From positions 144,282 to 208,281 of the forward strand of contig JAQBQE010000033.1 in assembly GCA_028287135.1 (NCBI GenBank): a stretch of 64,000 nucleotides of DNA, written 5' to 3'. Each line of letters begins with the position of its first letter. The first letter of the stretch is position 1. Below, piece after piece: positions 1 through 64,000 of the stretch. The translations under genes were made by a program, and so were the position numbers. The notes below the pieces were generated by a model. It saw nothing but the letters and a program-made list of their open reading frames with translations. It made no database searches and was not told where the DNA came from. The DNA is from Myxococcales bacterium. Its GTDB lineage: Bacteria; Myxococcota_A; Polyangia; Haliangiales; Haliangiaceae.

Positions 1-449
1 AGCCGCTCGGACGACTCGAGCGCGCGACGTTGCTGCGCGACCATGTCGTCGATCTCGCGCTGGCGGCGGCGGATCGCCGTCTCGCGGAGCTCGCGTTCGA
101 TCGTCGGCGCGAGCCGCGCGAGCTTGCCCTTGGTCATGAAGTCGTGGACGCCGGCCTTGAGCGAATCCACGGCGAGCTCCTCACCGATCGTTCCGGACAC
201 GATCACGAACGGCAGATCGTGCCCGAGCCCCCGCATGATCTGGAACGCGGCCAGGCCTGTGAAGCCGTCGGGCATCGACCAGTCCGAGATCACGAAGTCC
301 CACGGCTCGCTGAACGCATCGCGCACGGAGTCCGCCGTGAACACCTGGCGGTAGGTGAGGCCGTAGCCCGCGCGCAACAGCTCGCGAGCGACCAGCAGAA
401 CGTCGTCCTCCGAATCGTCGATCAACAACACCCGGAGCTGTTTCGCCAT
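1..449 (-). CDS. Receiver-domain response regulator, C-terminus outside window
   Basis: The protein starts MAKQLRVLLIDDSEDD and shows a complete CheY-like receiver: the acidic pair after the first strand, phospho-acceptor Asp56 in VISDWSMPDG, Thr/Ser switch in IVSGT, and Lys107 in DFMTKGKL. Residues from about 115 on are charged and helical, a likely coiled coil leading to another domain (often PAS or histidine kinase) that lies beyond the left edge. The ATG is 10 bases after the stop of the triple-receiver kinase, so it is the last visible gene of the chemosensory operon. The sequence supports the receiver directly. Whether the whole protein is a kinase or a plain regulator cannot be seen. 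Confidence 0.85.
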   Translation of the reverse strand, partial: MAKQLRVLLIDDSEDDVLLVARELLRAGYGLTYRQVFTADSVRDAFSEPWDFVISDWSMPDGFTGLAAFQIMRGLGHDLPFVIVSGTIGEELAVDSLKAGVHDFMTKGKLARLAPTIERELRETAIRRRQREIDDMVAQQRRALESSER

Positions 450-459
450 CACAATCTCT

Positions 460-2412
460 TCACAGGGTGAATCCGATCAAGGCGCCGCCGCCGACCGATC
501 CCTCCGCCCAGACCTGGCCACCGTGCCTCACCACGATCCGCTGCACCGTCGCGAGCCCGACCCCGGTGCCTTCGAACTCCGCGGCTGCGTGCAGGCGAAG
601 AAACGGTCGGAACAACTTGTCAGCACGGGATGGATCGAAGCCAACTCCGTTGTCGCGCACGTAGACCCCGCGCCGGCCGTCTCGCTCGATCGCACCGATC
701 TCGATCACGGCATCCTTGCTACGGGACGTGAACTTCCACGCGTTGCTGAGCAAGTTCTCCAGGAGACTGCGGACCAGCCCCTGATCTCCTTCGAGGACGA
801 GCTCGCGCTCGATCCGGACATCGACGGTGCGCGCAGGCTCGCGCTCGCGGAGCTGGGCCGCCACCGTGCTCGCGAGCGCGGTGATGTCGATGCGCCGCTT
901 CTCGATCTCGGTGCGCCCGACCTGCGCGAGCTTGGTCAGATCCTCGATCAGCTCGCTCATCCGGCGGACCGCACTCCGAACGCGCCGGATGTAGTCGTGC
1001 CCCTGGGCGTCGAGAGCCGCGCCGTAGTCCTCAGCCAGCGCGACCGTGAAGCCATCGATCGCGCGCAGCGGTGCTCGCAGATCGTGCGACACGGAGAAGC
1101 TGAACGCCTCGAGCTCCTGGTTTTTCAGCTCGAGCTCCCCGACGAGCGCGGCGCGGGTCTCCGCAAGCTGACGCGCCGCGCGGGCCTCGACGGCCTCGAG
1201 CTCCTTGCGGAGCAGCTGTTCGCGGATGTTGCGGGTCTCATCCTCGAACTGCTTGCGGCGGAGCTGCGCGCGAATCCGCGCCTTCAGCACCGGAAGGTCT
1301 CCCGACTTCGCGATGAAGTCATCGGCGCCCGCGGCGAGGCTGTCGAGCAGCGCGGCGCGATCGTCGCGACCGGTCAACATGACGAGCGGGATGTCACGCA
1401 CGACCGGTGCCGCCTTGATCCGCCGGCAGGTCTCGGTCCCGCCGAGCCCCGGCATCACGATATCCAGCAGGATGCAATCGACCGGCTCGACCGCGAGGAG
1501 CTCGAGGGCTTCCTCTCCGGACCGCGCGAGCACGACGTCATAGCCCTCGCCCTGCAGCATCTCGGCGAGCTCGCTGAGGTAGGTCGGGCTGTCGTCCACC
1601 GCGAGCACCTTGCGCGGCCCGAGCGAGCTGACCGCATCGGCGGATGCCGACGGCGCGGTGTTGCGGAGCGCCGCGGCGAGGCGCGCGAGGATCACGTCGC
1701 TGTCCTCGCCCTTGCGAACGAACGCGTCGGCACCCGCATCGAGCGCGCGAAGCTCGGCGTTGCGGTCCTCGGAGGCCGTCAGCAGCAGGCACGGCACGCC
1801 GCGCAGTGCCGCATCGAGCCGCACGTGGCGGATCACACTGGCGCCGTCCATGCCCGGCAGCACCCCGTCGACGATGATCGCGTGCGGACGATGATCCGCC
1901 GCGATGCGCAGCCCTTCCTCCCCGGAGTCTGCGGTGAGCACTTCGTAGCCCTCGCGCACGAGATGCTCGCGCAGCGCCCAGCGAAACGTCGCACTGTCGT
2001 CGATCACGAGCACCGAGGGCAGCCGGACCGCCGCGGACGGGCCGCGGGCGCGGAGCAGCTCGCGCGTCCGCGAGACGACGTACCCGCGATCGTACGGCTT
2101 GCCGACATACTCGTCGGCGCCGGTCTTGAGGGCGCGGATCCGATCGCCGACCTCGGCCTCCGTCGACAGCATGATGATTGGCAGCGTGGTACCGGAGGCG
2201 GTGCAGCGGATCTCGCGCAGGAGGTCGACGCCGTCGCCATCGGGGAGGACCACGTCGAGCACGACGACGCCGACATCGTCCCGCAGCAGCGTGGTCCGCG
2301 CTTCCGCGACCGTCGTGCACAGAAGCGTCCGGAACCCCGCCTCCTCGAACGCTTCGGCGAGGTCCATGCGGACGGTGAGGCTGTCGTCGACGATCACCAC
2401 GTGCCCGGTCAT
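460..2412 (-). CDS. Triple-receiver hybrid sensor histidine kinase
   Basis: This 650-residue cytoplasmic protein has three CheY-like receivers in a row (about 1-120, 128-250 and 262-385). Each keeps its phospho-acceptor Asp (for the first, Asp53 in VVLDVVLP) and the conserved Lys (GKPYD, VRKGED, IAKSGD). A coiled coil follows, then a HisKA domain with His443 in FSVSHDLRAP and a HATPase domain with N box LLENLLSNAWKF, G1 DNGVGFD and G2 GTGVGLA. There is no membrane segment or sensor domain, so it is probably driven by phosphotransfer from CheA to its receivers. The ATG overlaps the cheB stop by four bases, which fixes the start against a longer upstream frame. It occupies the position that a WspR-type diguanylate cyclase has in Wsp operons. 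Confidence 0.92.
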   Translation of the reverse strand: MTGHVVIVDDSLTVRMDLAEAFEEAGFRTLLCTTVAEARTTLLRDDVGVVVLDVVLPDGDGVDLLREIRCTASGTTLPIIMLSTEAEVGDRIRALKTGADEYVGKPYDRGYVVSRTRELLRARGPSAAVRLPSVLVIDDSATFRWALREHLVREGYEVLTADSGEEGLRIAADHRPHAIIVDGVLPGMDGASVIRHVRLDAALRGVPCLLLTASEDRNAELRALDAGADAFVRKGEDSDVILARLAAALRNTAPSASADAVSSLGPRKVLAVDDSPTYLSELAEMLQGEGYDVVLARSGEEALELLAVEPVDCILLDIVMPGLGGTETCRRIKAAPVVRDIPLVMLTGRDDRAALLDSLAAGADDFIAKSGDLPVLKARIRAQLRRKQFEDETRNIREQLLRKELEAVEARAARQLAETRAALVGELELKNQELEAFSFSVSHDLRAPLRAIDGFTVALAEDYGAALDAQGHDYIRRVRSAVRRMSELIEDLTKLAQVGRTEIEKRRIDITALASTVAAQLREREPARTVDVRIERELVLEGDQGLVRSLLENLLSNAWKFTSRSKDAVIEIGAIERDGRRGVYVRDNGVGFDPSRADKLFRPFLRLHAAAEFEGTGVGLATVQRIVVRHGGQVWAEGSVGGGALIGFTL

Positions 2413-3458
2413 CGCGCACGGTCCTTGCCCGCACCCACGACGGCGAGCGCGGGCCCGATCTCCGAGAGCGGTAGGATCCGCGCGGCGGCGCCGAGCAGGA
2501 TCGCTTCGCGCGGCATCCCGAACACGACCGACGACGCCTCGTCCTGCGCGATCGTGTCGCCGCCGGCGTTGCGGATCGCGAGGAGGCCCTGCGCTCCGTC
2601 GCGCCCCATGCCGGTCAGCAGACACGCGGTGACCGCCGGTCCGTGGGATCGCGCGAGCGATTCGAACAGGACGTCGACCGACGGCCGGCACGAATGGCGC
2701 TCTGGATCGCGCGTGAGTCGGATCCGGAGGTTCTCGACCACCATGTGCGAGTCCGGTGGCGCCATCAGGATCCGCGCGGAATCGACGGGATCTCCGTCAC
2801 GCGCGAGCGCGACGCGATGATGCGTCTGGCGATCGAGCCAGTCGGCGAACGCCGTGCCGAACGGTTCGTTGATGTGCAGCACGAGCAGGAGCGGCGCGCT
2901 CAGCTCCGCCGGCAGCGCGTTCAGGATGTCGATGATGGCGCTCGGCCCGCCGGTCGACGCGCCGATCGCCATCAGAGCGCAGCGCGTCGAGGCCGCCGGT
3001 AACGCCGACAGACCTGGTGAGGCGCTCGCCTGAAACCGGCCGCGGACGTGCGTGATCACCCGGATCCGCGACACCAGCTTGAGCGTCGAGAGGAACTGTT
3101 CCTCCCAGACCCCCTCGGGCTCGTCACCGCGCGGCTTCTCCAGCACGTCGACCGCACCCGCGGCGAGCGCGTCGTATGTCCGGAACAGCTCGCCGCGATT
3201 GGTCGATGACGACACGATCAAGATCGGCGTCGGGCAGTGAGCCATCAGGTACTCGGTGGTCGCGAGCCCGGTCATCACCGGCATCATCATGTCCATCGTG
3301 ATCACGTCGGGCTTCAGCGCGAGGCACAGCGCGATCGCCTGCTTCCCATCGGCCGCCTCGCCGACGAGCTCGATGTCGGGATCCGCCGAGAGCACTTCGC
3401 GCAGCCGGTTTCGCACCGTCGGGGAATCCTCAACGAGGAGCACGCGGGTCTTCTTCAC
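2409..3458 (-). CDS. cheB: CheB chemotaxis-type protein-glutamate methylesterase
   Basis: This 349-residue protein has an N-terminal receiver (RVLLVEDSPTVRNRL, phospho-acceptor in ITMDMMMPVM) and a C-terminal methylesterase domain. The catalytic triad is recognisable: Ser in GASTGGPSA, His in LHINEPF and Asp in GMGRDGAQG. It removes methyl groups from receptor glutamates and balances the CheR of the same operon. The start overlaps the cheA stop (ATGA), so translation is probably coupled. Length and architecture are standard for CheB/WspF. Confidence 0.95.
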   Translation of the reverse strand: MKKTRVLLVEDSPTVRNRLREVLSADPDIELVGEAADGKQAIALCLALKPDVITMDMMMPVMTGLATTEYLMAHCPTPILIVSSSTNRGELFRTYDALAAGAVDVLEKPRGDEPEGVWEEQFLSTLKLVSRIRVITHVRGRFQASASPGLSALPAASTRCALMAIGASTGGPSAIIDILNALPAELSAPLLLVLHINEPFGTAFADWLDRQTHHRVALARDGDPVDSARILMAPPDSHMVVENLRIRLTRDPERHSCRPSVDVLFESLARSHGPAVTACLLTGMGRDGAQGLLAIRNAGGDTIAQDEASSVVFGMPREAILLGAAARILPLSEIGPALAVVGAGKDRAR

Positions 3459-5473
3459 GGCAACCCCACCATCCGCTGGATGCGCGCCAGCAGGTCCACT
3501 TGATCGAACTCGCTCTTGACGATGTAGCCCTGCGCGCCGACCAGCCGACCTCGCTCGCGATCCTCGGCGGCGTTGCGCGAGGTGATCAGGATCGCCGGCG
3601 TGTCACGCAGTGCAGGATCGGCGCGCACTCGCTCGACGAACGTGAACCCGTCGATTCCCGGCATCTCGACGTCGACCAGGAACAAGGCGTAGCGCTTCTT
3701 GCTCGCGGCCTCGAGTCCATGCTCACCCGAGGTCGCGGTATCGACGTCGTAGCCGGCAGACTCGAGAATGCTCTGCTCGAGCATCCGGGTCGTCATCGAG
3801 TCGTCGATCACGAGGACGGAGTGGCGCAGCATCGCGCGAGCAGGTTCGAGAACGCGGTCGCGCGCCGCACCGACGAGGTGCTCGGGATCGAGCACGAGCT
3901 GGGGATTGCCCGCTGCATCGACGGTGGCACCGGCGATCAGTGGATCGGCACCCGCGATCGCGGGGATCGGACGGACCACCGTCGACGACGTGCCGACCAG
4001 GCGGTCGACGCCGATCACCGCGATGCTACCTGCTGCCTCGACGATCACACCGATCGCTCCCCGCCGAGGTCGCCCCGATGCCGCGGCTCGCAACAGACCT
4101 CCGAGTGGGACGAACGGCGTCGCGCGGTCGGCGTGGAGGATCGACTGGGCATGAGCGGTGCGGGCGAGATCCGCGTCGTCCACGCGCCGGGTTCCGCGGA
4201 CAGCGTCGAGAGGAATCGCCACGATGACGCCCCCGGCCTCGACCACGAGCAGCTCGAGCGAAGCGATCGAGACGGGCACCACGATCTCGAACGCGGTGCC
4301 GGCGCTCGGCTCGCTGCGCACCGCGACCTCCCCCCCGAGCCGTTCCACGACCTCACGCACGACATCGAGCCCGATGCCTCGGCCCGAGACCTCGGTGACG
4401 CTGCTCGAGGTGCTGATCCCCCCGCGCAGCAGGAGCTTCATCAGCTCGGCCGCGCCGATGTTCGCAGGCGCGGCGAACCCGCGACGCTGGGCGACCCGCC
4501 GCACCGCCTCGAGATCGAGGCCGCGGCCGTCGTCCCGGCACGTGAACACGATCCTGCGGCCGCGGCGAACGACCTCGAGCTCGATCATTCCTGCGACGGA
4601 CTTGCCTGCAGCACGCCGCTCCGCCGGCATCTCGATCCCGTGCGCGACCGCGTTGCGGACGAGCTGGACCAGCGCGGCCTGGATCGCGACGAGGACCTGC
4701 GCATCGAGCCGGACCCGGCCACCCCTCCCCGCGAACAAGACCTGCTTGCCGAGGGCTTCCGCCGCATCGCGCGCCGTCCGCTGCAGCGACGAGAACGTCG
4801 ACTCGACCGAGACCAGCCGCAGGTGCTCGGCGGTCTCGCGCACCTGCGTCAGCTCGCGATCGACGTACTCGAGCCGAGTCTCGAGCATCTGCTCGCAGGT
4901 CTGGACCGAGTCGCGCAGCTGCTCGGCGAGCGCGTGAGTCCGCTCGAGGTCACGCGGCGCGCCGCGAGGCGCGAGCTGTGCGACCACGAGCTCCGCGAGC
5001 TGACGAACCGCCTGGAGGCTGCCGGTGAGCTCGCCGACCCCACGCAGCCGGGTGTGGGTCGCGATCACGCCGTCGAGCAACGCATCCATCTCCGCGAGCT
5101 CGGTCCGCACGGAGTGAGGAACTTCCGTCGGCGACGCCGCGGCCGTCGTGGTCTCCCTGGGTGGAGACACCGCGCGCGCGAGCAGCGCTGACAGCTCGTC
5201 GACCAGCGCCAGCAACGTCGCGATCCGGTCGGGCGGAATCGCCTCGCTGCCCGTCCGGAACGGCGCGAGCACGTCCTCGATCGCGTGAGCGCGCTCGGCG
5301 ATCTCGGGCAGCCGCACGATGCGCGCAGCTCCCTTGAGCGTGTGCGCCTGGCGGAGCATCCGCGCGACGGTGTCGACGCTCGGTCCCTGTTCGAGCGCGA
5401 GCGTGCCCTTCCCGAGCTCGTCGATCAGCTCGCGCGCCTCGAGGCGGAAGTACTTGTAGGGATCCGCTGCCAT
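3455..5473 (-). CDS. cheA: CheA-type hybrid histidine kinase with C-terminal receiver
   Basis: This 672-residue kinase starts with an Hpt domain (phospho-acceptor His44 in RQAHTLKGAAR). A helical linker and dimerisation segment lead to a CheA HATPase with N box VRNAVAHGIE, DDGRGLD and GRGIGLDVV, then a CheW-like domain. A receiver occupies about residues 548-672 (VLVIDDSMTTRML, acceptor in FLVDVEMPG, Lys in IVKSEF). No clear P2 domain is visible. The Hpt-kinase-CheW-REC layout is that of FrzE and WspE, where the attached receiver tunes or relays phosphate. It overlaps the receptor stop by one base (TGATG) upstream and cheB by four bases downstream. Confidence 0.95.
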   Translation of the reverse strand: MAADPYKYFRLEARELIDELGKGTLALEQGPSVDTVARMLRQAHTLKGAARIVRLPEIAERAHAIEDVLAPFRTGSEAIPPDRIATLLALVDELSALLARAVSPPRETTTAAASPTEVPHSVRTELAEMDALLDGVIATHTRLRGVGELTGSLQAVRQLAELVVAQLAPRGAPRDLERTHALAEQLRDSVQTCEQMLETRLEYVDRELTQVRETAEHLRLVSVESTFSSLQRTARDAAEALGKQVLFAGRGGRVRLDAQVLVAIQAALVQLVRNAVAHGIEMPAERRAAGKSVAGMIELEVVRRGRRIVFTCRDDGRGLDLEAVRRVAQRRGFAAPANIGAAELMKLLLRGGISTSSSVTEVSGRGIGLDVVREVVERLGGEVAVRSEPSAGTAFEIVVPVSIASLELLVVEAGGVIVAIPLDAVRGTRRVDDADLARTAHAQSILHADRATPFVPLGGLLRAAASGRPRRGAIGVIVEAAGSIAVIGVDRLVGTSSTVVRPIPAIAGADPLIAGATVDAAGNPQLVLDPEHLVGAARDRVLEPARAMLRHSVLVIDDSMTTRMLEQSILESAGYDVDTATSGEHGLEAASKKRYALFLVDVEMPGIDGFTFVERVRADPALRDTPAILITSRNAAEDRERGRLVGAQGYIVKSEFDQVDLLARIQRMVGLP

Positions 5474-6945
5474 CAGCGCAGGTTCTGCGGCTGCACGAGC
5501 CGCGACAGATCCTTCGAGAGGTTGGCGAGCTGCGACGCGGTGATCAGCGTCTGCCCGGAGCTGGCCTCGGTCTCCTTCGTGGCCTGCGCGACACTCGCGA
5601 TCGCCACGTTGACCTGCTCGACTGCGGTGGTCTGCTGCTTGGTCGAGAGCTCGATCTCGCGCGCCGCCTCGGTCGTGGTCGACACCAGCCCAGCGATCTG
5701 CCGGAACGCAGCGGCGACCTCGCCGAACTGCTTCGAGCCGCTATCGACCGCCTTCGACCCGGTCTCGGTCGCCATCACCGTCGTGTTCACGGCGCCGCGG
5801 ACATCGTCAATCAGGGTGCGGATCTGCTTGGTCGATCCACCGACGCGATCTGCGAGCTTCCTGATCTCGTCGGCGACCACGGCGAACCGCTTGCCCGCAT
5901 CGCCGGCACCGGCCGCCTCGATCGTCGCGTTGATCGCGAGGATGTTCGTCTGCTCGGCGAGCTCGGACACCAGGTCGAGCACCGCCCCGATCTCCTGCGA
6001 CTTCTTGCCGAGCGCGAGCATGTGGTTGACCACGAGATCGACCTGCCGACGGATCCCACCGATCGAGTCGTTCGCCTTGTCGACGGTGCCGTCGCCCGCA
6101 CGCGCCGACGTCGCCGTCTGCGCCGCGATCTGAGCGACCCGCTGAGCGCTGTCGGAGATCTGGCGCGAGGTCGCGAGCAGCTCGGTGATCGTCATGCTGA
6201 TCTCGTTCATCGCCGTCGACTGTTCCTTGGCCCCGGTCGCCTGCTGGTTCGCGGCGGCCTGGAGCTCGGCCGACGAGCTCTGGACCAGACTGACCGCGGT
6301 CCCGATCTGACGACCGAGCGATCGGGTCAACCAGATCGCGAGCACGATGCCGAGCAGCAAGGCGATCCCGACGAACACGATCACGAGCGTGGTCGCGTCG
6401 GACGCGGTCTGGGTCGCGGCGATCCGCGAGGCATCGAGCCGAAGGCGCTGGCTCGTGAGGAGCCCGAGGATCGCGGTATCGAGCTGGTCGCGCTTCCCGA
6501 TCACGCGCTCCTCGAACGCGTTCGCGACGACGTCCACGGCGATGTCACCGCGGCGGAGCGCGATGACGGCAGCGGCTGCCTGTTCGTGATCATTCTCGAG
6601 CTGGACGATCGTCTCGAGCGCGCCCCGGGCCTCGGCCGTCCGCAGGTTCGGCTGGATCAGGGCGATCGTGGCGGCGAACTTCGCGCGCGCCTCCATGGCG
6701 GTGGTGACGAAGCGCTCCTCGCGGGTGAGCAAGAAGCCGCGGTGTGCCCCACCCTTCCGCTCGACCGCGGCGCGGAGCACCTCGGCCTCGGTCACCGTGG
6801 CGGCCTCGACGGTGATCACCTCGTCCTTGCTCTCGACCACGTTGCGGAGCGCGAGCACCGAAACCACGCCGGTCGCGATCGTCAGGAGCACGATCACCGC
6901 GAAGCCCGCGCTGAGTCGTTGTCCAAAGGTCAGGTTCGTTCCCAT
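5473..6945 (-). CDS. Methyl-accepting chemotaxis protein (transducer)
   Basis: This 490-residue receptor has membrane segments at about residues 12-32 and 188-208. They flank a helical periplasmic domain of CHASE3/four-helix type. The cytoplasmic part is a long methyl-accepting coiled coil with the conserved tip around [19 protein letters not shown] and [10 protein letters not shown]. No convincing HAMP domain separates TM2 from the signalling region. It is the only transducer in the operon and should form the core complex with the two CheW proteins and the hybrid CheA. The ligand cannot be read from sequence. Confidence 0.93.
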
Positions 6946-6946
6946 G

Positions 6947-7453
6947 TCAGGTCTCTCCCAGCGGTCGTGTGATGGTCTCGATCAGCGAGGTGATGTCGAT
7001 CAGCGGCCGTAGCTGGCCACCGGTGTGAACGACCTCGCGAACATGCGAAGGCGTCGCGCCGGCGCCGGCGTACGGCACGATCGCGGCGCGGGAGACGCGC
7101 AGGTGCTGCTCGAATCCTTCGAACGCCAGCGCGAACGCTCCACCCGCGACGACCACCATCCAGCGCAACGCGGCGCCGGACGGTGCATGCCCGAGGAGCC
7201 TGGCGAGATCGAACACCGGAACGAACGCCCCGCGAAACCCGACGAGCCCGATCAGGTCCGGACGTCGCGACGGCAAGGAGGTGACCGCCCGATCGGCAAA
7301 CAAGCTCGCGATCTCGCCCATGCGGATCGCGTGCGGCGAATCACCGACGCGGATCGCGAGGACATCCTCGAGCTCCTCGGCGGGATCACGCGCCACCGCG
7401 AACGAGCCATCGAAGGCGTCGCGCAGGTCGGACGCCAGGAGCCGGGGCTTCAT
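6947..7453 (-). CDS. cheW: CheW-like coupling protein (first of two)
   Basis: This 168-residue CheW-domain protein has hallmark segments [33 protein letters not shown] and a C-terminal LIDITSLIE. The start [11 protein letters not shown] overlaps the cheR stop in an ATGA. A frame 12 codons longer exists upstream but would run into cheR. It links receptor to CheA. With the second CheW in the operon it gives the two-CheW arrangement seen in Wsp (WspB/WspD). It ends one base before the start of the receptor gene. Confidence 0.9.
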
Positions 7454-8949
7454 GTGCCCGTCCCGACGCCATCGAGCTCGCCGCGGCACAACGCGATCAG
7501 GGCGTCCCGGTGAAACCCTCCGCCAAACAGCAGCAGGCGCGAGGCGTCCTCGCGCTGGAACAGCACGAGCGCCTGCGCGAGCTCGCGGCGAGCGAGCTCG
7601 CGGTCACCGGCGCGCCGGGCGAGCAGCCCGAGGTGCAACCGCGGCATCGCGAACATCGGATCGAGATAGACCGCGGTCTGGTCGTGATCGGCCGCCCCCT
7701 TGCGGTCGCCGACGACCTCGCGGCACAGCGCCATCACGTAGTGCGCGCCCGCGTGGAGCTCGTCGATCTCGAGCAACCGGCGACATGCGACCTCGGCCTC
7801 CGCACAGCGACCTGCGTGCGTCAGGGCGACCGAGCGCAGAAGGAGCACATCGACGTCATGCCCCGACGCCGGTGACAGACCTTCGAGCAGACCGAGGGCG
7901 TCGTCGTACCGCTCGTGCTTCACGAGCTCGAGGATCCGCGCGAGGTCCGGGCGCGGACCGGGCACGACGGCCGCGCTGTGCGTGGCCTGCGCGGGCGGCT
8001 CGACGAGCACCCGGATCCGTTCCGCAGCGCGCTGGATCGCATCCACCCAGCCGTCGCCAGTCTCGACCGCGGCGGCGACGTCCGGCACCGCACGACGGAC
8101 ATCGAGCGGCCACGCCTTCGGGGTCGGGGCGCCGTCGCGGCGCTGGTAGTAGAACGTCCCGTGCGTGTGGCAGAGGTGAAACTGCTGCGAGAGCCCGCGC
8201 AGCGTCTCCGCGTGACCGAGGAACAGGTAGCCACCCGGAGCGAGGGCGGACTCGACGCGCGCCACCACGCGCTCCGCAACGTCGGGCGGAAAGTACATGA
8301 GCACGTTGCGGCAGAAGATCACGTCGTACGCTGCCGGCTGCCATAGATCCGGATCGTCGACGATCAGGTTCTTGCGCTCGAACGTGACGGCGCTCCGGAT
8401 CTGCTCGTCGAGGATGTGATCGCGACCATCGCGCGAGAACCACTGCTCCTGGAGATCCGCCGGGGTCTCGCGAAATGCCCAGTTGCTGAACCGCGCGCTC
8501 GCTGCGCGCCGCAGTGCGGCCGGGTTGATGTCGACCCCGCGGATCGAGACGGCCCAGGTCGGCGCGGGCGCGATGCTACGAGCCGCGATCGCGAGCGAGT
8601 AGGCCTCCTCGCCCGACGCACAGCCCGCCGACAGCAACCGGAGCTGCCGGCGAGCTCCCCGCGCGCGCATCCGGTCGGGCAGCACGACGTCCGTGAACGC
8701 GGCGAACTGAGCTGCGTAGCGGAAGAAGTAGGTCTCGCCGACGGTGAGTGACTCGGCCAGCGCACCGATCTCGTCGCCCGGCGACCGCGCTAGCCGGGTC
8801 AGATAGCCCGCGGGATCCTGGTGATGGTGGCGAGCGCGCGCGTGCAGAAGTTCCGCCAGAAACCCGAGCTTCGCATCTTCGAAGCCCAGTCCGAGGTGCT
8901 GCGCGATCCAGGCCCGAAACTGTTCGACCTGGTCGGCCGTGGCGATCAT
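7450..8949 (-). CDS. cheR: CheR-type protein-glutamate methyltransferase with TPR tail
   Basis: The N-terminal part of this 499-residue protein is a CheR methyltransferase: an all-alpha region, then TVGETYFFR, the SAM-binding LLSAGCASGEEAYSLA, the acidic loop GVDINPAAL and the segment FCRNVLMYF. Residues from about 340 to 480 are TPR-like helical pairs rich in Ala, Leu and Arg. CheR-TPR fusions are known from Wsp (WspC) and several myxobacterial Che clusters, where the TPRs may control access to the receptor. It overlaps both neighbouring cheW genes by four bases. Confidence 0.94.
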   Translation of the reverse strand: MIATADQVEQFRAWIAQHLGLGFEDAKLGFLAELLHARARHHHQDPAGYLTRLARSPGDEIGALAESLTVGETYFFRYAAQFAAFTDVVLPDRMRARGARRQLRLLSAGCASGEEAYSLAIAARSIAPAPTWAVSIRGVDINPAALRRAASARFSNWAFRETPADLQEQWFSRDGRDHILDEQIRSAVTFERKNLIVDDPDLWQPAAYDVIFCRNVLMYFPPDVAERVVARVESALAPGGYLFLGHAETLRGLSQQFHLCHTHGTFYYQRRDGAPTPKAWPLDVRRAVPDVAAAVETGDGWVDAIQRAAERIRVLVEPPAQATHSAAVVPGPRPDLARILELVKHERYDDALGLLEGLSPASGHDVDVLLLRSVALTHAGRCAEAEVACRRLLEIDELHAGAHYVMALCREVVGDRKGAADHDQTAVYLDPMFAMPRLHLGLLARRAGDRELARRELAQALVLFQREDASRLLLFGGGFHRDALIALCRGELDGVGTGT

Positions 8950-9386
8950 CCGGCCTGCAGTTCGGCCTCGAGCGCGCGCAGCACGTCATCGGGTACCAGG
9001 TGCGCAGCCCGGAGCGCCAGGAGCAGCTCCTGGTCGGCAACCCCGAGAGCTTCGATCGCTTCAGCACCCGCGAGCAGCGGGGGGAGCTCGTGGAGCTGGG
9101 CCCGCTGCAGACGGCGGACCCCGGTCACGGAATCCACGGCGAGCGCGATCGCGCGAGCACCGAGTCGCAGCGTCACGAACCGCTCCGGCACTCCGGCGTG
9201 ATCTCCGAGGATGCGACCGGCATCGACCACGATCGTGGGCTCGCCGCGGATGATCGAGATGCCGAGCACCGCCGGCGGCCCACCGGGGACCTGCCGGATC
9301 GGCAGCGGCCGCATGGTCTCGATCACGACCTCGAGGGGCAGGCTGCACGCCCGTCCGGCCACATGACATAGGAGAACATCGATCAT
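8946..9386 (-). CDS. cheW: CheW-like coupling protein (second of two), first gene of operon
   Basis: This 146-residue CheW-like protein carries VLLCHVAGRACSLPLEVVIE, GPPAVLGISIIRGEPTIVVD and a short C-terminal helix. The start at MIDVLLCHVAG is chosen because the domain begins there. The reading frame extends 21 codons further upstream, but with an Arg/Cys-rich segment atypical of CheW. It is the promoter-proximal gene. About 150 bases without another gene separate it from cdsA, and the operon promoter must lie there, although I see no convincing -35/-10 pair. Confidence 0.85.
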   Translation of the reverse strand: MIDVLLCHVAGRACSLPLEVVIETMRPLPIRQVPGGPPAVLGISIIRGEPTIVVDAGRILGDHAGVPERFVTLRLGARAIALAVDSVTGVRRLQRAQLHELPPLLAGAEAIEALGVADQELLLALRAAHLVPDDVLRALEAELQAG

Positions 9387-9537
9387 GCCTTGCTCACACC
9401 CACACTCGCACGCACGCTGGCGCCGTGGTGCGGAGATGAACTGCCTCACGTAGGGCTTTGGTTGAGTCCTCGCCCACCGAGGTCTGACGGGGTCTGAAGC
9501 CAGCTCTGCCGTCCATACCCTGGGTAGTTCGTGACGG

Positions 9538-10422
9538 TCAGGACAGGGCGCGGCTGAACACGAGATACGCGTAGACGTAGGGCGCGATGAAGAGCACCGC
9601 GTCGATCCGGTCGAGGATCCCGCCGTGACCGGGCAGCAGCGCGCCCGAGTCCTTGACGCCGACCGAGCGCTTGATCAGCGACTCGGAGAGATCACCGAGC
9701 TGGCCGAGGATGCCGCCGGGGATCGCGATCAGGAACACGTCGACCCAGGTCAGCCACTCGGCGCTGATCAGCTTGAGGGCCGCGACGCCGGCGATCGATC
9801 CGGCGATCCCGCCGTACGCGCCGGCCCACGTCTTCTTCGGGCTGACCGCCTCGTACAGCTTCTTGTTGCCGAGGAACCGTCCTGCGAAGTAGCCGCCGGT
9901 GTCGGCGAGCCACGCGACGAGCAGCACGAGCAGCACCGTGTCCTGCTCGCCCGCTGGATCGATCAGCTTGAGCTTGGCGAGGAACGTCGTGAGAAAGCCC
10001 GCGTAGACGATGCCCATCACCGTCGCGGCCATCCGGTTCGCGACGCTCGGGATGTCTCGGAACTTGAACAGGTAGAACAGCCCCGGCACGACGACCGCGA
10101 AGATCAGCGAGACCGAGGCACCGCCACCGGCTTGCGTCGCGAACGCGAGCTTGCGCTGCCAGTCACCGCCACCGGAGTAGACGCTGATCGTGACGAAGTC
10201 GAGCCAGTAGAACGCGAGGCACGCGAGCCCGCCCATGACGAGGGCCGCCTTGCGGTCCTCCTTGGGCAACGTCATCGCGAAGAACTCGTGCATCGCGATC
10301 AGCGATGCGACGAAGATCACCGCCCATGTCGGCTCCGGCCGGTGGTAGTGCAACAGCACCAGCAAGATCGGGACGGCGACGACCGCGACCAGGAAACGTT
10401 GCGCGAGATTACCGAGCGCCAA
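9538..10422 (-). CDS. cdsA: Phosphatidate cytidylyltransferase CdsA
   Basis: This 294-residue multi-spanning membrane enzyme makes CDP-diacylglycerol from phosphatidic acid and CTP. The CdsA signature is present near the C-terminus: SLIKRSVGVKDSG followed by LLPGHGGILDRID. Several hydrophobic segments lie upstream (for example FLVAVVAVPILLVLL at the N-terminus). It follows uppS on the same strand after 43 bases, the common uppS-cdsA arrangement of phospholipid and cell-wall precursor genes. Confidence 0.96.
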   Translation of the reverse strand: MALGNLAQRFLVAVVAVPILLVLLHYHRPEPTWAVIFVASLIAMHEFFAMTLPKEDRKAALVMGGLACLAFYWLDFVTISVYSGGGDWQRKLAFATQAGGGASVSLIFAVVVPGLFYLFKFRDIPSVANRMAATVMGIVYAGFLTTFLAKLKLIDPAGEQDTVLLVLLVAWLADTGGYFAGRFLGNKKLYEAVSPKKTWAGAYGGIAGSIAGVAALKLISAEWLTWVDVFLIAIPGGILGQLGDLSESLIKRSVGVKDSGALLPGHGGILDRIDAVLFIAPYVYAYLVFSRALS

Positions 10423-10465
10423 GGCAGTGCAGCTAACCGCAGCCCGGGAGCGGGGTCAATGTGGG

Positions 10466-11203
10466 TCAGGCCGGATCGAGGCCGAGCTGCGCGGACGTGA
10501 GGCCAAACCGGCGCTCGCGCGCGGCATAGACCTCGAGGCACTGGTGGAGGTGCTCCTTGCGGAACTCGGGCCACAGGACGTCCGTGAACACGAGCTCCGC
10601 GTAGGCGATCTCCCAGAGCATGAAGTTCGAGATCCGCTGCTCACCGCTGGTCCGGATCAGCAGGTCGAGCGGCGGCAGCTTCGCGGTCGGCAGGTACCCG
10701 GTGAGCCGATCGACGTCGAGATCCTCGGGGCGCAGCGTCCCGGCCGCAGCGTCGCGCGCGATCTCGCGGACCGCGCGGACGATCGATTCGCGACCGCCGT
10801 AGGACAGCGCGAGGGTCAGCGTCATCCCGGTGTGCATCGCCGAGGCGGTGCGCAGCTCGTCGAGCGGCTCCTTGACCATCGGAGGGAGCTTCTCGACGTC
10901 GCCGATCGCCTCGAGCCGGATCTGGTTGTCGAGGATCTCGGAGCGCTCGCCGATCAAGAACTCGCGGAGCAGGGTCATGAGGCCCATGACCTCCTCGGCC
11001 GGCCGTGCCCAGTTCTGCGACGAGAACGCATACAGCGTCAGCGCTTCGATCCCGAGTTGCCGGGATGCGCGCGTGATGTCACGAACAGAGTCAGCTCCGG
11101 CGCGGTGACCGTCGAGGCGTGGCCGGCCATGGCTCTGCGCCCACCGGCCGTTGCCGTCCATGATGATGCCGACGTGACGCGGCAGTCTTCGAGGGTCGCT
11201 CAT
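10466..11203 (-). CDS. uppS: Undecaprenyl diphosphate synthase
   Basis: This 245-residue cis-prenyltransferase makes the C55 lipid carrier for peptidoglycan. The substrate-binding segment HVGIIMDGNGRWA with its catalytic Asp lies at about residues 10-22. ALTLYAFSSQNW and the C-terminal DLLIRTSGEQRISNFMLW are also conserved. It sits directly upstream of cdsA on the same strand and diverges from the pspA-like gene 80 bases away. Confidence 0.97.
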   Translation of the reverse strand: MSDPRRLPRHVGIIMDGNGRWAQSHGRPRLDGHRAGADSVRDITRASRQLGIEALTLYAFSSQNWARPAEEVMGLMTLLREFLIGERSEILDNQIRLEAIGDVEKLPPMVKEPLDELRTASAMHTGMTLTLALSYGGRESIVRAVREIARDAAAGTLRPEDLDVDRLTGYLPTAKLPPLDLLIRTSGEQRISNFMLWEIAYAELVFTDVLWPEFRKEHLHQCLEVYAARERRFGLTSAQLGLDPA

Positions 11204-11282
11204 CGTCGGAGAACGGGGTCAGTAGCATGCCCGGAGCGAGCGTTGCAACGACACCATTGATCCCGTAGGCTCGATGTAAGCC

Positions 11283-12155
11283 ATGGGCATCTTTTCGAGA
11301 CTCGGGACGCTGATCAAGTCGAACCTCAACGACCTCATCACGAAGGCGGAAGATCCGGAGAAGATGCTGTCCCAGGTGCTGCTCGAGATGCAGCAGCAGC
11401 TGGTCGAGGCAAAGAAGGCCGTGGCGGTCGCGATTGCCGACGAGAAGAAGCTCCAGAAGCAGTACGTCTCGGAGACCGACAAGTCCAAGGAGTGGGAGCG
11501 CAAGGCGATGGTCGCCGTCCGCGCCGGCGACGACGGACTCGCGCGTCAGGCCCTCGCCCGCAAGCAGGAGCACGAGACGATCGCGACGCAGTTCCAGCAG
11601 CAATGGATCTCGCAGAAGCAGGCCGTCGAGAAGCTCAAGGACGCACTGCGCCTCCTCAATAACAAGATCGAGGAAGCGAAGCGCAAGAAGAACATCCTGA
11701 TCGCGCGCAAGAAGCGGGCGGAGGCGCAGCAGCAGATCGCCAACACGATGCAGGGTCTCGGCGACACCAGCGCGTTCGACACGTTCGATCGCATGGCCGA
11801 GCGGATCCAGCTGATGGAGGCCGAGGCTGAAGCAGGCGCCGAGCTCGCAGGCGAGCTGTCGGGCGATACGCTCGAGTCGAAGTTCCACGCGCTCGAGGCC
11901 GGCGGCGGCAGCGAGGACGACGCGCTCTCGGACCTCAAGGCGAAGATGGGCCTGCTCGAGGCGCCCAAGGGCGACAACGCCAAGCAGCTCGGTGCGGGCG
12001 TCGCCGGCACCGGCACCAGCGGCAAGACCGAGGACACGTCGAACCTCGGCACCGGCTCGTCCCTGGGCGGCCTCACCGCCGAGGACCTCAAGGAGCTCGA
12101 GGACCTGGACCTCTCCGAGCTCGAGGGCAGCGGCAAGGAAGCCAAGAAGGCCTAG
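11283..12155 (+). CDS. pspA: PspA/IM30 (Vipp1) family membrane-maintenance protein
   Basis: This 290-residue protein has the usual start MGIFSRLGTLIKSNLNDLI, an amphipathic helix that binds stressed membranes. A long coiled coil (about 25-215) carries DPEKMLSQVLLEMQQQL, typical of PspA/IM30. The last 60-70 residues are a Gly/Ser/Thr-rich linker ending in an acidic helix (LKELEDLDLSELEG), longer than in the E. coli protein. No pspF, pspB or pspC genes are nearby. Confidence 0.93.
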   Translation: MGIFSRLGTLIKSNLNDLITKAEDPEKMLSQVLLEMQQQLVEAKKAVAVAIADEKKLQKQYVSETDKSKEWERKAMVAVRAGDDGLARQALARKQEHETIATQFQQQWISQKQAVEKLKDALRLLNNKIEEAKRKKNILIARKKRAEAQQQIANTMQGLGDTSAFDTFDRMAERIQLMEAEAEAGAELAGELSGDTLESKFHALEAGGGSEDDALSDLKAKMGLLEAPKGDNAKQLGAGVAGTGTSGKTEDTSNLGTGSSLGGLTAEDLKELEDLDLSELEGSGKEAKKA

Positions 12156-12281
12156 TCATTCCTCTGTGGCTGCCCGCCGCAACGGGTGTGAAGTGGCAGC
12201 TACACGGCGGATGGATGACGGAGGAATTTCCAGGGCTTGCCAGCAGATTGCTCGGATCGACGATTGCACCGCCATCGCGCC

Positions 12282-13439
12282 ATGCGCCTCGTCACCGGTT
12301 TGCTCGCATTGGCCCTGACAGGTTCCCTCGCCTACGCGGAGGAACCCAATGCCCCGGAAGCCCAGGCAGATCCGTCCCGCGGACGGGTCCGGCTACGCGT
12401 GGTGAAGGTTCTGCCCGAGAGTCACCAGGCACTGCTGTACGACAAGGACCGCGGCGTCCATGTCCTGGCCGAGGTCGGTTCCGCCGTCGGCGGCTACATC
12501 GTCCAGTCGATCATCGACGATGAGGTCACGCTGTTCGGCGCGGGCCGCGAGCTCGTGCTCGCCGCGCCCGAGCCGGCCTGGCGGTCACGCCGTGATGCTC
12601 GCGAGGCACGTGCGACCCGGACCGCGGCCGCCGCGCCCCCGGACCTCCCGGTCGATCCGTACGACCCTGCGGTGCCCGCCCGGGTCCAAGACGAGCCCCT
12701 CAGTCCGTACGACGCCGTCATGGCGGACGGCTCGCGGGTCGCGCCGGCCCGCGCCGGCTCGGAACAGCTGGTCGACCCGTACGCGGAGCCGCCGGTTCGC
12801 ATCGTCACGGCCCCGCGTGCGGTGCCCGCACCACCCGTGATCCACGCCGGAGACGACGGCGTTCGCGTGGCCAGGGCGCCGAGCGCCCCGCGTGCAGGCG
12901 AGGAGATCGGCGACGCGTACGCCGACGCGTACGGCGACGCCGTCATCGGCGACGAACGGATCCCCGCGCCCCGGCCGACCCGCGCCGCGCCGCGGCCCGC
13001 ACCGACCGATGACAACCTGTATGCACCGGGGATCCGCGAGTTCGCGGACGCGGTCGCTGCGACCGGCACGGAGGACCCGTATGCCGACGTGCCCGGCGTC
13101 CCGGCGGTCAGCTCGCCCGCGCCGGCTGCGAGCCCGGAAGGGGTCCTGCTCGCACGCAGGGACGTCACCGCCGTGCTCGCCGACTTCGAGCTGCTGACGC
13201 GCTCGCTGCGCGGAACGTTCACGCCGTGGGGCGCTCGGCTCGACATGGTGGCGCCCGGCTCGGTGTTCGCCAAGGCCGGCCTCCGCACCGGCGATGTGGT
13301 CACCGCCGTCGATGGCAGGCCGCTGCGCTCGATCGACGACGCGGCCGATCTCTATGTCGGTGCGTCGAGCATTCGCTCGACCACGGTCCAGGTGACGCGG
13401 GCCGGCGCGCCGATCACGCTGCGCATCGCCCTCCGCTAG
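12282..13439 (+). CDS. Exported GspC-like protein with C-terminal PDZ domain
   Basis: This 385-residue protein starts with a Sec signal peptide (MRLVTGLLALALTGSLAYA) and likely cleavage before EEP. The start is set at this ATG because the frame upstream is not signal-like. Residues about 35-90 (VRLRVVKVLPESHQALLYDK, HVLAEVG, GGYIVQSIID) resemble the homology region of type II secretion protein GspC. A Pro/Ala/Arg-rich low-complexity stretch of about 200 residues follows. The C-terminus is a PDZ domain (MVAPGSVFAKAGLRTGDVV, VDGRPLRS). No other type II secretion genes are adjacent, so a role outside a full secretion machine is possible. Confidence 0.75.
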   Translation: MRLVTGLLALALTGSLAYAEEPNAPEAQADPSRGRVRLRVVKVLPESHQALLYDKDRGVHVLAEVGSAVGGYIVQSIIDDEVTLFGAGRELVLAAPEPAWRSRRDAREARATRTAAAAPPDLPVDPYDPAVPARVQDEPLSPYDAVMADGSRVAPARAGSEQLVDPYAEPPVRIVTAPRAVPAPPVIHAGDDGVRVARAPSAPRAGEEIGDAYADAYGDAVIGDERIPAPRPTRAAPRPAPTDDNLYAPGIREFADAVAATGTEDPYADVPGVPAVSSPAPAASPEGVLLARRDVTAVLADFELLTRSLRGTFTPWGARLDMVAPGSVFAKAGLRTGDVVTAVDGRPLRSIDDAADLYVGASSIRSTTVQVTRAGAPITLRIALR

Positions 13440-13465
13440 CGGGCTGACTACGTTACGATGGCCAG

Positions 13466-14098
13466 GTGGGTGCGGCACGACTCGAGCTCCGACTGACCAG
13501 TCAGTCGGAATGGATCAAGATCTTCGATCCGCGTGACTGGACCGTCACCGTTCCGACCGCCGAGCACGTCGAGCCGCAGGCGGCCGTACGCATCGATCTC
13601 GACGTCGGTGGCTGGCTGGTGACCCTGCGCGGCACCGTGGTCGGTCACCGCGACGATCCCGCGGGCGTCGTCGTGGCGCTCGGTGGCTCGGAGCGCGACA
13701 AGATCAATTACCTGAACGGGTTCGTCCGCGGCGGCCTCCTCAACCTGCGCGAGAAGCGCCGGCTGCCGATCCGGCTCCAGGTCACCTACGGCGCGATCGA
13801 AGGTCCTGCCGAGACGTACACCAAGGACATCAACGAGGAGGGCGTGTTCCTGTACACGGACAGGCCGCTGCCGGAGACCTCGCAGGTCCACATGCTGGTC
13901 GCGATCCCGGGCATGCCGCAGCCGCTGTCCCTGGTCGGCAAGGTCTCGCACACGATCCTGCCGCAGGACGAGGAGACGCCCGGCATGGGGATCGTGTTCG
14001 TGCTCGACGACAGCCAGCGCGTCCAGCTGCTCGGGGTCATCCGGGATCTCGAGGGACTGCTCCTCAGCGGTCAGCTACCGACGAACACGGTCGAATGA
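13466..14098 (+). CDS. PilZ-domain protein (putative c-di-GMP receptor)
   Basis: This 210-residue soluble protein begins at a GTG 26 bases after the PDZ gene. Its central part matches PilZ: the arginine motif REKRRLPIR and a second motif TKDINEEGVFL, which has Asn where the canonical D/NxSxxG has Ser. A hydrophobic beta segment follows (MLVAIPGMPQPLSLVGKV). The N-terminal 85 residues form a beta-rich domain with DLDVGGWLVTLRGTVV. Myxobacteria carry many such stand-alone PilZ proteins. The altered second motif leaves c-di-GMP binding uncertain. Confidence 0.82.
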   Translation: MGAARLELRLTSQSEWIKIFDPRDWTVTVPTAEHVEPQAAVRIDLDVGGWLVTLRGTVVGHRDDPAGVVVALGGSERDKINYLNGFVRGGLLNLREKRRLPIRLQVTYGAIEGPAETYTKDINEEGVFLYTDRPLPETSQVHMLVAIPGMPQPLSLVGKVSHTILPQDEETPGMGIVFVLDDSQRVQLLGVIRDLEGLLLSGQLPTNTVE

Positions 14099-14132
14099 TT
14101 GCCTGATCCGGCTTCGGATGGCACCGTGAGCC

Positions 14133-15091
14133 GTGGGTCGCCGCCCCGGTCGTACCGATCGCTCGAACACGATCGCTCCGGTGACGTGGCGCGAGGGCGT
14201 GCACCTCACCGGCACACCGATCTGGTGTGATGCGCGCCGGCGCCGCGATATCTGCTTCGTCTCATCGGTCGATCGCGTCGTACGTACCGGCCATGGCCAG
14301 CTGATCGGGACGGCGCTGACGCTCGACCTGCTCGGCGCACGTGGAGGCGGGCACCTTGCCGTTCCGTTGCGGAAGCGGTTCACGCTCGGCACGTTGCGGC
14401 TCGAGCTGTTCCCGTCGGGCCGCGCGCTCGGCGCTGCGGCGCTGCATGTCGATGCGGTCGGTCGTACCGTGCTCTACGCGGGTGCGGTCCGCACGATCGT
14501 GAGCCCGCTGATCGAGGGGGCCGAGGTTCGCACCGCAGATGCGCTCGTCGTTGCAGCTCCGCTCGGAGAACCGCACCACCGGCTCGAGCCGCTCGATGAC
14601 ATCGCGACCCGGGTGGTCGAGTGGAGTCGCGCACAGCTCGCCGCGAGCCGACCGACGGTGCTCGTGGTCGAGAGCGCGCTCGACGGCATCGAGGTCGCGG
14701 CGCGGCTGGTCGCCGAGGGCGTGCCGGTCGTCGGCTCGAAGTCGATCCGCGATGCGGTCCAGCGGCTCGAGGGGATCGCTGGCATCCCGGCGATCCGCGC
14801 ACTCGGCCGCGGACCCGCGGTGCTGATCCGGGCCGAGACCGATCGCGGCAAGACCGCCCCGGATGCGGTCACCGCCCTGGTCGCCGCGCGCGCGATCGAT
14901 CCAGCCCCCGGGTGGTCGGCACAGTTCGCGTGGCCGTTCGTCGCGGGGCGCGATCAGCTGCTCGCGTGGATCGAGCAGACCCGCGCGCGGGAGATCTTCG
15001 TCACCGGTCCGTGCGCGGATGCGATCGTCGCCGCCCTCGGGTCGCGCGCGCGCGTGCTCGGTCCGCCACGACAGATGGCGCTGTTCGGGAC

Positions 15092-15095
<4 letters not shown>
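14133..15095 (+). CDS. Metallo-beta-lactamase-fold (ExoIII-like) protein lacking metal ligands
   Basis: The order of segments in this 320-residue protein follows the family of the mRNA 3'-end-processing/ligase-associated exonuclease (COG1236). ICFVSSVDRVVR sits where that family has the HxHxDH metal motif. LELFPSGRALGAA stands for the PAGHxLGSA loop, VLYAGAVR for the SGDYK strand, and FVAGRDQLLAWIE for SDHADWxGL. In each place the metal-binding His or Asp is replaced. The fold assignment is inference from this pattern. If right, it is a pseudoenzyme. The GTG start is 34 bases after the PilZ gene, and its stop overlaps the penicillin-binding protein start (ATGA), so the two are probably co-translated. 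Confidence 0.6.
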
Positions 15096-17227
<2,132 letters not shown>

Positions 17228-17299
17228 TCGGACCCGGCCACGACGTGAGTCCCCTTCGGCAACGGGTCACCCTGGCGATCGGGTGGTATGCTGCGACCG

Positions 17300-17821
17300 A
17301 TGTTCGGCATGGGCGGCAGCGAGATCATCGTGATCTTGATCGTGGCGCTCCTGTTCCTCGGCCCCGACAAGCTGCCGCAGGCAGCCAAGACGATCAGCAA
17401 GGGCATCCGCGATATCAAGAAGCAGTCGCGCGCCCTGCAGAACCAGATCGAGGGCGACGAGCAGATCGGCGGTGCGATCCGCGATCTGAAGAGCGCTCTG
17501 CGCGGCGACGAGGCGCCCGTCCGCCCCAAGCCAGTAAAGCCGAAGCCGCCGAAGGAGCTTCCGGCCGCGGGTGCAGCAATCGCTGCGGCCTCGACCGAGG
17601 CAACGCCCCTGCCCGAGCCCGCGCTGACGACCGGTGAGCCGGCGACCGTCGAGCTGGCTGCGACGCCGGACGAGATCGCCGAGGCACCGCGGCTGACCAT
17701 GCCGGAGATGGCCGGTGAGCCCGACCCCGACGTGATCGACCAGGGCGATGATGACCTCGCCTCGCTGGTCCGCCCCGCCCCGGGAACGGTGGCGAAGGGC
17801 TCCGAGCCGAAGCATGGCTAG
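17300..17821 (+). CDS. tatA: Twin-arginine translocase TatA/TatB-type subunit
   Basis: This 173-residue protein begins MFGMGGSEIIVILIVALLFL followed by GPDKLP, the classical TatA/B membrane helix and hinge. An amphipathic helix comes next (AAKTISKGIRDIKKQSRALQ). The rest is an Ala/Pro/Glu-rich tail much longer than in E. coli TatA. An ATG four codons upstream would add MLRP. The inner ATG is preferred because family members start at the helix. The stop overlaps the tatC start by eight bases. No separate tatB is seen, so this protein may serve both roles. Confidence 0.92.
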   Translation: MFGMGGSEIIVILIVALLFLGPDKLPQAAKTISKGIRDIKKQSRALQNQIEGDEQIGGAIRDLKSALRGDEAPVRPKPVKPKPPKELPAAGAAIAAASTEATPLPEPALTTGEPATVELAATPDEIAEAPRLTMPEMAGEPDPDVIDQGDDDLASLVRPAPGTVAKGSEPKHG

Positions 17822-18701
17822 CCCGGCACGCGCGGACGACGATACCTCCGAGCCCGTCGAGACCGAGCTCGAGGAGAGCCGGATGCCGTTCCTCTCGCAC
17901 CTGAAGGAGCTACGCGACCGCGTTCGCAACGCAGCGATCGCGTTCACGCTCGCGTTCGGCCTCTGCTTCTACTTCGCGCAGGAGATCTACGACTGGCTCG
18001 AGGTGCCGGTCTACGAGGCGTGGAGGACGCATCCCAAGCTCGGCGAGTTCAAGATGAGCTTCTCGTCGTTGACCGAACCGTTCTGGGTCAACATGTCGGT
18101 CGCGCTGTGGGCGGGGATCTTCGTCGCGTCGCCGTTCATCTTCTATCAGCTGTGGAAGTTCATCGCGCCCGGTCTCTACAAGCGTGAGCGCAGGATCGGC
18201 GTGTCGTTCGCGGTGTTCTCCGCGCTGTTCTTCGTGAGCGGCGCGCTGTTCTGCTACCACTTCGTCCTCGGCCGCATCTACGAGTTCCTGCTCGGCTACG
18301 CGACCCAGGAATCGGAGCACCTGCGGGCGCCCGTGCTGATGCTCCAGCACTACCTCGATCTGACGCGCGACATGATGCTCGCGTTCGGTGCGGTGTTCGA
18401 GCTGCCGCTGTTGATCTACTTCCTGTCGCTGATCGGCATGGTCACGCACCGCGGGCTGTGGAAGTTCAACCGCTGGTTCACCGTGATCGCGTTCATCATC
18501 GGCGCGATCCTGACGCCGTCGCCCGACGTCGTCTCGCAGCTGATGATGGCGGGACCGATGATCGCGCTCTACAACCTGTCGATCCTGATCTCGTGGTACG
18601 TGACCGCGAAGCGCGAGCGCAAGGAAGCGGCGCTCGCTGCGTCGGGTGCTCCCAGGCCGAAGCGCGTCGTCGACGAAGACGACGACGCCGACGACGAATA
18701 G
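17814..18701 (+). CDS. tatC: Sec-independent protein translocase TatC
   Basis: This 295-residue six-helix membrane protein is the twin-arginine signal receptor. It carries MPFLSHLKELRDRV, the conserved N-terminal cytoplasmic motif. The first periplasmic loop and the segments FVASPFIFYQLWKFIAPGLY, FELPLLIYFLSLIG and AILTPSPDVVSQLMMAGPM are diagnostic. The C-terminus is Asp/Glu-rich. The start MASPARADDD lies inside the end of tatA. Confidence 0.97.
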   Translation: MASPARADDDTSEPVETELEESRMPFLSHLKELRDRVRNAAIAFTLAFGLCFYFAQEIYDWLEVPVYEAWRTHPKLGEFKMSFSSLTEPFWVNMSVALWAGIFVASPFIFYQLWKFIAPGLYKRERRIGVSFAVFSALFFVSGALFCYHFVLGRIYEFLLGYATQESEHLRAPVLMLQHYLDLTRDMMLAFGAVFELPLLIYFLSLIGMVTHRGLWKFNRWFTVIAFIIGAILTPSPDVVSQLMMAGPMIALYNLSILISWYVTAKRERKEAALAASGAPRPKRVVDEDDDADDE

Positions 18702-18710
18702 TCGCGAGCG

Positions 18711-20165
18711 TCAGGAGCCGCCGAAGCGGTCCCACGGGATCCGACGGAACCAGACGTAGCCAAGGCCGGCCGCGACGACCGCCCAGATCAGCATCGACGT
18801 GATGGCGATCGATCGTCGCTCGTCCTGCTTGCGGGCGATCTGCTGGGCGCGAAACGCATCGAGCGTTTCGTAGATCTCCGGCGTGTCCGCGGCCGTCTGC
18901 GTGGCGATCAGGGCGGCGTCGATCTTCTGGAACGCCGAGGCCTCACGCGAGGCCGCGATCAGATGGGCGGGGACAAAGCCGAGCAGGATCGAGATGACGA
19001 CGCCGGCGGCGAACCGCGCGCGATGGAGCTCGGGTGCGCTGACACCGCCCCCCATCGACGTCGGGGCGGGCTGTGCCGCGGTCTGCTTGCGCATCGCCGG
19101 GGTCGCCGAGAGCGGCGGAGACGTCACCGCGGCCGAGCGCGCGGGCGCGTTCGTGGCGGCGGGCGGGGGCGGCGTGCTCATCCGCTTGGGTCGCTCGTCG
19201 TCGACCATCAGCGAGACCTGCTGCTGCGCTTCGTCGGCGTCGGGCGGCGCGAACAGATCGAGCGCTGCCTCCTTCGGCTTCGCGGCACCGGGCTTGGGCG
19301 TGGAGATCCGGATCGACGAGACCGGCTCGGGCGCAGGTCCGATGCTCGCCGCCATCAGGTCCGGCGAGGGTGCGAACCCGCCGGGGGTGCCGGCCTCGGC
19401 GTCGTCGCCATCGAGGGACGACAGCGACAGCGCATCGCCACCGAGCGCACCCAGATCCGACGGGATCGGGACCTCCTGCGAGTACGCCGCGGACAGTCCG
19501 CTCTGGAACTGCGCGTTCGACTTCGGCGCATTCGCCGGCGGCAGCGACGTGCCACCCGAGCGCGCCGCATTCGACGGCGGTAGCGACGACGAGCTCGGGC
19601 GACCTGCGCCCGGCGGACCGAACGGATCCAGCTCGGCCGTCGGGGACACGGAGGCGGCAGCCCGCTGCGGCATCAGCGCGGAGCTCGCATGCGATTCGCG
19701 CGGCGCCGGACCCGACGCGCTCGGCGTCTTGCTGCGCGCAGGCGGCGGCGCGACAGCGCCCGGCGGCGGGGTCATCGCGGTGCGCGCGGACGACAGCGGT
19801 GGAGACACCGAGTACCGCCCCGAGCGTGTCGGCTTGTCGCCGGGCATCGACGGCGTCTTTGCGCGCGGCGGCGGTGCGGGGGCGCGAGCGGGCTCGGCCT
19901 GGGGCGGAACGACCGGCAGGCTCGGCTGCGTCGGCGTGGCGTCCTCGACCCTGACGCGAGCGCCGACTTCTTCGAGCGCGCGCGCGTACGCGTCCGCGGT
20001 CGCAGCGTCGATGTTTGCCTTGACCCGGAACCGACCCGCGGTCATCCGCTTGATCAGGTCGGCGACCGGAAGCCCGTACTTCTGCGAGATCGCGACCGCG
20101 AGGCGCTCGATGCCCTCCGGTGTGCGATCCACCGGTCCTTCGACGTACACGTGGAAGGCTGCCAT
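18711..20165 (-). CDS. Two-TM protein with N-terminal L7/L12-like domain and long linker
   Basis: I do not recognise this 484-residue protein as a named family. Residues about 1-75 (AVAISQKYGLPVADLIKRM ... ARALEEVGARVRV) resemble the ribosomal L7/L12 C-terminal fold in pattern. About 300 residues of Pro/Ser/Ala-rich low complexity follow, with several DLFAPP/DPFGPP-like acidic patches. Near the C-terminus are two hydrophobic segments (FAAGVVISILLGFVPAHLIAA and TSMLIWAVVAAGLGYVWF) around a helical loop. It ends 9 bases from tatC on the opposite strand. This layout suggests a cytosolic sensor or docking head tethered to the inner membrane, which is inference. Confidence 0.7.
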   Translation of the reverse strand: MAAFHVYVEGPVDRTPEGIERLAVAISQKYGLPVADLIKRMTAGRFRVKANIDAATADAYARALEEVGARVRVEDATPTQPSLPVVPPQAEPARAPAPPPRAKTPSMPGDKPTRSGRYSVSPPLSSARTAMTPPPGAVAPPPARSKTPSASGPAPRESHASSALMPQRAAASVSPTAELDPFGPPGAGRPSSSSLPPSNAARSGGTSLPPANAPKSNAQFQSGLSAAYSQEVPIPSDLGALGGDALSLSSLDGDDAEAGTPGGFAPSPDLMAASIGPAPEPVSSIRISTPKPGAAKPKEAALDLFAPPDADEAQQQVSLMVDDERPKRMSTPPPPAATNAPARSAAVTSPPLSATPAMRKQTAAQPAPTSMGGGVSAPELHRARFAAGVVISILLGFVPAHLIAASREASAFQKIDAALIATQTAADTPEIYETLDAFRAQQIARKQDERRSIAITSMLIWAVVAAGLGYVWFRRIPWDRFGGS

Positions 20166-20261
20166 CCCTGTTCGTTATCTTCTCATGACTTGGCGCCGGG
20201 AGAGATCTCCCCGGCTGCCTCGAAGTTGCGCATCTCGATCCACGGCCCACAGGATGGGTAC

Positions 20262-20423
20262 ATGACTTTCGGCAAGGCTGTTCCGAAGCTCGTGCCTTCG
20301 TTCATGCGCCGCCGCATCCGCCTCGGAGTCGCCCACCATGGCGCTCCATCGGGTTGGGTCGCCCCCACCAAGGACACTGCCACCGAGCAGACCGGGCCGA
20401 CCAAGCAGAAGAAGCGGCGGTAG
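20262..20423 (+). CDS. Small basic hypothetical protein (53 aa)
   Basis: This frame starts MTFGKAVPKLVPSFMRRR and ends GPTKQKKRR. It lies in the 261-base gap between two minus-strand genes. A weak AGGA ribosome site lies seven bases before the ATG. It is strongly basic with no recognisable domain. It could be a genuine small protein or chance, since the upstream region of the neighbouring membrane-protein gene also occupies this gap. Confidence 0.35.
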   Translation: MTFGKAVPKLVPSFMRRRIRLGVAHHGAPSGWVAPTKDTATEQTGPTKQKKRR

Positions 20424-20426
20424 CGT

Positions 20427-22748
20427 TCAGTCCGAGGGGGGCGGGACGCGGCTCGACGCTTCGTTGTAGCCGTCGCGAGCGCGCGCGTTGTCGGGCTCGA
20501 TCTGCAGCGCCTTCTTGAAGTTGCTGGCGGCATCGCTGCTGTTGCCACTGCTGAGGAAGGCCTCGCCGAGGAGCGTGAACACGCGAGCGCTGCGCGGTGA
20601 CATCCGCGCGGCCTTGCGGAGGTGCGCGATCGCATCGCCGAACAGGCCCTGGCGCAGCGCGATCTCTCCCATCCCGATCACGGCCGGCACGTGGCGCGGA
20701 TCGAGCTCGAGCGCCTTCTTGAAGCTGGCCGCCGCGTTTCCGGTGTCGCCGCTCGCGAGCTGCTGGGTTCCGAGGTTCGCGAAGAACGACGCCTTCTGCT
20801 CGACGGAGCCGCCCTCGGCGGGCGAATCGGTCGGCGTACCGCCACCGCCGTACGGATCGAGCGGACCGTCGACGCCGCTCGGGCCCGTCGGTTGCGGATC
20901 CTTCGGCGTCGACTTGATCACGATCGGCGCGGGGTTGGTGTCGTACGGATTGACGTCGTGCGTGGTCCCCGGCGGCTCGAAGCCCGTGCCCGCGCCGGTC
21001 GTACCCGGCGGCACGAACCCGGTCGAGGTGTCACGTCCACCGGTCGTGCTCGACGGGCGCGAGCCGGTCGACGGGCGCGACGTCGACGGGGCCTTGGTTC
21101 CCGTCGTCGGCCGCGACTTCGCTACGGCCGCAGGCTGCACGGGCTTCGCTGCCACGGCGGCGTCGGGCGACTCCATGATCGTGCTCGGCGCCGCATCCAC
21201 CGGGATCCCGGCATTCGCGATCGGCGGTGGCGACGGCGCGGCCGGCGTCGTGGTCGAGCCGCCACGGGTCAGTGCGAACACGGTCCCACCGACGACCAGC
21301 AGACCCGCGAGCCCGACCCAGATCCCGAGACGTCGGCCGCGCGGAGGCTCCTCCTCGTACAGCACGTCCGTCTCGCTGCGTCCGGCGAGCGAGGTCGCGG
21401 CACGGTCGTTCTCGCCTTCCGCGTACCAGACCTGGGAGATGTTGTCGGGATCACGCGGACCGTGCGACGACGTGCGCTTCGCACGCGACACCGACGCGGA
21501 GCCGCTCGACATGGAGCTCGATGGCTCGATCACACCGGCGACCGGCCGCTGCACGGTGACCTCCGGCGCACCGACGATCGGGACGCCGACCTTCGGAGTT
21601 CCGGTACTGCGGCGCGGCGGAGCCTCGAGGACGGGATCCGGCTTCGCCGCTGCGAGCGCGGGCAGCGGCGGCTGCGGCGGCAGCACACCGTCGTCGGAGA
21701 TCCCCATTCGCTGCATCACGCGCGACACCGACGGCGGCGGCACGCTCTCGCGACGGCGCGCGATCGAATCCTCCATGACCTCGCCGGTCTCGAGGCCGCG
21801 CCGCAGGGCCTCGACCATGCGTGACGTCGTCGCGAACCGGTTCTCGGGATCCTTCGCGAGCATCTTCGCGACCGCTGCTTCCATCCACAGCGGCACGCCG
21901 GGGCGCCGGGTCGGCAACGGGGTCGGTGTCTCGGTGACCTGCTTCGAGAGGATGTCGAACACCCGGCTGCCGGTGAACGGCGGGCCGCCGGTCAGCATCT
22001 CGTACGCGACGCAGCCGAGCTGATAGATATCGGCGCGCCGATCGATCCGATCGCCGCGCGCCTGCTCGGGCGACATGTAGCGCGGATCGCCGAACGTCAT
22101 GCCGAGGCTGGTCGACGGCGCTGCCGTGTCGGTCTCGACGAGCTTCGCCAGCCCGAAGTCGAGCAGCTTGACGAAGTTGGCCTTGCCGCGGCGCTGGGTC
22201 AGGTAGACGTTGCGCGGTCGCAGATCGCGATGGACGTAGCCGATCGCGTGCGCCTCCATCAACGCCTCGCCGACCTGGATCAGAATATCGGCCGTTCGCT
22301 CGACGGACAGCTGCTTCTCGCGCACCAGCACGTGGTCGAGGGTCTCGCCCTCGAGCAGCTCCATCGCGAGATACAGCCGGCCATCCGGCGTGCGCCCGAA
22401 GTCGTGGATCTCGACGATGTGCTCGTTGTCGATGTCGGCCACCGTCGTCGCCTCGCGACGGAACCGCTCGACCGCGAGGTCATCGCGCGACAGCTCGGTG
22501 TGCAGCACCTTGATCGCGACCTTGCGGCGCAGCGTCACGTGCTCGGCGCGATAGATCGTGCCGGATCCGCCCTGTCCGAGCAGCGCCTGGACCTGGAACC
22601 GCTCGCCGAGCAGCTTGCCGACGAGCGCATCGGTGGCGGCCTCGCGAACCTTGGGGCGGCCGCAATTGGGGCAGAACAACGCCGAATCGGCGTACCCGTG
22701 ATTGCAGCCAGCGCAGGTGATCGTCGCAGTCATGTCATGTGCGGACAT
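20427..22748 (-). CDS. Membrane Ser/Thr protein kinase with zinc ribbon and TPRs
   Basis: This 773-residue protein opens with a zinc ribbon (C12xxC15 ... C26xxC29) before a Hanks-type kinase domain (about 48-320). The glycine loop is GQGGSGTIY, the ATP Lys is K80 in VAIKVL, and the catalytic loop is HRDLRPRN with Asp175. The usual Lys two residues on is Arg177. DFGLAK and the MSPEQARGD activation segment are intact. A low-complexity region, one membrane segment (about 470-495, IWVGLAGLLVVGGTVFAL) and a Pro/Thr/Gly-rich extracytoplasmic linker follow. Three TPRs end the protein (for example LGTQQLASGDTGNAAASFKK). One-TM kinases with TPR sensors are common in myxobacteria. Confidence 0.9.
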   Translation of the reverse strand: MSAHDMTATITCAGCNHGYADSALFCPNCGRPKVREAATDALVGKLLGERFQVQALLGQGGSGTIYRAEHVTLRRKVAIKVLHTELSRDDLAVERFRREATTVADIDNEHIVEIHDFGRTPDGRLYLAMELLEGETLDHVLVREKQLSVERTADILIQVGEALMEAHAIGYVHRDLRPRNVYLTQRRGKANFVKLLDFGLAKLVETDTAAPSTSLGMTFGDPRYMSPEQARGDRIDRRADIYQLGCVAYEMLTGGPPFTGSRVFDILSKQVTETPTPLPTRRPGVPLWMEAAVAKMLAKDPENRFATTSRMVEALRRGLETGEVMEDSIARRRESVPPPSVSRVMQRMGISDDGVLPPQPPLPALAAAKPDPVLEAPPRRSTGTPKVGVPIVGAPEVTVQRPVAGVIEPSSSMSSGSASVSRAKRTSSHGPRDPDNISQVWYAEGENDRAATSLAGRSETDVLYEEEPPRGRRLGIWVGLAGLLVVGGTVFALTRGGSTTTPAAPSPPPIANAGIPVDAAPSTIMESPDAAVAAKPVQPAAVAKSRPTTGTKAPSTSRPSTGSRPSSTTGGRDTSTGFVPPGTTGAGTGFEPPGTTHDVNPYDTNPAPIVIKSTPKDPQPTGPSGVDGPLDPYGGGGTPTDSPAEGGSVEQKASFFANLGTQQLASGDTGNAAASFKKALELDPRHVPAVIGMGEIALRQGLFGDAIAHLRKAARMSPRSARVFTLLGEAFLSSGNSSDAASNFKKALQIEPDNARARDGYNEASSRVPPPSD

Positions 22749-22820
22749 AGGAGCGTCTCGACGGACGGACCTGGGAAATCATAGCCCGCCGCCGGGCCTC
22801 GCGCCCGTAAACTCGAACGT

Positions 22821-23513
22821 TCAAGCGCCCGAACGGGGCTTGGGCGCTCGCAGGGCCTCGGCCAGCTCCGCCTCGGTCACCAGCCCCTTGGCCGTGAGGA
22901 CCTGGATCAGGGCGTTCAGGTGGGCCTCGAGGTCGGCGGTCCCGACGGCCTGCTGGAGCGCGGAGATCGGGATCTGGGCCGTGACGGAGACCTCGGATTC
23001 GGTCTCGACATTCTGCAGCTTGCCCTTCGAGGTGATGAACATCGTCCCGCCGGGGCGGCTGATCGTGCCCGTATGGATCTCGCGGTAGCGCTTGGCGACC
23101 AGCTCGTCGATCGCCGATAGCGGCAGGGCGCTCACCTCGATCTCGAGGTGCGTGATCTGCTCGATCTCGGCCACCGCCGTCGAGTCCGTGGGGTCCGCCA
23201 TCGCGAGCCGCAGGATCCTGGTCGTCCCCTCGGTGTGGAGCGCAAGGGGCAGGACGCGAAGCCGTGCACAGACGTCGCGCGAGACCTGGCGGAGAGCGTC
23301 GGTGTCGATCTGGATGTCCGCCGGATCGAGGAGGGGGATCCGGGTCTGCTTGCGGATCGCCGCGATCAGGGCGATCTCGTCGACGCCGAGCTCCTTGATC
23401 AGGGTGACGACGAGCGGTTCCTTGCGCTCCTCGGCCAAGCGACCCGCCTTGGCGGCGCTGGTCTTGTTGACCAGCCCCGCTTCGATCGCGATCTCGGCCA
23501 ACGTCTTAGGCAC
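22821..23513 (-). CDS. GspE N-terminal (MshEN-like) domain protein
   Basis: This 230-residue protein starts at a GTG directly after the 3' end of tRNA-Arg. LAEIAIEAGLVNKTSAAKAG begins the domain, so no later start is reasonable. The rest (IPLLDPADIQIDTDALRQVS, LRLAMADPTDSTAVAEIEQ) matches the GspE/PilB N-terminal or MshEN fold, which binds c-di-GMP in some secretion ATPases. No ATPase domain follows. Such free-standing copies occur in myxobacteria. Residues about 150-230 form a helical tail ending ELAEALRAPKPRSGA. Nucleotide binding is inference. Confidence 0.8.
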   Translation of the reverse strand: MPKTLAEIAIEAGLVNKTSAAKAGRLAEERKEPLVVTLIKELGVDEIALIAAIRKQTRIPLLDPADIQIDTDALRQVSRDVCARLRVLPLALHTEGTTRILRLAMADPTDSTAVAEIEQITHLEIEVSALPLSAIDELVAKRYREIHTGTISRPGGTMFITSKGKLQNVETESEVSVTAQIPISALQQAVGTADLEAHLNALIQVLTAKGLVTEAELAEALRAPKPRSGA

Positions 23514-23515
23514 GG

Positions 23516-23589
<74 letters not shown>

Positions 23590-23657
23590 GTGTGGTTGGG
23601 TTCTACCCGTGCCGCGCTGGAGAAACAAGCTGTCGTGGGCTTCGGTTACCATCGGGC

Positions 23658-24446
23658 ATGGCGATCGACTACGTGCTCGCGGTGGGGTGCGTGCCCCAGA
23701 AGACGCTCGGGGTCGAACGCCTCGTCGAGCTGCACCGGACCCGGATCCTGGCCCGCTCCGCCCTGGCCCACATGCGCCAGGATGGCGAACAGCGGCCCCC
23801 GAGCGAGATCGAGATCCAGCTCACGATGCGCAAGCCCGGGGGCGACTCGGCCCGCGGGGTCACACTCCAGAACCTCGTCGACGAGGCCGCCCCCCTCGAT
23901 ACGGTGTCGCACCACTGCGCGACCTGCCCCGCGGGCCTGCCTCGCGAGTTCGCCTGCCACCGCCGGATCCGGTACCCGATCCCCGAGCACGTCGAGCAGT
24001 GGCTGATGGCCCGGCTGCCGACCCAGCTCGCGACCACGGCGGGAGCGCTGCTCGTCCGCGGCCTGGGTGAGTTCGGCTGGGACGGGGCGCCGACCGCCAA
24101 GCTGCGGGCCGCCGGGACCACGTATTTCGAGAGTCGGGTCGCCTACGGGGTGCGCTGGGAGGGCGAGGACGGAAACATCGAGGTCTCGTCCGATCAGCTG
24201 TTCCAGATGATGTTCCTGGTCGGTCACCTCGCCCCGACGCACTGCCTGATGCTCGCGCTGTTTCTCGGGGTGATTCCGCACGATACGAGCGTCTACTTAT
24301 TGAAGGACGACGAGGGTCGGCGAAAGGCCCTGGCCAATGCCGAGCTTGCGAGTGAAGGCGACGCCGACGTCGAGCAGCTCGCCGCGTTCCTGCGTGCGCT
24401 CGCGACCGCCGCCCGGATGGATGCGACGCTCCTCATCGACGGGTAG
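23658..24446 (+). CDS. Hypothetical protein with Cys/His cluster
   Basis: This 262-residue soluble protein belongs to no family I recognise. The start [14 protein letters not shown] lies 68 bases from the tRNA on the other strand. A compact Cys/His cluster at about residues 88-104 (HHCATC ... FACHRR) could bind zinc or an iron-sulphur centre. The remainder is helical with no membrane segments. It is followed by the decayed remnant of a repeat protein, so it may be the last intact gene of a rearranged locus. Confidence 0.65.
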
Positions 24447-24469
24447 CTCAAACAGCGCCACCTCGGCTG

Positions 24470-24866
24470 CACCTTTTGGGTGGGCTGTCACGGTCACGGG
24501 TGTCGAGGACATCGTGCTCGGCGCTGCGTCGAGCACCGATGCCGCGTACGCCGGGCTCGATCCGGTGGACGTCGGGTTCACCAACCTCGACGATCGCGGT
24601 GAGCTCGTCGGATACGACGTCGCGCCGTCCGCGGACGTCACATGCGTGCTCTCGAGCTCGGATCCCGGCGAGGGCACGATCAGCCCGGCGACGATCACGT
24701 TCTCGCCGGCCACGTTCGCGACGTTCCAGCAGGTGACGATCACCGGCGTCGATGACGCGATCGATGACGGCTCGCAGCTGTTCACGGTCGAGATCGCCGC
24801 CTGCACCAGCGCTACAACGGGTTCGATCCCCGGGACGTCTCGGTGCTCCATCGCGATAACGATTGA
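24470..24866 (+). pseudogene. Frameshifted remnant of a Calx-beta-like repeat protein
   Basis: The region between the hypothetical protein and the malic enzyme encodes [45 protein letters not shown] and [16 protein letters not shown]. This is the repeat grammar of large extracellular Calx-beta-like proteins of myxobacteria and planctomycetes. The last part, [17 protein letters not shown] and a stop, is in another frame, so a one-base indel lies near 24812. No start codon or signal peptide accompanies it. It is the C-terminal end of a once longer gene. Confidence 0.75.
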
Positions 24867-24907
24867 GCTGATTTGCGCACGTGGGCCCCTGGGTCTACGG
24901 TTCGGCG

Positions 24908-27184
<2,277 letters not shown>

Positions 27185-27200
27185 CCGTGCCGCACTCAGA

Positions 27201-29495
27201 TCACTGGATGATCACGCAGGTCGCGCCCGCGACATCATCCTGGTTGTTGGTCTCGTCGCACTCCGCGACGGTGCGAGCGCTGTCGACGACGGCGAAGTAG
27301 TCGCTCGGCATCATCGGCGCGGGGATCGGCAGCTTCGCGTGCGCGGAGCCACCGGGGAGGATCGGCGTCGTGGTGGTCGCGGTGCCGAGCACCGGGCCGA
27401 GCGCGTTGGTGCCCTGATAGAACGTGACGACCACGCCGGGCACCACGCCGAGCGCACCGAGGTTGGTGACGCGCGCGTCGAGGACGATCTGCGCCGAGAT
27501 GCACTGGTCGAGGCCGACTGCGAGCTCGACCGCGAGATCCGGCGCGTTGAACACGCCCTCGCCCTGCGCGTTCTTGCGGTAGTCGTTGAGGCCGGGCTGT
27601 GCCCAGTTCGGGTCCTCGGCGGTCGGCACGTTGCCCGCGGTCGTCGCGTTGGTGACGTGGTAGCTGTGCTGCGTCCACACCTTGCGCGTCGGCACCCAGC
27701 GATCGTTGGGGTCGCCGTAGACGTAGATCCCGCGGCGCGGGGTCTGGCCCGGGCAGTCACCCGCAGCATTCGAGTCGTTCGCCACGACGATGATCTCCGA
27801 GTTGCCATCGCCATCGGCATCGACGACCAGCGGATACTCGTGGATCGTGCCCGTGGTGTTCGGGATCTGGAGCTGCGTGCGACCGTCGGTGCCGCTGTAG
27901 ACCCAGACGTTGCACTCGTCCTGGTAGACGACCTCGGCGGAGCCGTCGCCCTGGAAGTCGAACACCGAGGACCCGGTCGCGTTCGAGGACAGATCGTGCG
28001 TCGTCTTCGACCACCTCACGAACAGCGCGCCAGCAGCCGGCGTCGGCGTGATGCCGGAGATGTCCTCCATCGGGCGCCGCAGATCGTAGACCGAGTAGCT
28101 GTAGCCACCGGCGACGCCGATCTCGGGCCGACCATCTCCATCGAAGTCCGCGATCGTCGGTGGACCGCCAATGTTCGAGGTCGTGCCGCCGGGAATCGCT
28201 CGAGGCTGCGTACGCAGCGCCGGGTTGGCGGTGCACATCGCGTCCGTCGGATCGATCGCGCAGAACAGCTGACCGGTCTGGCCGTCGAGCGCGATCACCA
28301 TGCCACTCGCGACCAGGACCACCTCGGGCGTGCCGTCCTTGTCGAGATCGGCGACCGCGGGATAGCCGTCGTTGCCGGCATAGGTCCAGTACGCGGTGAC
28401 CGTGGTCATGCTGGGCATCGCCCCATTCCACGCGACCTTCCACGCGTTCTTGCCGCTGATGATCTCGGAGATCCCGTCGTTGTCGAGGTCGGCGATCGCC
28501 GAGATTCCACCCTGGTAGGTCCCGTTGGTCCCGAGGTAGCCGCCGTTGCCGCCGCCGCCCTGATCCCACACCACGAGTCCGGTGTGATCGATCAAGGTCC
28601 CGCCGAACACGATCTCCGCCTGCGGATCGGCGTCGAAGTTTGCGAGCGTGGCGCCACCGTTCTCGACCTTGATGCCGTACGGCAGGTTGTTCGCGTCATG
28701 CGAGACCCACAGCAAGGCGCCGGTGTGATCGATCGCGACGATCAGACTCCGGCCGGTGCCGCCGCTGCCGAAGCGCGCTGCGTAGATGATGTCGGGAAGG
28801 CTATCGCCCGAGACGTCACCGACCGCGATCGTCGACCGTCCGTGCGAGCCGTAGCTGGTCGGCGGGTTGTGCGGGATCTTCGCGACCTTGATCGCGCCGG
28901 TGGCACCGTCGAGGATCTGGATGCGACCGCCCGGGAACCCCAGCCCGTCCTGCTGTGCGAGGTTGACCACGACCTCCGGTGCCCCCAGACCGTCGAGGTT
29001 CGCGACGACCGGGATCGAGATGATCTCGTCCGCAGTTGACGACCACTCCGACACGACCTGGAGGTCCGCGAACGTCGGGACGATCTGGCAGGTCAGCGGA
29101 TCGGGCTGCGGCAGGCACTGGTTCAGCGTCGGCTCGCAGAAGTCGCCGGGCGCGCAGTCGTACGGATCGCTGCATGCCGTGCCCGGAACGACGCACGCGT
29201 TGGACAGACAGACCTCGCCCGTGCCGCAGCACGTATCGAGCGTCGCGCCGCAGCGCACGCCCGAGCTACACGCCGGCAGGCAGCGATCCTCGACACATTC
29301 GTTGCCCGCCGCGCAGCACATCGCGGGCGAGCCACACAGCGTGCCGCCCGTGCACAGGTCCGCGTCGATGCCGCCATCCTCCCCGGTGGGCGCATCGACG
29401 TCATCCCCACCCCCGCCATCGGTGGCGCCGGTGACGCGAGGCCCACATCCGACCACAAGCACGAGGGAGACCCACAACAACAACGAGGCACGCAT
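27201..29495 (-). CDS. Secreted FG-GAP/VCBS-repeat lipoprotein with Cys-rich N-terminus
   Basis: This 764-residue exported protein has signal peptide MRASLLLWVSLVLVVGC with a lipobox at Cys17. A Gly/Asp linker and a Cys-rich module follow at about residues 45-130 (CCAAGNECVEDRCLPAC, CCGTGEVC). Calcium-binding FG-GAP/integrin-like repeats come next (DLDNDGISEIISG, DLDKDGTPEVVLVA, DFDGDGRPEIGVAG, DADGDGNSEIIVVA). The C-terminus is CARDB-like (PDLAVELAVG ... VVDSARTVAECDETNNQD). It is likely a cell-surface adhesion or binding protein. The start is the ATG before the signal peptide; a frame six codons longer exists. Confidence 0.85.
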   Translation of the reverse strand: MRASLLLWVSLVLVVGCGPRVTGATDGGGGDDVDAPTGEDGGIDADLCTGGTLCGSPAMCCAAGNECVEDRCLPACSSGVRCGATLDTCCGTGEVCLSNACVVPGTACSDPYDCAPGDFCEPTLNQCLPQPDPLTCQIVPTFADLQVVSEWSSTADEIISIPVVANLDGLGAPEVVVNLAQQDGLGFPGGRIQILDGATGAIKVAKIPHNPPTSYGSHGRSTIAVGDVSGDSLPDIIYAARFGSGGTGRSLIVAIDHTGALLWVSHDANNLPYGIKVENGGATLANFDADPQAEIVFGGTLIDHTGLVVWDQGGGGNGGYLGTNGTYQGGISAIADLDNDGISEIISGKNAWKVAWNGAMPSMTTVTAYWTYAGNDGYPAVADLDKDGTPEVVLVASGMVIALDGQTGQLFCAIDPTDAMCTANPALRTQPRAIPGGTTSNIGGPPTIADFDGDGRPEIGVAGGYSYSVYDLRRPMEDISGITPTPAAGALFVRWSKTTHDLSSNATGSSVFDFQGDGSAEVVYQDECNVWVYSGTDGRTQLQIPNTTGTIHEYPLVVDADGDGNSEIIVVANDSNAAGDCPGQTPRRGIYVYGDPNDRWVPTRKVWTQHSYHVTNATTAGNVPTAEDPNWAQPGLNDYRKNAQGEGVFNAPDLAVELAVGLDQCISAQIVLDARVTNLGALGVVPGVVVTFYQGTNALGPVLGTATTTTPILPGGSAHAKLPIPAPMMPSDYFAVVDSARTVAECDETNNQDDVAGATCVIIQ

Positions 29496-29635
29496 CAGGG
29501 GGTGGACCAGCATAACGCACGCCAGCGCCGGAACGCGCCGACGACACCCACAGGTGCGCTCGCCCAGCGGAAGCGGGACGGTCGTTCCGGGTCAACCGAC
29601 CTCAGGGGACCGCTGGCCGAGGATAGTATCGGCCG

Positions 29636-30589
29636 ATGAAGCGCGCGATCCTCGTGTGTGCGGCGCTCGCGGGGTGCGGCCGCTCGACCTCTTCGACGCC
29701 CGATGCGGCGGCGATCTGCCGCGGCACGCAGGAGCCACGGGACGCCATCGTCCTCCGTGCCTCGGACCCAGCGGCCGGCGGCAAGGCGCGCGGCCTGCGC
29801 GAGTCGGCGATGCGTTCGCAGGGCGGCAAGGCAGTCGCGGAGCTCGATCGGTTCATCGAGGACCACAGCACGCAGGTCATGTTCGAGGCGCACCTCGCGG
29901 AGCGCGACCGCAAGCTCGCCGAAGATCTCGAGCTCGCGCACGTCATGGTCTCGGTGCTGATCTCGCAGCACCAGACGCTCGAGATTGTCGACGCGAGCCC
30001 GACCGGGGACAAGGTGGCCGAGCTGATGAAGCCGCTGCTCGATGGCAACGCGGTCGGTGCGGTGAGGACGCGCGCGACGGCGCTGGCGACCGCGATCGCG
30101 GATCTCGCCGCGCGCTCGGCGGCCGTCCAGGGGGCCACGGATGTGAAGGCGGCCCGGCTCCAGGTGGCGGAGGCGATCAAGGTGGCCAACGTTGCGCACG
30201 CCCAGCTCAACGAAGCGATCGCCAGGATGCACGCGACCGCGGTCTCGCTCGCGGCCCTCGCCGACGAGCAAGGCAAGCCGACCTACGGGCTGCTGGTCCG
30301 GCTGTGGACGCGGCTCACCGCGATCCGCGCACGGCTCGACGATCCGTGGCCAGCGTCCGTGATCGCTCCTCACACGAGCGCGGTGCTGGTGTCGAGTCCG
30401 CGCCAGTGGATCGTGACCTGCAGTGCCGCACCCCCGCCACCGCGCGCGGCACAGCTCGCAGGCGCAGCGGCGATCACGGACGGTCGCGACACCGTCGCGG
30501 CAACCCTCGGACTCGGCCCGCGGACGTCTCCCGTGAAGCCGCCCAGCCTCGAGGCACTGCGCTTCGCGCTCGCGCCGCCGAAGCCCTGA
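29636..30589 (+). CDS. Hypothetical helical lipoprotein
   Basis: This 317-residue protein has a short signal peptide and lipobox (MKRAILVCAALAGC) and then a mostly alpha-helical, Ala/Arg-rich body without family resemblance I can name. It is divergent from the FG-GAP lipoprotein across 140 bases, which must hold both promoters. Its stop is 20 bases before the large kinase on the same strand, so co-transcription with that kinase is likely. Confidence 0.7.
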   Translation: MKRAILVCAALAGCGRSTSSTPDAAAICRGTQEPRDAIVLRASDPAAGGKARGLRESAMRSQGGKAVAELDRFIEDHSTQVMFEAHLAERDRKLAEDLELAHVMVSVLISQHQTLEIVDASPTGDKVAELMKPLLDGNAVGAVRTRATALATAIADLAARSAAVQGATDVKAARLQVAEAIKVANVAHAQLNEAIARMHATAVSLAALADEQGKPTYGLLVRLWTRLTAIRARLDDPWPASVIAPHTSAVLVSSPRQWIVTCSAAPPPPRAAQLAGAAAITDGRDTVAATLGLGPRTSPVKPPSLEALRFALAPPKP

Positions 30590-30609
30590 TCTGAACCGGA
30601 CGCGTTACC

Positions 30610-33600
30610 ATGGTGCTCGTGCCCGGTCCCGAGGACAGCGCGACGGAGATCCTTCCTACCGCCGCTGATCGCGCCGCGGTGAAGGGCAGCTCGGTCGAGA
30701 CCCCGCTGATCGGCCGCACGCTCGGGAAGTTCTCGATCCTCGAGCGGATCGGGCGCGGCGGATCCGGAGAGGTGTTCCGCGCCGAGCAGGTCCAGCTCGG
30801 CCGCTCGGTCGTGATCAAGGTGCTGCGGCGCGAGGTCGCGAACGTCCCGAACCGCGTCGAGCGGTTCCTGCGCGAGGCCCGGCTCGCATCGCGGCTCGAC
30901 CACCCGTATGCGGCGCATGTCTACGCGTTCGGTGCAGAGCCCGACGGCGTGCTGTGGATCGCGATGGAGCACGTGCGCGGGATGACCCTCGACGAGCTGA
31001 TCGCGCGACGCGGTCCCACTCCACCAGCGATCTTCGCGCCGCTGTTCGGCCGGCTGTGCGAGGTGGTGCACACCGCCCACGAGCTCGGCATCGTCCATCG
31101 CGACATCAAGGGCAGCAACGTGATGGTGATCGAGCGTGCGGGGCAGCTGCTGCCGAAGCTCCTCGATTTCGGGATCGCGAAGGGAATCGACGGCGCGACC
31201 ACACCCGGCGTCGAGGACGAGACCGCGTTGACCGGCCATGGCGCGACGCTCGGTTCGCCGCACTACATGTCACCGGAGCAATGGCGCTCACCCGGCGATG
31301 TCGATGCACGCGCCGACATCTACGCGCTCGGGGTGCTCGCCTATCGCTGCGTGACCGGGCAGCTGCCGTTCCACAGGTTCGATCGGCTCAGCCTGCCGAC
31401 GGCGCACCTCGAGGTCGCACCTCCGGCTCTGCCCGCCACCGTCGCGCAACCACTCGCCGACGTGATCCTGCGCGCGCTCGCCAAGCAGCCCGACGCGCGG
31501 TGGCCGACCGCGCTCACATTCGGCGAGGCGGTGCGACGCGCGATCGGCGGAGCGGCGCCCGAGGCGGTCCCGATCTTCGATCCTGCGGTCCGCGATACCT
31601 GGGTCCGCAACGGACCGCAGCCGATCGCTGACGCGGTCTCGCACCTCGCGAGTGCGACCACCACCGTCGAGGCCGACGCCGCGCTGCGCGAGCTCGTCGC
31701 GATCACGTGCCGGTGGCTCGCCGTGCTCGCGCTCGCTCAGCTCCCGACCGATGTCGCGAGCTCGAACATTCGCGACAAGGCGCGGGCGACGGTGGGCCGT
31801 GATAACGGGGCGCCCTGGCTCTGGCTCGCGCGTGCGGTGGCCACCTCGCTCGACGAACGAACGGAGATCACGGACGCGGTCGAGCTGTTGCCCGAGCTGC
31901 GCCGCGCGATCGCCGGCAGTGACCTGCTCGAGGCACTCGCGGACCGGCTCGACGATCGAGATCGCACACGCACGCTCGCCGCGCTCGCCGCCGATGTCGC
32001 CGCCGCCGCCGATGCGCTGCGCCCGCTCGAGCCGCTGCTCTCGTACCTGCTCGTCGTCGGTCGCGCGGGCGCCGCGGAGAGCTGGCAGGGCACCCGGCGC
32101 CGCGATCGCGAGCGCGTCGTGGTCTGGGGAGAGCCACTCGCTGACGGCCAGGTCGCGCTGCTCGACAACGCCGGCACGGTCGCGGTCAAGCTGTCGCCGC
32201 TCGTGCAGGTGATGTCGCCGTCCCCGTCGGCAGAACCCGAGCTGTTCCTGCTGTGGCGCAACGGACGCGGACAGGCCCGGCTGGTCGCTGCGCCGTGGGG
32301 GTTTGAATTCGATGACGAGGCGGCGGCGCAGCGACTCGCCGTGCTGACGACCGAGGACTCCGACACGCTCGCCGAAGCCCAGGACGATCGCTCGCCGTAT
32401 CCAGGCCTCGCGGCATACGCGATCTCCGATGCGGAGCGCTTCGTCGGCCGCGAGCGCGAGATCGAGTCGCTCGCGAACAGGCTCGTGCGCGCGCCGATGA
32501 TCGCGGTGCTCGGCCCCTCGGGCGCCGGCAAGAGCTCGTTCATCCACGCCGGTCTGATGGCGCGGCTCGCCGAGAACTACGAGCTGATCTCGATGCGCCC
32601 GGGCCGACACCCGCTGCACGCGCTCGCCGCGTTACCGCCGATCGGAACGGAGACAGAGGATTCCTCCGGCATCGTCGATCGGCTGCGCGCGCTCGGCGAG
32701 CGCGCCCCGCGCGGGCTGGTCGTCGTGATCGATCAGCTCGAGGAGCTGGTCACGCTGTGCTCCGATCCCGACGAGCGTCGCCGGTTCGCGGAGACCCTCG
32801 CGGCGGCCGCCGACGGCCCGAGTGCGCCGGTGCGGATCGTGGTCACCCTGCGCGACGACTTCGCGAGCGTGCTCGAGAGCGAGGAGGCGTTCCGCGGCAT
32901 GTTCGACGTGTTCGTGCTCGCGACCCCGTTGCCCGAAGCGCTGCGCCGGATCGTCACCGAGCCCGCACGGCGTGCACAGGTCTCCGTCGATCCGCGTGTC
33001 GTCGAGGACATGGTCGCCGAGGTCGCCGGTCGCCCCGCGTCGTTGCCGCTGCTGTCGTTCACGGCCTCGCAGCTGTGGCAGACCCGCGATCGCGCTGCCC
33101 GCAAGATCACGTACGAGGCCTACCTCGCCCTGGGTGGGGTGGCCGGTGCACTGTCGACCTACGCCGATCAGCTGTACGGCAGCCTCGCGCGCAAGGACCA
33201 GGACATCGTCCGCGACCTGTTCTCGCGGCTGGTCGCCACCGACGGGACGCGGATCCCGGCGCCGCGCAGCGATCTCGACCAGCTGCCGGGCGCGCGCGGC
33301 GTGCTCGCCCACCTGATCGATGCGCGGCTGCTCGTCGTGCGCGAGGACGAGGGCGTCGACATCGTCGAGATCGTCCACGAGTGTCTCGCCGAGCGCTGGC
33401 CGCGACTCGCACGCTGGCGCACCGAGCACGCCGCCGATCGCGCGCTGCTCACCGACGTCAGCACGGCGACCCGCCGCTGGCAGGACAGCGGGCGGCGCTC
33501 GGATCTGCTGTGGCGGGGCGAAGCGCTCGCCGAGCTGCGCAAGCTGGTCGGCCGCTCGGGCGCGTTGACCGAGCACGAGCGCGCCTTCGCCGCGGATGCC

Positions 33601-35790
33601 GATCGCGCGGAGCGCCGGTCGAAGCGCCTGCGCAGAGCGATCGTCGTCGCCACGATGGCGGTACTCGGGGTGGTCGCGGTGGTCATGGCGTACCTCTCGA
33701 TCGAGGCCAACCACAGCCGCAGTGCGGCCGAGCAGAGCGCGGGAGCTGCCCACGCCGCCGCGAGCCTTGCCGAGGAGCGCCTGACGGCCGGTGTGATCGC
33801 CCAGGGCCGGCGCGAGCTCAACGACAATCGTGGACTCGCCGCCCTCGCCTACTTCGGCGAAGCCTTGCGCCGCGGCGCGGACACCCCGGGCCTTCGCTAC
33901 ATGATCGCGGTCGCCGCGCGCGGGATCCGCAACGAGAAGGCGGTGCTGCGCGACATGAAGGCGATCGCGATCACGGCGCTGCCCGTCGGCTTCGCGGTCG
34001 GCGACGTCACCGGAAAGCTGCACCTGTTCGATGCGGCCGCAACTCGCGTCGCCTCGATCGATCTCGGGATCGAGGACATCCGCGTCGTCCGGGCGACCGG
34101 TGATCGCGCGGTGGTCGTCGGCCGCAAGGGAGTCGCCGTGGTCGACCACGCCCAGCGGAGCGTGCTCGCGACGATCCAGCTCGCGGACGTCGGCCAGGCC
34201 TCCCTCGGTCCCGCCGACGACGAGATCTCGGTGACGACGAACCGGGCGGTCGAGGTGATCGGGTTCGACGGCACGTCCCGCCGCAAGCTCGACCTCGATC
34301 TCGAGCAGATGGACACACCTCCGGTGTGGGGTCAGGGCGCGGTGTTCCTCGGCATCGGCGCGACCGCGCAGGTGGTCGATCTGCGCACGATGAAGCGTCG
34401 CGTGCTCGCGAGCGAGATCTACTCCGGCCCGTCGGGGAGCGCCGACGGCTCGACGGTCGGCATCCTCGACAAGCAGCGGGTCGCCCACGTGTTCAACGGT
34501 GATGGCACCCCGCACGTGACGTTCCGCCCGGCGCAGCGCAGCGAGATGCTCTACCTGTCGATGACGGGTGACCGGATCGGCACGATCGGCGATCGCTCGC
34601 TCGGCATCACCGATCGCGACGGGAAGGAGATCCGGGTCGTGGCGATGTCACCGCAGGACGAGGAGATGCTCGTGCGGATCCGCGGCGATGACGTGTGGAC
34701 CGGATCGACCCACGGCATCATCCGCCACTATCACGAGGAATCTCTGGTGGCGTCGCTGCCGAGCCACATCAACGAGGTCGAGGATCTGCGGCTCGCCGGT
34801 GACTACGTGATCTCGGCGGGGTTCGACGCGTCCGTCGTGATCCAGACCGCGGACGTTCGTCAGTTCGTGCTCGACGAGCCAGCGTGTGACCCGCAGAGCT
34901 ACTCGATGACGGCGATCGCGATCGGCTACGTGTGTGGCGACGGCCGCGCGGCCGTCTACATCGGACGCCGGCTGGTCGGGATGATCCAGGACACCACGCT
35001 GTCGTACGTCGCGTTCGATCCGACCTCGAGACGAGCGGCCGTCGTCGCCAAGGTGATGACCGTGTTCGAGGCCGACGGCTCGGTGCTCGCCACCGGTAGC
35101 GAGACCGAGCGCGGTCCGCTGGCATTCGAGGACAAGGATCACCTGGTCGCGCTGCGCGATGGCGACACCACGAGCTCCCTGTGGCGCTACACGATCCCGA
35201 GCAAGACGTGGTCGAAGGTGGTCGCCCTGTCGATCGATCCGGCGGCGCTGGTCGTCGCGAGCGGGCGTGTGTTCGTCGGCGGCGATGCCTCGATCGTCGT
35301 GCTCCGGGACGGTCGTGAGGTCGGCACGATCGCAACCTCGGCGCCGGTCGACTCGCTCGCCGCGTCCGCCGACGCTCGCTGGGTCTCGGCGCACCTCGCC
35401 AACGGCGCGACCCTGCTCCTCGACGCGACCACCGGTACGGTCGCGCGCCAGCTCGAGCCGGTCGAGACCCTGGGCGTCGCGGCCGTGCTCGACGCGACCG
35501 GTGATCTCGCCGTGCGCACGAGCCGCGGAACCCTGACCGTCTGGGAGCGGGCGACCGGCGACAACCTCGTGTGGAACCTCGAGTTCCTCCGGGGCTCGTA
35601 CGCGGCCGCGTTCGACAGCGAGGGCCGCCTCGAGGTCGCCGGCCAGCTGCTCGGGCTGATCGACATCCGGCGCGAGACCCGGCCGGCCGCGGAGATCCTG
35701 CGTGAGATCGAGTGCCGCGTACCGCTGCGCGTCGAGGGCAGCCGCCTGGAATCGACACCGGTTCGCTGCGCCCCCGGCGTGGTGCGGTGA
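30610..35790 (+). CDS. Giant Ser/Thr kinase-STAND NTPase-beta-propeller protein
   Basis: This 1726-residue protein combines three modules. The Hanks kinase domain (about 38-305) has IGRGGSGEV, K70 in VVIKVL, HRDIKGSNV with Asp165, DFGIAK and MSPEQWRS. A helical segment leads to an nSTAND-type NTPase starting near residue 600 (YPGLAAYAISDAERFVGRE). Walker A is GPSGAGKSSF at about 635 and Walker B VVVIDQLEEL. A hydrophobic stretch at about 1012-1032 (IVVATMAVLGVVAVVMAYL) probably crosses the membrane. The last 600 residues are beta-propeller-like repeats. Kinase-STAND-repeat fusions are typical of large-genome bacteria and suggest ligand-triggered oligomerisation controlling the kinase. Signal and targets are unknown. 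Confidence 0.9.
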   Translation: MVLVPGPEDSATEILPTAADRAAVKGSSVETPLIGRTLGKFSILERIGRGGSGEVFRAEQVQLGRSVVIKVLRREVANVPNRVERFLREARLASRLDHPYAAHVYAFGAEPDGVLWIAMEHVRGMTLDELIARRGPTPPAIFAPLFGRLCEVVHTAHELGIVHRDIKGSNVMVIERAGQLLPKLLDFGIAKGIDGATTPGVEDETALTGHGATLGSPHYMSPEQWRSPGDVDARADIYALGVLAYRCVTGQLPFHRFDRLSLPTAHLEVAPPALPATVAQPLADVILRALAKQPDARWPTALTFGEAVRRAIGGAAPEAVPIFDPAVRDTWVRNGPQPIADAVSHLASATTTVEADAALRELVAITCRWLAVLALAQLPTDVASSNIRDKARATVGRDNGAPWLWLARAVATSLDERTEITDAVELLPELRRAIAGSDLLEALADRLDDRDRTRTLAALAADVAAAADALRPLEPLLSYLLVVGRAGAAESWQGTRRRDRERVVVWGEPLADGQVALLDNAGTVAVKLSPLVQVMSPSPSAEPELFLLWRNGRGQARLVAAPWGFEFDDEAAAQRLAVLTTEDSDTLAEAQDDRSPYPGLAAYAISDAERFVGREREIESLANRLVRAPMIAVLGPSGAGKSSFIHAGLMARLAENYELISMRPGRHPLHALAALPPIGTETEDSSGIVDRLRALGERAPRGLVVVIDQLEELVTLCSDPDERRRFAETLAAAADGPSAPVRIVVTLRDDFASVLESEEAFRGMFDVFVLATPLPEALRRIVTEPARRAQVSVDPRVVEDMVAEVAGRPASLPLLSFTASQLWQTRDRAARKITYEAYLALGGVAGALSTYADQLYGSLARKDQDIVRDLFSRLVATDGTRIPAPRSDLDQLPGARGVLAHLIDARLLVVREDEGVDIVEIVHECLAERWPRLARWRTEHAADRALLTDVSTATRRWQDSGRRSDLLWRGEALAELRKLVGRSGALTEHERAFAADADRAERRSKRLRRAIVVATMAVLGVVAVVMAYLSIEANHSRSAAEQSAGAAHAAASLAEERLTAGVIAQGRRELNDNRGLAALAYFGEALRRGADTPGLRYMIAVAARGIRNEKAVLRDMKAIAITALPVGFAVGDVTGKLHLFDAAATRVASIDLGIEDIRVVRATGDRAVVVGRKGVAVVDHAQRSVLATIQLADVGQASLGPADDEISVTTNRAVEVIGFDGTSRRKLDLDLEQMDTPPVWGQGAVFLGIGATAQVVDLRTMKRRVLASEIYSGPSGSADGSTVGILDKQRVAHVFNGDGTPHVTFRPAQRSEMLYLSMTGDRIGTIGDRSLGITDRDGKEIRVVAMSPQDEEMLVRIRGDDVWTGSTHGIIRHYHEESLVASLPSHINEVEDLRLAGDYVISAGFDASVVIQTADVRQFVLDEPACDPQSYSMTAIAIGYVCGDGRAAVYIGRRLVGMIQDTTLSYVAFDPTSRRAAVVAKVMTVFEADGSVLATGSETERGPLAFEDKDHLVALRDGDTTSSLWRYTIPSKTWSKVVALSIDPAALVVASGRVFVGGDASIVVLRDGREVGTIATSAPVDSLAASADARWVSAHLANGATLLLDATTGTVARQLEPVETLGVAAVLDATGDLAVRTSRGTLTVWERATGDNLVWNLEFLRGSYAAAFDSEGRLEVAGQLLGLIDIRRETRPAAEILREIECRVPLRVEGSRLESTPVRCAPGVVR

Positions 35791-35842
35791 TGGGCCGGGC
35801 CGCGTGTTGCCGACGGAGCACCCCGTCGCGTACCCTAGGCGG

Positions 35843-37198
35843 GTGATCGACGAAGAGCTCGGCGCAACGACGGAACAGATCGACCGCGAGGCGCCGTTCG
35901 GTGATCGCGTGCTCCTCGTGATCGACGGTGCCGCGCTCCAGGTCATCCCGCTGCCCGGCGCTGGCACCCTGACGATCGGCCGCTCCAGCAAGTGCAACGT
36001 CGTGATCGATTCCGGCTCGGTCTCGCGCCATCACGCGAACCTCCTGATCGGCGGCAAGGTCGAGATCCAGGACATCGGCAGCTCGAACGGCACCACGGTC
36101 GACGGCGATCGGATCGCGGCCGAACAAAAAGTGCCCCTGACGATCGGCGTGCCGTTCCTCGTCGGCGCGGTGACGCTGATGGTCCAGACCCGCGCCGGAT
36201 CGCGGCGCGAGACCACGTCGAAGTCGAGCCAGCTCGCCGCGCTCGAGCAGTCCGCCTCGCGGATCGCGATCGGCAAGCTCCCCGTCCTGGTCGTCGGCGA
36301 GACCGGCGTCGGCAAGGAGCGGTTCGCGGAGCGAATCCACGAGATGTCGCCGCGCCGGCCAGCATCGTTCGTGCGGATCAACTGCACCGCGGTCAGCGAG
36401 GCGCTGCTCGAGGCCGAGCTGTTCGGCAACGACGCGACGAGCAAGCCGGGCATGCTCGAAGCTGCCGACGGCGGCACCGCCTTCCTCAGCGACGTCGATC
36501 AGCTGCCCCCGGCCCTCCAGCAGAAGCTGCTGCGCGTGGTCGAGGACGCGGCGGTCCGCCGCACCGGTGGTGCCAAGCCGCGCGCCGTCGACATCCGGTT
36601 CATCTCGTCGACGTCCAAGGATCTGTCCGCCGAGGTCGAGGCGAATCGGTTCCGCCGCGATCTGTATTTCCGGCTCGCCGGCGCCACGTTCACGATCCCG
36701 CCGCTGCGCGATCGCAAGGACGAGGTGATCCCGCTCGCCGAGCAGTTCATCGCATCGGCAGCAGGCCCCATGGGCCGGTCGTTCACGCTGTCGGAGGATG
36801 CCAAGCAGTGGCTGTCGAGCCACGACTGGCCCGGCAACATCCGCGAGCTACGCAACGCGTGCGAACGCTCCGTGCTGCTCGCGACGGGCGCATCGGTCGA
36901 GCTCCACCACCTGACGATCACGTCCGACGACGCCGCCCGCCGTGGTGCGGTGCCCGGCCGCCATCGGTCCGCGACGATCCCGCCGCCGATGGGGATCATG
37001 GCGCCGAGCGCCGCCGACATGCCGACGCAGGTCCGCGCGACGGTCGCCGAGCTCGAGAAGCAGCGCATCCTCGAGGCGCTCGAGCGCTGCGCCGGTAACC
37101 AGACCCGCGCGGCCGAGATGCTCGGCATCTCGCGACGCACCCTGATCAACCGCCTCGACGAGTACGGCATCGCTCGCCCGCGCAAGCGCGACGAGTAG
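35843..37198 (+). CDS. FHA-AAA+-Fis regulator without GAFTGA loop
   Basis: This 451-residue protein starts at a GTG. It has an FHA phosphothreonine-binding domain at about 25-105 (LTIGRSSKCNVVI, SVSRHHANL, IGSSNGTTVDG). An AAA+ module of the sigma-54 activator type follows at about 130-350. Walker A is GETGVGKERF and the sensor/arginine region RRDLYFRLAG is intact. ELFGNDATSKPGML replaces the segment that normally carries GAFTGA, and the Walker B line GGTAFLSDVDQL has Ser-Asp instead of Asp-Glu. The C-terminus is a Fis-type helix-turn-helix (NQTRAAEMLGISRRTLINRL). Being next to the kinase, it may read phospho-Thr signals. Activation of sigma-54 in the usual way looks unlikely. Confidence 0.88.
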   Translation: MIDEELGATTEQIDREAPFGDRVLLVIDGAALQVIPLPGAGTLTIGRSSKCNVVIDSGSVSRHHANLLIGGKVEIQDIGSSNGTTVDGDRIAAEQKVPLTIGVPFLVGAVTLMVQTRAGSRRETTSKSSQLAALEQSASRIAIGKLPVLVVGETGVGKERFAERIHEMSPRRPASFVRINCTAVSEALLEAELFGNDATSKPGMLEAADGGTAFLSDVDQLPPALQQKLLRVVEDAAVRRTGGAKPRAVDIRFISSTSKDLSAEVEANRFRRDLYFRLAGATFTIPPLRDRKDEVIPLAEQFIASAAGPMGRSFTLSEDAKQWLSSHDWPGNIRELRNACERSVLLATGASVELHHLTITSDDAARRGAVPGRHRSATIPPPMGIMAPSAADMPTQVRATVAELEKQRILEALERCAGNQTRAAEMLGISRRTLINRLDEYGIARPRKRDE

Positions 37199-37205
37199 AG
37201 ACGGC

Positions 37206-38375
37206 ATGCGTACGGTCGCGGTGCCAGGGTTCGCGGCGGCGTTCGTCGCTGCCGGCGGTCGAGATATCGACATCAGCCGGGTTTCCGATCTCGCGCTGAC
37301 CCCGGGCGAGCACCTGCGGGTCGTCGACGAGGCAGGCGAGGAGGTCGGGCTCGCGCTCGGCGATCCGGATAACGCACGCCTCCGCGTGATGGCAGTCCCC
37401 GCCGACGCGTTCCCGAAGATCGATGGCGCGCTGATCGGCTGGCGGGTGGAGCGCGCACTCGCACTGCGCAAGCTGCTCGGTCTGCCCGGCCCCGATCACG
37501 CGTACCGGATCGTCCACGGCGCCGGCGATGGGCTGCCCGGCTTCACGTGCGACGTCCTCGGCCGCACCGCGATCGTGTACGCTTACGGTGATGGCCTGCG
37601 CACGCTCGGCCGCCAGCTCGCCGAGGCCATCGTCGGGTTCGCGAAGCTCGACGGCGCGGTGATCAAGCTGCGGGCGCGCGGCGGTGCAAGTGACGTCAAG
37701 GAGGACACGATTGGCGTCGTGCCCGAAAAGGCGATCGTCACCGAGCACGGCGTGCCGTACGAGGTCCATCCACTCGGCGGTCTCAACGTCGGTCTGTTCA
37801 CCGACATGCGTGAGCAGCGTCGCGGGCTTTCGCGCTTCGTGGCCGGCAAGCGGGTGCTCAACCTGTTCGCGTACACCGGCGCTCTCAGCCTGACCTGCGC
37901 ACGCGCCGGAGCCGCGGCGGTGACGAGCGTCGACACCTCGGCGGGCGTCAACGCGTGGAACGCCGGCAACTTCGTGCGCTCGGGCTTCGAGGCCAGCGAC
38001 GCGCGGTGGAAGTTCGAGACCGGCGATGCGTCGCGGTTCCTGGTCCGCGCGGCGCGCGACAAGGAGCGCTACGACGTCGTGCTGATCGATCCGCCGAGCA
38101 CATCCAGCGCAGGCGGCGTGTCGTGGGCTCTCGGCCGCGATTACCCCGAGCTGATCGCCAAGGCCGCCGCCGTGATCCCGACCGATGGCCTGCTCTGGCT
38201 CGCCGCGAACACGCACGAGCTCGGCTCGCTCGCGAAGCTCGCGCACAAGGGGCTCAAGCTCGTGAACCGCGTCGGCAGCGTGCTCGAGACCGGTGGCCTC
38301 CCGCCCGAGTATCCGACGCTGGTCGCCCAGCCGGCGGATCGCTACCTCCAGATCTGCCTGCTCCGCGTCGCGTAG
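37206..38375 (+). CDS. RlmI-like class I rRNA cytosine methyltransferase
   Basis: This 389-residue SAM-dependent methyltransferase belongs to the RlmI (23S rRNA m5C) group. The first 75 residues are PUA-like. The central LPGFTCDVLGRTAIVY and the SAM-binding LNLFAYTGALSLTCARAGA, VDTSAGV and catalytic-loop DPPSTSSA are diagnostic. It begins 7 bases after the FHA regulator. Its last codons (QPADRYLQICLLRVA) recur, diverged, at 45163-45204 on the far side of the accessory island. Confidence 0.88.
   Translation: MRTVAVPGFAAAFVAAGGRDIDISRVSDLALTPGEHLRVVDEAGEEVGLALGDPDNARLRVMAVPADAFPKIDGALIGWRVERALALRKLLGLPGPDHAYRIVHGAGDGLPGFTCDVLGRTAIVYAYGDGLRTLGRQLAEAIVGFAKLDGAVIKLRARGGASDVKEDTIGVVPEKAIVTEHGVPYEVHPLGGLNVGLFTDMREQRRGLSRFVAGKRVLNLFAYTGALSLTCARAGAAAVTSVDTSAGVNAWNAGNFVRSGFEASDARWKFETGDASRFLVRAARDKERYDVVLIDPPSTSSAGGVSWALGRDYPELIAKAAAVIPTDGLLWLAANTHELGSLAKLAHKGLKLVNRVGSVLETGGLPPEYPTLVAQPADRYLQICLLRVA
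38326..38367 (+). repeat. Direct repeat, left copy (3' end of RlmI-like gene)
   Basis: These 42 bases within the end of the methyltransferase gene match 45163-45204 at 35 positions. The encoded peptides are QPADRYLQICLLR here and QPADRCLQICLLR in the right copy. The two copies bracket the accessory island. Confidence 0.7.
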
Positions 38376-38450
38376 CGGCGGCGCAAAGGCGCAGAGGATG
38401 CAGAGCAGAAACTCTTCGGGGCTCCGCCCGCCGCAAAGACGCAAAGAACG
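38376..38450 (+). repeat. Dispersed CGCAAAGA-type repeat, part left of the intron
   Basis: Directly after the methyltransferase stop comes a repeat with GCAGAAACTCTTCGGGGCTC followed by CCGCAAAGACGCAAAGAACG. It continues at 40372 beyond the group II intron, and the joined sequence matches the uninterrupted copy at 41167-41200. Together the two parts make a tandem of 50-bp units. Confidence 0.85.
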
Positions 38451-38489
38451 GTCGGAGTAGGAATCGCGATCGCTCACGACCCCCTCCAC

Positions 38490-38523
38490 AGATCCGGACA
38501 GGCGGAATTACCGCATCCGGCTC
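38490..38523 (-). ncRNA. Group II intron domain V (ribozyme core)
   Basis: The minus strand reads GAGCCGGATGCGG, a short loop, then TCCGC and GTCCGGATCTG. It forms the two-part domain V hairpin with the catalytic AGC region and bulge. It starts six bases after the maturase stop. Confidence 0.9.
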
Positions 38524-38528
38524 TTGCC

Positions 38529-40001
38529 TCAGGTGATGACGTCAAAGCGCTGGCTCGGCCAGGGGTGGCAGATTCGAGGTGGTGGAAGCCAGCGGTCGAC
38601 GTGCCGTTTCATCGATGCCCACGGCATGCGGCTTTTCTGGCTGCGTCGGTTGAGCGAGCGCCACCAGAGTCGCGTTACGTGGTGCCGAAACGCCGAGAGT
38701 CGATCGCCGTTGGTGGGCACGCCGTAGTAGCGGAAGTGCCCCCCGAGAACGCTACGCAAGTAGCGGCCTTGTTCCGGGATGGAGTCGTGCATGCGCCGCC
38801 GCAGTTCGGTCTTCACCTCGTGCAGCTTCGCGTGCCACCGTTTGCGGATCGTCTTCCTCTGAAGCCCATACCCGCCGGACCGCATGGTCCCGCTGATATG
38901 GGTAAATCCGAGGAAGTCGAAGGTGCCGGGCTTCCCACGACCCACGCGCCGTTCTCGCCCGGCTCGTCGCCCGAACGGAACGATACGTGTCTTGTCGGGG
39001 TGCAGCGCCAAACCAAACGTCGCGAACCGGTCGCGCAGCTCGGTCAGGAACCGCTCGGCATCTTCCCGCCGAGAGGTCCCAACGATGATGTCATCCGCAT
39101 ACCTCACGACGATCACATCGCCGCGGGCGCTCGTGGTTCGCCATCGTCGGGCCCAGAGGTCGAACACGTAGTGGAGATAGATGTTGGCCAGGAGGGGGCT
39201 GATGCTCCCGCCCTGGACGGTTCCCACTTCACTCGTCGTTCGCGTCCCATCTTCCAGCACGCCGGCGTTCAACCATTTCTGGATGAGATGCACGACGCGC
39301 CGATCCCCGATTCGGTGCTCGAGAAACTTCACGAGCCACCCGTGTTCGATCGTGTCGAAGAATCCACGGATGTCCGCATCGAGCACCCAGTTCACTCCAC
39401 CTCGATCGATTCCGACGGCGAGCGCGTCCAGCGCTTGATGCTGGCTTCGCCCTGATCGGAACCCATACGAGAACCCGACGAAGTCCTGCTCGTAGATCGC
39501 GTTCAACACCTCCACGACCGCTCGCTGGACGATCTTGTCCTCCAGCGTCGGTACGCCGATCGGTCGATCGCGACCGTCCGGCTTCGGGATGTAAACGCGT
39601 CGCACGGGCTTCGCTTGGTACGCTCCTCGTTTCAGCCGCGCGGCGAGGTCTGCGAGGTTGCCCTCCACTGCCTCTCCGTAGTGCTGCCACGTTTCACCGT
39701 CGACACCAGCGCTCGCATCCCGCTTGAGAGCCAGGTACGCGTCGCGGAGTCGATCGATGTTGTAGACGTGGTGGAAGAGTGCGGTGAACTTGAGCTTCCC
39801 GTCCTTTCTTGCCGCTCGACGTACTCGCTCGAGAGCGGTGCGCGCGTCGCCCCGACCCTGTGTTCGGAACGCGTTGCCCTCGGTCGAGTTCCCCTTGGCC
39901 AGTTCCCTTCCCTCCACCCTCTCCTCGTCCGGTTGCCCGGCTTCGTTCGAGGGCTTCCTAGGTACTACGGACCTGTCCGACTTCCCGCGCCCGTTCATCA
40001 T
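38529..40001 (-). CDS. ltrA: Group II intron reverse transcriptase/maturase
   Basis: This 490-residue intron-encoded protein has RT motifs in order: YIPKPDGRDRPIGVPTLEDK, GFSYGFRSGRSQHQAL, LDADIRGFFDTIEH, GTVQGGSISPLLANIYL and the catalytic YADD at residues 301-304. A maturase/thumb region follows (GGHFRYYGVPTNGDRLSAF), then the C-terminal PPPRICHPWPSQRFDV. No HNH endonuclease domain is present, so target nicking would depend on another route. The frame is intact, so the intron may still be active. The first 50 residues are charged and unlike the conserved core, leaving the exact start open. Confidence 0.95.
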   Translation of the reverse strand: MMNGRGKSDRSVVPRKPSNEAGQPDEERVEGRELAKGNSTEGNAFRTQGRGDARTALERVRRAARKDGKLKFTALFHHVYNIDRLRDAYLALKRDASAGVDGETWQHYGEAVEGNLADLAARLKRGAYQAKPVRRVYIPKPDGRDRPIGVPTLEDKIVQRAVVEVLNAIYEQDFVGFSYGFRSGRSQHQALDALAVGIDRGGVNWVLDADIRGFFDTIEHGWLVKFLEHRIGDRRVVHLIQKWLNAGVLEDGTRTTSEVGTVQGGSISPLLANIYLHYVFDLWARRWRTTSARGDVIVVRYADDIIVGTSRREDAERFLTELRDRFATFGLALHPDKTRIVPFGRRAGRERRVGRGKPGTFDFLGFTHISGTMRSGGYGLQRKTIRKRWHAKLHEVKTELRRRMHDSIPEQGRYLRSVLGGHFRYYGVPTNGDRLSAFRHHVTRLWWRSLNRRSQKSRMPWASMKRHVDRWLPPPRICHPWPSQRFDVIT

Positions 40002-40371
40002 CGGCGTGAGTCCTTAGACTTCCCGATGCGGTCTGCACACGGCGTGCAGGCGGGTCGTGGGATCTCCCGGTTCCCGTGCGTGGTGTGTCCATGCGTGCAT
40101 GGGGTCTTCGACTGCGCCAGGTCCCTCGATGCCTCGCACATAGCGGCCTCGAGTTTCCGCCTGCTCAGACGACGTCGGCACCCAGAACGTCCGCAGCACT
40201 CCCTGTGGGATCTCGTTTCGCAGCTCAATTGCCCAGCCCGCACGTTCCCCTGTCAACGCTTGGCCGTATCCCTTGCGGGATCCGCCCCATGACTCGGAGC
40301 CAACGTGGATCGCTAGTCCTTCATTGTTCGACTCTTTCATTCGTGACACCACGCCGGTTTCACCGGCGCAC

Positions 40372-40437
40372 CAAAGCAGAAACTCTTCGGGGCTGCGCCC
40401 GCCGGTGCACGGCTCCCGTAGGTGAGCCGCAAAGACG
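40372..40437 (+). repeat. Dispersed CGCAAAGA-type repeat, part right of the intron
   Basis: This part continues the repeat cut by the intron: CAAAGCAGAAACTCTTCGGG, then CTGCGCCCGCCGG and finally GTGAGCCGCAAAGACG. The last word runs directly into the IS66 fragment, so the repeat also marks that junction. Confidence 0.8.
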
Positions 40438-40693
40438 TGCCGCTCGACAACAATGCATCCGAGCGCTCGCTGCGACGGGTCGCGCTCGGTCGCAAGAACT
40501 ACCTCTTCGTCGGCGACGTCGAGGCCGGCATGAGCATCGCCGGGCTGTACACGCTCGTCTCAACGTGTGAGGCGCGCGGGATCAATCCGTTTGCCTATCT
40601 CGCCGATGTCATCCCGCGCGTACAGGTCACCCCAAGCGCCGGCTCGACGAGCTACTGCCCGGCCCATGGGCGCTCGCTCGCACCGACGCGTAG
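40438..40693 (+). pseudogene. IS66-family transposase C-terminal fragment, frameshifted
   Basis: The translation PLDNNASERSLRRVALGRKN, then YLFVGDVEAG and INPFAYLADVIPR is the C-terminal end of the IS66 transposase. After VQ near 40622 the expected ending HPKRRLDELLPGPW appears in the next frame and stops at 40691-40693, so a one-base indel broke it. The rest of the element is absent. It begins at the edge of a dispersed repeat. Confidence 0.88.
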
Positions 40694-40752
40694 CCACCGT
40701 CGGCTATCTCACAGCCGAACCACATCGGAATCGCCTACGATGCGCTGCCGCG

Positions 40753-41001
40753 ATGTCGCATACAAAGAAGAAACGGCGAATCGAGCGTGCTGCCGTTCGA
40801 TCGGGCAAGGCGGTGTGTCCGTGCTGCCGCGAGACATTCGTGCTCGCTCACCACGCAAACTGTCCACGGTGCGGCAACCCCGGCTGGACACGCGAACCTT
40901 GCAGCCGATGCGACGGTGGCACCTGCACGCCGCATATCGTCGACGACCAGGGGCTCTGCAGTAAGTGCGGCGGGGATGGATGGATGTGGTTTCGCCACTG
41001 A
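40753..41001 (+). CDS. Small zinc-ribbon-type protein with four CxxC pairs
   Basis: This 82-residue protein starts MSHTKKKRRIERAAVRSGK and contains CPCC, CPRC, CSRC and CSKC with further Cys and His (FVLAHHANCPRC, GGTCTPHI). It could bind two zinc ions. The second half, CSRCDGGTCTPHI ... CSKCGGDGW, resembles a DnaJ-type zinc finger repeat (CxxCxGxG). The frame is open further upstream, but that part overlaps the IS66 fragment. It may be a small regulatory or chaperone-like protein carried on the island. Confidence 0.6.
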   Translation: MSHTKKKRRIERAAVRSGKAVCPCCRETFVLAHHANCPRCGNPGWTREPCSRCDGGTCTPHIVDDQGLCSKCGGDGWMWFRH

Positions 41002-41163
41002 CCTGACCATTCGTCGACGAGCTTGTTCGCGCTGGGACGTGATCCGGCGAGCGCGGGATCATCCGAAGCGGCGCTCGGCGAGCTGCTACCTGGCTTGTGG
41101 CCGTGCCGCTCAGGTCAACCCGCTCAGGCCAGCGCCCCCCATCGCTGATCGGACGGTTACGCT

Positions 41164-41310
41164 GAGCCGCAAAGACGCAAAGAACGCAAAGCAGAAACGC
41201 TTCGGGGGTGTGCCGGTCAGCGGCACAGCAGCGGCGATGAGCAGCGCTCTGCTCGCGAAGCGAAAAGAGTTCTCCCTCTGGTCTTTGCGTCCTTTGCGAC
41301 TTTGCGGCTC
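41164..41310 (+). repeat. MITE-like element with 28-bp terminal inverted repeats
   Basis: The left end (41164-41191, GAGCCGCAAAGACGCAAAG...) and the inverted right end (41283-41310) match at 26 of 28 positions, enclosing about 90 bases. It is too short to code. The left end is the uninterrupted target sequence of the group II intron found at 38451-40371. Halves of the same element lie at 38376-38450, 40372-40437 and 45224-45288. Confidence 0.75.
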
Positions 41311-41675
41311 ATCTCAGGGACACCGCACCGGCCATCAGCAGCGCTCCGTTCGCGAAGCGAAAGAACCGGTCTGCTCTGCGCGCTCTGCGGCTCTGCGGCT
41401 CATCTCAGGGACACCGCACCGGCCATCAGCAGCGCTCCGTTCGCGAAGCGAAAGAACCGCTCTGCTCTGCGCCCTCTGCGGCTCTGCGGCTCATCTCAGG
41501 GACTCCGCACCGGCCATCAGCAGCGCTCCGTTCGCGAAGCGAAAGAACCGCTCTGCTCTGCGCCCTCTGCGGCTCTGCGGCTCATCTCAGGGGCACCGCA
41601 CCGGCCATCAGTACCGCTCCGTTCGCGAAGCGAAAGAACCGCTCTGCTCTGCGCCGTCTGCGGCCCTGCGGCTCA
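41308..41675 (+). repeat. 91-bp tandem repeat, four copies
   Basis: The word GCCATCAGCAGCGCTCCGTT or a near copy begins at 41331, 41422, 41513 and 41604, exactly 91 bases apart. Units differ at few positions. Each carries GTTCGCGAAGCGAAAGAACC and ends GCGGCTCTGCGGCTCATCTC. They look like amplified decayed copies of the right half of the adjacent inverted-repeat element. Since 91 is not a multiple of three, long open frames crossing it are not coding. Confidence 0.9.
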
Positions 41676-41962
41676 AGGTCCGAAGTCATCCACACGCACG
41701 GGCGAGGCCGAAGCTGAGATCAGGCCGAGATGTTCGGTGGATCGGATCACCCCCGCGGCCTGGGACGTCTCGGTGATCGCGTCCGCGGAGATCGCCAGAT
41801 CCACGTGGGTTCTCGGCCCAGCTCTCTTCGTTCAACTATTCGGTTTTCAGCTGCGCGCTTGTTACCTGATCACGGCGGCGTCGCGATCTGCATCTTCATC
41901 TTCGGCGTCCAGCTGCTGATCTCGCCAAGGAATCCGATCGGGCGCTACGAGCGCTTGCTCGC
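41676..41962. other. Island spacer without recognisable gene
   Basis: These 287 bases lie between the tandem array and the end of the HNH gene. One frame gives a short hydrophobic stretch (GVAICIFIFGVQLLI followed by SPRNPIGRYERLL) that could be a relic of a membrane protein. There is no start or intact frame. I see nothing else. Confidence 0.4.
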
Positions 41963-43516
41963 TCAGCGCTGGGGCGGCGGCGGATCGGCGCTTCGCACGA
42001 ACGATCCATCGCCGCTCGGTCTGCGGCGGTCGGTCACCGCTGGGACTGCGTGTGCATCGGCGGTGTGCACCAACGCGTCGCTCGAACGTTCGGTGACTTC
42101 ACGGTCGGCTGCGGCGTCCGCGAACGCAGGCACCGATGAAACTGGACCTGCGGTCTCGTCGCAGGCCGACGTGGACGCAGGCACCGCAGAGGGCTCGGCC
42201 TGCCTTGCCATGGCGCGGTCAGTCACCGCGGTGAGCGCGTGATCGGTCCCCGCTGGGACTGCACGGTCCGCCTGCCCGTCGCTTGGACGATTGGCCACAG
42301 CGACCTCCTGGTCAGTGGCGGTGTTCGCGCCGCCCATCGTCCCACGCACCGTGCGCTCGGTCCCCGCTGGGACTGTTACCGGAGCTCCAGTGTCGACAGC
42401 ATCGACGAACACATCACCAGGGACCGTCGTCATCGTGCGGTGAACCTCGTCGTCCCACTCGCGGCGGAACTCGAACACGAGCCCGTCGGGCGCTCTGCCC
42501 GTGATCCACAGCCGACCCTCATGAAGGGCCTGATGGTGACCCGAGCACAAGATCACGATATTCCAGAGCTTGTTCGATCCGCCCTGCGACCGGAACACGA
42601 TGTGGTGGCAGTCGAGGTGCTTCTTGGATCGGCAGCCAGGCACCTCGCACGCGAACTTGGCGCGGATGAAGCACTTGGTCCTCGTCGCCTTGGGGATCGC
42701 CGGGACCAGGCGCGTGATCTCCTCGCTCTCGAGGTCACCCACCAGGGCCGAGTCGCACAGCATCCGCGCTGCCGTCGGCTCGTCGAGCGGTACCTCCATC
42801 CCGTTGGCAACCAGCGAGCTGCGCTTGCACTGCTTGCACGTGGTCACCGCATGGAGGCACGGAGCACTTGTTCCATTGCCTTCGGACCCACTGCCTTCGG
42901 GATCGATCATCGCCCTCGCCGACGCCCGTACGATCTCGTCGTCGGTGAGCCGCGCGCCGTGCCGCAGATCGGCGTGCGAACGCCCGGCCATCCACATCGC
43001 ATAGCTCTCGCCATCCACGTCCATCACGATCCCGTGCCGCACGAGCTTGGGATCGGGCCGGTCCTCCGGGTTCGCACCCTTCTTCAGCCCCGACACCATC
43101 TGCTGCACCTGCGCCGCGGTCTTGCCCTTCACCGCCTCGAGCCACTCGTCCTGGTTCTCGGGCACCGCAACACGCGTCACCTCGCGCATCACCGCCCACG
43201 GCGCCTCGCCCTTCTTGAACGACGCATAGAGGTCCGGCAGCTCGAACAGCTCGCGCGCGACGCGCAGCCGCTCGTTGGCCGCGTGTCTCGAATAGTGGAG
43301 CTCGCGCTCCATGTACTCCTGCATGGTCACGTACCCGAACACGCGCCAGATCCCCGCCTCCTCGGCGAGCACGAGGTCGCGCGTCTCCTCGGCCTCCAGC
43401 ACGACACGCTGCTTCGCACACGTCACCAGCCGCTCGTGAAGGGTCCGGCAGTACTCCTCGCGCACCGCGGTCACCGTCGAATCGCTGTCCTTCGAGATCG
43501 CAGCACCACCCGACAT
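41963..43516 (-). CDS. HNH endonuclease protein with repetitive C-terminal tail
   Basis: This 517-residue protein starts MSGGAAISKDSDSTV, chosen because a strong AGGAGGT site precedes it at 43521-43527. The N-terminal 280 residues are mostly helical. An HNH nuclease domain follows: zinc-type Cys pair CEVPGCRSKKHLDCHHI, then GSNKLWNIVILCSGHHQALH. Free-standing HNH proteins of this layout occur in mobile regions of many bacteria. The last 150 residues are low complexity with repeated AVPAGT, DRAV and TDxA words. The DNA of the VPAGT words matches the palindromic motif of the array at 43874-45112. Target and role are unknown. Confidence 0.82.
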   Translation of the reverse strand: MSGGAAISKDSDSTVTAVREEYCRTLHERLVTCAKQRVVLEAEETRDLVLAEEAGIWRVFGYVTMQEYMERELHYSRHAANERLRVARELFELPDLYASFKKGEAPWAVMREVTRVAVPENQDEWLEAVKGKTAAQVQQMVSGLKKGANPEDRPDPKLVRHGIVMDVDGESYAMWMAGRSHADLRHGARLTDDEIVRASARAMIDPEGSGSEGNGTSAPCLHAVTTCKQCKRSSLVANGMEVPLDEPTAARMLCDSALVGDLESEEITRLVPAIPKATRTKCFIRAKFACEVPGCRSKKHLDCHHIVFRSQGGSNKLWNIVILCSGHHQALHEGRLWITGRAPDGLVFEFRREWDDEVHRTMTTVPGDVFVDAVDTGAPVTVPAGTERTVRGTMGGANTATDQEVAVANRPSDGQADRAVPAGTDHALTAVTDRAMARQAEPSAVPASTSACDETAGPVSSVPAFADAAADREVTERSSDALVHTADAHAVPAVTDRRRPSGDGSFVRSADPPPPQR

Positions 43517-43520
43517 GCTC

Positions 43521-43527
43521 ACCTCCT
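43521..43527 (-). promoter_or_regulatory. Strong ribosome binding site of HNH gene
   Basis: AGGAGGT on the minus strand lies four bases before the ATG at 43516. It decides between this start and an ATG 14 codons upstream. Confidence 0.75.
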
Positions 43528-43873
43528 CGTGCTCTTCGCGCATCTCACGCGCGTGCACATGACCTGAGTACCACGGTGATCTTCGGCGCTCTCACACGCG
43601 CTCAGCGCTCGCAAACGGCACCACGACCACATCACGTGACGCATCGAGCGAAAACCTGCGGCACAGGCAAGAACATCGATTCCTCGACGAGGACTCCGCC
43701 CACATCACACCCTCGCCGCCAGCTGCACGCCAGAACCTGTCAAGCAACTCGTTCGAAAAATATGAACGCACAAGAGGGTCACGCCGTTCGACGCCGGGCG
43801 AGGAACAAGAACCCGCCGACGTACAACTGCAGCAGGTCACGACCAGCCGGTTTGCCAACTCTCGGCTCACGCC
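43528..43873. other. Upstream region of HNH gene, no gene seen
   Basis: This stretch is less GC-rich than its surroundings and includes GTTCGAAAAATATGAACG near 43750. It probably holds the HNH promoter, but no clear -35/-10 pair is visible on the minus strand. No coding potential is convincing. Confidence 0.4.
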
Positions 43874-45112
43874 GGTCCGGCAGGGACTGCATCGTGCCGC
43901 GGTTCGCGATCGATGCGATGCAACACTTCATCCGATCCGGCGGAACGAGGTTGATGTTCCACGCTCTCGGCTCGCCAGTCCCCGCGGACAGCATCCTGCC
44001 GTTGTTCGCGATCGATGCGCCGCAACACCTCATCCGATCCGGAGCTCCGAAGGCCGGCTCGCGGTCTGGGCTGGGCCGCTCGTGAGAGCAGTGCGTACCC
44101 GGCGTGGACTCGAGTCCCCGCTGGGACTGCGTCCTGCCGATGTTCGCGATAGATGCGCTGGAACAGCCCCCACCGATCCGGATCCTCCAAGGCCGGGATC
44201 CGTTGACTGCTGGGTCGCTCGCGCGAGCAGCGCATGGGGCGTGGCGCCGCGACCCGAGCGAATCACGTTCCAGCTCTTTCCAGTCGTCTCGCCGGTCCCC
44301 GCGGGGACTGCGTCGTTCCGCTGTTCGCGGCAACACTCACCGGTCCGGAGCCTCCAAAGGCCGTTCGCGTCGTGCCCCACAACGACGCAGCCCACGAACG
44401 ACGTCGACGTGCCCGCGCTCGCAACTCAGCTCGCCAGTCCCCGCGGGGACTGCGTCCTTCCGCTGTTCGCGGCATCACCCACCCGATCCGGAGCCTCCGA
44501 CGGCCGGCTCGCGTTCTGCGCTGGGTCGCTCGCGCGAGCAGCGCATGGGGCGTGGCGCCGCGACCACGAACGAATCACGTTCCAGCTCTCTCGAGTCGTC
44601 TCGCCAGTCCCCGCGGGGGACTGCACCGTGCCGCAGTCCCCGTTCGACGCGCTTCAACACCTCATCCGGTCCGGAGCTCCGAAGGCCGGCTCGCGGTCTG
44701 GGCTGGGCCGCTCGCGCGAGCAGCGCACACAAGCCCGCGTGTGCCCGGCGAGACGAGAATGCAGGAGGTACGAGCGACATTGCTGCTTCAGCGTTCGCGG
44801 CTCGGCTCGCCAGTCCCCGCCGGGACTGCATTGTGCCGTTGCTCGCGATCGATGCGCTGAAACAGGTCCCACCGGTCCGGAGCCTCGAAGGCCGGCTCGC
44901 GTTCTGGGCTGGGCCGCTCGCGCGAGCAGCGCAGTCGGCATGGCGCCAGCGACTCGCGAACGACGCAGCGCACGAACGATGTCGACGTTCCCGCGCGCGC
45001 AACTCTCGCCAGTCCCCGCGGGGACTGCGTCCTTCCGCTGTTCGCGGCAACACCGATCCGGAGCCTCCGAACGCCGGCTCGCCTTCTGCGCTGGGTCGCT
45101 CGCGCGAGCACC
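43874..45112 (+). repeat. Irregular array of about eight palindrome-bearing units
   Basis: Units start near 43874, 43975, 44112, 44293, 44434, 44604, 44810 and 45009, so spacing varies from about 100 to 206 bases. Better-kept units have the perfect palindrome GTCCCCGCGGGGAC, then TGCGTCCTTCCGCTGTTCGC, a segment GATCCGGAGCCTCCGAAGGC and CTGGGTCGCTCGCGCGAGCA with the palindrome GCTCGCGCGAGC. A variable spacer follows. The spacings break any reading frame, so the array is non-coding. Confidence 0.8.
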
Positions 45113-45162
45113 GGATCTCCCGAGTTGCGCCGGTCCTCCACCAACGACAACGACGTCCACGT

Positions 45163-45204
45163 CCCAGCCTGCCGACCGCTGCTTGCAGATCTGCCTCCTC
45201 CGCG
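45163..45204 (+). repeat. Direct repeat, right copy (relic of RlmI-like gene end)
   Basis: This copy encodes QPADRCLQICLLR and matches 38326-38367 at 35 of 42 bases. No methyltransferase sequence precedes it; the palindromic array does. It marks the right side of the accessory island. Confidence 0.7.
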
Positions 45205-45223
45205 GAAGCGGAGCCGAGCGGGG

Positions 45224-45288
45224 CTCGAAGCGAAAAGAGCTCTCCTTCTGGTCTTTGCGTGCTTTGCGACTTTGCGGCTCAGCTCAGG
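45224..45288 (+). repeat. Right half of the dispersed inverted-repeat element
   Basis: GAAGCGAAAAGAGCTCTCC, then GGTCTTTGCGTGCTTTGCGA and CTTTGCGGCTCA repeats the right half of 41164-41310 with few changes. The left half is not present here. Confidence 0.8.
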
Positions 45289-45356
45289 CGCGGCTCATCC
45301 CCGGCGCAGCGCCACTCGAAGCTGCCACCAGCGCCCGTTCGTGGCACGGTTGCCTC

Positions 45357-46076
45357 ATGTGCGGCCGGTACACGCTGACGCGGCAGAAGGACCTCGTCGA
45401 GGATCTCCAGGCCTCCCTCGGCGCGTCGGCGCAGGGCGAGTGGTGGAAGCCGCGGTTCAACGTGGCGCCGACGCAACCCGCGCCGGTCGTGGTCCTCCGC
45501 GAGGGCGGGCGCTCGATCGAGATGATGCGGTGGGGCCTCGTCCCGCACTGGGCGGGCAAGGGCGGCAAGCCTCCGCTGATGATCAACGCGCGGGTCGAGA
45601 CGCTGCAGGACAAGCCGATGTTTCGCGATGCGTTGCAGCGCCGGCGTTGCCTGGTCCCCGCGGACGGCTTCTTCGAGTGGTTGCGCGAGGGCACGGGAAA
45701 GACCGCGACCAAGCAGCCGATGTACATCCACCGCGCGGGCAAGCAGGTGTTCGCGTTCGCGGGCCTGTGGGCCAAGGCGAGGACCGACGCCGGCGAGACG
45801 CTGAGCTTCACGATCGTCACCGGTCCCGCCAATGACCTGGTGGCACCGATCCACGACCGGATGCCGATCATCCTCGATCCGAGCACCTACGCGTCGTGGC
45901 TCGATCCGACGCTCGATGCCGCCGCGGCAGGCGCCCTGCTGCAGGTCCCGCCGGTCGGCGACTGGACGGCCGAGCCGGTGTCGCCGCGCGTCAACAGCGC
46001 GCAGAACGACGATCCTGGCTGCATCGAATCGATCACCGCGCAGCCACCGTCGCAGGGCGATCTGTTCGCCACGTGA
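45357..46076 (+). CDS. SRAP domain protein (HMCES/YedK family)
   Basis: This 239-residue protein starts MCGRYTLTR. Cys2 is the residue that forms a thiazolidine crosslink with abasic sites in single-stranded DNA once Met is removed. Other SRAP active-site features are present: FNVAPTQPAPVV, INARVET (Asn), DGFFEW (Glu) and PIHDRMPIIL (His). It protects abasic sites during replication. A frame open far upstream runs through the palindromic array but is not part of this gene, as Cys2 must be N-terminal. It is the first conserved gene right of the island. Confidence 0.94.
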   Translation: MCGRYTLTRQKDLVEDLQASLGASAQGEWWKPRFNVAPTQPAPVVVLREGGRSIEMMRWGLVPHWAGKGGKPPLMINARVETLQDKPMFRDALQRRRCLVPADGFFEWLREGTGKTATKQPMYIHRAGKQVFAFAGLWAKARTDAGETLSFTIVTGPANDLVAPIHDRMPIILDPSTYASWLDPTLDAAAAGALLQVPPVGDWTAEPVSPRVNSAQNDDPGCIESITAQPPSQGDLFAT

Positions 46077-46234
46077 GAGGCCAGCCCCCGCCGGTGTCTA
46101 TCGCGGGACTCGCTGGCGGCCCCGGTTTGCGCATCGCGCTGCACGACACGAGCAGCGATCATCTCCCGACGCGCTGATCTGCGCTCTCCGACGACGAATT
46201 TCGGTGTGGCAATCGGGTTGCACTCGATCGGTGC

Positions 46235-46891
46235 ATGACTGCACGCCCCACATTCTCCACGATCCTGTTCATCGCGTTCACGGCCGTCGCCGGGTGCGCT
46301 GCGCCTGCGCCGGGAGGCGGAGGCGGTGGTGACGGCACGGGCACCGGCACCGGCACCGGTGGCGGCGGAGGTGGCGGAGGTGGCGGTGGCGGTGGCGGCA
46401 CCGCGACGGCAGCGAAGGTGATGGAGACGATGGGTCACGTCGAATGTGACCAGGCGTTTGCCTGCAGGACGTCGTTTCCGACCGATGCGGGCGTCACGTT
46501 CGAGCAGGCGTTCGGTGCGAGCGCGACCGCGTGTTACGCCGACGCTGCGCAGTACTACGACGCGACGGCGGTCCAGGCGGCGATCACCGCCGGGAACATC
46601 GAGTTCGATGCGACCGCGGCCGGAGCGTGCGTGAGCGGCCTGTCCTCGCTCGCGGCGCCGAACTGCACGCAGATGTGGCAGGAGGGACCCGCGTTCCCCG
46701 AGGAGTGCTTCGACGTGTTCACCGGCAAGGTCGCCGCGGGTGGAGCGTGCACCACCGACTTCGAGTGCGCGGGCGAGAACTTCTGCGGCGAGATGGGGGC
46801 GTGCGAAGCAGCTCCCGCCGGCGCGCGTGTGGTGCCAGGCGCCGACGGCCTCGGAATGCGGCCGAAGCTGCTCCTGCTGTCGCGCCAGTGA
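46235..46891 (+). CDS. Cys-rich lipoprotein with poly-Gly linker
   Basis: This 218-residue exported protein has signal peptide and lipobox MTARPTFSTILFIAFTAVAGC. About 30 residues of Gly/Thr repeats follow, encoded by a GGC/ACC-rich tract at 46318-46400. The globular part has eight or more Cys (VECDQAFACRTSF, CYADAAQYY, ACVSGL, NCTQMW, ECFDVF, CTTDFECAGENFC). This pattern is common among myxobacterial surface lipoproteins. The short tandem Gly tract may vary in length between strains. Function unknown. Confidence 0.75.
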   Translation: MTARPTFSTILFIAFTAVAGCAAPAPGGGGGGDGTGTGTGTGGGGGGGGGGGGGGTATAAKVMETMGHVECDQAFACRTSFPTDAGVTFEQAFGASATACYADAAQYYDATAVQAAITAGNIEFDATAAGACVSGLSSLAAPNCTQMWQEGPAFPEECFDVFTGKVAAGGACTTDFECAGENFCGEMGACEAAPAGARVVPGADGLGMRPKLLLLSRQ

Positions 46892-46892
46892 T

Positions 46893-47645
46893 CTAGTCGC
46901 GACGCGCGCTGCGCAGGCGTGCGAAGAACTCGCGGGCGACGGTGGTCTGCGGATCGTCGACGACCTGCGATGGCGGGCCATCCTCGGCGATCGTGCCCTT
47001 GTCGATCACCCAGACGCGCGACGCGATGTCGTGCGCGAACTGCATCTCGTGGGTGACCACGAGCATCGTCATCCCGCCCTTCGCGAGGTCGCGGATCACC
47101 TCCATGACGTCGTCGCGCATCTCGGGATCGAGCGCACTCGTCGGCTCGTCGAATAGCAGGACGTCGGGCTCCTGCGCGAGGGCGCGCGCGATCGCGACGC
47201 GCTGCTGCTGGCCACCCGACAGCTCGTGTGGATAGGCGTTGGCGCGGTCACGGAGCCCGACCTTGTGGAGCAACTCGAGCGCGCGGGTCTCCGCCTTGCC
47301 GCTCGCGCTTCCCTTCACGACGCGCGGCGCGAGCGTGATGTTGTCGAGCGCGGACAGATGCGGGAACAGGTTGAACTGCTGGAACACCATCCCGACGCGC
47401 GACCGCATCGCGCGCAGCTTGGCCGCATCACGCGCGCCCATCCCCGGGCGCAGCTCGAACCCGGCGATCGTCACCGAGCCCGCGTCGAAGCTCTCGAGGT
47501 AGTTGAGGCAGCGCAGGAGTGTGGACTTGCCGCCGCCCGAAGGACCGACGATCGCGATCGTCTCGCCCCTGGTGACCTCGGCCGAGACGTTCTCGAGGAC
47601 GCTACGATCGCCGTGGCGCTTACAGAGTGTGCGGACGCTGATCAC
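46893..47645 (-). CDS. Polar amino-acid ABC transporter ATPase (GlnQ type)
   Basis: This 250-residue ATPase starts at a GTG (ISVRTLCKRHGDRSVL) inside the end of the permease gene. Walker A is GPSGGGKST, the Q-loop FQQFNLFPHL, the signature LSGGQQQR, Walker B VLLFDEP and the switch His in VVTHEM. It powers uptake by the fused binding protein-permease encoded just upstream. A frame 10 codons longer is possible but would overlap further. Confidence 0.92.
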   Translation of the reverse strand: MISVRTLCKRHGDRSVLENVSAEVTRGETIAIVGPSGGGKSTLLRCLNYLESFDAGSVTIAGFELRPGMGARDAAKLRAMRSRVGMVFQQFNLFPHLSALDNITLAPRVVKGSASGKAETRALELLHKVGLRDRANAYPHELSGGQQQRVAIARALAQEPDVLLFDEPTSALDPEMRDDVMEVIRDLAKGGMTMLVVTHEMQFAHDIASRVWVIDKGTIAEDGPPSQVVDDPQTTVAREFFARLRSARRD

Positions 47646-49086
47646 GCGCCAACCTCCTCTCGAGTCGTCGAGCAAGCTCCGACAGCGGAATGCTCAGCAC
47701 GAGGTACATCGCGGCGCACGCGAGGCCCGGTACGAGCCAGCCACGCAGATCGACCGCCGCGATCGTCATCCGCTTCGTCAGCTCGATCACCGTGATCACG
47801 CTGACCAGCGACGAGTCCTTGAGCAAGGAGACGAAGTCGTTGGTCATCGGCGGCAGCGCGATCCGCAGCGCCTGCGGCAACATCACGTGCCACAGCGTCT
47901 GCAGCGGGCTCATCCCCAGCGCACGCGCCGCCTCGCCCTGCCCGCGCGGGATCGCGAGCAACGCCCCGCGATAGACCTCGGCCTCGTACGCTGCGTAGTT
48001 GAGCCCGAGCCCGAGGATCGCGGCCTGCATGGGCCCGAGGTTCACGTAACCGGCGAGGCCGTAGTAGAGGACGAACAGCTGGAGCAGGACCGGTGTGCCG
48101 CGAAACACCTCGATGTAGACGCGCGCGACCGCGCGCACCGGGAACGAGCCGTAGACCCGCATCACCGCGAGCAGCATCCCGAGCGGTACCGCGAGCAGGA
48201 ACGCGAGGATGCTGAGCTGCAGCGTGACCCACGCTGCGGCGACGAATTGCATCAGCATGTCGCCGTCGAAGCTGTGGTGGGGGCGCATGACGCCCGGGCC
48301 CGGATCAGCAACGGCCTGGCGGTCGTCCCATAGCTTGGCGGCGCGCAGGATCTTCTCGAGCTCGCCGTCCTTGCGCATGTCGGCGAGCGCGCCGTCGATC
48401 GCCCGCTTGAGCTCGGTGTCGCCCTTGCGCAGCCCGATCACGTACGTCCCGCGCGCGACGTCGTAGGGCACGCAGTACAGCGCCTTGTTCACGCAGCCGT
48501 AGCGGTCCGCGATGATGTTGTCGAGCAGCACGGCGTCGGTCCGTCCGAGCTCGAGATCGCGATACGGTTCCTCGTTGCCCTCGTAGACCTTCGCGTCGAT
48601 CCCATCGAGCATCAGCAGGATGTCGTGGGCGAACGTCTGGTTCAGCGTGCCGACCCGCTTGCCGACCATCTCGAAGATCGATCGCGACGGGTCGCCGGCG
48701 CGCACGGTGAGGGTCTCCGCGTAGACGAAGTACGGCTCCGACAGCAAGATCCGCTCGCGCCGCTCCGCGGTGGACTCGAGCCCGTTCATCACGACGTCGA
48801 AGTCGCCGCGCTCGAGCGACGGGACGAGGTTCGACCACGTGTACTGGACCATCCGCGCCTTGACCCCGAGGCGGCGCGCGATCGCATTCATGATGTCGAC
48901 CTCGAATCCGATCAGCTCGGAGCGGTACTCCGGGTTCTCGTAGACGAACGGCTCGCCGCCCTGGATGTCCGCTCCCCACGTGATCTCGCCGCGTTGCTGG
49001 ATCCCGGCGAGGGTCTTCCCCTGCGGATCGGTGCTGGGCGCACACCCGATCAACACGGCGATCGCCAACGCAAACCCGCGGGTCAC
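47620..49086 (-). CDS. Fused amino-acid binding protein and permease
   Basis: This 488-residue protein joins two usually separate subunits. After a GTG start and lipobox (TRGFALAIAVLIGC) comes a periplasmic binding domain of the PBP type 3 class (about 25-265: LIGFEVDIMNAIARRLGV, SNLVPSLERGDFDVVMNGL, LGRTDAVLLDN). A permease domain follows (about 285-480) with the coupling motif EAARALGMSPLQTLWHVMLP and YRGALLAIPRGQ. The fusion would hold the binding domain at the membrane as in GlnP-like transporters. The start lies 46 bases from the divergent diiron gene, so the promoters face each other. Confidence 0.9.
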   Translation of the reverse strand: MTRGFALAIAVLIGCAPSTDPQGKTLAGIQQRGEITWGADIQGGEPFVYENPEYRSELIGFEVDIMNAIARRLGVKARMVQYTWSNLVPSLERGDFDVVMNGLESTAERRERILLSEPYFVYAETLTVRAGDPSRSIFEMVGKRVGTLNQTFAHDILLMLDGIDAKVYEGNEEPYRDLELGRTDAVLLDNIIADRYGCVNKALYCVPYDVARGTYVIGLRKGDTELKRAIDGALADMRKDGELEKILRAAKLWDDRQAVADPGPGVMRPHHSFDGDMLMQFVAAAWVTLQLSILAFLLAVPLGMLLAVMRVYGSFPVRAVARVYIEVFRGTPVLLQLFVLYYGLAGYVNLGPMQAAILGLGLNYAAYEAEVYRGALLAIPRGQGEAARALGMSPLQTLWHVMLPQALRIALPPMTNDFVSLLKDSSLVSVITVIELTKRMTIAAVDLRGWLVPGLACAAMYLVLSIPLSELARRLERRLARDQRPHTL

Positions 49087-49132
49087 GGAGGCAGTATCCC
49101 GAGCCCCAGCTCCCTGCGCTACCATCTGAGGC

Positions 49133-50095
49133 ATGGACCTGGGACGCATGCTCGACAAGTGCGTTCGCGATCAATGGACGATCTCGGACCTCGACTGGTC
49201 CGTCCGGCCGCCTGCCCTGCCGAGGGACAAGGAGGAGGCGGTCGTCCAGGCGTTCCTCGACATGGCCGGCATCGAGCTCCTCGCCGGTGCGCTGTTCGAG
49301 GTCCAGCGCGAGAAGACCACCGATCCGACGCTCCGAAAGATCTTCTCCACGTTCGTCGCCGACGAGAAGCGACACTCCGCGGTCGCGCTGCGCCTGTCCC
49401 AGCACTACGACGTGCATCACTATCGCAGCTACGTCGAGAGCGCCTCGCTGACCGCGTTTCGCCCCCACTTCCTCTCGCTCGTGCGCAACACGTCGCCCGA
49501 GATCGCGAACGCGTACATCACGTCCGGTGAGCTGATCCTCGATGTCGCGTTGCTGCGCTCGCTCGATGACTACGTCGCCGACGACATGAGCCATCAGGCG
49601 ATGAACCTGATCAACCGCGACGAGTCGCGCCACATCGCCGTCGACTTCCACATGACCGAGCACTACTGCTCGGACGCGTACCAGGCGGAGATCCGGGCGC
49701 GACCACGGCCGAGCCTTCGCGAGATGACGAGGATGATCCGGGTCGTCGCGACGATGATGTGGTACGCGAAGCCGTTCCTGCAGGAGGTCTTCCTCGCGCC
49801 GATGGATCGAACCGATCCGTCAGGTCGTCGCGTGCAGGAGGCGTTCAAGCGGATCCAGCTCGTGCTGCGCAAGCCGACCGTCGCGCGCGCCCCGTTCTCG
49901 AAGATGATGATCAAGCTGCAGGAGGCCTACAACCACCCGCTGATCGGGAAGGTCCTCGGCCGGCTGATCCTGCGCGCGCTCGGCGCCGAGGACCGCGCCG
50001 CCCGGATCCTGTTCACGCCGGAAGAGCTCGCGCGCACCCAGCAGATGAGCTTCGACGAGCTCGCCGAGGAAGCGCTCGCCGTGAAGTACAGCTAG
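49133..50095 (+). CDS. Ferritin-like diiron protein (oxygenase type)
   Basis: This 320-residue helical protein has the spaced ligands of a diiron four-helix bundle: Glu in MAGIELLAGALFEVQ, the ExxH in DEKRHSAV, Glu in GELILDVALL and a second ExxH in DESRHIAVDFH. The pattern is closest to the AurF-like/ferritin-like oxygenases. The C-terminal 120 residues are helical and basic. The reaction cannot be told; N-oxygenation or desaturation are typical of relatives. It stands alone on this strand. Confidence 0.75.
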   Translation: MDLGRMLDKCVRDQWTISDLDWSVRPPALPRDKEEAVVQAFLDMAGIELLAGALFEVQREKTTDPTLRKIFSTFVADEKRHSAVALRLSQHYDVHHYRSYVESASLTAFRPHFLSLVRNTSPEIANAYITSGELILDVALLRSLDDYVADDMSHQAMNLINRDESRHIAVDFHMTEHYCSDAYQAEIRARPRPSLREMTRMIRVVATMMWYAKPFLQEVFLAPMDRTDPSGRRVQEAFKRIQLVLRKPTVARAPFSKMMIKLQEAYNHPLIGKVLGRLILRALGAEDRAARILFTPEELARTQQMSFDELAEEALAVKYS

Positions 50096-50105
50096 CGGGC
50101 GAGGC

Positions 50106-50750
50106 TCACGGCATCCAGCCAAACGGCCGCCGGCGAAACCGTTCGAGGTAGTCGGGCTCGCCCGCGCCAAACGCTGCACCGACGCCGAACACGACGGTCC
50201 ACTCGCGCGCCACGTCGGGAGGCGTCGTCGTGCGCATCGCGATCTCGTCGAGGTTCGACGCACGTGCAGACAGCACGCGCAGGAAGAACCGCGACTCGAC
50301 GATCAGCCTCGACGTTTCATCATCGCTGCCGCGGAGCCGGAGCGCGAAGCCAAGGCCGTGCCGCGTCGGTTCGATCTCGGAGCTCGAGCGCTCCGACCAC
50401 GCGTGCTCGACGATGCCCTGGAGCTCGAGCCCGAGCTCGACGTCGCTCGCGTCGAGCAGCGACGGAACCAGCGTCTCGAGCACGCGAAGGCGCACGCTGC
50501 CGCCGAGCACCAGCGCCCGAGGTCCACTCTCGACCCACGTTCGGCCCGAGCCCTCCACGGCGAGCCCGAGGGGACCGAACCACCACGCAGCTTCGAGCTC
50601 GACGCCGACGGCACCCGATGGTTTCTCCGGCGATGGCTCCCACAGCAGCGCACCGCCGACCATCGGGGTCTTCTCCCCATCGGCCGCTGCCTCGGAGACC
50701 GCGAGGAACGGCACGAGAGCTCCGACGACGATCCCGGCCGTTCTCCTCAT
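50106..50750 (-). CDS. Exported beta-rich protein, putative outer membrane
   Basis: This 214-residue protein has a signal peptide (MRRTAGIVVGALVPFLAVSE, then AAADG). The remainder alternates hydrophobic strands (GAVGVELEAAWWFGPLGLAV, ALVLGGSVRLRVLE, VELGLELQGIVE) as in a small outer-membrane barrel. It ends FGWMP. The start is the Met before the signal peptide. No specific family is recognised. Confidence 0.65.
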   Translation of the reverse strand: MRRTAGIVVGALVPFLAVSEAAADGEKTPMVGGALLWEPSPEKPSGAVGVELEAAWWFGPLGLAVEGSGRTWVESGPRALVLGGSVRLRVLETLVPSLLDASDVELGLELQGIVEHAWSERSSSEIEPTRHGLGFALRLRGSDDETSRLIVESRFFLRVLSARASNLDEIAMRTTTPPDVAREWTVVFGVGAAFGAGEPDYLERFRRRPFGWMP

Positions 50751-50830
50751 CCACGGAGCATGCGGAACCCCGTCCGCGCTCCCGCAGCTTCTCCCCGACA
50801 TCTAACGTCGTCGGAGTGCGCTCCCGATGC

Positions 50831-51385
50831 TCACCCGCCGAGGTTCAGCTCGACCCGGCGATTCTGCGACCGGCCCCTGGACGTGTCGTTCTCGGCGACC
50901 GGGTTGGATTCGCCATGGCCAACTGCCGTGATCAGGTTCGGGTCCAGGCCCCTTTGAATCAGGAACACCCTCACAGCGTCGGCGCGTTTCTGCGACAGCG
51001 TCGTGTTCGACGTGACGCCCTGCCGCTCGAGCTCCGGGCCGACCGGGGTGTTGTCGGTGTAGCCGTGCACCACGAGCTTGTTCTCTTGCGTCGGGGCGAG
51101 CTTCTGCGCCATCCGCCCGAGGATCTGCTTTCCGTCGTCGCTCATCTCCCAGCTGCCCGATGGGAACAACAGGTCGGCTTCGATGGTGTGCTTGACCGCT
51201 CCTTGCAAGCGCGTGATCTTGCCTTCGCTGGTGCCAAGCTGCGACTGCTGTGCCGCTACCTGCTGCTGGAGCTGCGCGTTCTCTGCCTCCAGCGCCTGGT
51301 ACTTGGACTGCGAAACGCAGCCCATCAGAACGGAGCTACACAAGAAACCGCCAGCGATCAGGCGGCTTTTGAATGCGGTGGACAT
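50831..51385 (-). CDS. OmpA-family peptidoglycan-binding lipoprotein
   Basis: This 184-residue protein starts MSTAFKSRLIAGGFLCSSVL and has lipobox LMGC. A short coiled coil (KYQALEAENAQLQQQVAAQQ) leads to an OmpA C-terminal domain (DLLFPSGSWEMSDDG, VVHGYTDNTP, LSQKRADAVRVFL, AVGHGESNPVA, GRSQNRRVEL). It anchors outer membrane to peptidoglycan. GGAGAGG about nine bases upstream supports this start over a longer frame. Confidence 0.92.
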   Translation of the reverse strand: MSTAFKSRLIAGGFLCSSVLMGCVSQSKYQALEAENAQLQQQVAAQQSQLGTSEGKITRLQGAVKHTIEADLLFPSGSWEMSDDGKQILGRMAQKLAPTQENKLVVHGYTDNTPVGPELERQGVTSNTTLSQKRADAVRVFLIQRGLDPNLITAVGHGESNPVAENDTSRGRSQNRRVELNLGG

Positions 51386-51580
51386 GAGTGGTTTCCTCTC
51401 CGGGGGTAAGTCGCGTGGATGACCAACGGGGCAAGCAGTCGCCATGCCACGAGCCCGGTATGCGCACACCACACCGGGTCGATCATGGCGGCAGGTTTGT
51501 GGCCGGGCGGACCTGCTCCTACGCACGCCGCGCGCCGCCACCACCTGCGACGGAATGCGAGGCGCTTCCCGAGATTCTCG

Positions 51581-52081
51581 TCACAGCTGCCCGCGGATCT
51601 CACCCGACGGGCAGCTCGCGGTGTTGACACTCACGTACGCATTGCCGTCCCTCACCGACTGGATGAACGCATCAAAGTCCGCAGGAGCTCCCGACGGTGC
51701 CGGCGACGGGTAACTGTCATCGGTGAACACCTGACGGAGCGTGGCGGGTAGCACGATCGGAAAGACATCCGGTCCAGCGATGCCCGGAGCACCCGCGTGG
51801 ATGTTCGCCGTCGTCGGGGTTCCGGACAGTGACGCGTACGTGAGCTCGTCGACGGTGAGCGCCGAGTCATCCGACGCGATACGGAGGGTCGCGGCGCCCA
51901 TCGCAAACGTTCCCGCTGCGGCGCAGACGGGCACCTCGGTTCCTGGCGACAGCGTCACGCTGATCGTGGTGTCGCCCTCAGGACCATCGGCGGGGACGAG
52001 GCCGCCGATGAGGCCGATATCGTCGTCACAGGCTCCGTGCACGAACGCAAGCACGAGCGTCACGTGGCGAACCAACTGCAT
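51581..52081 (-). CDS. CHRD-domain lipoprotein
   Basis: This 166-residue protein has a signal peptide with Cys acceptor (MQLVRHVTLVLAFVHGAC) and a single CHRD domain. The domain carries ISVTLSPGTEVP, DELTYASLSGTPTTANIHAG, AGPDVFPIVLP and the typical ending NAYVSVNTASCPSGEIRGQL. CHRD domains occur in many secreted bacterial proteins; their ligand is unclear. The start is the Met before the signal peptide. Confidence 0.85.
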   Translation of the reverse strand: MQLVRHVTLVLAFVHGACDDDIGLIGGLVPADGPEGDTTISVTLSPGTEVPVCAAAGTFAMGAATLRIASDDSALTVDELTYASLSGTPTTANIHAGAPGIAGPDVFPIVLPATLRQVFTDDSYPSPAPSGAPADFDAFIQSVRDGNAYVSVNTASCPSGEIRGQL

Positions 52082-52141
52082 CGCTGCTGTTTCGGTGCAG
52101 ATGACAGACCACCGCCGTCGAGCGCACACGACGCGCGTGGA

Positions 52142-54049
52142 TCACTGCAGAGCGGCCGAGGACCCGGCCACGCGCTCGATCAGCGGCCTCAGCTCCGCGA
52201 TCTCGACGGGCTTGAACACCACCTTGCCCCGGCGAGCCTCGACGAGTGCGGACGCAGGCTCGGTTGTCGGGCCACCGGTGAGAAGGATCGTGCGTTCCTC
52301 GAGGCGAGGGTCGATCGTGAAGCAGCGCGACAGCCAGGTCTCGGCGCCACCACGGGGCATCATCAGGTCGCAGAGCACCACGTCGTACGGGGGACCGCTC
52401 GCGGCCATGGCGAGCGCCTGATCGACCGTCGGCGCGGCCTCGACGTGAAAGAAGCGATCGAGCTGCAGCGTCAGCACGTCGCGGAGGTCGTCGTTGTCGT
52501 CGATGATGAGAACGCGAAGATCGCTCGTTCCCTTCGGCACCGCGGGCTCGGGCACCTCCGGCGCCACGGCGGGGATCGCGTCGGTCGCGTCGGCCGCGGG
52601 GAGCTCGAGCACCATCTCGGTTCCGTCGCTCGAGCTCCGGGAGACCGACAGCGTTCCCCCTTGCTGGGTCATCAGGCCGCGAGAGACAGCGAGCCCGAGG
52701 CCCGTTCCCTGGCCGACGGGCTTGGTCGTCGCGAACGGTTCGAACAGGCGATCGCGCATCGCCTCGGGGATCCCCGGTCCGTTGTCGGTCACGCAGAGCC
52801 GGACCTGATCGCCGCGACGCTCTCCGACGATGTGCGCACGAGCACCGCCCGGCGCCCCCCTGGCTGCGTACGCCGCATTGCCGAGGAGGTTGATCAGCAC
52901 CTGCTCGAGCAGGTTCGGGGCGCCGCGGACATGGAGCGACTCGTCGATCGAGACCGTCACCGTGAGCGCGGGGGCCGTCACCGACGCCGCGGCGATCGCC
53001 TTGTCCACGACGCTGAGCAGCGAGAACGCCGGCGCGCTCGAGTGCTCGGAAGACCGCCGCCGCCCGGTCTCGAGAAGCTGCCGAACGATCTCCGCGATGC
53101 GTTGCGTCGCCGCACGACTCCGGTCAAGGCGTTCCGCCAGCTCGGCCGTCAGCGTCCCCGATCCGGAGACCAGGGTTCGCATCCGATCGAGGTTCTGCTG
53201 GATGACCATGGTGGGATTGTTGATCTCGTGCGCGACGCCCGCCGCGATCCGGCCGAGCCCCACCAGTCGTTCGTGATGCGCCGCCATCCCCTGCGCTTTC
53301 AGAAGCTCGTCGGTGCGGCTCACCACCTCGTGCTCGAGCTTCGTGGAGAGTGCGTCGAGTCGGCCTGCGTCCGCCACGAACCGACGGGCGTAGCTCACAC
53401 CCATCGCACCGACGACCACCACGCTCACCGCCTCGATGAGCTGCGGCATCGGGATGATCGTCATCGCCCCCAGCGTGTCGGAGATCCCGGTGACCGCGAG
53501 CGCCGTCGCGCCGAGCATCGCCAGTCGAGCATGCCATCCGTCGCGCCACCGTCGGCCACCCCCGAAGGCGGCGACAACGATCGCGACCACCAGGATCACG
53601 ACGGCCGCGACGCCGAGTGGGGTCGCCGTGCTCATCGTGTAGGTCGCCCCGAACCAGTCGATGGAGAGCGTCCTGATGGGGGGGCCGACGAGCACACCCG
53701 GGATCAGTGCCAGCACGACCATCACGGCGGGGACCACGATTGCCGCGCGCTCGGCACGACGGAGGGGCCTCCGGTCGGAGATCGCAAGGTGGCGGATCCA
53801 CGCGAGGCCATACAGAAAGCAGGCGCCGAACGAGAGTCCCTCGCCAATCTGGAACGTGAGCGGCGACACCGGGATTGCGTGCACCAGATCGAAGAAACAG
53901 TAGGCGGCCGCCGAGATCGCGACGAAGGCGAACGATCGGAGCTCACGCCACCCGGGCGCGCGCGACAGCGCCAGCGCCAGCGCCGCCATCAGCACACCGC
54001 TGAGCGTGCCTGCCAGACCGAGAACGAGCCCCGAGTTGATCTCGATCAC
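52142..54049 (-). CDS. Membrane hybrid histidine kinase with C-terminal receiver
   Basis: This 635-residue protein has a 7-helix-type N-terminal membrane domain (about 1-220) as sensor. A coiled coil follows, then HisKA with the phospho-His in AAGVAHEINNPTMVI. The HATPase has N box INLLGNAAYAA, G1 DNGPGIP, F box LFEPFATTKP and G2 GTGLGLAV. A receiver ends the protein (RVLIIDDNDDLRDVL, acceptor in VLCDLMMPRG). The C-terminal receiver suggests internal phosphorelay. It is not linked to the chemosensory operon. Confidence 0.93.
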   Translation of the reverse strand: MIEINSGLVLGLAGTLSGVLMAALALALSRAPGWRELRSFAFVAISAAAYCFFDLVHAIPVSPLTFQIGEGLSFGACFLYGLAWIRHLAISDRRPLRRAERAAIVVPAVMVVLALIPGVLVGPPIRTLSIDWFGATYTMSTATPLGVAAVVILVVAIVVAAFGGGRRWRDGWHARLAMLGATALAVTGISDTLGAMTIIPMPQLIEAVSVVVVGAMGVSYARRFVADAGRLDALSTKLEHEVVSRTDELLKAQGMAAHHERLVGLGRIAAGVAHEINNPTMVIQQNLDRMRTLVSGSGTLTAELAERLDRSRAATQRIAEIVRQLLETGRRRSSEHSSAPAFSLLSVVDKAIAAASVTAPALTVTVSIDESLHVRGAPNLLEQVLINLLGNAAYAARGAPGGARAHIVGERRGDQVRLCVTDNGPGIPEAMRDRLFEPFATTKPVGQGTGLGLAVSRGLMTQQGGTLSVSRSSSDGTEMVLELPAADATDAIPAVAPEVPEPAVPKGTSDLRVLIIDDNDDLRDVLTLQLDRFFHVEAAPTVDQALAMAASGPPYDVVLCDLMMPRGGAETWLSRCFTIDPRLEERTILLTGGPTTEPASALVEARRGKVVFKPVEIAELRPLIERVAGSSAALQ

Positions 54050-54225
54050 ACAGCAGCTCTCGCCTCGACCATCACGTGCGCCCGCCTTTCAGTATGCCCG
54101 AGTCCTCGTAGCGTCGCGACGGATCGAGCGGTCCGAACATGCTCGCGGCGAGGAGAACGATCCTTTCTGTGCGTCGAGGGACCTCGACCTGGATACCCGG
54201 AGGCGCGTAACGTAGGCGATCAGTG

Positions 54226-55038
54226 ATGAACAGAGGCACGTGGGCGCTCGGACTGTCCGGAGTCGTCGTCACCCTGCACCTCGCCGCGTGCGGAACCGCG
54301 GGCAGCGCCGAGGTCGATGCGGCGGCCCCCGACACGCCGCGGATCTACGACGGCGGTGTCGAATGCGGCGATGACGTGTGCAACGGCGGCGAGGATCACG
54401 CGAGCTGCGCGGCTGACTGCCCGCTCCCAGGCTCGATCTGTGGCGACGGCATCTGCAACAACGGCGAGACGCTGGAGAGCTGCGCGGTCGATTGCCCCGC
54501 GGGTGGCACGTTCTGCGGCGACGGCGTGTGCAATGGCAGCGAATCCACCAGCACGTGTGCCGCGGATTGCCAGACCACGACCTGCAGCACGTCGCCCGAC
54601 AACTGCACGGGTGAGAACATCTGCATCTCGGGGACCTGCGTCTCGGCGTTCGGGCGCGTCTATCACATCGTGATCTTCGACGGCACGCTGTCCGCGACCG
54701 ACAAGAACGGATCTGCGTGGGACGCGTTCGGCGGACTTCCCGATCCGATGGTTCGTCTGACGCTCAATGGAACGAGCCTGGGGATGACGTCGGCCAAGGC
54801 GAACACGACCACACCCGTGTGGAACGAGTACCTGACCGCGGTGATCCCGGCGGGTAGCACGTTCGTGATCGACGTCCTCGACGAGGACGTCTCGATCAAC
54901 GACACGATGTTCACCTGCCAGAGCAATCCGCTGACCGCGAACCTGTTGCGGGTGGGCGGCGCGCCGTACTACGCCAGCTGCTCTGGTACCGGTGCGCTGT
55001 CGGAGTCGAAGGTCCGGCTGTACTTCGATCCGCAGTAG
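54226..55038 (+). CDS. Cys-rich C2-like domain lipoprotein
   Basis: This 270-residue exported protein has a lipobox (LSGVVVTLHLAAC). Three CGDGxCNxGE...CxxDCP modules span about residues 47-125, each with six Cys, plus another Cys-rich segment (CSTSPDNCTGENICISGTC). The C-terminal 125 residues (VYHIVIFDGTLSATDKNG, DPMVRLTLNG, TTPVWNEYL, FVIDVLDEDVS) look like a C2 domain, including the NPxWNE-type turn. The ATG at 54226 follows an in-frame GTG by one codon. It ends 27 bases before the UGA-containing gene and probably shares its transcript. Its disulphide-rich build fits a redox partner role. Confidence 0.8.
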   Translation: MNRGTWALGLSGVVVTLHLAACGTAGSAEVDAAAPDTPRIYDGGVECGDDVCNGGEDHASCAADCPLPGSICGDGICNNGETLESCAVDCPAGGTFCGDGVCNGSESTSTCAADCQTTTCSTSPDNCTGENICISGTCVSAFGRVYHIVIFDGTLSATDKNGSAWDAFGGLPDPMVRLTLNGTSLGMTSAKANTTTPVWNEYLTAVIPAGSTFVIDVLDEDVSINDTMFTCQSNPLTANLLRVGGAPYYASCSGTGALSESKVRLYFDPQ

Positions 55039-55065
55039 GTCGTCGAGCTGGTACGCTAACGACGG

Positions 55066-56400
55066 ATGAGTACAGCTCCACGGGCCTCTGTCCGGATCGC
55101 GATGTCGGTGTTCGCGGTGGTCGCCGTGCTCGGCGTGCAAGCTCGGCCCGCCCGGGCCCAGTGCACGACCTGAGTGAACCCAGCGCTCCCGGGTGGAGCG
55201 ACAGCAGCCGAGACGCAGGTCGACGAGGACGCATGGTCCGCGGGCGGCCGCGTGGGCTACACGTTCGTGCCCTACGGACGCTTGCAGCAGGGGACCACGG
55301 AGGCGGCGAATCCCGGCGGGCTCGGGATCGATGTCCACCTCGGCACCGCCCAGCTCCAGCTCTCGGCCCCGACCGCGACCACGCTCGACGTCCAGCTGCC
55401 GTTCGGCTCGTTGTTCACCCGGTCGATCGCGGAGCGCCGCACCGATAACGGCATCGGCGACCTCGAGCTCCGGGTCCGCCAGAGCCTGGGCCGTCTGTTC
55501 CGTGGCCCCCTGACCAGCGTGTCAGGCGGCCTCGTCGTCCCCACCGGCGGGTACGTCCCGCGCAGTGGTGCGGCCAACCTCGCGCCCGAGGCGAGCTACC
55601 TGACGCTCGGGCGCGGCGTGGCGTGGTGGATCGCGGAGGCCGACACCCGGATCTCGCTCGGCCGACGGCCGTCGGTGTTCGTCCAGCTCAGTGGTCGTGG
55701 ACCGCTGTCACGGACCGACGATGGCTTTGCGTGGGGCACGGAGCTGCGCGCGACCGCCGGCGTCCAGGTCTCGTCGATCACGTCGTGGCTCTCGGTGGTC
55801 GTGTCGTCGGACGTCCAGTGGCGTGACGGCGCGAGCGAGCCCGATCCGTTCTCGATGGCTCGGCTCACCAGCGCGAATGCCGGCGGCACCCAGTGGACCG
55901 CGTCGCCTGCCGCAGTGTTCGCGTTGCCCAACGATCTGTCCCTGGTCGCGGGCCTCCGGATCCCGCTCGTCAGCGACGTCACCGGCAACCAGCTGGTGCC
56001 GCAGACCGGCGGGTTCGTGGCCATGTCGTATTCGCGGCGGATCTCACCGCGTCCCGCGCTCGCCCCCGTGAGCACCGTCGAACGAACTCCGCCTCCCACC
56101 GGCCAGATTACCGTCGTAGACTACTGGGCAACCTGGTGCGCCCCGTGTCACGAGATCTCCCGGTCCCTCGAAGCGGCAGCCTCGCGCTGGCCCGACGTCC
56201 GGATCGTCAAGGTCGACGCGACGGAGTGGCCGAACGAGGGGGCACCTGCACTCCCGGCGGGCGCGACGGGGCTCCCGGTGATCGAGATCTTCGATCCGCA
56301 GGGCGTCCGGATCGCGCTGCTGATCGGCGCGGATGCGCTGCGCGTGGTCGAGACCGTCGACCGGCTGCGTGCGGAAACCACGACGGCGCCTCCGCCGTGA
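55066..56400 (+). CDS. Candidate selenoprotein: beta-barrel-thioredoxin fusion with CxxU
   Basis: Reading from the ATG gives a signal peptide (MSTAPRASVRIAMSVFAVVA, ending ARPARA|QCTT), then an in-frame TGA at 55171-55173 as codon 36. The frame then stays open to 56400, and GTG right after the TGA is the only other start. A signal peptide split from its own mature protein by one codon argues for readthrough. The motif becomes CTTU (CxxU). The mature part is beta-barrel-like (about 45-330), then a thioredoxin domain with WCAPC (Cys358, Cys361) and the cis-Pro loop TGLPVIEIF. A 6-bp hairpin with loop CGGGT starts 10 bases after the TGA. A nonsense mutation or sequencing error (TGG, TGC) remains possible. 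Confidence 0.7.
55171..55200 (+). promoter_or_regulatory. UGA codon with candidate bacterial SECIS hairpin
   Basis: After the TGA, CGCTCC (55184-55189) pairs with GGAGCG (55195-55200) around loop CGGGT. The loop opens 16 bases from the UGA with G as its second base, which fits the known bacterial SECIS geometry. Confidence 0.65.
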
Positions 56401-56419
56401 TCGAGTCGAGACCCCGCCC

Positions 56420-57007
56420 ATGAAGCCATCCCGCGTGATGATGTTCGCCCTCGCGTCGGCCCTGCTCGTCGGGTGTGGTGACGCCACGAAGACGACGACC
56501 CCGCCGGATTCTCTCGTCGGCGGGACCGCCGATGCGCCGATCCGGATGATCGATGCCCCGGGCAGCGTGCCGATGTTGCCGCTGTGGATGCTCGAGGATA
56601 TCCAGCCCGCCAGTCCCCGCGTCGGCCAGACCTACGGCCTCGATGCGTTCACTGGAAAGATTATCGTCGTCTCGTTACTGGAAGGTTTTTGAACGGCCTG
56701 CCGATCCCAGTCTGGGATCCTCGAAGACCTCTCGACCGCCCTGCTCGCCGACGGCTATCCGGTGCAGTTCGTCGTGCTGTCCGATCAGAACGCGACCGAC
56801 TTCTCGTCCCTGGTCACGATGCCGATCTTTCGCGACCCGAGCCCGGGCCGCGCCGCCTGGGAGGAGATGCAGCCCGGGGCGGTCAAGCACGACACCTTCG
56901 TGTTCGACAAGTCGGGCGTGAGGACGCTGTTCTGGGACGCCAGCTCGGAGAGCTTCAACCAGCTCGAGCCCGACATCCGCGCCGCGGTCGAGGCGATCGG
57001 CAGGTAG
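56420..57007 (+). CDS. Candidate selenoprotein: lipoprotein redoxin with UxxC
   Basis: The gene starts with a signal peptide and lipobox (MMFALASALLVGC). It reads through a redoxin beta strand (GKIIVVSLLEGF) to an in-frame TGA at 56690-56692, codon 91. The same frame continues TACRSQSGILEDLSTALLAD and then GYPVQFVVLSDQN to a stop at 57005-57007, total 195 codons with Sec. The TGA falls exactly where thioredoxin-fold proteins have the first active-site Cys, giving UTAC (UxxC). The surrounding VVSLLEGFU..C..Q..LEDL recalls selenoprotein P-like redoxins. A 7-bp hairpin follows at the right distance. It lies 19 bases after the barrel-thioredoxin gene. Confidence 0.8.
56690..56719 (+). promoter_or_regulatory. 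UGA codon with candidate bacterial SECIS hairpin
   Basis: GATCCCA (56703-56709) pairs perfectly with TGGGATC (56713-56719) around GTC. The apical region AGTCT closely resembles the GGTCT of E. coli fdhF. The key G is the 18th base after the UGA, the same as in the upstream gene. Confidence 0.75.
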
Positions 57008-57056
57008 CGCCCCGACCGACCCACTCCCCGGGGGGTGATCGGATACCGTTGCCCTG

Positions 57057-58265
57057 ATGCGCGTGCTGTTTCTCTCGCCGCGGTACCCACCCGAGATGCG
57101 GCAGTTCACGCGCGGCCTCGCGGAGGTCGGCGTGGAGGTCCTCGGCGTCGGCGATGGCAGCCCCGATCCGGAGCTCCGGCGCTATCTCTCGGCGTACCTC
57201 GAAGTCCCGTCGCTGTTCGACGAGGACGACCTGATCGCGCGGGTTCACGCGTGGCTGCGTGGCCATTCGGTCGATCGCATCCTCGCGAACTGGGAACCGC
57301 TGGTGATGGTCGCCGCACGGATGCGGGAGAAGTTCGGCTTGCCCGGCATGTCGGTCGACACCGTCCGCGGGTTCCGCGACAAGCAGCTGATGAAGGATCG
57401 GGTCGCCGCCGCCGGCCTGCGCGTCCCGCGTGCCCATCGCGTCCGCTCGATCAAGGACGTGGCGAGCGCGATCGAACAGATCGGCTATCCGGCGATCATC
57501 AAGCCGATCAGCGGGGCCGGCAGCGCCGATACGTACAAGCTGGAGTCGGCCAAGGACCTCGAGCGCGTGCTGCCGCAGATGCACCACGTCGAGGAGGCGA
57601 TCTGCGAGGAGTTCATCTCCGGCGAGGAATACACCTACGACACCGTCGCGATCGACGGCGTCCCGGTGCTCGAGAACGTCACGCAGTACCTGCCGAACGC
57701 GCTCGAGATGCGATCGAACGAGTGGATCTCGCCGATCATGCTGTCGGTGCGTGACCTCGAGCAGCCGCACATCCGCCCCGGCCTCGAGCTCGGGCGTCAG
57801 GTGCTGACCGCGCTCGGCATGGGCGACGGCATGACCCACATGGAGTGGTTCCGGACCCCGGCGGGCGAGATCGTGTTCGGCGAGATCGCGTGTCGACCCG
57901 GCGGGGCGTGCGTCGTCGACATGATGAACTACACGAACGACATCGATCTGTTCCGGGAGTGGGCGCGCGTCGTCACCCATCGCCGGTTCGATGCGCCGAC
58001 CGAGCGCAAGTACAACGTCGGGATCGTGTTCAAGCGCGCACAGGGCCACGGCCGGATCCGCCGGATCGCAGGTCTCACCGAGTTCTACGACCGGTACCGG
58101 GAGCACATCGTCGAGGACACCCTGCTACGCCCGGGCTCCCCGCGACGGGACTGGAAGGCCACGCTGCTGTCCGACGGCTACCTCGTGATCCGCCATCCGA
58201 GCTGGGATGCGGCATGCGCGATGGCATCGGAGGCCGCGACCAGCGTGCATCTGTACGCGTCCTAG
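57057..58265 (+). CDS. ATP-grasp ligase (first of tandem pair)
   Basis: This 402-residue enzyme has the ATP-grasp layout. The N-terminal domain (MRVLFLSPRYPPEMRQF) is pre-ATP-grasp-like. DKQLMKDRVAAAGLRVPRAH and GYPAIIKPISGAGSADTY follow, with the ATP-binding Lys. EEFISGEEYTYDT and the metal-binding MEWFRTPAGEIVFGEIACRP come last. It would join a carboxylate to an amine or other nucleophile via acyl phosphate. It begins 49 bases after the redoxin gene. The substrate is unknown; relatives act in peptide and amino-acid-derived metabolite synthesis. Confidence 0.88.
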   Translation: MRVLFLSPRYPPEMRQFTRGLAEVGVEVLGVGDGSPDPELRRYLSAYLEVPSLFDEDDLIARVHAWLRGHSVDRILANWEPLVMVAARMREKFGLPGMSVDTVRGFRDKQLMKDRVAAAGLRVPRAHRVRSIKDVASAIEQIGYPAIIKPISGAGSADTYKLESAKDLERVLPQMHHVEEAICEEFISGEEYTYDTVAIDGVPVLENVTQYLPNALEMRSNEWISPIMLSVRDLEQPHIRPGLELGRQVLTALGMGDGMTHMEWFRTPAGEIVFGEIACRPGGACVVDMMNYTNDIDLFREWARVVTHRRFDAPTERKYNVGIVFKRAQGHGRIRRIAGLTEFYDRYREHIVEDTLLRPGSPRRDWKATLLSDGYLVIRHPSWDAACAMASEAATSVHLYAS

Positions 58266-58279
58266 CGATATCGTGACGC

Positions 58280-59515
58280 GTGCCGCACGTCGTCTTCATC
58301 GCTCCGCGCTTTCTCGAGAACACCAATCGCTACGTCCGCGCGTTCGCCGCGCTCGACGGCGTCACGCTGAGCGTCGTCAGCGCTGATCCGGCGGAGGCGA
58401 TCCCCGCGGCGATCCGCCCCTACATCGGGGGCCACTTCGGCGTCGCCAACTGCCTCGACGGCACCCAGCTCACCCGCGCGGTGCGAGCGATTGCCAGCTC
58501 GGTCGGCCGCGTCGATCGGCTCGCCGGTGCGCTCGAGCAGCTGCAGATGCCGATGGCAGAGGTCCGCGATGCGCTGGAGATCGAGGGACTGAGCACCGCG
58601 ATCGCGCGCAACTTCCGCGACAAGGACCGGATGAAGGAGGTCCTGCGCGCACGCGGCGTCCCGGTCGCCCGCAGCACGCTCGCGCGCTCGCGCGACGAGA
58701 TCGTGGCGTTCATCGAGCAGGTCGGGTTCCCGGTGATCGTCAAGCCGCAGGCCGGCCTCGGCTCGCGCGCCACGTTCCGGGTCGAGACCCCCGATGACCT
58801 CGCGGCGATCGCATCGCCCACCAAGACCAGCCCGATCCAGGTCGAGGAGTTCGTGCGCGCTCGCGAGCACACATGCGAGACGGTGACGATCCGGGGCACG
58901 CCGGTGTGGCGGTCGGGGACGCGCTACTTCCCGTCGCCGCTCGAAGTGCTCGAGGCGCCGTGGATCCAGTACTGCGTGCTGCTGCCCCGCGAGGCCGACG
59001 ACGCGACGTGGACCAGGTTCCATCCGACCAACGGTGACGCGCTGTCGGCGCTGTTCGGCGATCAGGCAAGGACCGCCGCGGGCACCGCGCTGACCCACAT
59101 GGAGTGGTTTCTCCGCGAGGACGGTACCGCCCTCGTCAACGAGGTCGGCGTGCGGCCACCGGGCGTTCAGATCATGCCGCTGATGAGCATCGGGCACGGC
59201 ACCGACATGATCGCGGACTGGTGTCGGCTGATCGCGCTTGACCAGTTCACGCCCAAGCCGCGGACGATGGCCGCCGGCTCCGCGTTCTTCCGCGGCCAGG
59301 GCGCGGGCTCACGGATCGCGTCGGTCACCGGCATCGAGCGCGCGATCGAGCAAGCCGGGGACTCGCTCGTCGAGATGCGCACGCCCAAGGTCGGCCAGCC
59401 CCGCGCCGAAGGCTACGAGGGTGAGGGCTTCGCGATCATCAAGCACGCGACCACCGAGGGCGCGAAGCTCGCGCTCCGCGCACTGATCGAGAACATCCAG
59501 ATCCGCTACCACTGA
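58280..59515 (+). CDS. ATP-grasp ligase (second of tandem pair)
   Basis: This 411-residue ATP-grasp protein begins at a GTG 14 bases after the first. It keeps the same plan: FRDKDRMKEVLRARGVPVAR, GFPVIVKPQAGLGSRATF, VEEFVRAREHTCETV and MEWFLREDGTALVNEVGVRP. The similarity suggests an old duplication with different acceptor or donor preference. Two consecutive ligases could build a dipeptide-like product or modify one substrate twice. A hairpin terminator follows. Confidence 0.88.
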   Translation: MPHVVFIAPRFLENTNRYVRAFAALDGVTLSVVSADPAEAIPAAIRPYIGGHFGVANCLDGTQLTRAVRAIASSVGRVDRLAGALEQLQMPMAEVRDALEIEGLSTAIARNFRDKDRMKEVLRARGVPVARSTLARSRDEIVAFIEQVGFPVIVKPQAGLGSRATFRVETPDDLAAIASPTKTSPIQVEEFVRAREHTCETVTIRGTPVWRSGTRYFPSPLEVLEAPWIQYCVLLPREADDATWTRFHPTNGDALSALFGDQARTAAGTALTHMEWFLREDGTALVNEVGVRPPGVQIMPLMSIGHGTDMIADWCRLIALDQFTPKPRTMAAGSAFFRGQGAGSRIASVTGIERAIEQAGDSLVEMRTPKVGQPRAEGYEGEGFAIIKHATTEGAKLALRALIENIQIRYH

Positions 59516-59524
59516 GCGAACGAG

Positions 59525-59541
59525 ACCGTCGCCGAGACGGT
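59525..59541. terminator. Hairpin between converging genes
   Basis: ACCGTC pairs with GACGGT around GCCGA, flanked by ACTG and CAGT that can extend the stem imperfectly. It lies between the ATP-grasp stop and the cytochrome gene's stop and could end both transcripts. No U-tract is present. Confidence 0.5.
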
Positions 59542-60708
59542 TCAGTGCGCGTGGCCGCTGTGATCGTCGTGCGCGCCAGCAGCGCCGGGCGCCGGCATCG
59601 CCGGAGCGGTGACGCCTTCGGCCGCGACCATCGGATAGCCGCGCGTGTGCCAGACATTGACGCCCTCGTCGAGGACGACCGCCTTCTTGTGGCCGCGCTT
59701 GACGAGCTCGTCGACGACGATGCCCGACAGGTGATGCGGACACGCGCAGTACGCGACGACCCAGGTGTCGAGCGGGAGGTCGTTGAGGCGCGCGACGTCG
59801 TGATACGGGATCGAGACCGCGCCCTTGATGTGTGCACGCATCCAGTCCGACGGTGGACGCGCATCGACGATGATCATCTTGGCCCCCGCCTTGTAGGCCT
59901 TGGCCACGTCATCGACGGACACGAACCGACCGTCGCGTGGCTTCCACGCCGGGTCCTTGCCCTTGGGGTTGATGACGAGCGGCTCCTTGCCGGTCGGGGC
60001 CGGCAGCATGCCCGCGAACTTCGCGCCGGAGCCGAGCGTGCGGACGTAGGCGACGACATCGTTGATCTGCCCGTCGGTGAGCTGACCGGCGAACGGCAGC
60101 ATCTTGGTGCCCGGGCGACCGTGGACGATCGCGTGCTTGATGAACGGATCGCTCGCCTGGGCCTGGAACATCACGTTCGCGAGGTGAGGCGCATCGCCGC
60201 GCGTGGCCTTGTCGCCGTGGCAGGTCTTGCAGCTCTTGAGATAGAGCGCCTCGCCCTTTGCCGGGTCGCCCGGCTTCGTGATCGGCGCGAGCTCCTTCAC
60301 CTTGGGGCCCTGCTCGCGGAGGTACGCGACGAGGCGCGTGATCGCGGCGTCGTCGAGCGGACCGCCGAGCTTGTCGCTGTACCCGGCCATCGCCGTGCCG
60401 GGACGCCCCGTCACGATCGACGCCTTGAGAAAGTCGTCGGTCGCGCTCTCGAGGAACGTCGGATTGTTGAGCGCGGGCGCGTTGTCCGCGATGTAGCCCT
60501 CGAGCTTCGCGCCGTGACACTGCGCGCACAACGCGACGTAGATCTGCGAGCCCGGCAACGTTGCCGGGTGCGCATCCGCCACCGGCGCATCCTTGACGAT
60601 GGCCGGCGGCGCGGGTGGTGGTCGGTTCACGGGCGCCCCGGCGGGCGGCGCCGCGTTCGAGTCACAACCGCTGATAACTAGACACAGGAGAAGCCACGGA
60701 CGGATCAC
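59542..60708 (-). CDS. Di-cytochrome c and rhodanese lipoprotein
   Basis: This 388-residue exported protein has lipobox MIRPWLLLCLVISGC. Two mono-haem cytochrome c domains follow, with CAQCH (about residue 60) and CKTCH (about 160); distal Met candidates are MAGYS and MLPFAG. A rhodanese domain spans about 265-360 (IIVDARPPSDWMRAHIKGAV, active-site Cys in AYCACPHHLSG). The end is His-rich (HDDHSGHAH), a possible metal site. Haem c electron transfer fused to sulphur transfer suggests a periplasmic sulphur or thiol oxidation step. It converges with the ATP-grasp operon. Confidence 0.9.
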   Translation of the reverse strand: MIRPWLLLCLVISGCDSNAAPPAGAPVNRPPPAPPAIVKDAPVADAHPATLPGSQIYVALCAQCHGAKLEGYIADNAPALNNPTFLESATDDFLKASIVTGRPGTAMAGYSDKLGGPLDDAAITRLVAYLREQGPKVKELAPITKPGDPAKGEALYLKSCKTCHGDKATRGDAPHLANVMFQAQASDPFIKHAIVHGRPGTKMLPFAGQLTDGQINDVVAYVRTLGSGAKFAGMLPAPTGKEPLVINPKGKDPAWKPRDGRFVSVDDVAKAYKAGAKMIIVDARPPSDWMRAHIKGAVSIPYHDVARLNDLPLDTWVVAYCACPHHLSGIVVDELVKRGHKKAVVLDEGVNVWHTRGYPMVAAEGVTAPAMPAPGAAGAHDDHSGHAH

Positions 60709-60739
60709 GCCCGGACTATGCCACTGCTGATCGCAGGAG

Positions 60740-61183
60740 CTAGCGACGATGGTCGCGGATCACCGGGCCGTTGTCGGGCGGCGGTGGGGCGTCGTTGCGG
60801 CGATGGTCGCGAACGTTGTTGTTGTTCCGGTTGTCGTGCCGCTCCTCGACGCGGGCGCCGGCGGACCACCGACCCTCGACCCAGACGTGGCCACGGCCGC
60901 GGCGCTCCCAGCGGCCGTCCTCCCAGCGCGATCCGACGCGCTCGCGCTCCCAGTATCCATCGCGCCATTGCCACTGGTTCCCGCGGCGATCCCAGCGGCC
61001 CTGGATGAAGACGTATCCGGGACGGGTATCGCGCACGTAGACGCGCGGCGGGGGTGGCTCCTCGTCGACTTCGACATAGGCAACCGGGGCGCTCACACGA
61101 CCGTGAGCACGAACGACGCAACCGACCGACCCTGCTGCCAGGGCGGCGACGAGCGCAAAGCTACCGAATTTCATGAGACGCAT
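60740..61183 (-). CDS. YXWGXW-repeat-like lipoprotein
   Basis: This 147-residue protein has a signal peptide with lipobox (FALVAALAAGSVGC) and repeated aromatic words: GYVFIQGRWDRRGNQWQWRD, GYWERERVGSRWEDGRW, HVWVEGRW. These match the YXWGXW/YXWV repeat family of small envelope proteins. The C-terminus is rich in Asn, Arg and Pro. AGGAGGA three bases before the first ATG supports this start over a second ATG three codons on. Confidence 0.82.
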   Translation of the reverse strand: MRLMKFGSFALVAALAAGSVGCVVRAHGRVSAPVAYVEVDEEPPPPRVYVRDTRPGYVFIQGRWDRRGNQWQWRDGYWERERVGSRWEDGRWERRGRGHVWVEGRWSAGARVEERHDNRNNNNVRDHRRNDAPPPPDNGPVIRDHRR

Positions 61184-61186
61184 GCT

Positions 61187-61193
61187 TCCTCCT
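61187..61193 (-). promoter_or_regulatory. Strong ribosome binding site of YXWGXW-type gene
   Basis: AGGAGGA on the minus strand lies three bases before the ATG at 61183 and decides the start. Confidence 0.65.
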
Positions 61194-61461
61194 CAGGAGT
61201 GGTCGCTGGAGCAAACGTGAGACCAGGAGTCAGACCGCCGAATTCATTCGAAGGTTAAGCCCCCGAGACGTCTACCGTGAAGTCCAGGCGATGTGGATTT
61301 CACGCCACACTCATGTGCGGCGGTGTGCCCCCACCCCTGAGGGCCGGTCGCCGGGTGAGTGATCATCAGCTTGGGGCGAGCGACACACGACATCGTGCGT
61401 GGACTCGTCCTGCACGACTGCACGCTACCTCCGGGCATGGCCGTTGCACCGATGGCCTGCG

Positions 61462-61842
61462 ATGCGCGCGATGGTCCCGATCGGGCGTGCTCTGTTCGCC
61501 CTGCTGTTCATCACCTCGATCATCGGCCACTTCTCGAGCTCCACGATCGCGTATGCGACCGCGCACGGCGTGCCATTGGCCACCCTGGTGGTCCCGCTGA
61601 CCGGCATCGTCGCCTTCCTCGGCGGCGCGATGGTCCTGATCGGCTACCGCGCCCGGTTCGGGGCGTTCCTGCTGTTCGTGTTCCTCGTTCCTGTGACGAT
61701 CGTCATGCACCGGTTCTGGGGAATCCCGGATCCAACCGTCGCCGCGATGCAACAGGCAGCGTTCATGAAGAACCTGGCGTTGATCGGCACCACGCTCTTG
61801 ATCATGTTTTACGGCTCGGGTCCGGTCAGCCTCGACGACTGA
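61462..61842 (+). CDS. DoxX-like small membrane protein
   Basis: This 126-residue protein has four predicted membrane helices: GRALFALLFITSIIGHF, ATLVVPLTGIVAFLGGAMV, FGAFLLFVFLVPVTIVM and LALIGTTLLIMFYG. The pattern R-A-L-x-A-L-x-F followed by GGAMVLIGYRARFGA is typical of DoxX. The start MRAMVPIGRALFA is chosen because the upstream part of the frame is not membrane-like. DoxX relatives take part in redox or thiol stress at the membrane; the exact role here is unknown. Confidence 0.8.
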   Translation: MRAMVPIGRALFALLFITSIIGHFSSSTIAYATAHGVPLATLVVPLTGIVAFLGGAMVLIGYRARFGAFLLFVFLVPVTIVMHRFWGIPDPTVAAMQQAAFMKNLALIGTTLLIMFYGSGPVSLDD

Positions 61843-61871
61843 GCGCCCACGTTCTGAGCTACGATACGACC

Positions 61872-62450
61872 GTGCGGCTCGCCGGCCTGTTCGTGACCAG
61901 CCTTGCCCTCGTGGGCTGCACACGCGATCCCGCGGAGGAGGTCTGCCCCGACATCGCGGATGGCGATCTGGTCGTCACCGAGGTCGGGGGCGGGCAGATG
62001 GGCAACGACACCCTCCACGAGTGGATCGAGCTCTACAACGCGAGCGGCAGGACCCTCGACCTGCTCGGCGTGAAGGTCCGGTTCCGCCGGATCGACGGCA
62101 GCAGCGAGGTCTCGATCCTCGTGCGCCGCGAGCTTCCCGCCGCCGCCGGCTCGTACACGGTGCTCGGCAAGGACGACGATCTAGACCTCGACGGCTACCT
62201 CGATTACGGCTTCGCCTCCGACTTCACGACGAGCTGGCTCGGTGCGGCGGCCGTCGACGTCGAGGCGTGTGGGACCAAGGTCGACCGCGCACGCTATGAT
62301 TCGCTCCCTCGCACCGGGACGTATTCGCTCGGCGTGACCCCGCCGACCGCCGAGGCAAACGATCTCCCGGCGAACTGGTGCACCGATGCGACGGTGAACG
62401 CGGGGAGCTTCCCCGGCTCGCCGCAGAAGGCCAACGCTGCATGTCCCTGA
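61872..62450 (+). CDS. Lamin-tail-domain lipoprotein
   Basis: This 192-residue exported protein starts at a GTG, with signal peptide RLAGLFVTSLALVGC. One lamin tail domain follows (GDLVVTEVGGGQ, HEWIELYNASGRTLDLLGVK, SYTVLGKDDDLDLDGYLDYG). The end NWCTDATVNAGSFPGSPQKA is also typical. Such proteins are frequent in myxobacteria. Its stop overlaps the region before the thermonuclease-like gene. Confidence 0.85.
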   Translation: MRLAGLFVTSLALVGCTRDPAEEVCPDIADGDLVVTEVGGGQMGNDTLHEWIELYNASGRTLDLLGVKVRFRRIDGSSEVSILVRRELPAAAGSYTVLGKDDDLDLDGYLDYGFASDFTTSWLGAAAVDVEACGTKVDRARYDSLPRTGTYSLGVTPPTAEANDLPANWCTDATVNAGSFPGSPQKANAACP

Positions 62451-62458
62451 CCTCCTCC

Positions 62459-63526
62459 ATGTCTCGTCGTCCGCTGATCCTCGTCCTCGCCTCGGCCCTC
62501 GCGATCACGGGCTCGTGCTCGCCGGTCGGCGGCGATCGCTACACACGCAAGCAGGCGCAGAAGTCGCTGCTGAAGCTCGAGGCCCCGGGCCTCGTGATCG
62601 GCGAGTTCACGCTGACCAAGATCGTCGACGGTGACACGGTGCGGGTCGACGGGCTCGATAGCTCGCTGCGTCTGCTCGGCATGGACACCGAGGAGACGTT
62701 CAAGAACGAGGCGGATCGCCGCGCGGTCGAGACCGACTGGAAGGGGTACGTCGAGGAGAAGCGCAACAAGGTCCGCCCCGGCCGCATCGCGACGCCCACC
62801 GGCGAGGTCGCCAAGGAGTGGGCGAAGAAGTTCTTCGACGGCACCGTGCGGGTCCGGCTCGAGCGCGATCACCCGGCGGAGATCCGCGATCGATTCAATC
62901 GCTACCTCAGCTACCTGTTCGTGCAGAAGAACGGCACGTGGGTGAACTACAACGTCGAGTCCGTGCGTGCGGGGATGTCGCCCTACTACACGAAGTACGG
63001 GTTCTCGCGCCGGTTCCACGACGAGTTCGTCAAGGCGCAGGCCGAAGCCAAGGCCGCCAAGCGCGGGATCTGGCAGGACGGGATCATGAAGTACCCGGAC
63101 TACCCGGAGCGCGAGGCCTGGTGGACGCCGCGCGCCGAGTTCGTCGCGAAGTTTCGCGTCGAGGGGGCGGGCAAGGACAACTACCTCGACGTCACGCACT
63201 GGGATGCGCTGAAGCAGCTCGAGAACCTGGTCGGCAAGGAGGTCCACGTCCTTGGCACCGTCGATGACGTGCGACTGAACGAGCGCGGCCCGGCACGCGT
63301 CGCCTTGAACCGGTTCCCGATCGTGTTCTTCGACCGCGACGTGCTCGGGAGCTCGGGGATCATGCAGTGGAAGGGTGAGTACGTGGAGGTGATCGGGATC
63401 CCGACGATCTACGAGAACAAGACCACCAAGAAGAAGCAGGTGCAGATCGTGATCGACAGCGCCAGCCAGATCCGCCTGTCCACCGTACCCGGCCTCGCCG
63501 TACCCACCGTGAGCCCGAGCCCGTGA
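62459..63526 (+). CDS. Thermonuclease (SNase)-like lipoprotein
   Basis: This 355-residue protein has signal MSRRPLILVLASALAITGSC with a lipobox-like Cys. An SNase domain follows with the fold's landmarks: KIVDGDTVRVDGLDSSLRLL, GMDTEET, VRVRLERDHPAEIRDRFNRY and YLSYLFVQKNGTWVNY. The catalytic Arg/Glu positions look present. The C-terminal third (NLVGKEVHVLGTVDDVRLNE) is an OB-fold-like domain. Six residues upstream another ATG (62441) overlaps the previous stop by 10 bases and may be the start. It could degrade nucleic acid at the cell surface. Confidence 0.82.
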   Translation: MSRRPLILVLASALAITGSCSPVGGDRYTRKQAQKSLLKLEAPGLVIGEFTLTKIVDGDTVRVDGLDSSLRLLGMDTEETFKNEADRRAVETDWKGYVEEKRNKVRPGRIATPTGEVAKEWAKKFFDGTVRVRLERDHPAEIRDRFNRYLSYLFVQKNGTWVNYNVESVRAGMSPYYTKYGFSRRFHDEFVKAQAEAKAAKRGIWQDGIMKYPDYPEREAWWTPRAEFVAKFRVEGAGKDNYLDVTHWDALKQLENLVGKEVHVLGTVDDVRLNERGPARVALNRFPIVFFDRDVLGSSGIMQWKGEYVEVIGIPTIYENKTTKKKQVQIVIDSASQIRLSTVPGLAVPTVSPSP

Positions 63527-63574
63527 CGGCGCTTACGTCTGGATCCCACGGATCGTGCGACCCTAGGAGCCCTC

Positions 63575-64000
63575 ATGCGCATGCGTAACCTCGTGCTCGG
63601 CGCGCTCGCCGGTGCTTCCGCCCTGCTCGCTGCATGTGGGCCCGATGCCAAGACCGGCGACTGCACCGATGACCTGATCTCCGGCGACCTCGTGATCACC
63701 GAGGTGTTCGCGGACTCCAAGGCACCTCCCGGCGGCAGCGGCACCGACGAGGGCAAGGAGTGGTTCGAGATCTACAACGCGTCCGATCGCGCGGTCGAGC
63801 TCGCCGGGTTGACCATCACGCACAGCCGCCCCGACGGCTCGCGCGCCAAGGCGCACGTCGTCAAGGACGTCACCATCGCGCCGGGTCAGTTCTTCACGCT
63901 CGGCAACTCGGCGTCGGATCTCCTGCCCGCGTACATCGACTACGGCTACAGCGCCGACCTCGGCGACTTCTTCAACACCGACGGCGGCAAGCTCGCGCTC
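63575..64000 (+). CDS. Lamin-tail-domain lipoprotein, truncated by window end
   Basis: The visible 142 residues start MRMRNLVLGALAGASALLAA with the lipobox Cys next, after an AGGAG site. A lamin tail domain follows (DLVITEVFADSKAP, EWFEIYNASDRAVELAGLTI, GQFFTLGNSASDLLPAYIDY). It resembles the lamin-tail lipoprotein at 61872 and may be a second, diverged copy around the thermonuclease-like gene. The C-terminus lies outside the window. Confidence 0.85.
   Translation, partial: MRMRNLVLGALAGASALLAACGPDAKTGDCTDDLISGDLVITEVFADSKAPPGGSGTDEGKEWFEIYNASDRAVELAGLTITHSRPDGSRAKAHVVKDVTIAPGQFFTLGNSASDLLPAYIDYGYSADLGDFFNTDGGKLAL

Follow-up and report, generated by a model that had tools for sequence, protein, structure and literature searches.

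A predicted two-selenoprotein operon pairing an outer-membrane barrel-thioredoxin protein with a SelP_N-like lipoprotein in a Myxococcales bacterium

Selenocysteine (Sec)-containing redoxins related to selenoprotein P (SelP) are already known. The N-terminal domain of SelP was placed near TlpA and ResA by Lobanov and colleagues (PMC2397514), and 99 'Prx-like 2' selenoproteins with a low similarity to pfam04592 were reported in the GOS survey (PMC2398784, 2008), where they are described as lacking a strong homologue in the prokaryotes sequenced at that time. Among the families collected in Table 1 of PMC13188914, other Sec-containing barrels are of the MtrB/PioB type or belong to a TonB receptor, and multi-selenoprotein operons are recorded in that paper for other pathways. 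The locus described here, found in a stretch of 64,000 nucleotides (the window) of a Myxococcales genome, most likely represents a two-selenoprotein operon acting at the outer membrane.

The second gene of the pair (56420..57007, + strand) encodes a predicted SelP_N-like lipoprotein of 195 residues, with the start codon ATG at 56420, a single in-frame TGA at codon 91 (56690..56692, + strand) and the stop codon TAG at 57005-57007. With the TGA read as Sec, the active-site motif is EGFUTACRSQ, in which Sec 91 forms a UxxC with Cys 94. The protein begins with a signal peptide and the lipobox LVGC (residues 16-19, with Cys 19; 56420..56476, + strand), and a lipobox-like motif was found with a loose pattern in 14/14 Sec-type loci of clade A, the group of the window gene. 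The window protein thus carries the lipobox expected of a bacterial lipoprotein, and its lipidation is predicted from this motif. Structure prediction and structure search assigned a thioredoxin fold to the protein.

The initial annotation had read the TGA as replacing the first catalytic Cys of a UxxC site and had proposed an alignment of homologues as a check. In that alignment all loci covering codon 91 carry either Cys or TGA, and the reading frame is intact on both sides of the TGA, which aligns to Cys in independent assemblies. Clade-A loci besides the window have TGA at this codon in 13 cases and Cys in three. A search of 84,980 named genomes gave 15 loci, 14 of which cover codon 91 (11 TGA, 3 TGC), and the six protein relatives recovered from 5.8 billion proteins have Cys there (6/6); Sec forms would be expected to appear truncated at the TGA in collections of this kind. 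Matches were present in 34 of 192 relatives searched (E 0.001) and, at 1e-15, in 49 of 377 genomes drawn over the phylum, where a TGA lies inside 48/95 matches. The 20 distant TGA matches that were fetched are high-scoring members of these 48 from outside the class, with L114 being the same locus as L023, and in every one of them (20/20) the TGA supplies the U of UxxC. Since the loci are related, L018 and L019 being near copies, these counts do not represent independent events. At least five changes between Sec and Cys were found on a tree of 39 rows with 9/36 inner branches well supported, built without same-locus copies, L019, the truncated L021, the TlpA-like L048, L050 and L052, and L047.

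Some further observations were made on the family. The JALOQF assembly (Myxococcaceae) harbors Sec-type (L018) and Cys-type (L024) copies of the two-gene module together. Two genomes of family f33 (G265 and G305) gave six matches each, some with and some without TGA, and some of the f33 frames exceed 700 residues, indicating an expansion with fusions. A viral origin was considered, and one scan of viral_contigs yielded no relative.

The initial annotation had also pointed to a 7-bp hairpin with a G in its loop at SECIS distance from the TGA, which was confirmed as GATCCCA-GTC-TGGGATC (56703..56719, + strand), with a 7-bp stem, the loop GTC positioned 17 nt after the UGA and a folding energy of -8.7 kcal/mol. 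The element fits the bSECIS limits quoted in section 5 of PMC13188914. On both strands of the window, however, a SECIS-like stem of at least 6 bp follows 228 of the 1341 TGA triplets and one of at least 7 bp follows 102, so that a lone hairpin is weak evidence; the hairpin by itself was therefore rejected as proof of Sec. Its conservation across genomes is far above chance: the full 7-bp stem is present at the same place in 14/19 core loci, the expectation from resampled synonymous codons being 0.018, and a stem of at least 6 bp in 16/19 against 0.40 expected. Relative to the UGA, bases 14-20 form the stem with bases 24-30, closing a three-base loop of GGC, GTC or GGT. In an alignment of 37 loci, which comprise 30 distinct sequences, the inner four pairs of the stem are invariant and the three outer pairs change on both sides, the outermost pair failing in 9/30 distinct rows. 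In this alignment 93.8% of the cells pair, as compared to 27-57% in slid versions, and the covariation score was reached by 0/500 shuffles; two of the five covariation measures, namely, the changed-pair count (26/500) and the pair-type count (13/500), were matched by some shuffles. The 37-locus count leaves aside L019 (letters identical to L018), same-locus copies, L114 (the L023 locus again), the distant L047 and L053, and L039 and L116, in which the hairpin has moved. In the latter two, it lies 8 nt further downstream in another codon phase while the QSQ residues are kept, and therefore it is the RNA shape that has been retained and not just the peptide; this is a natural shift of the SECIS element. 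None of the eight Cys homologues compared (0/8) possesses such a stem, L040 having been omitted as the wrong CxxC was picked there. The covarying hairpin is also well suited to the training of SECIS detection.

Of the Sec machinery, which the initial annotation had suggested searching for, tRNA-Sec (73.6 bits), selA (525 bits) and selD (311 bits) were found in the source genome (4.84 Mb, 71 contigs, 59.5% complete), but a selB above the cut-off was not found in this 59.5%-complete assembly; weak matches, the best of which reached 82 bits against a cut-off of 242, were considered to be other GTPases. The selD gene (G000:C66:77-922, L060) contains an in-frame TGA of its own at GGGUAAK and, judging by its sequence, is likely to encode a selenoprotein as well, making it an independent UGA gene. 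Among the 17 genomes with a Sec form, selB is present in 15 (all except the source genome G000 and G008) and tRNA-Sec in 16 (all except G002), one or both being present in 17/17. Where a genome has Cys forms alone (five cases), both selB and tRNA-Sec are present in three and absent from the other two (G078 and G160).

The selB result would be in keeping with the TGA being a true stop, a sequencing error or the mark of a pseudogene, and so would one relative (L041/L069, G043:C207), in which the two parts of a Sec gene probably correspond to separate public 'hypothetical proteins' of 103 and 89 residues. Several features speak against this explanation, to which we attach hardly any credence: independent assemblies share the TGA, it lines up with Cys in homologues, the frame continues undisturbed on either side, and the hairpin that follows covaries. 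A stop or pseudogene was rejected on account of the conserved TGA/Cys position. The UGA at codon 91 is predicted, almost with certainty, to be recoded as Sec.

A second in-frame TGA, absent from the initial annotation, was detected in the gene directly upstream (55066..56400, + strand). The gene start was set at ATG 55066, another ATG being present at 55102, and read-through of the TGA at 55171..55173 (+ strand) yields a protein of 444 residues, predicted from the read-through frame, a structural model and Pfam to comprise a signal peptide, an N-terminal CTTU (CxxU, with Sec 36), an outer-membrane barrel and a C-terminal thioredoxin domain with the active site CAPC (56137..56148, + strand). 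In 14/14 Sec-type loci the TGA directly precedes VNP(A/S)LP, and the frame 5' of it encodes a signal peptide ending in AQCTTU or GQCTTU; the three Cys-type loci (L020, L022 and L024; 3/3) have Cys at that place, as CASC or CTTC. Alignment A4 was prepared without L024. A candidate SECIS element of the upstream gene, CGCTCC-CGGGT-GGAGCG (55184..55200, + strand), has a 6-bp stem, the loop CGGGT and a folding energy of -10.0 kcal/mol, and lies 16 nt after the UGA. This hairpin is kept in 11/11 loci of one group and appears in a shifted register in 3/3 Myxococcaceae; few of its pairs vary, with little covariation, and it is less strongly supported than its downstream counterpart because codon choice alone would give it in 0.41 of 11 loci.

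The program-made list of open reading frames starts the upstream gene at 55174, and it could be argued that the lipoprotein is the sole selenoprotein and that the upstream gene begins past its TGA, at GTG 55174. An open frame does begin there with GTG in most loci, and the upstream hairpin evidence is the weaker of the two; nevertheless, the signal peptide and CTT encoded 5' of the TGA in 14/14 loci, and the uninterrupted passage of the Cys-type loci through the site, make such a late start highly improbable. The upstream UGA is predicted with high confidence to be recoded as Sec.

The structural model of the upstream protein, with a mean pLDDT of 81, contains a thioredoxin domain and a barrel of ~12 strands besides a signal helix. 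The pLDDT of the CTTU stretch is below 50, and the model therefore does not fix the place of this motif. Foldseek analysis of the predicted barrel gave a COG4313 channel and FapF as best matches, with TM-scores of 0.78 on 4rl8 and 0.69 on 5o67_B. The thioredoxin domain matches Pfam, whereas no Pfam match was obtained for the barrel part (residues 37-345). A distant relative of the barrel (56.7 bits) occurs in G028 without the TGA.

The barrel-thioredoxin gene is located directly upstream of the lipoprotein gene in 16/16 other clade-A loci for which upstream sequence is available, and full-length orthologues occur in 11/192 genomes, the same 11 that carry a clade-A lipoprotein, with the TGA in each. 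Both proteins could be selenoproteins with the lipoprotein working by itself, as a disulfide reductase or peroxidase, and the barrel being merely co-transcribed; as the two genes always co-occur in clade A, whether as Sec or as Cys forms, this is considered unlikely. It is probable, instead, that both UGAs are translated as Sec and that the barrel-thioredoxin (CxxU) and the SelP_N-like lipoprotein (UxxC) constitute one redox pair.

The remaining neighbors show a looser association. A C2-domain protein with repeated CGDG(V/I)CN motifs (54223-55038) is encoded upstream of the pair, and two tandem ATP-grasp genes (57057-59515, + strand) lie directly downstream, their conservation beside the pair not being seen in the relatives compared. 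A gene for a diheme cytochrome c-rhodanese protein (59542..60708, - strand), the sole match to this protein in the source genome at 1e-20, is a doubtful member of the operon as it lies on the opposite strand, 2.5 kb downstream. Its homologues adjoin distant relatives of the lipoprotein gene: in clade B they are found in the fetched stretch of 12/18 loci (domains checked in six), three of the other six loci starting or ending at a contig end. The gene was not found in the fetched stretches of other clade-A loci. Hence, the lipoprotein family may plausibly be linked with cytochrome and sulfur-transfer chemistry, and for the window operon such a link is weak. In G051, the cytochrome c-rhodanese gene next to the SelP_N-like gene is interrupted at L065:7301-7303 by a single in-frame stop codon, listed as TAG.

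These neighbors bear on another possible role, in which the pair would acquire or process Se or S compounds at the cell surface by analogy with ExtI, a Geobacter porin with selenoprotein, cytochrome and rhodanese neighbors for which a role in Se/S compounds has been proposed (PMC5877670). The small-molecule channel type of the barrel agrees with such a role, as does the cytochrome c-rhodanese gene in clade B and in the window. The other clade-A stretches lack that gene, though, and the parallel with ExtI is drawn by analogy; we regard this role as improbable.

In the redox pair that we favor, SelB, together with Sec-tRNA, would act at the two hairpins to recode the UGA preceding each. Once exported, the barrel protein would fold into the outer membrane so that the Cys-Sec pair close to its mature N-terminus and the CAPC thioredoxin domain both face the periplasm, and the lipoprotein would be anchored beside it. 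The selenol of the lipoprotein may reduce a substrate that arrives at the barrel or passes through it, a disulfide or hydroperoxide being the most likely candidate, after which the Sec of the lipoprotein would form a Se-S bond with Cys 94. Through its thioredoxin domain the barrel protein would then re-reduce the lipoprotein, with the N-terminal Cys-Sec pair serving as a second relay. The folds and the localization of both proteins are predicted; we infer the direction of electron flow and the nature of the substrate, and the partnership itself has a good chance of being correct.

The resemblance to SelP suggested in the initial annotation is real but indirect. The window protein scores 18.5 bits against Pfam SelP_N (PF04592), below the cut-off of 23.2, and 13 of the 14 distant relatives scanned (clade B) exceed it with 29.3-61.8 bits, L044 missing it at 23.1. 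SelP_N is the best Pfam family for 11/14 clade-B members, and 0/3 TlpA-type controls (fragments of 56-120 residues) match it. A Lys-x-Asp motif is present just before strand 159-162 in nearly all family members, at the position where thioredoxins have a cis-proline. A similar motif occurs in animal SelP. Of the seven proteins returned by a profile search with clade B, none is labelled as animal, and selenoprotein P was not retrieved by two sequence searches of the PDB; among the matches listed by the structure search there was likewise no selenoprotein P, which is no argument against a relation to SelP. A more far-reaching reading can tentatively be suggested, in which the barrel, bearing Cys-Sec at its mature N-terminus and thioredoxin at its C-terminus, is coupled to the Sec lipoprotein as an outer-membrane Se redox relay, and in which the bacterial lineage of the lipoprotein gave rise to the N-terminal domain of animal SelP, including the Sec position. 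Since the distant relatives match the front domain of SelP, the family would help in testing where SelP came from, and the clade-B members above the SelP_N cut-off are bacterial sequences with which this question can be asked directly.

The expectation of the initial annotation that a bacterial surface lipoprotein of this kind would be unusual was only partly right, as SelP_N-like bacterial selenoproteins had been listed from ocean reads (PMC2398784). Such proteins are now seen in assembled genomes with neighbors, a partner gene and Sec/Cys pairs, making their function testable. The lipoprotein itself falls below the cut-off of the nearest curated selenoprotein family, and its Sec-containing partner is seemingly new. 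Neither the barrel-thioredoxin selenoprotein nor its pairing with the Sec lipoprotein was found in the published literature searched. As no NCBIfam model covers the barrel part and a CxxU barrel-thioredoxin fusion is absent from the 119 families in Table 1 of PMC13188914, the protein would constitute a new selenoprotein family.

Compared with the known systems, the lipoprotein shares with the GOS 'Prx-like 2' proteins, as described in PMC2398784, a UxxC redoxin site, a low pfam04592 similarity and the occurrence of Sec and Cys forms; by that description clade B may be the genomic form of 'Prx-like 2', which was known from reads, the lipoprotein form, the barrel partner and the operon being features of the present locus. 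The 'Redoxin family protein' PF08534 of Table 1 in PMC13188914, likened here by description, has the UxxC in common with the lipoprotein, and PF08534 is the commonest weak Pfam match of the lipoprotein family (64/69 members). The NCBIfam family NF053656, redoxin_TUGYCR (seleno)protein, combines a thioredoxin fold with a UxxCRSQ-type site as in the lipoprotein; the latter reaches 32.4 bits against a cut-off of 100, and its relative L053 is a full member with 197.9 bits. With the N-terminal domain of animal selenoprotein P (PF04592), the lipoprotein shares a UxxC whose Sec lies in the active site of the thioredoxin fold, but it has no Sec-rich tail and its bacterial SECIS element lies inside the coding region. 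The TlpA/ResA/DsbE thiol-disulfide reductases have the same fold, whereas the lipoprotein contains Sec and is without the cis-proline at the place where thioredoxins usually have it. The upstream protein resembles the COG4313 channel and FapF in its predicted barrel fold, at ~15% identity, and differs from both in adding a fused thioredoxin domain and an N-terminal CxxU.
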